Program-made: the position numbers and the translations under genes
Shown: piece by piece, positions 1-28,998 of the stretch
Layout: each line of letters opens with the position of its first letter
Numbering within the stretch: the stretch's first letter is position 1
Notes under the pieces: generated by a model
Databases searched by the model: none
What the model was told of the DNA's origin: nothing
Seen by the model: the letters and a program-made list of their open reading frames with translations, nothing else
IMG/VR virus record: IMGVR_UViG_3300037427_000692
Coordinates: 1 to 28,998 of that record
Reading direction: 5' to 3' (one strand)
Length of the DNA: 28,998 bases
From: a virus

Positions 1-151
1 CGCCTCCCGGTGCAGGTGCGCCCGGTGCAGGTGCGCCTCCTGCCGGAGCAGGTGGTTGTTGAGGTTGTTGACCCGGAACAGGTGGTGCATTCTTTACTAT
101 CATGCCCCATGCACGATTCATTGCGTTATTCACTTTTGCTTTCTTTATCAT
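1..151 (-). CDS. Pro-rich protein, N-terminal part only (cut by window edge)
   Basis: This reading frame is open from an ATG at 151 to the left edge, so only 50 residues are visible. The start is preceded by AGGATTGTGATATT, a weak ribosome binding site, and lies just after the tail-tube stop codon. The first 20 residues are basic with hydrophobic positions (MIKKAKVNNAMNRAWGMIVK). After that the protein turns into a Pro, Ala, Gly and Gln-rich stretch with PAPGAP units. Its place directly after the tail-tube gene is where tailed viruses usually put tail assembly chaperones or the tape measure, but the visible composition resembles neither clearly. The existence of the gene is well supported by its start and spacing. 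Its function is unknown. Confidence 0.6.
   Translation of the reverse strand, partial: MIKKAKVNNAMNRAWGMIVKNAPPVPGQQPQQPPAPAGGAPAPGAPAPGG
7..36. repeat. Two perfect 15-bp tandem copies in Pro/Ala-rich coding sequence
   Basis: CCGGTGCAGGTGCGC occurs twice head to tail at 7-21 and 22-36. On the coding (minus) strand it adds Ala-Pro-Gly units to the truncated left-edge gene. It is in frame (15 bases), so copy-number change would lengthen or shorten the linker without breaking the frame. Confidence 0.8.
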
Positions 152-155
152 AATA

Positions 156-2603
156 TCACAATCCTAAAAATGCATCGTGTGAAATAACGCGAACATGCTT
201 CGGCATGATTGTCATTTCACTCTTGATTACACCCTTATCTTCGGGGATAGGCATAGGTGCTTCACTGATGATATAATCATCAACAACGATGATTACTTGT
301 TCTCGGTTGCTACCTGCACCTGCCTTTGTAAGAGTGAGTGTAATTGGTTCTGTATATCCATGACTACGGTTAGTTCTGTATTCATGCCATAGTAGCGGGT
401 CGGAAACAATGATTGTCATTTTCATTTCGTATTCAACTTGCTTCTCGATTGTCAAGTTTGGATTGCGCGAACCGCCAAATGGAACTTGCTCAAGTGATTG
501 TCCGAGAGAGTTTCTTTCTTCTTTATATGCAGACCCACGAACTGTTAGAATGTTTTCGATGTTGTTGTTTCCTGTAAGTGAGAAGTTTGTGATTTGCGCG
601 AGATTGATACCGAAAGCACTAATTTGCCCGTTGTAAAAGAAGTAAGGTTTCTCGGTGTTTGGTGCAATACCCGCTTTCTTTCGTTCCGCTTTGCCGTTAG
701 CGATGTTCTCAAACATTCGATGAGTGCTGTATCTATCACCTTTGTTGGCAGGTGTGTCATCTTCAAGACGACCTGTATCTGTGTAGCAGTATAGCGCATC
801 AAAGTTAACTGATAGTTTAACTTCTGCATCCGCGTCTGCGGCAAGTGAAAAATCCTTTACTTTACAACCTCTCCAAATACGAGTTAGTTGTTTGTTGTCG
901 GATGCTGAACCCGGCGGTGCTTCGCTACCTGTCGCGCTTGCATTGTAAGAGCCTGTATTGCGTGTTCGCATACTTGTCTCAAGAGTAAAAGAAGGAACAG
1001 TAGCGCCTTGATAAATTAAACGAGACATACGGTGTTGGATTTCTCCATAAGAAGCCGTAGTGGTGTTGAAGTTAGGCGAACCACCTGTGTTATCATCTTC
1101 ATAAGCACAAACCTTCTGTGTCATGTTTGCAATAGCGTGGTCGAAGGTAAATGGTTCATCAACATAGATTCGCTTACCAACAGTATCATGATAAAGAACA
1201 CGGCGAATCTCATTGCGTTCTGCGTTTTCCATGTCTGTGCCGAGTCCATCATTACCCCACTTCTTAGAACCTGCGGCTACTGCTCGGTCTGTTGGGAACT
1301 CAACTGCTGTTCCATCAACGATAAGTAAGTATTCTCCCGCGATAGGTCCGCTTGTCATTGTTCCTGTATATCCAAAGTAAGTATCACCTGCGGCGATAGG
1401 TAGTTCAGTATATCCTCCCCCCGGTGTCGCTTTAACAGTTGATGGAACATCAACAACCTGCGCGCCGAGGGCATAGTATAACCAACGAGCGCTGTTCATC
1501 ATCATTTCGATAGCGCCACCTTCATTCTTCATGCTTTGAGGTTCTTGAATGACAACATCACGACCAAGACCAATAACATGGCTTCGACGGATTTCGACCT
1601 TTGTTTCCGGTAGTGATACCGTAGCGGCAAGTCCAACAAATTGGTCTGTAAGAACGGACTCATCGGATAATTTCGCTGATGCGTTGTAAGTCATTCCTGT
1701 GTCCATTGTTGGTGTTCCGATTGTGTCAATGAGTATTTCGTCATTAGCACCCGATGCGCCATTTTCTTTCATCTTTGGAGTAACTGTGATTACATTTGCG
1801 CTATTGGCTACAATGGTGTATGTGTTACCTGTTGTAGCATAATCGTCAGCATCATAATTTGCGCTTGAGCCTCTTACGCGAAGTGTCGAACCAACAAGCA
1901 TTCCCGCAGGATATTTGAGATTTTGATTTGCATCAAACATTCCTGCTTTTGCTTGGGTGAAAGTAATATCTGTGCAATCGCTATTTGCACTATTGGTTGT
2001 TTTTGTCATTAACAAACCACCTGCTGTAAGAGTTGCTACGGTTGCCGTTCCGCCTGTTCCTGTTCCAAGAGTTAAAACATCGCCTACATTATATCCTGCA
2101 CCACCGGCAGGAGCCGATGCTGTGAGAGCAGTAATAACACCGTTAGAAATAGTGGTTACTACAAACTTCAATCCACTACCGCTACCACCTGTCATTGTAA
2201 TAACTTCATTCGCGGCATATCCACTACCACCTGCGGTCATAGTGTATGTTACAACAGCACCACCCGCTACGGTATTGATTGTAGCAGTAAATCCTGTTCC
2301 GACACCACTTGATGATGCTTGTGTTACATTATCACTCCCTGCATAAGTTGCTCCTGCATCATCAACTGCTGATGTTATAACAACACCGTTTGCTATTGAG
2401 GCGATAGCAACTGTTGCGTTACCATCACCTGCGCCGCCGGTTGTAGCGACGGTCGCTACTGAATAACCCGAACCTGCACTTGTGGGGGAAGTGGTTAGCG
2501 TCGCTACTGCACCTGCTCCAAACGCACCATGCTTAAGCGCTACTCCGCATTCATGTCCGAATGTTACTTCTGCTAAATCACCTTTATACACTGTCGATAC
2601 CAT
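156..2603 (-). CDS. Major tail tube protein with N-terminal Gly-rich repeats
   Basis: This 815-aa protein sits right after the neck genes, where siphovirus-like genomes carry the tail tube gene. The part from about residue 300 on is rich in beta strands. It includes a VPSFTLETSMRTRN segment followed by WRGCKVKDFSLAADADAEVK, which resembles the core of siphoviral tail tube proteins as I know them. Residues 45-196 hold four Gly-rich repeats of about 40 residues (G-x-x-Y...G-V-[IV]) of the kind usually seen in phage surface appendages. The protein is much longer than ordinary tube subunits, consistent with an added outward-facing domain. The ATG at 2603 has AGAGGAATAAAA upstream. A tail sheath or an adhesive tail protein is a less likely alternative. 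Confidence 0.7.
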   Translation of the reverse strand: MVSTVYKGDLAEVTFGHECGVALKHGAFGAGAVATLTTSPTSAGSGYSVATVATTGGAGDGNATVAIASIANGVVITSAVDDAGATYAGSDNVTQASSSGVGTGFTATINTVAGGAVVTYTMTAGGSGYAANEVITMTGGSGSGLKFVVTTISNGVITALTASAPAGGAGYNVGDVLTLGTGTGGTATVATLTAGGLLMTKTTNSANSDCTDITFTQAKAGMFDANQNLKYPAGMLVGSTLRVRGSSANYDADDYATTGNTYTIVANSANVITVTPKMKENGASGANDEILIDTIGTPTMDTGMTYNASAKLSDESVLTDQFVGLAATVSLPETKVEIRRSHVIGLGRDVVIQEPQSMKNEGGAIEMMMNSARWLYYALGAQVVDVPSTVKATPGGGYTELPIAAGDTYFGYTGTMTSGPIAGEYLLIVDGTAVEFPTDRAVAAGSKKWGNDGLGTDMENAERNEIRRVLYHDTVGKRIYVDEPFTFDHAIANMTQKVCAYEDDNTGGSPNFNTTTASYGEIQHRMSRLIYQGATVPSFTLETSMRTRNTGSYNASATGSEAPPGSASDNKQLTRIWRGCKVKDFSLAADADAEVKLSVNFDALYCYTDTGRLEDDTPANKGDRYSTHRMFENIANGKAERKKAGIAPNTEKPYFFYNGQISAFGINLAQITNFSLTGNNNIENILTVRGSAYKEERNSLGQSLEQVPFGGSRNPNLTIEKQVEYEMKMTIIVSDPLLWHEYRTNRSHGYTEPITLTLTKAGAGSNREQVIIVVDDYIISEAPMPIPEDKGVIKSEMTIMPKHVRVISHDAFLGL
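2016..2471 (-). repeat. Four tandem ~40-aa Gly-rich beta repeats inside the tail tube gene
   Basis: The four units span residues 45-83, 84-125, 126-167 and 168-196. Each opens with G-x-[GT]-Y, passes through a short valine strand and a Gly-rich turn, and the first three close with a strand ending G-[VA]-V-[IV] or G-V-I. The fourth unit is shorter. They have diverged at the DNA level, so this is an old protein repeat rather than a recent duplication. Confidence 0.75.
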
Positions 2604-2620
2604 TTTTATTCCTCTTTTTA

Positions 2621-3058
2621 TTATGCTATTAATTCGCTGAAAATTACTATCTCAACTTGGAAAGTCATGCGGTGTAACCGCTTCGTTCGGTCCGAAAGGT
2701 CAGTTCGTGTTTTATAGAGTAATCGGTCAAAATTAGCCCCATCGCCTTTTCTATTCGCGTGGACGATACGCCGAACCTCATCTTCCATCTTAGATAGTTG
2801 CGCGCGACCTTCCATTGTGCGCACATCCACTGTAACATTGATACGCGTATGCACGAAGTCATAAAATACTTCGGGCTGTTCCTCGTTATGTGCTGTTTCG
2901 TATAGCACGATTGCGTCGGAACGCGATAAATCAAGACGCTTACCGCCCGGTTCAACGGTGGTAATGTCTTGGATGGTTGGTTTCCTTTGCGATGTATTAC
3001 CGCGATTCCAACCATCGTTGAATAGTTTTTTGATGAGTTCAATAGATTCAAGCCCCAT
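2621..3058 (-). CDS. Tail-completion / tail-terminator-like protein
   Basis: The product is 145 aa with an N-terminal helix, a KRLDLSRSDAIVLYE strand region, a VHTRINVTVDVRTMEG strand, then EDEVRRIVHANRK and a C-terminal strand TFQVEIVIFSELIA. That alpha/beta layout and its place between the connector genes and the tail tube suit a protein that caps the tail or joins it to the head. I recall similar sequences in marine tailed viruses, but I cannot name a family with certainty. The start overlaps the upstream stop codon as TAATG, with GGAGGGATTTCTA just before it, so initiation is probably coupled. Confidence 0.6.
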   Translation of the reverse strand: MGLESIELIKKLFNDGWNRGNTSQRKPTIQDITTVEPGGKRLDLSRSDAIVLYETAHNEEQPEVFYDFVHTRINVTVDVRTMEGRAQLSKMEDEVRRIVHANRKGDGANFDRLLYKTRTDLSDRTKRLHRMTFQVEIVIFSELIA

Positions 3059-3324
3059 TAGAAATCCCTCCCAATAGGACTTTCATTAGCCGCTTGCTTC
3101 ATCGCTGATTGAATAATTGCCTCGTAGTCGGGGTGTTTTGAGTCCATTTTAGAACCATTTTTCTTTAATATGTTGCCTTCTCTATCAACTTCATAACCCA
3201 TAGCATCTGCCGACGCTATAAGAAAAATACGCCCTTCTTTACCGTATATTGAGTTCTTGCGAACTTCTTTTAGAGGAACTGCTAATTTCCTAAGAATATC
3301 GTCTTTATCCCATAACTCACTCAA
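3058..3324 (-). CDS. Small neck-region protein, function unknown (TTG start)
   Basis: This 88-aa protein starts at a TTG codon that lies inside the last codons of the upstream 529-aa gene (8-bp overlap). The choice is supported by GGAGGTGAT at 3330-3338, a nine-base match to the 16S rRNA tail, and no ATG is better placed. The sequence has an N-terminal helix (ELWDKDDILRKLAVPL), a KEGRIFLIASADAMGYEVD strand-turn region and a short C-terminal helix. No family is recognised. Its place between the connector-like and tail-completion genes suggests a head-tail joining or head-closure role, which is inference from order only. Confidence 0.6.
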   Translation of the reverse strand: MSELWDKDDILRKLAVPLKEVRKNSIYGKEGRIFLIASADAMGYEVDREGNILKKNGSKMDSKHPDYEAIIQSAMKQAANESPIGRDF

Positions 3325-4906
3325 GCGTCATCACCTCCACATATCGCGGTAGCGTTTCCGCTACTTGAGCCTTTAGGAGTTGGTATTTTGAACCCAAGTC
3401 CACATTCTGTGTTCCTTCGGGTAATAACACGCTTCGGTCGTCCGATAAAATCAAATCCATCGCTACAAGTTTAGTGCATATATCTTCGATTGCTTTTTCC
3501 ACATAGCGCTCTCCATATACATATGAAACCTTAACAGCGTTCCATGAGAAATAGGGGTATGTGTTATTGAAGTAAATTATACCTAAGTCGTAATCAGCCC
3601 ACCAATCCCGCAAACGCGCTTCATCACCTGTTGTTCCTCCAACATAATCAATACTGAATCGAGTTTGATTTACAGAAGCACCACCTGTTGCCGCCGCGCT
3701 TATATCTCCTGTAAGGTCAGCAACACCTGTTAGTTGATTACCTGTTTTACCTGTGTAATATCCAATGGCTGAACCAATTTTAATAAGACCATATTCAGCA
3801 AAAGAATCCGCAGTAACAAGTGTAATTGTATTTGATGTGGATGATGCTACCTCTCCTAAGAAAGAATTAGCGCCTGTGATACTGATACCGTCTTCATCTG
3901 TTATAGCGATAGTAGCGGTTTCTCCTGCATCACCACGACGCATAGAAGTGATTTTGACTTGACCTCCACCATAGTCTGCGTTTGCAGACGACATAAACTC
4001 ATGATGAACATTCGCTACAACTGAACCATCATCGGCTTCTGCGTCTTCAAGACTGAATGAAGGAGAAAACAAAGTTGCGCTTTTACCGCGTCTCAAATCT
4101 TTATTGATAAGGTCGGACAATTGTTGCGCGGTTGTAACATTATCAAATTGAGCATTAAACTTTGATTTGGTAGTTCCTGCTGTGAGAGTAGCGATGCCAC
4201 CACCACCCGGACATAGATACACTTTGTCTGTATCTGCTGTGAGTTTAGTAAAGTCAAGGACTTTCAAGCGCACTTCTGCGCAAGCAATCTCGCGATATTC
4301 ATGTCCTTGCCATACTTCAAGTCGAAGTATTTGCTGAACATTACGGAAATAGAGTGGAACTGAACCAACATAATCTGTATAATATCGTCGTCGGTATGGT
4401 TTGTATGTATCGAAATTAACATATTCTGCTGTTTGTAGCATAGGTCGCCATGAGTTATTTGTAAGGTTGTCAATCTTGTCTTGAGTTCGTTGAATTAATG
4501 TTTCGACTTGTTTCTTTGTTATTCCTTTACGCTTGCCGTTTGTAAATGATTGTAGCGGTTGAATATACGCTTCATCTGCTGTGTCGTAATCACCCGTTGT
4601 TCCACCAACCCATGTTATGACGACATTGCTACCATCGCGCGTAATTGATGTTATAGTAACTTCTTCTCCCATTTCAACATCACTCGCGATTTCAATTTTA
4701 TCACCAACTTCAAAGCCGGTATGTCTGTAATCGCTCGCTGTAATAGTAGCAGTTGTAGCGCCTGTATTAGAATCACTCGCGAGATAAACAGGGTCGGGTA
4801 GCGGTATCTGTAAAATGTCCGCTACTTTCTGTGCTGATGTATAGTATAAGCGCGTAGGGTCAAGTGGTCTTGATGCTCGCTCTCCTGTTTGAAAAACGGT
4901 TGGCAT
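3317..4906 (-). CDS. Head-tail connector/adaptor-like protein with beta-domain insertions
   Basis: This 529-aa protein has helical segments that look like a neck adaptor: KKQVETLIQRTQDKIDNLT near residues 130-150, and AIEDICTKLVAMDLILSDD with a following helix in the last 60 residues. Between and before them lie two long beta-rich stretches. One is at about residues 35-120 with a GFEVGDKIEIASDVEMGEE segment, and the other at about 200-440. The core with beta insertions would make it several times larger than the small gp6-type adaptors. Its position three to four genes upstream of the tail tube fits. The start at 4906 follows AGGGGGCAATAATA. The adaptor call rests on gene order and helix pattern, not on a recognised motif. 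Confidence 0.5.
   Translation of the reverse strand: MPTVFQTGERASRPLDPTRLYYTSAQKVADILQIPLPDPVYLASDSNTGATTATITASDYRHTGFEVGDKIEIASDVEMGEEVTITSITRDGSNVVITWVGGTTGDYDTADEAYIQPLQSFTNGKRKGITKKQVETLIQRTQDKIDNLTNNSWRPMLQTAEYVNFDTYKPYRRRYYTDYVGSVPLYFRNVQQILRLEVWQGHEYREIACAEVRLKVLDFTKLTADTDKVYLCPGGGGIATLTAGTTKSKFNAQFDNVTTAQQLSDLINKDLRRGKSATLFSPSFSLEDAEADDGSVVANVHHEFMSSANADYGGGQVKITSMRRGDAGETATIAITDEDGISITGANSFLGEVASSTSNTITLVTADSFAEYGLIKIGSAIGYYTGKTGNQLTGVADLTGDISAAATGGASVNQTRFSIDYVGGTTGDEARLRDWWADYDLGIIYFNNTYPYFSWNAVKVSYVYGERYVEKAIEDICTKLVAMDLILSDDRSVLLPEGTQNVDLGSKYQLLKAQVAETLPRYVEVMTLE
3330..3338 (-). promoter_or_regulatory. Shine-Dalgarno site setting a TTG start
   Basis: On the minus strand this reads GGAGGTGAT and ends five bases before the TTG at 3324. 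It pairs over nine bases with the AUCACCUCC end of 16S rRNA. It lies inside the coding sequence of the upstream gene. It is the strongest such site in the window and justifies the unusual start codon. Confidence 0.7.
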
Positions 4907-4908
4907 TA

Positions 4909-5133
4909 TTATTGCCCCCTTCTTGCTTGCTCTTCTGCTATTTGCGCTTCTAATCTATCCACTTCTGCTTTTTTTTCCGTTACAAGTCTTCTTAATTCTT
5001 CAAAGTGTGGTGCGTATTCTTGCTCAATGCGTTGGTTATCTTGTTGCTTTTGTTGTTCTCGACGCGCTTGCTCTTCTGCAAGCATTCTGCCAATTTCAGC
5101 AGGGTCGTTTTTGAGAAGAAGAATACTAAACAT
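4909..5133 (-). CDS. Small coiled-coil protein, function unknown
   Basis: This 74-aa protein is dominated by a charged helix: EEQARREQQKQQDNQ, then ELRRLVTEKKAEVDRLEAQI and a closing EEQARRGQ. The heptad-like spacing predicts a coiled coil over about residues 15-70. The short N-terminus (MFSILLLKNDPAEIG) is hydrophobic but too short to be a confident membrane span. The ATG at 5133 overlaps the upstream stop as TGATG and has AAGGTGATTTG in front. A TTG one codon earlier is possible. Its place in the neck cluster suggests a small virion or assembly protein. Confidence 0.6.
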   Translation of the reverse strand: MFSILLLKNDPAEIGRMLAEEQARREQQKQQDNQRIEQEYAPHFEELRRLVTEKKAEVDRLEAQIAEEQARRGQ

Positions 5134-5408
5134 CAAATCACCTTCTCCACTTTACCAAGATTATATTCCATTGGTTTGCTACAAGCCCCGCATCTTTCAA
5201 GATAGCAGAAATGCAACATACCGCAATGACGACAGCGCGTTCCTGCACCTATGTTGAGAACATCGCGTATATTACGAGAACGAATGTTTTGCTTTTTGAC
5301 AACGCCTTTCAGTCTGTCGCGCTCATCGGTTTTCACCATGTCGCCTTCGTCTTGTTTCCAACCTTGCTTAGCCATTCTGTGAATGTCTTGTGGTGTCAAT
5401 CCCGCCAT
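5133..5408 (-). CDS. Small zinc-ribbon protein carrying the D-[IV]-H motif
   Basis: The 91-aa product opens with MAGLTPQDIHRMAKQGW, a match to the helix motif found at the ends of the protease and of the 115-aa protein. Its C-terminal half contains a compact cysteine cluster, CRHCGMLHFCYLERCGAC, with four to five cysteines and a histidine placed as in a zinc ribbon. The ATG follows GACGGTGATAGC, a good ribosome binding site. It is probably a small zinc-binding head or neck protein. The shared N-terminal motif suggests it binds the same partner as the other proteins that carry it. Confidence 0.65.
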   Translation of the reverse strand: MAGLTPQDIHRMAKQGWKQDEGDMVKTDERDRLKGVVKKQNIRSRNIRDVLNIGAGTRCRHCGMLHFCYLERCGACSKPMEYNLGKVEKVI

Positions 5409-5418
5409 GCTATCACCG

Positions 5419-5586
5419 TCATAATCGGACGGCTACAACATAGATGTTTCCTTGACACGCGTAAGCAGTTATTGCACTTATCACCGGACCATCATCCTTC
5501 AACACCTTAGCAATACCACCTGCAACGGTGTCAACCGTTTGGCAAGCCTCATTAGGCGTGAACTCATAAACTGTAACCGTAGGCAA
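5419..5586 (-). CDS. Short 55-aa protein with TTG start, function unknown
   Basis: This short frame fills the gap between the 92-aa and 91-aa genes. It starts at TTG (5586) with AGGTGATT six bases upstream, and that site overlaps the stop codon of the upstream gene. It ends at TGA (5421-5419). The product begins MPTVTVYEFTPNEACQ and has a helix (VDTVAGGIAKVLKDDGP) and two strands (VISAITAYAC, NIYVVAVRL), a small alpha/beta fold. Without it, this would be the only sizeable hole in a packed operon. No family is recognised. It has no ATG, so automatic callers may miss it. Confidence 0.7.
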   Translation of the reverse strand: MPTVTVYEFTPNEACQTVDTVAGGIAKVLKDDGPVISAITAYACQGNIYVVAVRL

Positions 5587-5590
5587 GGTG

Positions 5591-5598
5591 AATCACCT
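5591..5598 (-). promoter_or_regulatory. Shine-Dalgarno site for the 55-aa TTG gene
   Basis: AGGTGATT on the minus strand, six bases before the TTG at 5586. Its first base is the last base of the TAA stop of the upstream gene, so termination and restart are probably coupled. Confidence 0.65.
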
Positions 5599-5876
5599 TA
5601 TCGACGGCCAATTACAGTCCATTTACCCGTATTACTTGCAACACAATCAATGGTTAGAGTAGTAGCCGTAGTAATCAAACCGAATGCTCCGTCAACACCA
5701 CCACCTGTAATATCGCCAAATGTATCACCGTTGACTTGAGCGCTTAAAATCTCGCTTAAGTGTGCTGATAAATCAATCGAGCCTGTTGCTACGCTTGCCG
5801 CGTTAAATGTTCCGCTAAGAAGAACTAAATCTCCTATACTGTGTGGTCTGTTATCAATTGTTGAACTAAATGCCAT
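5598..5876 (-). CDS. Small beta-rich virion protein
   Basis: This 92-aa protein starts MAFSSTIDNRPHSIGDLVLLSGTF and continues with alternating Gly, Thr and Ser strands to TLTIDCVASNTGKWTVIGRR. In marine tailed-virus genomes I recall short proteins of this style (MAFSST..., a GTF strand, a closing beta strand) near the capsid gene, where they are taken for small structural proteins. The start overlaps the upstream stop as TAATG, with GGAGATGAAGAATA before it. A capsid decoration or neck role is likely from position, but no defined family can be named. Confidence 0.6.
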   Translation of the reverse strand: MAFSSTIDNRPHSIGDLVLLSGTFNAASVATGSIDLSAHLSEILSAQVNGDTFGDITGGGVDGAFGLITTATTLTIDCVASNTGKWTVIGRR

Positions 5877-6262
5877 TATTCTTCATCTCCTGTTGTGTTA
5901 TCCATATCGCCTTCGCTCATAGAGTCTTCGGTTTCTTCGGGTGGGTTAAGGTGTGTTTCGACTTTAGCGAGCAATTTTGCTTTGGTATTTAGAGAAGAGT
6001 ATTCAACCTCGTTCTCATCCATCCAAGTCATTATATCGCCTTTCGTCCATTTCATGTCGGGAATACCGTCATTACCTTCGTCTTCTTTAGCGACAGGTGA
6101 TGCGAAAAGCACACCGTCAACCAAGAACTCTCCCACAAGCATTTTCGCATGATGGTTAACCCATTCTTGCGTTTTACTTTCTGCTTTACCCCAAGTCCAA
6201 AATCCTAAACGACCCATATTACGACCCGCTTTATGCGGACCTTTGTAAATTACAGTCGGCAT
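5876..6262 (-). CDS. Small protein with a HeH/LEM-like C-terminal domain
   Basis: The 128-aa product starts at the ATG at 6262, after GAGGCTGATTCCA. An upstream in-frame ATG at 6292 would extend it by 10 residues into the previous gene and is less likely. The N-terminal half (MPTVIYKGPHKAGRNMGRLGFW...) is beta-rich. Residues about 75-112, around KWTKGDIMTWMDENEVEY and TKAKLLAKVETHL, match the helix-extended-loop-helix (HeH/LEM, SAP-like) pattern found in small phage head-completion proteins. The last 20 residues are acidic. The position two genes after the capsid gene agrees with a head-completion role. Confidence 0.6.
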   Translation of the reverse strand: MPTVIYKGPHKAGRNMGRLGFWTWGKAESKTQEWVNHHAKMLVGEFLVDGVLFASPVAKEDEGNDGIPDMKWTKGDIMTWMDENEVEYSSLNTKAKLLAKVETHLNPPEETEDSMSEGDMDNTTGDEE

Positions 6263-6273
6263 TGGAATCAGCC

Positions 6274-6657
6274 TCAAGCAACAATCATCCATGCTGTAAC
6301 ATTAGTTCCGGGTGCGCCAACCACTGTGAATTGTGCGACACCTGCTGTAATGTTCTTCAAATCAACACCTGCGTTTGCTACACTTGTAGCGCCCACAAGA
6401 ACTGCGACGATTTTACTTGCACCGCCGGTCAATGTTACTGTTTCATCATTAGCAAGAACGGTTGTGAACTTGCCACAAACCAATTTCAATCCTAATGTGT
6501 TAGTCCCATCAGTCTGTCTTGCCGCGAATGATGTTAAAGCACCCGGATAAGATGTTAACCATGCTTCATCATCTGCTGGTGTTCCTGCGTATAGGTCTAA
6601 ACTAAAACTTTCAGTAAATACTGCGCTTCCACTTGTTGTATATGTTATATCTGCCAT
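6274..6657 (-). CDS. Small beta-rich protein next to capsid, possible decoration protein
   Basis: The 127-aa protein is Thr, Val, Ala and Gly-rich with repeated short strands (NDETVTLTGGASKIVAVLVG, VAQFTVVGAPGTNVTAWMIV) and few charged residues. That composition, its size and its position immediately downstream of the major capsid gene suit a capsid decoration (cement) protein or a short tube-like protein. A strong site, GAAGGAGATGATGAAGA, precedes the ATG at 6657. The function is inferred from place and composition only. Confidence 0.55.
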   Translation of the reverse strand: MADITYTTSGSAVFTESFSLDLYAGTPADDEAWLTSYPGALTSFAARQTDGTNTLGLKLVCGKFTTVLANDETVTLTGGASKIVAVLVGATSVANAGVDLKNITAGVAQFTVVGAPGTNVTAWMIVA

Positions 6658-6672
6658 TCTTCATCATCTCCT

Positions 6673-7830
6673 TCATTGTAGGTCGCGAATTGAACCGCTT
6701 GCACCAAAGAAACTACCCCATAGTTCACCCATAGTTCGGTAAAGTCCTTCTTGGCCGAGCCTGTTAATCGCGAATGGGTCGCCGGTTTCGATACCGGATT
6801 CAAAGTATTGTGTTGGAATTGCAGTTTGGAACCACAAGTAATCCGTGTCAAGGTAATAGATACGAGACAGTGTGTTTGCACCTTCATCCGGCATATCCTT
6901 TGTTGGGATAATTGGAACGCCATTGTAAGTCGCTACAATAAATCCTGCTTCAATACCCGGAACACCCTTCACACCGGAGTATGTAGGGGTGATTCTCTTA
7001 GAATCCATGAACCTTTGTTGAGATTGCAATAGTTGTTGAGCGCGCATAAGCGTATCATATCCTGTTAGCATAACCTTTGGATTACCACCGCGAGTCCAAA
7101 TCTGTTGGAATAATCCATCAAGTTGGTTTAGTGATAGGTTACGATTAGTCGCACTTGTTGAAGCATCGCCACCAACATCGACTTCTGCGCTATGGAAATC
7201 CTTGCTACCGTCGCGAGTAATTGAATACATATCGTGGTCGGTTAGAACATTGACTGAACCTTGTGTAGTGGTTTGCACAGCAGGGTCGGATGTTAGACGG
7301 TCAAGGGATTCAAAGTTGTTACCCGCAGGGGTGCTAACATCAACAAGAAGCATCTTGTTAACCATTTCAGCGTGATGCTTACCCATTTCTTCTTTGAGAA
7401 CTTGGCGAACATCTCCAAGACCATCATCCTTGTCGGACAAGAACATGCTCACTTCGGATAAGTCAAAAGTGTGCGCAATAGTCTTTGGTTTAGCCGCTAC
7501 ATGCAGGAACTCCGGTCTTTTGGTTTCCGGTAGTGTTCCGTTTTCTGCAATACCGCCGGTAACTCCGCTTTCAGCGCGCTCGGTTAGAATACGCCATCCG
7601 CTTCTTTCCCACGGCTTCTTAGGAAGAATTGAAAACGCGTTAAACTCTTGGTTTAACTGCGACCAAACCTTTCGACCATATACTGCTTGATAGGTTCCCG
7701 CAGTAGTTGACATCATAGGACTGTCTGCTTTCAAAATGTCTCCGCTTGAGTAAGTGTAGCCTGTTTGAGCCGCACCACCATAGTAGTATCTTTCCATGTC
7801 TTGAACTGTTCTTACATAATTTCGTGCCAT
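6673..7830 (-). CDS. Major capsid protein (HK97-fold type)
   Basis: This 385-aa protein follows the protease by five bases, the usual order of HK97-type head modules. I chose the ATG at 7830 (MARNYVRTVQDMERYY) because GAGGGGAG lies just upstream. The longer frame reaching 7884 runs back into the protease gene. The N-terminus (about 1-40) is Tyr-rich and may be an assembly arm. It is followed by SQLNQEFNAFSILPKKPW, a typical N-arm to core transition, then an E-loop-like segment rich in Thr and Gly, a long spine-helix-like stretch (VRQVLKEEMGKHHAEMVNKM) and later NPKVMLTGYDTLMRAQQLL and GVPIIPTKDMP strands. It would form the icosahedral shell. No catalytic motif is expected. Confidence 0.85.
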   Translation of the reverse strand: MARNYVRTVQDMERYYYGGAAQTGYTYSSGDILKADSPMMSTTAGTYQAVYGRKVWSQLNQEFNAFSILPKKPWERSGWRILTERAESGVTGGIAENGTLPETKRPEFLHVAAKPKTIAHTFDLSEVSMFLSDKDDGLGDVRQVLKEEMGKHHAEMVNKMLLVDVSTPAGNNFESLDRLTSDPAVQTTTQGSVNVLTDHDMYSITRDGSKDFHSAEVDVGGDASTSATNRNLSLNQLDGLFQQIWTRGGNPKVMLTGYDTLMRAQQLLQSQQRFMDSKRITPTYSGVKGVPGIEAGFIVATYNGVPIIPTKDMPDEGANTLSRIYYLDTDYLWFQTAIPTQYFESGIETGDPFAINRLGQEGLYRTMGELWGSFFGASGSIRDLQ

Positions 7831-7835
7831 ATTAT

Positions 7836-9263
7836 TCACTCTCCCCTCAATGCTTTGTTGGCTATGCGGTGAACATCGTCCCACGACATATTAGCCATTT
7901 CCGTAGTATCGGGAATTGTAACTGATGTGGACGAAACACTCTTAGTGAGTGTTTCTCCACTACCGGATGAAACGCGGCTGATGCGGTCATCAAGTGCAAC
8001 AACAGCCTTTTGTAATTCAAGAAGAGGTTTGCGGGAGTCAAACTTTGCTCGCGCTTTCTCATTCTTTGCAATTCGCTGTTCTTTAGATAGGCGGTCTGCG
8101 AAGTAATCTCCGAGAGAGCCTTTGAATTGTTGTTCGACTGATGCCGCCTTATACACTTCGTAAGCGGCTTCAATATCGGATTGAGAAACATTTTCGGGCA
8201 TGATAAAATCTGCCTTAATTACATTCTTATTACCGCTTGGAGCGCTACCCCAATTTTGCTTAGGTCGCTTTGAGGACTCGCCTTCACCTGCTCCTTCAAG
8301 AGAACCTTGTCCTCTATGGTCGTAGCCGGATTGTCCGGGTCCATATCCTTTATTCACGCTATCGAAATGTGCGCGAGCATCTGCAATATCATGTCCGTTG
8401 GACTTTGCAGTTCGCTCAAGCCAATTAAGATAGTCCATTGTTATCATATCATCTGCTTTATTTGTCATGTCATCACCATACATCATGTCTTCATCCTCGT
8501 CATCTTCATCTTCATCATCGTCTCCGAGTCCGAGGTCGAGTTTTGGTTTGTCCTTTTTAGGAGGGAAAGGCGCGTCGTCTCCGCCATCATCATCCATTGA
8601 AGGTGCATCATCACCCATTGGAAAACCTTTGTCGGAGTCTTCATCGTCTTTCTTCTTTTTATCATCGTCTTCTTCATCATCCAATTTCTTGGAGAGTCTT
8701 TCTAATACGCTTTGCAGTTCGCTCATTGGGTCAGTCATAGTATCACCTGTGTCTTCCTTGAGGATGCGAAATTGTGCTTCGGGGTTAATTCCCTTCTCAC
8801 AAATCGTTACCTCATGGAGTTCCATACGACGAATCTCACGGTAATCACCGCGAGTAGCGTCGCTTTTGTTGACGCGCTCAAAGGCTTGACCGCCTATTGA
8901 GAACGACCGAAGGTTGCCCTTTCGGATTTCGGATGCAACTTCGCGAGCCTTTTCGATGTCGCCGCGTAGTTGAATAACAACAAACATGCCGGTATCATCC
9001 ACTTCGGATTTCCAAACACGACCGTTGCTATCTGTGTAAGAAGGGATTACCGTTCCTACTTGAATGTTAGAGTGTGCAAGTTGCACATTGCGGAATGCTT
9101 CTGCTTTCATGAATCCGCCAAATGCGTCTTTCAAAGCGCTACGAGTAATAAGGTCGCCTTGCTTGTCAACCATCTCGACAGAAGCATAGCCCGCTACAAC
9201 CAAATCATCACCGAATCCCTTGAGAACAAGGGGTGAAGTGGGTGAAGGTGCGAGAATTGCCAT
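7836..9263 (-). CDS. HK97-type prohead protease fused to an acidic/helical scaffold-like extension
   Basis: The 475-aa protein begins with a serine-protease domain of the HK97 prohead protease (S78/XkdF-like) type over about residues 15-170: VVAGYASVEMVDKQGDLI, then LAHSN with the likely catalytic His, RSFSIGG with the likely Ser, and ELHEVTICEKGINPEA. It then runs into an Asp/Glu/Lys-rich stretch (about 195-265) and a helical tail ending in MSWDDVHRIANKALRGE. Protease-scaffold fusions are known in HK97-like viruses, and this layout fits one. It would cleave capsid and scaffold during maturation. I prefer the ATG at 9263. A TTG four codons earlier is possible, and neither has a clear Shine-Dalgarno site. 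Confidence 0.85.
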   Translation of the reverse strand: MAILAPSPTSPLVLKGFGDDLVVAGYASVEMVDKQGDLITRSALKDAFGGFMKAEAFRNVQLAHSNIQVGTVIPSYTDSNGRVWKSEVDDTGMFVVIQLRGDIEKAREVASEIRKGNLRSFSIGGQAFERVNKSDATRGDYREIRRMELHEVTICEKGINPEAQFRILKEDTGDTMTDPMSELQSVLERLSKKLDDEEDDDKKKKDDEDSDKGFPMGDDAPSMDDDGGDDAPFPPKKDKPKLDLGLGDDDEDEDDEDEDMMYGDDMTNKADDMITMDYLNWLERTAKSNGHDIADARAHFDSVNKGYGPGQSGYDHRGQGSLEGAGEGESSKRPKQNWGSAPSGNKNVIKADFIMPENVSQSDIEAAYEVYKAASVEQQFKGSLGDYFADRLSKEQRIAKNEKARAKFDSRKPLLELQKAVVALDDRISRVSSGSGETLTKSVSSTSVTIPDTTEMANMSWDDVHRIANKALRGE

Positions 9264-9289
9264 CGACCCGTTCAAGCGCTACAAGTATA

Positions 9290-12200
9290 TCAAACGCGCG
9301 GTTTAGTTATGGTGATATTCCCTTTGTTATCTGTGGTGGCTTCTTCGCCCGCAGTAGTGCGAATAACTTTTGATTTTTTATCAGTTGTAGCGCGCTTCTC
9401 TTTGTATTCGCGTGATGCAGGGTCAAAATCCGGTAGCGTGTCATCATTGATGTTTTCAGTTGGTCCTCGCGGGGATTCAACATCTGCACCTGCATAATCT
9501 ATACCAAGACCCTCAACTCCTGTATGAGTAATCTTTTCTTTTGATATACGCTCTAACATTAATTCAGTCATTTCAAGACCGCGTTTGATAATCTCTTCTT
9601 CTTCGGGCAGTATATGTTTGCGCTTCTTAGTATGACCTGCCGGAACTTCGGGTTTAACTTCTCGATTCTCTTTGTCTTTCTTAAGAAGTATAGTCGCTAT
9701 TGGACTCCAATAAGGTCGCATATCTTCGGATAATTTGATGAAGTAATCTTCTCCATGACCCCATAGAGTCTTTTGAGGTTCAAGCATCCATCCACCTTCT
9801 TCTTCATCGACTTTGTAAATGACTTCATCATCAAGTGATGGGAATAGAATATGAATAGCGCCTTTATTCAATCTAACTTTATGAGGTATTTTAGAATCAT
9901 TTGTCATCATACATAATGTTTCGACGCTATCTGCGGCTTGAGGATGTGCATCTCGGTCAACTCTTGCCGAGCGTATTTTGTAAGTTGGGTTTTCATCCCC
10001 TTGTGATGTTACACCTGTGCAGAAGACAGAAATATATTCCCCTTTATCATATCCTCTCGGCCCTTTAGCGCTACCAACATCCATGTAATGTTCTCCATTT
10101 AATTCAACCGAGCGCGCACCATAATGTTCGGGATGCATAATTGGACCAACACCAATTCTATAATTCATACCTTTACGGTCAAGAATAATAACATCAACTT
10201 TCTTTTCTTTACTCAAAAGAATCCACTTAGGGTGTCGTATTTCACCCCTCATGTATGTAGCAGAAGCATCTCTTAAGAGAATATCGCTTGGTGATTCTTC
10301 GCGTAATAAGTGAATTGCTTCTTCTAATCCCTCATCATCCGCGCGTTTTGTATTATATGGTTCGGGCATTTTGATGTGTTCCGATGATTCAAAGTGTGCG
10401 CGTAAATGTCTTACTCGGTCTTTTGCGGGCATGTTATGCGTCTTCTCATCTGCGGCTTCAAGTAAATCAATAAAATAGAGCATGTCTTCATTAATTACTG
10501 CGTGAACTACGAAGTCCTTATCATTCACTTTACCCATCTCATCATCTATATCATCGGTTAACTCGACCAACTTCATGTCTGCATTATATGCTTTGACGCG
10601 CTTACCTTTCTTTTGAAGTATAATTGGTTCTCCTTGAGGAATATGCGACGCTATCCAATCGCCGCTAAACCCGCGTAAGTGTTTCAAATCGCTATAATCA
10701 AAGATTCTATGCATTGATTTTACAGGAACGGGGCGACCATCTTTTTTGAAAAATAATGTATCATCTGTAAGAGAATCAAGTATTTCGCCATCCGACAGTA
10801 GCATTTGTTGACCCGACCCCATACCGGAAAAGACAGGAAAGTTACTATTAACGCTTTGCCCCGGAATGCCGGATGGTTGCATAGCGACAGGTGGGAATTG
10901 CGTATTATCTGCTGATGTATCATATGGTGGTAATTCGGGGTGGAAATCTCTAAGCGCGTAAGGGTCCATACTCCCTCTCATCTTCAATTCTCCTTGATGA
11001 TAATCACCTTTATCATCGTGCAGAATGAGTCGATTTTGATTTATTGCATGTGTTGCTATTCTATGTGATGGGCGAATAATATGACCTAATTTTCTATTTG
11101 CTAACGAGCATGTGTGAATAGCCGGTAATTGAACTTCATTAATACCTAAACCACCTGTCCCAACAGGTTCGGATTGTGTGTTGATTTTCCCCGCCGCGTT
11201 TTTTATTCCTTTAACATCACCTTTCAAACGCTCAATGAAGTTACCCATTCTATCTGTAAGATTTGAAAATCCTTTATCACTCCCCTTACCCATTTTAGGT
11301 AACGGTGCTGTTTCGCGAGGAACCGCTTCGATAGCATTAGCGCTACCTTTAGAATGTCGGAGTAATGTATGATACACTCCATTAAGCGCTTTTATTTCAG
11401 CATACATTGAATAATCCGGCTTAGTTCCCTCACCTTTTCTTCTTATTCCTGCACCACCACTCATTAAAGGAGTATCTTCGTCCAATCCTGCTTCATGATG
11501 ATGCCCTCCTTTAGACGCTTTGTAATCATACACAGAACCGTAAAAATCACCATCATCGCGGCTTGTGCCGCGACCTTGACCGAAACCAACTAAAGATTGC
11601 GGAGGCATTATCCTCATTAGATTTTCACCACCTACTTCATTTTCTTTCCCTTCATCATCTTTGATTGTTCTTTTAGCGCTATGAGGTATATATCGAGCAT
11701 GTAATACATCTGCAAAGTCTTGAGTTGTAGCGCCTTGTGGTAAGACTTTATTAATTTCATCAAAGATTTTATTAACCAATTCATTTTTTTCATGAGGTGG
11801 GTAATGCACTGAATCCAATTCACCATTAACATATTTTTGAAGCATATTCATGACTGATTTATCTTCACCTAATTCGATATTACGCTTGATATTACCTGCT
11901 TGGTAAGTTTGCCTCATGATTGGACTTGTAACATCTTTTGTTATTCTTTTAATTTCATCTTCGATAGCGTTATCGCTCATCCCCTTATCTTTGAAATGAG
12001 CCTGTAATATCTCCATTACAGGTTTTCCTGTTTCGCGCGAACAGTTAACTTTAGCATTTTGAATCCAATTCTTTCTTTGTTCGGGATTAAGTGTTCGCAT
12101 CCATGTTTCACATAAATGCGCGAGCATCTTTGTATCAGCCCACGCTTGATTAGCAAGTTTTGGTGTGTGAGTTTGAAACAATTCGGGGTTAGCCCATTTC

Positions 12201-15200
12201 AGTATAGGTTTCATAATTTGACTTGCCGCTACTGATTGCTCATGCATCATTTGTGCATCTTCTAAGTATTTTTTACGAATCTCATGTTCTGTTATAGGAG
12301 GTAATTCTCCAACTTCATCAATAACATATTGTTTCTGTTGAGTTGCTAACATTTCAAAATTAACAGCGTTAACCGTTGAACCATCTCTATATGCTTCTCG
12401 CGCTAAATCGCGATATTTTTCTAAAGCGTCTTGATAATGCGATTGCGGGTCATAGGCGATGATGTATTGCTTTCCGTCCCCGTAATAACCTGTGAAGTTT
12501 GAATCTTGTTTAATACTGCGCTTCAACTTGTTTCTTTCACTTGGTCCTAATTCGCTAAACATCGAACCATTGGACTCTTGATGAAATGATTTGCCGGTAT
12601 CATCCGGTGCTGTTAATTGATGAACTAATTCTCTTCGGTCTGTGATATTATCTCTTAAAGTTGTAGGTAATCGCAAAATGCCACCATCTTCATATTTTTT
12701 AATAGCCTCTTCATACTCGTCTTTATCATAGACCGCTATTTTCGCATCAAAATCCCCACCAAGCATTTCATTTTGATATAGCGTTCCCGCGCCTTCACCC
12801 CTACCTAATGGGTCGCGATGCTTGCTTGTATATACTGTCTTAGGTATAGTTTGTTTTTGATTATGCGTATTATGGTCTTCTTCGCTATAATTATCAATAC
12901 CGTGATGTGCTTGAAACAACAAAGTGTGTATCATGAGCATACGGTTATATGCTTCATCTTGATTGATTAAGGAGGAATGAAGACTTTGTTTCTTTGTTCC
13001 GATTATACCTTTACTTGGGCTGTGTCTTTCAATTCCTTTTATATCGCGACCAAATGTTGAATCTCCAACCCGTCTTAGCGTTTCACCATCTGCACTTCTT
13101 TTAGACCGACTTCTTGATACACCACCTATGTTATCCGATTGAAGTCGCGCATCTCTCATTGATAAAATAGAATCGAGAGGTCGATTTTCATTTTCTATAT
13201 TTCTTATCCAATGATGGTTAAAATCTGCTGAATAATGATGAGGGTTTCTTTCACTTTCAAGTTTATTCGCATGCGTTAACAAAGGTGTAATGAAACCGGA
13301 ATGACCCGCCGTAACAGGCGATGTTGTTGCTTGATACCCTCCAAGATATTGGTCAAGAGTCATACCTTCGGGTAATTTATCAAGCATGTATTCTTTTTCA
13401 CTGACATCTTCTGCTTGGCGCGCTCCAACATTTGTTGAGTATTCGCCACGACCTTGAACGCCTTGAACGAACTCAACTTCAACAGCATTTCCATCATTGA
13501 ATTGTTGAAGCATTTGCTCTTTAGCATCTTCTCCCATATTGGCATTTCTCATAGCGCTCTCTAAATCTAACTTTATTCTTGCATGTGCAGGGTCGTCGGT
13601 GTCTGCTTGGAATCTTTCATTATACTTCTTTTCGGATAATTTTTTACCCCTTGCTGATTGGTATGTATTCTTAACTGATGGTAATACTCTTTCTCTTTCT
13701 TCACCACCACTTAGAATTGGCTCTTCACGATGAACAAAGACAGAAGGGAATGCGCCATACACTAAGTCATCCCAATGCGAAAACTCTTCACCCATAGCGC
13801 CTTCTGTGCCACCGATTGCCTGTTGCATATAATAAAGAGGGGTTTTATCCATTTCCGGCATACCCTCTAAAGGGTTAAAGAAATGCTCTTTAAGTTTGAA
13901 AAGATGTTTGACATTTCGTAAAAAGTCCATATCATCTGCTGTTGCACTCTTCTCACCATATAGTTGAGCAAATTGAGTCATGACTGTTTTCAAATCACTC
14001 TCATTTAATTTTTTATGATAATCGGGTGTAAATGGGCTACCATCACCATCACCAACAAGGTCAAGTAATGTGTCTCCACTTTCATTATTAACAGGAATGC
14101 GCGAAAGAACTTCGTTTTGTTCTTCTCGCGTAATGCCTAATTCAGCAATATACCTAATCACCTTTTCCGGTGTCATATCTTCATTCTTCTTACCACTCAT
14201 CAATAATTTCTTTTTGACATCCTTATTCTGCATCATTTCTATTTGACCTTTCGTTCGCCCCTTCGCGCCCGCCGGTAAGGAATTATAACCCGATGTTCCG
14301 GCATTACCGGAATAAATAGCATGGAGGGCATGTGCGAAAGTTGAACAATGTCTTGTTAAGAATCCTCTTGCATTATGCCCTAAAATCCTATCAATTTCTT
14401 TATCATTGAAGCGCGGGTTGCTTATATTGTAATCTTCATCATCAATATGTCCTGCACCGTCTAAGAACCATTCTGTGAACTTCAAACCATCTTCATAATC
14501 TATGAGAGGAATACCAAAATAAAGAGGGAAAAATCCTGCGCGATATTTATTGCTATCTCTCGATTCACTCTTCGCTTTTAGATTCTTAGTATTCTTATTA
14601 GATATTATACCGCCCTCATCATATAAATTATCCCAAATGTAATCATCGGGAACTCCGCGCAACTCCCATATCTTGTGTTGAAAGAAATGATTCTTAAGAG
14701 AAGTGTTTTGCAAAATCTCATGAGCGCCCTCTTCATCTATTCCTTTTCTATCCATGTATCGCTTTATCCTTTCGGGGTCAATTGTTAACGATGTGAACTT
14801 TTCTTTGAACTTATCTCGGTATTTAATAAAATTATCAATAAACTGCTTATCATAAGAAGCCTCATTTGCAGAATTAGACCATTTACCCATGTTTTGAGAT
14901 TGCGCCAATCTATGATTAATCCCCATATCAGTCATCGCTTTATCCATAAGTATGCGCGTAGGTGTGCCATCTTGACTTGAATTGAATACCGCGTTAATGA
15001 ATTGAGTCATTATAGGAGATGATGAGTTCGCTGATGGAAAAGAAGATTGAGAGTGAAACCAATTCATATGTCGTGTAGGGTGGTCTTCGGAATCAAACTC
15101 GTTATCTTTACCCGGCATTGTTGGCATTTGCCATGACCAAAAACGCTGACATAACTCTCTTCTGCGTTTGGGATTAGGGTTATCTCCATTAGGAGCGCAA

Positions 15201-15529
15201 TCATGCCAATCATCAAAGTCAAACATCGGTATTGCAACTTTAGGGTGTTTTTTACCCTGTTGCTGATATTGAGTAGTTCTATTAGAAATGATATTGGCTT
15301 GTTCTCTTCGCGGTAATGTTTTATCCGCGACTGTTACAATTTTAGCCTTTGCTAAATACCTTTCAATATCATGAATGAATAACGGAACATAATGATTATG
15401 ATTTTCTAAATTATTAGCGCTAAACATCACATCTGCGGCTTCGTTTAACGCAGGTAATCCTTCAAAATATGATTTGAGGAAAAGGTCTATTGTGCGCGTA
15501 TGGTATTGTGTTGCATTGTCTTTTGACAC
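9290..15529 (-). CDS. Giant 2079-aa virion-region protein with DNA-ligase-like C-terminal domain
   Basis: This is the largest gene in the window. Residues 1 to about 1600 are hydrophilic, rich in Asn, His, Lys and Asp, mostly helical in appearance, and unrecognised. Residues about 1606-1872 resemble an ATP-dependent DNA ligase core. LRGFSGDWIASHIPQGEP leads into QKKGKRVKAYN at the place of motif I, DMLYFIDLLEA fits motif III, DILLRDASATYMRGE with a following HPKW fits motifs IV-V, and an OB-fold-like part follows (GEHYMDVGSAKGPRGY, KIRSARV, HPQAADS). Key residues look degraded, so ligation is doubtful. The tail is charged. The GTG start has GAGGTGGTGATT before it. The place between portal and protease suggests an injected or internal head protein. 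Confidence 0.6.
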   Translation of the reverse strand: MSKDNATQYHTRTIDLFLKSYFEGLPALNEAADVMFSANNLENHNHYVPLFIHDIERYLAKAKIVTVADKTLPRREQANIISNRTTQYQQQGKKHPKVAIPMFDFDDWHDCAPNGDNPNPKRRRELCQRFWSWQMPTMPGKDNEFDSEDHPTRHMNWFHSQSSFPSANSSSPIMTQFINAVFNSSQDGTPTRILMDKAMTDMGINHRLAQSQNMGKWSNSANEASYDKQFIDNFIKYRDKFKEKFTSLTIDPERIKRYMDRKGIDEEGAHEILQNTSLKNHFFQHKIWELRGVPDDYIWDNLYDEGGIISNKNTKNLKAKSESRDSNKYRAGFFPLYFGIPLIDYEDGLKFTEWFLDGAGHIDDEDYNISNPRFNDKEIDRILGHNARGFLTRHCSTFAHALHAIYSGNAGTSGYNSLPAGAKGRTKGQIEMMQNKDVKKKLLMSGKKNEDMTPEKVIRYIAELGITREEQNEVLSRIPVNNESGDTLLDLVGDGDGSPFTPDYHKKLNESDLKTVMTQFAQLYGEKSATADDMDFLRNVKHLFKLKEHFFNPLEGMPEMDKTPLYYMQQAIGGTEGAMGEEFSHWDDLVYGAFPSVFVHREEPILSGGEERERVLPSVKNTYQSARGKKLSEKKYNERFQADTDDPAHARIKLDLESAMRNANMGEDAKEQMLQQFNDGNAVEVEFVQGVQGRGEYSTNVGARQAEDVSEKEYMLDKLPEGMTLDQYLGGYQATTSPVTAGHSGFITPLLTHANKLESERNPHHYSADFNHHWIRNIENENRPLDSILSMRDARLQSDNIGGVSRSRSKRSADGETLRRVGDSTFGRDIKGIERHSPSKGIIGTKKQSLHSSLINQDEAYNRMLMIHTLLFQAHHGIDNYSEEDHNTHNQKQTIPKTVYTSKHRDPLGRGEGAGTLYQNEMLGGDFDAKIAVYDKDEYEEAIKKYEDGGILRLPTTLRDNITDRRELVHQLTAPDDTGKSFHQESNGSMFSELGPSERNKLKRSIKQDSNFTGYYGDGKQYIIAYDPQSHYQDALEKYRDLAREAYRDGSTVNAVNFEMLATQQKQYVIDEVGELPPITEHEIRKKYLEDAQMMHEQSVAASQIMKPILKWANPELFQTHTPKLANQAWADTKMLAHLCETWMRTLNPEQRKNWIQNAKVNCSRETGKPVMEILQAHFKDKGMSDNAIEDEIKRITKDVTSPIMRQTYQAGNIKRNIELGEDKSVMNMLQKYVNGELDSVHYPPHEKNELVNKIFDEINKVLPQGATTQDFADVLHARYIPHSAKRTIKDDEGKENEVGGENLMRIMPPQSLVGFGQGRGTSRDDGDFYGSVYDYKASKGGHHHEAGLDEDTPLMSGGAGIRRKGEGTKPDYSMYAEIKALNGVYHTLLRHSKGSANAIEAVPRETAPLPKMGKGSDKGFSNLTDRMGNFIERLKGDVKGIKNAAGKINTQSEPVGTGGLGINEVQLPAIHTCSLANRKLGHIIRPSHRIATHAINQNRLILHDDKGDYHQGELKMRGSMDPYALRDFHPELPPYDTSADNTQFPPVAMQPSGIPGQSVNSNFPVFSGMGSGQQMLLSDGEILDSLTDDTLFFKKDGRPVPVKSMHRIFDYSDLKHLRGFSGDWIASHIPQGEPIILQKKGKRVKAYNADMKLVELTDDIDDEMGKVNDKDFVVHAVINEDMLYFIDLLEAADEKTHNMPAKDRVRHLRAHFESSEHIKMPEPYNTKRADDEGLEEAIHLLREESPSDILLRDASATYMRGEIRHPKWILLSKEKKVDVIILDRKGMNYRIGVGPIMHPEHYGARSVELNGEHYMDVGSAKGPRGYDKGEYISVFCTGVTSQGDENPTYKIRSARVDRDAHPQAADSVETLCMMTNDSKIPHKVRLNKGAIHILFPSLDDEVIYKVDEEEGGWMLEPQKTLWGHGEDYFIKLSEDMRPYWSPIATILLKKDKENREVKPEVPAGHTKKRKHILPEEEEIIKRGLEMTELMLERISKEKITHTGVEGLGIDYAGADVESPRGPTENINDDTLPDFDPASREYKEKRATTDKKSKVIRTTAGEEATTDNKGNITITKPRV
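9914..10714 (-). other. Degenerate DNA-ligase-like domain (nucleotidyltransferase plus OB fold)
   Basis: This covers residues 1606-1872 of the 2079-aa protein. The order of ligase motifs is kept, but the expected K-x-D-G of motif I appears as Q-K-K-G (1639-1642), so both the nucleophilic lysine and the aspartate seem replaced. Motif IV's E-G appears as S-D (about 1748-1749), and motif V lacks the usual W-x-K-x-K lysines after W1769. The OB-like part follows directly. I read it as a non-catalytic relative of ligases. The match is by eye and needs a profile search. Confidence 0.55.
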
Positions 15530-15531
15530 AC

Positions 15532-15543
15532 AATCACCACCTC
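15532..15543 (-). promoter_or_regulatory. Shine-Dalgarno site setting a GTG start of the giant gene
   Basis: GAGGTGGTGATT on the minus strand ends two bases before the GTG at 15529. Two overlapping matches to the 16S tail (GAGGTG and GGTGAT) are present. The site overlaps the stop region of the upstream 112-aa gene, which fits close coupling. Confidence 0.6.
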
Positions 15544-15880
15544 AATAAAAGTCTGTTAGATTAAACGCACTTTTCGGACTCTTATCGGGTTCGCCACCTG
15601 CATCATTTTCATGAGCAGACAAAGCATCATCATGAGCAGAATGTTGCTTAGACTCTAAATTGATTTCTTCTTTCTTAGGTTCAGTTCTCTTAACATCTTC
15701 AACTTCTATCAGTTGTTGGTTAGTATGATATTGACCCGGCCTTACCTTTTCAACACCGCGAACGCTTTCAAACGCATCAGCATTCTTAGAACCAAACTTA
15801 CCTTCAACCTTCTTTGCTTCTTTGAGAACTGCTTCTAAATCGGGCGCGTGTTCACCTGCTTCAACTTTCATTGGTTTCAT
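15542..15880 (-). CDS. Small charged protein, function unknown
   Basis: This 112-aa protein is strongly hydrophilic, Glu/Lys/Asp/His-rich, and begins MKPMKVEAGEHAPDLEAVLKE. A helix at about residues 14-30 is followed by mostly disordered-looking sequence with EVEDVKRTEPKKEEINLES, and the chain ends with a hydrophobic FNLTDFY. The ATG overlaps the stop of the upstream gene by four bases (ATGA), with AGGAG upstream. The setting between portal and the giant protein suggests a virion or scaffold-associated protein. No family is recognised. Confidence 0.55.
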   Translation of the reverse strand: MKPMKVEAGEHAPDLEAVLKEAKKVEGKFGSKNADAFESVRGVEKVRPGQYHTNQQLIEVEDVKRTEPKKEEINLESKQHSAHDDALSAHENDAGGEPDKSPKSAFNLTDFY

Positions 15881-16224
15881 TGGTCCACTCTCCTACCTTC
15901 GTTATGCGCGGCTGTGTTAGCCATCATGTGAATATCCTCCCAAGACATTTCGTGCCATTCTTCATTTGTTGAAGGCATCGGAACACCCATCGCTTCGCTC
16001 ATTTCTTTAGAGGCTTTGGAAATAACTTCATCTCGTTCTCCACGAAGCGGGTCGCCCCATACATCTTCACTTGCAGGAGTTATGGCTTTAACGAAACCGG
16101 ACTTGCGAAGCATGGTTTGGGGATTAGATACTTGCTTTCGCAACATACCTAACTCGGCATCCATCGCCTCCATTTTACCAATAAGTGCTTTCATTAACAC
16201 CATTGCGTCGGCTTCTTGAGACAA
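15877..16224 (-). CDS. Small scaffold-like protein ending in the D-[IV]-H motif (TTG start)
   Basis: The 115-aa product begins MSQEADAMVLMKALIGKME and forms a likely N-terminal coiled coil (residues 1-33). It has a MLRKSGFVKAITP linker and a C-terminal MSWEDIHMMANTAAHNEG that closely matches the end of the protease extension. It starts at TTG (16224), two codons after the upstream stop, with AGGTGTGAT nearby. No in-frame ATG serves better until residue 8. The coiled coil plus the shared C-terminal helix is what one would expect of a small scaffolding or capsid-binding protein, which is inference. Confidence 0.6.
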   Translation of the reverse strand: MSQEADAMVLMKALIGKMEAMDAELGMLRKQVSNPQTMLRKSGFVKAITPASEDVWGDPLRGERDEVISKASKEMSEAMGVPMPSTNEEWHEMSWEDIHMMANTAAHNEGRRVDQ

Positions 16225-16227
16225 GTA

Positions 16228-16569
16228 TCACACCTGCCCTTGCTTCTTGAAAACGCCACCAATTCTATCCGGGCCAACATAGCCCAAAGGTCGCGATTCT
16301 CCTTTAGCAATGACATTTTCGATACTGTTGAACTGCATTACAGGAACACCGCCCGCGTATCGGTCATTGATACCTGTAATCTTAACTTCGGTTTGAGATT
16401 TGTAAATAGCGGTAACATCATCAGCAAGGAAATCACTTGTTGTTTGGATGCTTCGCAAAAACTGTTCTGCTGATACAAGGTCGTTATTAGATAGCGCTAC
16501 TTTGAACTCGGCCATTGCCGTTTCTAACTTGCGCACCATAGGGTCCATCTTATTGAGAAGGTCGCTCAT
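16228..16569 (-). CDS. Small virion-region protein, function unknown
   Basis: The 113-aa protein has an N-terminal amphipathic helix region (DPMVRKLETAMAEFKVAL and AEQFLRSIQTTSDFLADD) and a beta-rich C-terminal half (SQTEVKITGINDRY...GVPVMQF...GYVGPDRIGG). It lies just after the portal gene and starts at ATG 16569 without a convincing Shine-Dalgarno sequence. The nearest G-rich stretch is about 15-20 bases away. It is possibly a portal-associated or head protein. No family is recognised. Confidence 0.55.
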   Translation of the reverse strand: MSDLLNKMDPMVRKLETAMAEFKVALSNNDLVSAEQFLRSIQTTSDFLADDVTAIYKSQTEVKITGINDRYAGGVPVMQFNSIENVIAKGESRPLGYVGPDRIGGVFKKQGQV

Positions 16570-16607
16570 GGACTAAGCCATTACCGCGCAACCTTTGAAT
16601 GTATCGC

Positions 16608-18458
16608 TCAATTAAAACCGCTTTCTTGGTTCTTACTTGTTGGGTCTTTAGCGGCTTCAACTGCATCAAGAGCCTGTTCTGTAACAGTTTTTTCCGACCC
16701 TCTTTGATTCTTTTTTGTAGTAGGCGCACCACTCAAATGGGTTTCTGCTGAAAGTGGTGCAGGTCCATTATCGCGCTGTCCTGTGCCTTCACCAAGACCA
16801 ACCGCACCGGCTTTCTCCATCATCATGATTGATTGACCCCCTCCCGATGCTCCGCCTTGAGGCGGTAGCCCCCCGCCGCCTTGAGGCATCATTGCACCGC
16901 CCATTGGAGGTGAGCCTTGAGGTGGCGGCATAGGCGCTCCGCCCGGCATCGGAGGTGGCATCCCGCCCGGTGGTGGATTACCGCCCGGTGGCGGTGGCGC
17001 ACCACCACCCGCAGGAGGTTGTTGTGGTTGAGGTTCGGGTTTTGAATAAGTGAATCGTATATCGCTCCCTGCATCTTCTGTAAGTTCTGCTTGGAATCCA
17101 AGTTGTTGCATGCGCTGTGCGATATTTACTTCTTGTTCATCACGGCGTAGCCTTGTTACATCATCCTCTTCTTCGTTCGGATAGAGAGTCAATTCCCATT
17201 CATCAACGCCCATCTCTTTCAATAGACGCGGGAATAGATTTTTAGCATAGATTTTTTGTCCGTATTCGACAGCGCGATTAGTAACAAGGATTTGCATTCC
17301 TTCATTATTCAAACCGCCGGACTTTCCTGCATCCATCATAAAGATGCTTGAAACACCATAGAATGCCGCTATACGCATTCTTACTTCATCACGGATTTGA
17401 GAATACTGCATTTCATCGAGCGAATCCATAAATCGAACAAACTCAACTTTACCACGACCGGATGCTGATTCAATACCAACTTTAGGAATATAATGCGGGT
17501 CGCGTTCCATTTTCTCTTCTGCACCTTTCCAAAAAGAAGCAGTTGATTGGATATTATCTGTGGTGATTGCAAGAATACCGCGAGGGATTCTGCGCTTTTG
17601 GTATGCGAGATAAATATAATTATCCATAGCAGTAAGAGTTTGTGCTTGTCTCCACATAGTAGCGACAGGACTACGACCATATAATTTAGAAGGATTATAT
17701 TTACTTGTGTGAAGAATCTCTCCATCAATGTAATACTGTGTTTTACCACTACCTGCTGTATTGATGTAATGAACATCTTGTAGCGGTAGTTGACATACAT
17801 CACACTCATGATAATCGCCATTGTGAGGATATGTTTTATCGCGATGAACAGGGCATATGAGATACCTACCACCTCGCGCTCCGCGTTTATCAGCAACTAT
17901 TCTCATGAAGGTTGGGTCGCCACGCATAACTTCTTTGATTCGGAAAAAGGCTATCTCGCCGTTATCGGGGTCAATGAAATACTCCTTGATGAGAATTAAA
18001 AACGCATCATCAACAATGTCTAAATCCCATTCAACTTCGCGCATAACATCCATGAACGATTGGTCCATGCTGTTTCTTTGCTCTAACAGCCAACGCGGGT
18101 ATAAAACTTGGTCCACATCGGGTGATTCAAACTCACTCATACCACATAAACGACAATCTTTAACCGTATCATGTTGGTATTCCTCTTTACAGTTGGTGCA
18201 TTTCTTATGAAACTTCTTCTGCCAATAGTGGCCGCGTCTAAATACTTCTTGACAAAGTGTATTAATTGTGGTTCTCAATACAACTGATTCTTGAACCGTT
18301 GCGTAAAGAGCAGGAATGCTTACACCTTGAACAAGAACCGGCTCTTGAATACCACTTTTCCAAAGTGGCATAATAGGTTCGGGCGTGGTGCGTCTGCGGA
18401 ACGGTTTAGATAATGATGATAAGAACCGGCCAACAACACCTTGCTTCTCTTCAACCAT
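16608..18458 (-). CDS. Portal protein with two zinc-finger insertions and Pro/Gly-rich tail
   Basis: This 616-aa protein follows the terminase module. The core reads like a portal: VQESVVLRTTINTLCQEVFRRG near residues 55-76, WDLDIVDDAFLILIKEY (144-160), GEILHTSKYNPSKLYGRSPVA (246-266), YLAYQKRRIPRGILAI, and RDEVRMRIAAFYGVSSIFM (356-374) followed by a GLNNEGM helix. Unusually, it holds two cysteine clusters, C87/C90/C102/C105 and C202/H205/C219/C222, that look like zinc ribbons. From about residue 473 to 540 the chain is Pro/Gly-rich. The portal forms the dodecameric DNA gate at one capsid vertex. The ATG follows AGAGGTTGATTTGAT. Confidence 0.85.
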   Translation of the reverse strand: MVEEKQGVVGRFLSSLSKPFRRRTTPEPIMPLWKSGIQEPVLVQGVSIPALYATVQESVVLRTTINTLCQEVFRRGHYWQKKFHKKCTNCKEEYQHDTVKDCRLCGMSEFESPDVDQVLYPRWLLEQRNSMDQSFMDVMREVEWDLDIVDDAFLILIKEYFIDPDNGEIAFFRIKEVMRGDPTFMRIVADKRGARGGRYLICPVHRDKTYPHNGDYHECDVCQLPLQDVHYINTAGSGKTQYYIDGEILHTSKYNPSKLYGRSPVATMWRQAQTLTAMDNYIYLAYQKRRIPRGILAITTDNIQSTASFWKGAEEKMERDPHYIPKVGIESASGRGKVEFVRFMDSLDEMQYSQIRDEVRMRIAAFYGVSSIFMMDAGKSGGLNNEGMQILVTNRAVEYGQKIYAKNLFPRLLKEMGVDEWELTLYPNEEEDDVTRLRRDEQEVNIAQRMQQLGFQAELTEDAGSDIRFTYSKPEPQPQQPPAGGGAPPPPGGNPPPGGMPPPMPGGAPMPPPQGSPPMGGAMMPQGGGGLPPQGGASGGGQSIMMMEKAGAVGLGEGTGQRDNGPAPLSAETHLSGAPTTKKNQRGSEKTVTEQALDAVEAAKDPTSKNQESGFN

Positions 18459-18459
18459 A

Positions 18460-19884
18460 TCAAATCAACCTCTCTATACGGTGAATATCGTCCACAAGGC
18501 GGATAACTTCATTGTCCCGTTGTCCCCATGCAAGAACTTCATGCTCTTCAACTTTCCACTCTCGAAGTAGTTTGTCGCGCTCATCGGGAACATCTTTCCA
18601 ATTTTCCCACTTCACAATACGGTAAAGTTCTTCTCTTCTCGACTTAACAAGGTCGCTTTTAGAGCCTCTTAAATCAAGTAAATGCATTACCGCATTTGCT
18701 TGACTCTTCTTCATTTGTAAGTGAGGCGTTATACCTTTGAGTAATTTGCGCAAATCATCCGCCCCATAGAATTGAAGACGATGTTGTGTGCGCTTACTAT
18801 TCTTATGTATTTTCAAATCAGTTTGCAGAACTCCACATCCGAGAGATTTATGCAATTGTTCGCAATGTAATTTACCCCTACCCCCCGTTGCTACAAATCC
18901 TGCTCTTGGTTCTCCGCGCTTTGTGATTGTAATATATCCATCAGCGTCAAGGAAACCTGCGGCATAAGCCCATATATCTTTAACGATAACCATATTGTCT
19001 TGTATGATACCGTAATTCGTTCCTATTCTTTCAATCTCATATTCGATACCATGCATTTTCAATAAAGATGCCATCTTTCTTATCGTTAAATGTTTAGGTG
19101 AACCGATAGAATTGTAAATCTCATTTGAGGATAGCGGACCCCTTTCTGTTAGAACATTCGCTGATTGTGTGAGCCATATTGCTTCTTGTTTTTTTATCTC
19201 ATCTATCGGATGTAATGACTTTCTCCATTGAGATTTAGCATCTTTTCTCATCTGTCTTGAATCAACCCATAACTGTAATTGTTCTTCATTAAAATCACCT
19301 TCGACTTGAGATAATTTAGTAATAACATCATTTGCTTTTTCCCACATAGCGCATGCTCTTCGCAAAGAGACTTCGCGCGTAACACCGTGTTTCCTCAAAG
19401 CGTGTAAGTTTCTATCGGAAACACCAAGAGCGCGTATAGAGGATAAATGGTTATCAGCCCACGGAATAGATTTCAATGTTGATTCGACCTCTTCTCGTTT
19501 TGCGATTCGTATTGCGTTGATAGCAAGGTCAATATCATCACGCATATCTTTTCTATCGCGACGAGCCATGCGTAATTCTTTCACCATTGATTCAGCATCT
19601 TTTCCAAACATTGAATGAAACCAACCATTATGAGGCATGGCACTTTTGAGTTGTTGAGTAGGTTGAACAGGTTGTTGTTGAGCAACAACATCTTGGATTT
19701 TCTTTTTCTCTTCTTCTTCTTCTTTAGCATCCGGTTGCGATGCAACAGAAGGGGCGGCTAATTCACCTTCACCTTGCGATGCAGTATTAGTGCCATCACC
19801 CATATCGGGATTAGCGATTGTGCCTGTCGCCTTTCTTAAAATAGCATTTATCTCTTCATCTTTCAAAATAGAACCCGTCCACAT
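18460..19884 (-). CDS. LAGLIDADG homing-endonuclease domain protein between terminase and portal
   Basis: The 474-aa product has a helical, charged N-terminal half. It includes an EEEEEKKK run near residue 55, MARRDRKDMRDDIDLAINAI at about 106-125, and a helix-hairpin-like LGVSDRNLHALRKHGVTR. A winged-helix-like region (about 250-295) and then a single LAGLIDADG motif, YAAGFLDADGY (306-316), follow. The typical downstream pattern is present: LHKSLGCGVLQ, HRLQFYGADDLRKLLKGI, PHLQMKKSQANAV. The final residues, VDDIHRIERLI, echo the assembly motif of other genes here. One motif implies a homodimeric nuclease that cuts and may spread its own gene. The ATG forms TAATG with the terminase stop. The flanks may be an original virion protein. 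Confidence 0.75.
   Translation of the reverse strand: MWTGSILKDEEINAILRKATGTIANPDMGDGTNTASQGEGELAAPSVASQPDAKEEEEEKKKIQDVVAQQQPVQPTQQLKSAMPHNGWFHSMFGKDAESMVKELRMARRDRKDMRDDIDLAINAIRIAKREEVESTLKSIPWADNHLSSIRALGVSDRNLHALRKHGVTREVSLRRACAMWEKANDVITKLSQVEGDFNEEQLQLWVDSRQMRKDAKSQWRKSLHPIDEIKKQEAIWLTQSANVLTERGPLSSNEIYNSIGSPKHLTIRKMASLLKMHGIEYEIERIGTNYGIIQDNMVIVKDIWAYAAGFLDADGYITITKRGEPRAGFVATGGRGKLHCEQLHKSLGCGVLQTDLKIHKNSKRTQHRLQFYGADDLRKLLKGITPHLQMKKSQANAVMHLLDLRGSKSDLVKSRREELYRIVKWENWKDVPDERDKLLREWKVEEHEVLAWGQRDNEVIRLVDDIHRIERLI
18550..18987 (-). mobile_element. LAGLIDADG nuclease domain (possible homing element)
   Basis: This is about residues 300-445 of the 474-aa protein. The motif has Asp at the position of the metal-binding acidic residue (FLDADG), with the conserved downstream strands and helices, so it looks intact. 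Single-motif enzymes cut as dimers. No intein splice motifs (Cys/Ser start, His-Asn end) are evident around it, so it is not read as an intein. Confidence 0.65.
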
Positions 19885-21284
19885 TAATCAATCAACCCCG
19901 CCATCATATCATCAATATCGACTATTCGTTCTCGGAACTCGGTAGTTCCCCAATGCGCTAAAGCAAGCGCGATAGCAAAGTCATCGTGGCGACCGATGCT
20001 ATCCAACTTGCCCTTCTTCGACATGCCGAACATAAGTAGTTCCCGTTCTAACTCGCTCATAAGGGTTCGGGAGTTTTCATCACCCCACGGTAATCTCATT
20101 TGCTCTTTCTCAAATCGCATAACTAATCCCATAAGGAGGGATTCTCGGCGTTGGCGTGTGGATATAAATGTCTTGATTGGTAAGTCGGTGTCCGCGCGTA
20201 ATTCAGTTGCGAACACTCGCTGAAAATTGTTGGCTTCAAGTTCTATCACATCGGGATTGAACTTCGAGTTGATTTTTTGTATCTCCATAATTTGTGTGCG
20301 AAAGTCCATATTCTTTCTGCGAACAACATGAACCAACTCAAGAAGTTCGGGATTTGTTGATGGACGACGAAGCACTACCATAACGGTGTAATCTGCACTT
20401 CTGTCCGATGAGATAGCAGGGTCCCAACCGACAAAGTATTGGTCATCGGGGTCGCCATCTGCGCGATTGATAATTCTTAAATCGCTATCTTTCGCGGCTT
20501 GAAGAACCAAAGAAGGAAACAAACTGCTCATATCATCCATTGGTTCACACAGGTATTCGCGAGCGAATGCAATAGCGGGCATGTCATTTCTGCGCGCATC
20601 AAGAGAATCTAAATCCCAACGCTCCGGCCAAAGCGCTACACCCTTAGCATTGATAGCAGGGTATGTTTCAACAAGATAACCTTCGCGTTGTTCTAATTCC
20701 GTGTAAAGGTCAGTCGGTGTGAACGGTGTTCCTACAATCATAAGTTTAGAAGAGTGGTGGAGTGTAGGCACAAGAACCTCATAAAACCAACTCGCTACTC
20801 TTTGGAGTTCGGTATCTGTTGTTCCCCAAAGAATATCGTCGCATAGAATAAGGTCGGGGTGAATACCACGAATAGCACCACCAACGGACTTTGCGCTAAT
20901 GTTAGAACCATTAGAAAACCCAAAGAATGTTTTTGACCAAGAATCCTGCTTTTTCATTTTCGCCAAGAAAGGTATTCCATCTATAAGGTCATTGAGTGTT
21001 CTCATGTGATGTATAGACTGATGCAAACTGTGGCTGATAAGAACGGCTTTGCATTTAGGATTGAATGCTACTTTCCAAAGCAGGAAGCCAAGAAATAGCG
21101 TTGATTTTCCGTGGTCCCTTGCCGCTTTTACACAATAGCGCTTTTCGTTTTCGAGATTATTATACCATCTTTCGTGATGATGTGATAACTGAAAGCCAAG
21201 AATATCTTCAAAGAAGAACTTGAAGTCGCGCTTAGCAACCTCGTAATCTATCTCTTCAAGCGTTTCAAGGCTTAAGCCCTCCAT
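19884..21284 (-). CDS. terL: Large terminase subunit (DNA packaging ATPase-nuclease)
   Basis: This 466-aa protein powers DNA packaging and cuts the DNA. The ATPase part shows a Walker A motif AARDHGKST (54-62), a Walker B LILCDD (145-150) and the coupling segment GTPFTPTDLY (185-194). The nuclease part shows GWDPA (286-290, Asp288), VIELEAN (346-352) and GRHDDFAIA (431-439). All expected acidic residues are present, so both activities should be intact. The length is within the usual range, with no intein or intron. GAGGTGAATGCCCT precedes the ATG. The next gene starts inside its stop codon. This is the firmest functional call in the window. Confidence 0.93.
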   Translation of the reverse strand: MEGLSLETLEEIDYEVAKRDFKFFFEDILGFQLSHHHERWYNNLENEKRYCVKAARDHGKSTLFLGFLLWKVAFNPKCKAVLISHSLHQSIHHMRTLNDLIDGIPFLAKMKKQDSWSKTFFGFSNGSNISAKSVGGAIRGIHPDLILCDDILWGTTDTELQRVASWFYEVLVPTLHHSSKLMIVGTPFTPTDLYTELEQREGYLVETYPAINAKGVALWPERWDLDSLDARRNDMPAIAFAREYLCEPMDDMSSLFPSLVLQAAKDSDLRIINRADGDPDDQYFVGWDPAISSDRSADYTVMVVLRRPSTNPELLELVHVVRRKNMDFRTQIMEIQKINSKFNPDVIELEANNFQRVFATELRADTDLPIKTFISTRQRRESLLMGLVMRFEKEQMRLPWGDENSRTLMSELERELLMFGMSKKGKLDSIGRHDDFAIALALAHWGTTEFRERIVDIDDMMAGLID

Positions 21285-21291
21285 AGGGCAT

Positions 21292-22853
<1,562 letters not shown>

Positions 22854-22857
<4 letters not shown>

Positions 22858-24659
22858 ATTAATGCCTCCAAACATGACGCTTTGATAATGTCAACCACAT
22901 CGCGCCCTACTTGAAAATGTTCCGCTACTTTTGACCAATCACCAATGCTCATCGCGATAGCGCGAACATCTGTTGATTCAAGGTCAAGTTGTTTTGCTAA
23001 AACCCTCATATCGTTTCCGCTATAAGGGTCGAGATTTTGATAATGAACACTTTTCATAATTTGTGCATTTTCCCATGTGTCATGCATTTGAACTCGTTCC
23101 ATAACTGCCGCAATAGCACCCATAGGGTCATCTTGCGAGGTCAATACATTGTTTTGGTTGTTGCGCGTAGCAACTGTTCCTTCGGGTCCGAATGGGTCTG
23201 TTGGTGAAGGCTGTTGAGTAGTTTGAACATTCAAAGGTAATCCTCCACCTGCACCGCCGGGTGGTAATTGTTGATTGTCTTGCATTGGGTCATAACCACC
23301 TACACTGATATGGTCGGGTATTTGGTCATGCAAATGCCCTAAGTCTTCTGTTACACGCCCATGCATGTAATGATGTTCTTGAGCAATTCCCATATTAGAT
23401 AAATCAACAGGTTTTCCTCCTCGTTGTATAGCGAAAGATTTCCAACCACTAATAACTGATGCAGGAGGCTTTGTAACCCCAAGTGCAGGTGTAATATCCA
23501 CTCCTAACTCTTCTGCTGTTTTGAGAGTTGCTAAGATTCTCTTAGCGGCATCTGTTCTGCCTCTATCTGCACCTCCAACTCGACCATCGAAATGACTTCT
23601 ATGCTTGTGATACATGTCCGATATTGTATTATCTTTCTTCTCTCCGTCAATACCAATGTATTGTTGTATTCTATTAACGATATTATTGAGTTGTGTTGCT
23701 GAACCTTTTTTGCCTCGACCCATAATTAATTGCGCGGCAGGTGCGCGAGCCATATTTTCTGCCCTACGCGATGAAACACCTTCTCCTATCAGCGCTCGTA
23801 TGACTTGAAGCGGCGGTCTGCCTTTTGAAGTAGGCACAAAGAAAGCATCGGGTAATGATGCGATTATATCAGCAGGTCTAATCTGTCCGTATTGTGTTTT
23901 TTCATTATATTTTTCCGACCCGTATTCGGGAAAATGGTGATTATCTTTACTTGTTGGGTCTTTCATATTAGAATCATACCTTTGAAGAAGGCTTCTCATC
24001 TTATATGACCCATCAGCCATTTTTTCGGGTGCGCGAACAATATGTTGAGGCTCAAGAACATTTTGTCTTGAACCTAAATCACTTTCCACACCTAAAGCAT
24101 TGATGATTTTACGGAACTCTTTCTCGAAATGAAAGGCCCCCGATTCAAGAAATCGACCAAGAGTAGGATGCGCTACACTATTAAAGAACAAATTAATGAG
24201 ATTACCTTTCTCATCGCGTGTTTTTCTTGAAGAAGTAGGCACTCTTCGTGCTTCATGCGCCCCATAATGGTTATTTTTGTATTCGGCATGTAGCGAACCA
24301 TCCGCTTGAAAAGGAATAGGAACGGTATGATAATCGTCTCCATTCTGTCTTTTTATTCTATTGAAATCAATAGCGGCTTTATTCATTATCTTCTTAGCCT
24401 CTTGTAGCGCTAAATTACCCGGAAACATCTGTTTCATCTTCTTGTTATCTGCAAGATACCTCGCCGCCGCCTCCATAGGCCAATAGCGCATATTATCGGG
24501 TATTTCAGCATGCGGTTTTCCGGTTTGGTGGTCGATATGAAAATGAGACATCTCTTTATGCGGTGATGAAGGATGAGGGAATGACATAGGAATCATTTTC
24601 CCTCCTGCTCCGCGCTTATAGACACCTTTACCCTTAAGGATTATATCATTATCAAACAT
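22854..24659 (-). CDS. 601-aa protein upstream of terminase, function unknown
   Basis: I start this protein at ATG 24659, which shares bases with the upstream stop (TGATG) and follows AGGGGTGG. The open frame extends 16 codons further, but that part lies inside the upstream gene. The N-terminal 60 residues are His-rich and read like a small folded unit (IILKGKGVYKRGAGGKMIP, then HFHIDHQTGKPHAEI). The middle, residues about 180-430, is helical and basic. A Pro/Gln/Gly-rich linker (about 460-520) leads to a last helical segment (LESTDVRAIAMSIGDWSKVAEHFQ) that could be a helix-turn-helix or UBA-like bundle. No known domain is recognised. It is probably a virion component. Confidence 0.55.
22866..22870 (-). 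promoter_or_regulatory. Shine-Dalgarno site deciding the start of the 521-aa gene
   Basis: GGAGG on the minus strand lies eight bases before the ATG at 22857 and downstream of the alternative ATG at 22875. It favours the shorter start. It sits within the last codons of the 601-aa gene. Confidence 0.65.
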
Positions 24660-25852
24660 CACAAACCACCCCTGCGCGTATAGAGTCCATAAGCATGAGT
24701 TCCCCATAATGTAGGGTCGTCGTCGGGGTCTGTTTCAGTAGCACCTGTTGGTGCAGAAGTCATGCGCGGTGCGGCATTTGGTGTCGGACCATCCGGTGCA
24801 GGGTCAAGCGAAGCATCGGCTTTTCGTGTTAAACCTCTTAACAATTTCTCAAGTTTCTGTATAAGACGACGATATTCTTGTTTGTCGCGTATAGTCATAC
24901 TCTTAGCGAGTAAAGGCGCGAAGGGTGATGCACCACCCATTGCTAAATCGTGTGCTTTTGAATGACCTGCACCCATAGGTGTATCGGGTTTCCTCGGAGC
25001 ATGCATTCTCTTCGGTCCTTTAGTCGCTTCTCTATGTTCTGCTGAACCTCTTGGTGCGTGAGCAATGCGGGAAGTAGTTTGAGTTGTAGGAGTTGAAGGG
25101 GTAACAGGTTGAGTTGGCATAGTTCCCGCCATTTCTGCTCTATTAGCCTCGGATTCAAGGGCGCGCGGTGAACTCATTATAGCGGGTGGACCGGAACGCA
25201 TAGATGCGAGCGTCAAATAATTAGGAGTGGTGCGAGTTTGTCTGCTGTATTGCATTGAGGGTTGAGTCGCCCTGTGCGATGCAATAACACCTGTGTATTT
25301 ACCCGGATTTCGCCCGGTATCGACTCTTAATGGATTTCCCGCTTTGCGTTTGCGAGTCTTTTTCTTGGTGTCCATTGTTTTGGTCTTTTCTTTCTTACTC
25401 TTACGACCCTTTTCAGCGCGTTGTCGTGCGCGAACTGTGGCTATGGTAGTAGTAGGTTTAGGCTTTTCCCTGTCGTATTTTGGCTCGTCTTTTTTTTTAA
25501 TAACATCAAAAGCCAATTCCATAGGCTCTCCTGTCATTACACCCATACCTAAACCGTTAGCGCTTTGATTAGCACCATCAATAGCGTCCGCTTGGCCGAG
25601 TTGACCAACTTGACCCGCCTCTTCTTGGGGGCGTTCCTCATCTTCGGTGTTTTGTTGAGGTATTTTGATTTTCAAATGTTGAATACCATGCATTAAACGA
25701 GAGCGTTTCTCTTGCTCATGTTGCTTTTTAGCATCATGCTTAGCGCGTTCTTCGGAATCTTCACGACCTACCGAAGAGTCTTCTTCAATCTCTTCTGCAC
25801 TTTGTCTCGGATTGAATCTCAACCCCGATGTGCTACCGCGCTCGCCTCCCAT
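24659..25852 (-). CDS. Low-complexity basic protein, function unknown
   Basis: This 397-aa protein is disordered in appearance. It has an acidic N-terminal third, a strongly basic centre (KKEKTKTMDTKKKTRKRKAG, near residues 150-172), a Thr/Pro/Ser-rich stretch (about 240-265) and a short C-terminal helix region (RDKQEYRRLIQKLEKLLRGL, near 320-340). The basic centre could bind nucleic acid. The start overlaps the upstream stop as TAATG with GATGGTGATGTATA in front. It belongs to the run of long, unrecognised genes before the terminase. Being uninterrupted and tightly coupled, it is a real gene, but its function is not visible. Confidence 0.55.
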   Translation of the reverse strand: MGGERGSTSGLRFNPRQSAEEIEEDSSVGREDSEERAKHDAKKQHEQEKRSRLMHGIQHLKIKIPQQNTEDEERPQEEAGQVGQLGQADAIDGANQSANGLGMGVMTGEPMELAFDVIKKKDEPKYDREKPKPTTTIATVRARQRAEKGRKSKKEKTKTMDTKKKTRKRKAGNPLRVDTGRNPGKYTGVIASHRATQPSMQYSRQTRTTPNYLTLASMRSGPPAIMSSPRALESEANRAEMAGTMPTQPVTPSTPTTQTTSRIAHAPRGSAEHREATKGPKRMHAPRKPDTPMGAGHSKAHDLAMGGASPFAPLLAKSMTIRDKQEYRRLIQKLEKLLRGLTRKADASLDPAPDGPTPNAAPRMTSAPTGATETDPDDDPTLWGTHAYGLYTRRGGL

Positions 25853-26277
25853 TATACATCACCATCACATAATGATTCAAAAGTCCTTTGGAGAACACTC
25901 GCTATATTGTAATAAAATAAACATACTTGTTCATTTTCCTTAAATGCGGATGCGTATGCGCTAAAAATGGTATGTATCGCTAATAACATATGCGCTAAAA
26001 TAGATTGCGCGTGTATAAACTTCTCCCCATCATCAACTGTCATAATTTTGAATTGAGTTTCCACATCTCGGATTATACCTTTATGAGTATGATACTCGGC
26101 ATATATATGCGGAGCCATATTACTAACAGCGTGATGCCAACGCTCTATAACATAATGCATCAATTTGAAAAAAAGACCATATTCATCAGTTGTCAAAGAA
26201 CGCGTTATCTGTAATAATTCGCTATCATCAATATCTTGACATTGAATGAAAGGAACGAAAATACTAACCTCACTCAT
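25852..26277 (-). CDS. Helical protein of 141 aa, function unknown
   Basis: I start it at ATG 26277, which overlaps the stop of the preceding gene and has GGTGAG four bases upstream. A GTG three codons earlier is possible. The protein looks mostly helical: LLQITRSLTTDEYGLFFKLM, HYVIERWHHAVS, IHAQSILAHMLLAIHTIFSAY, YYNIASVLQRTFESL. It contains several His and two internal hydrophobic helices, but these are amphipathic rather than membrane-spanning. Its place right after the possible small terminase suggests a packaging or head role. No family is recognised. Confidence 0.55.
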   Translation of the reverse strand: MSEVSIFVPFIQCQDIDDSELLQITRSLTTDEYGLFFKLMHYVIERWHHAVSNMAPHIYAEYHTHKGIIRDVETQFKIMTVDDGEKFIHAQSILAHMLLAIHTIFSAYASAFKENEQVCLFYYNIASVLQRTFESLCDGDV

Positions 26278-26974
26278 CACTCTCACCCATCAATTTACCT
26301 CTCAATTTACGCCACACTTCGGGCGATTCTTTGGCTAATTCAACCTTAAGAATGTTTATTGTTTGAGCATTGATATTTTCAGTTATATTACCTGCCGCGC
26401 GGTCTTGTATCTTCATCATCATATTGACCGTATCGCGAACTTCTTTGTGTAGCGAAACGATGTTACGCACATATTGAGGGTCATTACGGTCGGCATCATC
26501 AAGAAAATGCGATAATTCACCGTTAAGACGAGAAAGATTCCCGCGTATGGAGTTCATTTCATTACCCGCCTCGATAGCAATTATATCTGCCGCACCTTTC
26601 TGCACGATAGGTTTGAGATGGTGTTTCAAATGATGATATACACTCGACTCCGGCATATCAATATCAACCGCTATCGCTTGTGTTGACATAGAGCCATTAT
26701 AATATGCATGTTCGAGCGATTCGCGTTTCAAAGATGTGCAAAAACCACATTCGCTATTTGACCCCATATGATACTCTCCCATATGGTTACGAAGATGACG
26801 GTCAGCAGTTCCTTCACGCCATTCTTTATCCTTATCTAATTGCTTAGCAATAATAAATCCATCCTTCATCAATTGCTCCAAACTATCTCGTTCTTCATCT
26901 TGACAAAAGGGACAAGATGCTCGCGTAACTCTTTCGCCCACATATGAGTGCAGAACGAAACACTTGAAAGTCAT
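26270..26974 (-). CDS. Tandem zinc-finger/HTH protein, possible small terminase
   Basis: The 234-aa product carries two copies of one unit: C21-P-F-C24 with H60/H64, and C76-G-F-C79 with H115/H119. Each has [KE]R[DE]SLE after the cysteines and a HL-x-x-H helix at the end. The second unit ends in a helix-turn-helix-like QAIAVDIDMPESSVYHHLKHHL. The C-terminal half is helical (ELSHFLDDADRNDPQYVRNI, EVRDTVNMMMKIQDRA) and may oligomerise. A DNA-binding front and oligomer-forming back, upstream of terL, suit a small terminase that recognises the packaging site. A transcription regulator is the alternative. The ATG at 26974 has no clear ribosome site. A GTG at 26941 is possible. Confidence 0.55.
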   Translation of the reverse strand: MTFKCFVLHSYVGERVTRASCPFCQDEERDSLEQLMKDGFIIAKQLDKDKEWREGTADRHLRNHMGEYHMGSNSECGFCTSLKRESLEHAYYNGSMSTQAIAVDIDMPESSVYHHLKHHLKPIVQKGAADIIAIEAGNEMNSIRGNLSRLNGELSHFLDDADRNDPQYVRNIVSLHKEVRDTVNMMMKIQDRAAGNITENINAQTINILKVELAKESPEVWRKLRGKLMGESDE

Positions 26975-26992
26975 TGCGTTATAGAGTGTGGC

Positions 26993-27295
26993 ATGCGAAC
27001 TCCTAAAAAAACCCCCCGTATAGCAGGAGTTCCATTGAATAAAAGTTCCGCTATCAGTCTCGGAAAAGGTGTTAGGGATTCATTATTGAATCGCAAAGTG
27101 AATGAAAAAGAACGGAATAGACGATTAAGAATATGTCATTCGTGTGAACACTTTAGCGCACCAAAATGCACTCTATGTGGTTGTTTTATGAACTTCAAAT
27201 CAACATTAACATCGAGCAACTGCCCTATCCACAAATGGTCAACCTTGAGAGAACTTACGATAGACCATTCCGGTGAAACTGAAAAGTCCGAATAG
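26993..27295 (+). CDS. Small phage-type zinc-ribbon protein (only plus-strand gene)
   Basis: This 100-aa protein starts at ATG 26993 after GAGTGTGGC. An earlier in-frame ATG at 26948 would overlap the divergent gene. The N-terminal half is basic (MRTPKKTPRIAG...). The C-terminal half holds a cysteine cluster, ICHSCEHFSAPKCTLCGCFM, followed by NCPIHKW. Short proteins with this Cys pattern ending in CP-x(2)-KW are widespread in tailed-virus genomes and are presumed zinc-binding, but their role is not established. It is oriented against all neighbours: its start lies 18 bases from a divergent start, and its last 57 bases overlap the end of the 80-aa membrane gene. It probably has its own promoter. 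Confidence 0.7.
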   Translation: MRTPKKTPRIAGVPLNKSSAISLGKGVRDSLLNRKVNEKERNRRLRICHSCEHFSAPKCTLCGCFMNFKSTLTSSNCPIHKWSTLRELTIDHSGETEKSE

Positions 27296-27481
27296 AACTA
27301 CAAGAAGATACGAAAGACTTGTTGAATCCATATGGTTGCTATTAAATGCGATAATGATGAAACAACCAAGTGTTAGACTGATTAACTGAACCATAATCAT
27401 GTCAACGATGACAGACTTACGCATATTGCTAAAATCGCTCATTGCGCTAATCAAACCGCCCGTCCAATCTCCACCTTGCAT
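27239..27481 (-). CDS. Two-span small membrane protein
   Basis: The 80-aa protein has two hydrophobic segments, VDMIMVQLISLTLGCFIIIA (about residues 26-45) and LSYLLVVLFGLFSFTGMVY (about 56-74), joined by a short polar loop, and a basic C-terminal YRKFSQG. Size and topology resemble holins or small phage membrane proteins, but the lysis link is unproven and no endolysin is visible in the window. A strong site, CAGGAGGCCGTTAAG, precedes the ATG, one base after the upstream stop. Its 3' end overlaps the plus-strand gene by 57 bases. Confidence 0.65.
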   Translation of the reverse strand: MQGGDWTGGLISAMSDFSNMRKSVIVDMIMVQLISLTLGCFIIIAFNSNHMDSTSLSYLLVVLFGLFSFTGMVYRKFSQG

Positions 27482-27482
27482 C

Positions 27483-28067
27483 TTAACGGCCTCCTGTTGC
27501 CAATCCGCGCACTAACGAACCAAGTCCACCACCAACATTCTGCATCATGCCGGGGTCAGCCAACGCTGAATCTAACATATTCTGCATACTGCCTTGATTT
27601 GCCATAGCGACCATTTGTTGCACTTGCATTTGGTTCTGTTGCACTACATTAGATGAGTTGTTTTGGATTTGCGTCTTGCTCATAGTAACGCTATCGGCGG
27701 TTGGTAATCCTTGAACTCCACTAAAGTCAAACTTGTAACCTTCTCCATCTTCGACTAATCGCGCATTAGAAAGCATAGCGTGTGTTGAAACAGCAACGAC
27801 GCTACTTAACAAACTGATGAGTGGTTGAAAGTTCGCATCATTCGCTAACCATCGTTCAATGAGTGGATTTGAAGTAATAAGTGCTGAAATAATATCCATT
27901 TCACTCGGCGGGGCTTGATATTGTTGTTGTTGTCCCCACTGTTGTTGTTGTCCCCACTGTTGTTGTCCTTGCATCGGAACTTGTTGTTGATTACCTGCCA
28001 ATCCGAGACTTAACGCACCATTTTGTTGTTGCGCGGGTTGCTGATTTCCACTAAACGGCCACACCAT
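27483..28067 (-). CDS. Gln-rich protein, function unknown
   Basis: The 194-aa product starts MVWPFSGNQQPAQQQNG and carries Gln-rich units (QQQWGQQQQWGQQQQ) in its first 50 residues. A folded-looking helical part follows (about 55-110) with IERWLANDANFQPLISLLSSV and the strand EGYKFDFSGV. The C-terminal third is again Gln/Asn/Met-rich, ending MMQNVGGGLGSLVRGLATGGR. GAGGTGGTATC precedes the ATG. It is coupled to the membrane protein downstream and to the zinc-binding 300-aa protein upstream. No known family is recognised. Confidence 0.55.
   Translation of the reverse strand: MVWPFSGNQQPAQQQNGALSLGLAGNQQQVPMQGQQQWGQQQQWGQQQQYQAPPSEMDIISALITSNPLIERWLANDANFQPLISLLSSVVAVSTHAMLSNARLVEDGEGYKFDFSGVQGLPTADSVTMSKTQIQNNSSNVVQQNQMQVQQMVAMANQGSMQNMLDSALADPGMMQNVGGGLGSLVRGLATGGR
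27922..27957. repeat. Two perfect 18-bp tandem copies in Gln-rich coding sequence
   Basis: TGTTGTTGTTGTCCCCAC occurs at 27922-27939 and 27940-27957, followed by a partial third copy. On the minus strand it encodes W-G-Q-Q-Q-Q units in the 194-aa protein. The unit keeps the frame. Confidence 0.85.
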
Positions 28068-28076
28068 GATACCACC

Positions 28077-28979
28077 TCACGCGCTCCCCTCATTTGATTC
28101 TGTCGGTAAAGGCATTGGTTGAGTTGTCGCTACCTGTTGTTGCATTTGATGTATCGCTAAAGCGTCGAAAAGGAGGCGAGCATTGCCATTATTTTGAAAT
28201 TGGCGCATGTCAAACATAACAATTACTAAATCATTCACTCCTGTTGCCGTATTCGTCATATGGGTAACGGGGATGTTGTCTTTCTTCAACATTTCAAAGA
28301 ATGGTTGGTATTTAATGAGTGTTGGAGGTGTATTATCCTTCTTTTTGATTGTATTAATAGGAACTGCTACTATTGAAACACCTTTCTTCAATTTAGCCCT
28401 TAGAGTGCCACCTTTTGCTTCTTGTTCTGCTTCTTCTTCTTTTTCCCACTTGGTAAGCATATGATACAAATGTAAATGTTCGGGGCAATAAGTTCCGCGT
28501 AGTTTCCTACCACTTGTTACATTCTCAAGCGCTACAAAGGCTTCGGGTTCACCTGTAACGGAATTATGAAAATATAATTGCCATAATGTTTTCCCGTTTT
28601 CCTCATCGGCTATTTGGTCGTAAATGTTACCGGCCAAACGAATTAGATTCTCCGCATCGCAACCATCAATGCAACATCGCATTGTATTAGTGTTGTAACG
28701 GTATTTTCCACCAAACCACCATCTGCGAGGTGAAAGAATACTTCTTTTAGTTGGTTTAAGCAATCTATATGCTTGTTTGATGTCTTGACGACGCGCTTTT
28801 ACAGGATTAGAATGCCTTGAAGGATAAAAGTTCACTTGAGGCACTTCAATAACGCCCGATTGCTCTTGCATGGCGGCTTGAGCAATCGCTTGTTGTTGTA
28901 TTTGCGCTAATGGCATGTTTGTCTGTGCGGCAAGGCGCAATAAGTCAGTCTGTGTTTGATTTCCGAGTTGTCCGTTCAT
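28077..28979 (-). CDS. Zinc-binding 300-aa protein, function unknown
   Basis: The first 40 residues are Gln-rich (MPLAQIQQQAIAQAAMQEQ). A basic stretch (ARRQDIKQAYRLLKPTKR) leads to a likely zinc site, CCIDGC (102-107), with GTYCPEHLHLYH about 60 residues further on. A Glu-rich helix (KWEKEEEAEQEAK) and an alpha/beta end part (SIVAVPINTI, LVIVMFDMRQF) follow. The ATG at 28979 has GGTGAT three bases upstream. The frame is open beyond it to the window edge, so an earlier start cannot be excluded. It is probably co-transcribed with the next two genes. I recognise no family. Confidence 0.55.
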   Translation of the reverse strand: MNGQLGNQTQTDLLRLAAQTNMPLAQIQQQAIAQAAMQEQSGVIEVPQVNFYPSRHSNPVKARRQDIKQAYRLLKPTKRSILSPRRWWFGGKYRYNTNTMRCCIDGCDAENLIRLAGNIYDQIADEENGKTLWQLYFHNSVTGEPEAFVALENVTSGRKLRGTYCPEHLHLYHMLTKWEKEEEAEQEAKGGTLRAKLKKGVSIVAVPINTIKKKDNTPPTLIKYQPFFEMLKKDNIPVTHMTNTATGVNDLVIVMFDMRQFQNNGNARLLFDALAIHQMQQQVATTQPMPLPTESNEGSA

Positions 28980-28998
28980 TTTATCACCATTGTAGCAT

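Follow-up and report, generated by a model that had tools for sequence, protein, structure and literature searches.

A LAGLIDADG-type endonuclease gene kept between terL and portal in the packaging module of magrovirus-like viruses

We examined a virus record of 28,998 bases (IMGVR_UViG_3300037427_000692, positions 1 to 28,998; hereafter the window), in which the minus strand carries the long genes, together making up a head-and-tail module. The module comprises terL, the gene studied here (NUC), portal, genes for three small proteins and for a 2079-aa protein, and then those for an S78 prohead protease, a major capsid protein of SU10 type and a tail tube protein. NUC (18460..19884, minus strand) is an ORF encoding a 474-aa protein with helical, winged-helix and LAGLIDADG parts, and its limits are exactly those given in an earlier sequence-only reading of this DNA. 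The neighbours named in that reading were likewise recovered by profile matches: the terminase large subunit (TerL; 19884..21284, minus strand; phrog_38, E = 2e-59) and the portal protein (16608..18458, minus strand; phrog_18178, E = 7e-75), the latter matching the portals of Druskaviridae at ~30%. The gene had been described as overlapping both neighbours. This holds for terL, with which the NUC start shares 1 nt of the stop codon (TAATG), but not for portal, which starts 1 nt after the NUC stop (TGATATG).

An AlphaFold model of NUC, computed from 26 alignment rows, has a mean pLDDT of 77 and a pTM of 0.43, so that the domains are well predicted and their mutual arrangement is uncertain. The N-terminal tail (residues 1–87; 19624..19884, minus strand) is variable and largely disordered (low pLDDT), and it is mostly absent from the group typified by locus L376, whose proteins are 380 aa long. 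It is followed by a helical domain (residues ~88–230; 19195..19623, minus strand), a winged-helix domain (residues 231–295; 19000..19194, minus strand; pLDDT ~90) and the LAGLIDADG endonuclease domain (residues ~301–435; 18580..18984, minus strand). The N domains, including the helical domain, are homologous between the two clades of relatives described below (hhalign E = 5e-15). The helical domain matches no family, and the Foldseek and VIA-align rows reach the winged helix only; we make no claim that its fold is new. The winged helix matches known winged-helix folds at Z scores of 8.5 and below, a middling value that is evidence of the common fold and not of function. The model bears out the long helical N-terminal half noticed in the sequence-only reading, which had missed the winged helix at the end of that half.

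The C-terminal domain carries a single LAGLIDADG motif, YAAGFLDADGY (residues 307–317; 18934..18966, minus strand), as had been recognised from the letters of the sequence. Because the Pfam match to LAGLIDADG_3 (PF14528) has an E-value of 0.095, below the Pfam cut-off, the assignment rests on fold, active site and conservation. A sequence search of the PDB with NUC found I-MsoI (E = 1.4e-5), and the AlphaFold model superimposes on I-MsoI, I-CvuI and I-CreI with Z scores of 10.9–9.4 and an rmsd of ~2 Å over ~82 residues of 301–390. The profile phrog_5046 matches NUC over residues 305–408 (E = 1.6e-10) and also matches 26/26 relatives. Although annotated as "HNH endonuclease", this family hits the LAGLIDADG domain of all these relatives, and its name may be wrong; Pfam gives no HNH match in NUC. 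By motif and predicted fold, the domain is a member of the I-MsoI/I-CreI-type LAGLIDADG superfamily.

Across 205 distinct proteins, residues D313, D315, R336, R369, K392, N428 and D431 never vary. D313 and D315 lie in the motif, and D315 is, by its place there, presumably the counterpart of the I-CreI catalytic acid D20; K392 (codon at 18709..18711, minus strand), aligned by hand with I-MsoI, we take to be the counterpart of the I-CreI active-site lysine K98. Since NUC has one LAGLIDADG motif, a homodimer is to be expected by analogy with I-MsoI and I-CreI, and NUC is probably an active, homodimeric LAGLIDADG endonuclease. NUC shares with I-MsoI, I-CreI and I-CvuI the single motif, the fold of residues 301–390, the motif acid and the active-site lysine. 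Those enzymes, however, are intron-encoded and mobile, whereas NUC is fused to a winged-helix half and occupies a fixed slot outside any intron or intein: there is no match to a HINT domain in NUC (Pfam) and no intron in 16000–22900 (Rfam).

The C-terminus of NUC reads VDDIHRIERLI and resembles MSWDDVHRIANKAL of the protease gene and MSWEDIHMMANTA of p115, but without the W. The proposal that this tail carries an assembly motif of the operon did not survive comparison with relatives: DD[IV]H[RM] is confined to 11/205, which all belong to the nearest relatives, and no relative has W[DE]D[IV]H. The protease (7836–9275, minus strand), p115 (15877–16224, minus strand) and p527 (21292–22875, minus strand) have similar short motifs at their C-termini (MSWDDVHRIANKAL, MSWEDIHMMANTAA and SWDSLLKRLNVR). 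Separately, many late-module proteins encoded upstream of terL or portal begin with M(x)W..[IL]LK ("MSWKDILK", "MTWFDILK"). The pattern lies within the first 25 residues of 18/108 ORFs in record G008 (L467–L471) and 12/118 in G007 (L472–L476), against 0.14 in shuffles, these counts including paralogues, so that the cases are not all independent; it is also present at L264, L290 and L294. By analogy with the T4 capsid targeting sequence, it could serve to direct proteins to the head. For NUC itself, a W..ILK tag at the N-terminus is suggestive in the nearer clade and absent from the L050 clade and the L376 group, and we do not claim one.

Viral contigs were searched with NUC, with TerL, with portal, with the N-terminal half by itself and with lead sequences from distant clades. 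The nuclease ORF was present between terL and portal, on the same strand, in 380/380 loci that hold both genes. Many of these loci are overlapping fetches of one contig, and the 207 distinct ORF sequences that they hold are the fairer count. Approximately half of the loci were found with NUC as query, which biases the sample towards presence; the scans of viral contigs with TerL and portal, which are free of that bias, likewise gave no locus without the nuclease. The sampled loci span two clades, between which the TerLs are ~37–42% identical, and the slot is constant even where other genes, spanning as much as 2.5 kb, lie between NUC and terL or portal. At one locus (L301) an HMG-CoA lyase-like gene (4174–5007, plus strand; PF00682, E = 4e-30) lies between NUC and portal, and metabolic genes thus enter this interval. 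A tblastn search of 50,697 annotated phage records gave no match to NUC. The sole match in genome_contigs (L243, PAUP01000076.1) is on a viral contig with this module that is filed under a Cytophagaceae MAG, probably a binning error, and that equals IMG/VR locus L084 in both length and match.

The sequence-only reading had described the nuclease as embedded in a packaging-module gene, had offered as one of two inferences that it had invaded and fused to a virion protein gene, and had pointed to orthologues without residues 300–445 as the evidence to look for. We sought such orthologues and found none: every one of the loci with both flanks carries the protein in the same slot, which is the outcome that the earlier reading had named as refuting an insertion. 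Among 494 ORFs with the N-terminal domain, 485 run in frame into the nuclease, two (L048, L050) are frameshifted, so that the nuclease lies in the next frame, and the other seven run off the end of the contig or fetched piece; the scan with the N-terminal half alone revealed no nuclease-less version besides such truncations and frameshifts. Two fetched relatives have no intact ORF, L226 (short ORF) and L050, and the frameshift of the latter is isolated, its own relatives having intact ORFs. A recent insertion into a nuclease-less gene was therefore rejected, and the description of the nuclease as embedded was not confirmed. The in-frame fusion and the homology of the N domains of both clades indicate that the composite protein is ancestral to the sampled group. 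A fusion event older than the whole group may have occurred, but nothing in the data points to one.

The nuclease domain is the best-conserved part of NUC, with a mean majority conservation per 20-residue block of 0.54–0.78 over residues 301–440, compared with 0.38–0.57 over residues 81–300. Over 171 close pairs, the nuclease domain has a median dN/dS of 0.050, compared with 0.048 in TerL, 0.062 in the portal and 0.089 in the N half. The pairwise identity of the nuclease domain follows that of TerL (r = 0.957) and of the portal (r = 0.951), values that are descriptive because the pairs are non-independent. In trees of 144 representatives, with conflicts counted at support ≥ 0.95, the nuclease-domain tree conflicts with the portal tree at 2/33 splits and with the TerL tree at 6/33, the latter somewhat commoner than conflicts of TerL with portal (4/55); portal conflicts with TerL at 6/73. 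The traits of a mobile homing gene, patchy presence with empty sites and a history unlike that of the flanking genes, were thus not seen, the slot being always occupied, the correlation with TerL close and the supported conflicts few. A core gene would leave such a pattern, unlike a homing element that is gained, decays and is lost in cycles, and we hold with high confidence that NUC has been domesticated as a fixed viral gene, long kept and no recent invader.

The same data bear on the view that NUC is a selfish, free-standing homing endonuclease that has become fixed after spreading, through intronless homing or marker exclusion, by cleavage of the terL–portal region in viruses without it. 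Such an element would account for the homing-endonuclease fold and the intact active site. In addition, HVTV-1 has weak LAGLIDADG_3 places elsewhere in its genome that are absent from HCTV-5 and HCTV-1, so that mobile copies may occur in kin; their distribution is patchy, unlike that of NUC. We consider this view unlikely: none of the loci examined is empty, decay of the gene is limited to isolated frameshifts, the inheritance of NUC follows TerL and portal under constraint as strong as that on TerL, and the nuclease is almost always fused to a conserved winged-helix half.

Most long contigs of the relatives are 92–118 kb in length, 10/12 long contigs encode PolB, and some relatives have a split PolB, GroEL and HMG-CoA lyase. 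Traits of this kind have been reported from Aoguangviridae and further Poseidoniales magroviruses, a group said to be related to Druskaviridae (PMC10768690, PMC12999244). We compared our material with the magrovirus-type traits, namely a genome of 90–110 kb, an own PolB, an HK97-type head module and kinship with Druskaviridae. The size and PolB observations concern the relatives; from the 29-kb window itself come the S78 protease, the SU10-type capsid protein, the tail tube and the portal match to Druskaviridae. By these genomic traits the relatives resemble magroviruses (viruses of Poseidoniales), and kinship with them suggests that the window may belong to the same group. The contig of L275 (record G006, 184,733 bases) is approximately double the usual genome in length, contains PolB matches in two sets, and is perhaps two genomes joined in assembly.

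In Druskaviridae, gene 106 of HCTV-5 and gene 111 of HVTV-1 encode an HNH nuclease (PF01844, E = 5e-10 to 2.5e-7) exactly between terL and portal. We considered homology between these proteins and NUC and found none by hhalign. In two archaeal viruses that are more distant, vir335 (Methanomassiliicoccales) and vir519 (Methanofastidiosa), the slot contains no annotated gene, indicating that a nuclease in this position is not a general requirement. HNH genes that neighbour terminase genes are known to take part in packaging, and gp74 of HK97, an HNH protein, promotes cos cleavage (PMC9410871, PMC5304195). NUC resembles the HNH packaging endonucleases (HK97 gp74, HCTV-5 gene 106, HVTV-1 gene 111) in that its gene lies beside terL but differs from them in nuclease fold, so the shared position speaks for working alike and not for membership.

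Given the HNH nuclease of Druskaviridae in the equivalent position and the packaging role known for HNH genes next to terminase genes, we propose, with moderate confidence, that the domesticated LAGLIDADG endonuclease NUC acts site-specifically in packaging, as a fixed protein of the packaging module in a large group of marine archaeal tailed viruses. The single-motif domain would dimerise as in I-MsoI and I-CreI, and the dimer would cut the virus's own DNA, once replicated, at a pseudo-palindromic sequence about 20 bp long, with the helical and winged-helix half contributing DNA or partner binding. Together with TerL at the portal, NUC would then help start or end genome packaging, as gp74 does for HK97. 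The sequence-only reading had offered service in packaging as the alternative to invasion. The constant slot, the TerL-like purifying selection, the intact active site and the largely congruent history all fit that alternative; the function itself we infer from gene position and analogy. Clustering of contig ends was considered as a hint of fixed packaging termini and set aside, the ends appearing by eye to be scattered in long contigs. The wider proposal, that this entire group of archaeal tailed viruses uses an active LAGLIDADG enzyme and not an HNH enzyme as the built-in cutter of its packaging machine, a former homing enzyme having been made into a subunit that processes the genome next to terminase and portal, is more tentative, and we would put it at slightly less than an even chance.

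A different place in the same machine would be that of the small terminase (TerS), with the winged helix and the LAGLIDADG fold recognising the packaging site and TerL doing the cutting. TerS proteins combine a helix-turn-helix domain with a helical oligomerisation core (PMC9611059), and NUC adjoins terL and has DNA-binding folds and a helical domain. No TerS family matches NUC, which has a nuclease domain in addition to its winged-helix and helical domains. At 474 aa NUC is out of keeping with the ~15–21 kDa of known TerS, and its nuclease residues are invariant. There is, moreover, another conserved candidate upstream of terL in both clades, a Cys-rich protein of 234 aa (26270–26974, minus strand) that has two pairs of Cys and whose C-terminus (PEVW) is conserved; it is possibly the small terminase, though it too matches no TerS family. 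We judge the assignment of NUC as TerS to be as improbable as that of a selfish element.

Somewhat less probable still is a nuclease that is ejected or secreted to degrade the DNA of hosts or competitors, and whose gene lies here only owing to its late expression together with the virion proteins. The sites cut by LAGLIDADG enzymes are long and specific, a specificity poorly suited to bulk degradation. The late-module location and the many small proteins encoded in the same intervals would suit such a nuclease, but the slot of NUC is constant while its small neighbours vary. Least probable, and in our view very unlikely, is a regulator derived from a dead nuclease that binds viral or host promoters without cutting, as in WhiA, which like NUC is domesticated and joins a LAGLIDADG domain to a helix-turn-helix type domain but whose LAGLIDADG domain has no nuclease activity (PMC11701221), since D315 and K392 of NUC are invariant in all 205 proteins and every locus has its gene in the fixed position flanked by two packaging genes.

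Most of what is known of LAGLIDADG enzymes concerns selfish elements, and domesticated examples (WhiA, HO) are few. The HO endonuclease of yeast is a domesticated LAGLIDADG enzyme that is still active and has lost homing (PMC7282813); it is related to inteins and serves mating-type switching, whereas NUC is a single-motif protein of a virus packaging module. A LAGLIDADG-like string has been reported in HCMV pUL56, a packaging protein (PMC6950143); there it appears to be a short motif only, in contrast to the whole domain of NUC with its fold and active site. A search of the open-access literature, with the main magrovirus papers lying outside it, gave no link of a LAGLIDADG protein with archaeal virus packaging. 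The legend of an ICTV figure for Aoguangviridae explains the labels "endo" and "TerS/TerL", and, to judge from that legend, the NUC gene may already have been labelled by others.

In our reading, NUC is a domesticated homing-type enzyme in the place, and with the probable role, known for HNH enzymes. If this is true, a nuclease-competent copy held under TerL-like constraint in all examined members of an abundant ocean virus group would represent a new route of domestication, and the accessory-nuclease slot of the packaging machine would be one open to unrelated folds, with HNH in Druskaviridae, LAGLIDADG in NUC and nothing annotated in vir335 and vir519. NUC would thereby offer a testable entry to genome cutting and packaging in the uncultured viruses of Poseidoniales.
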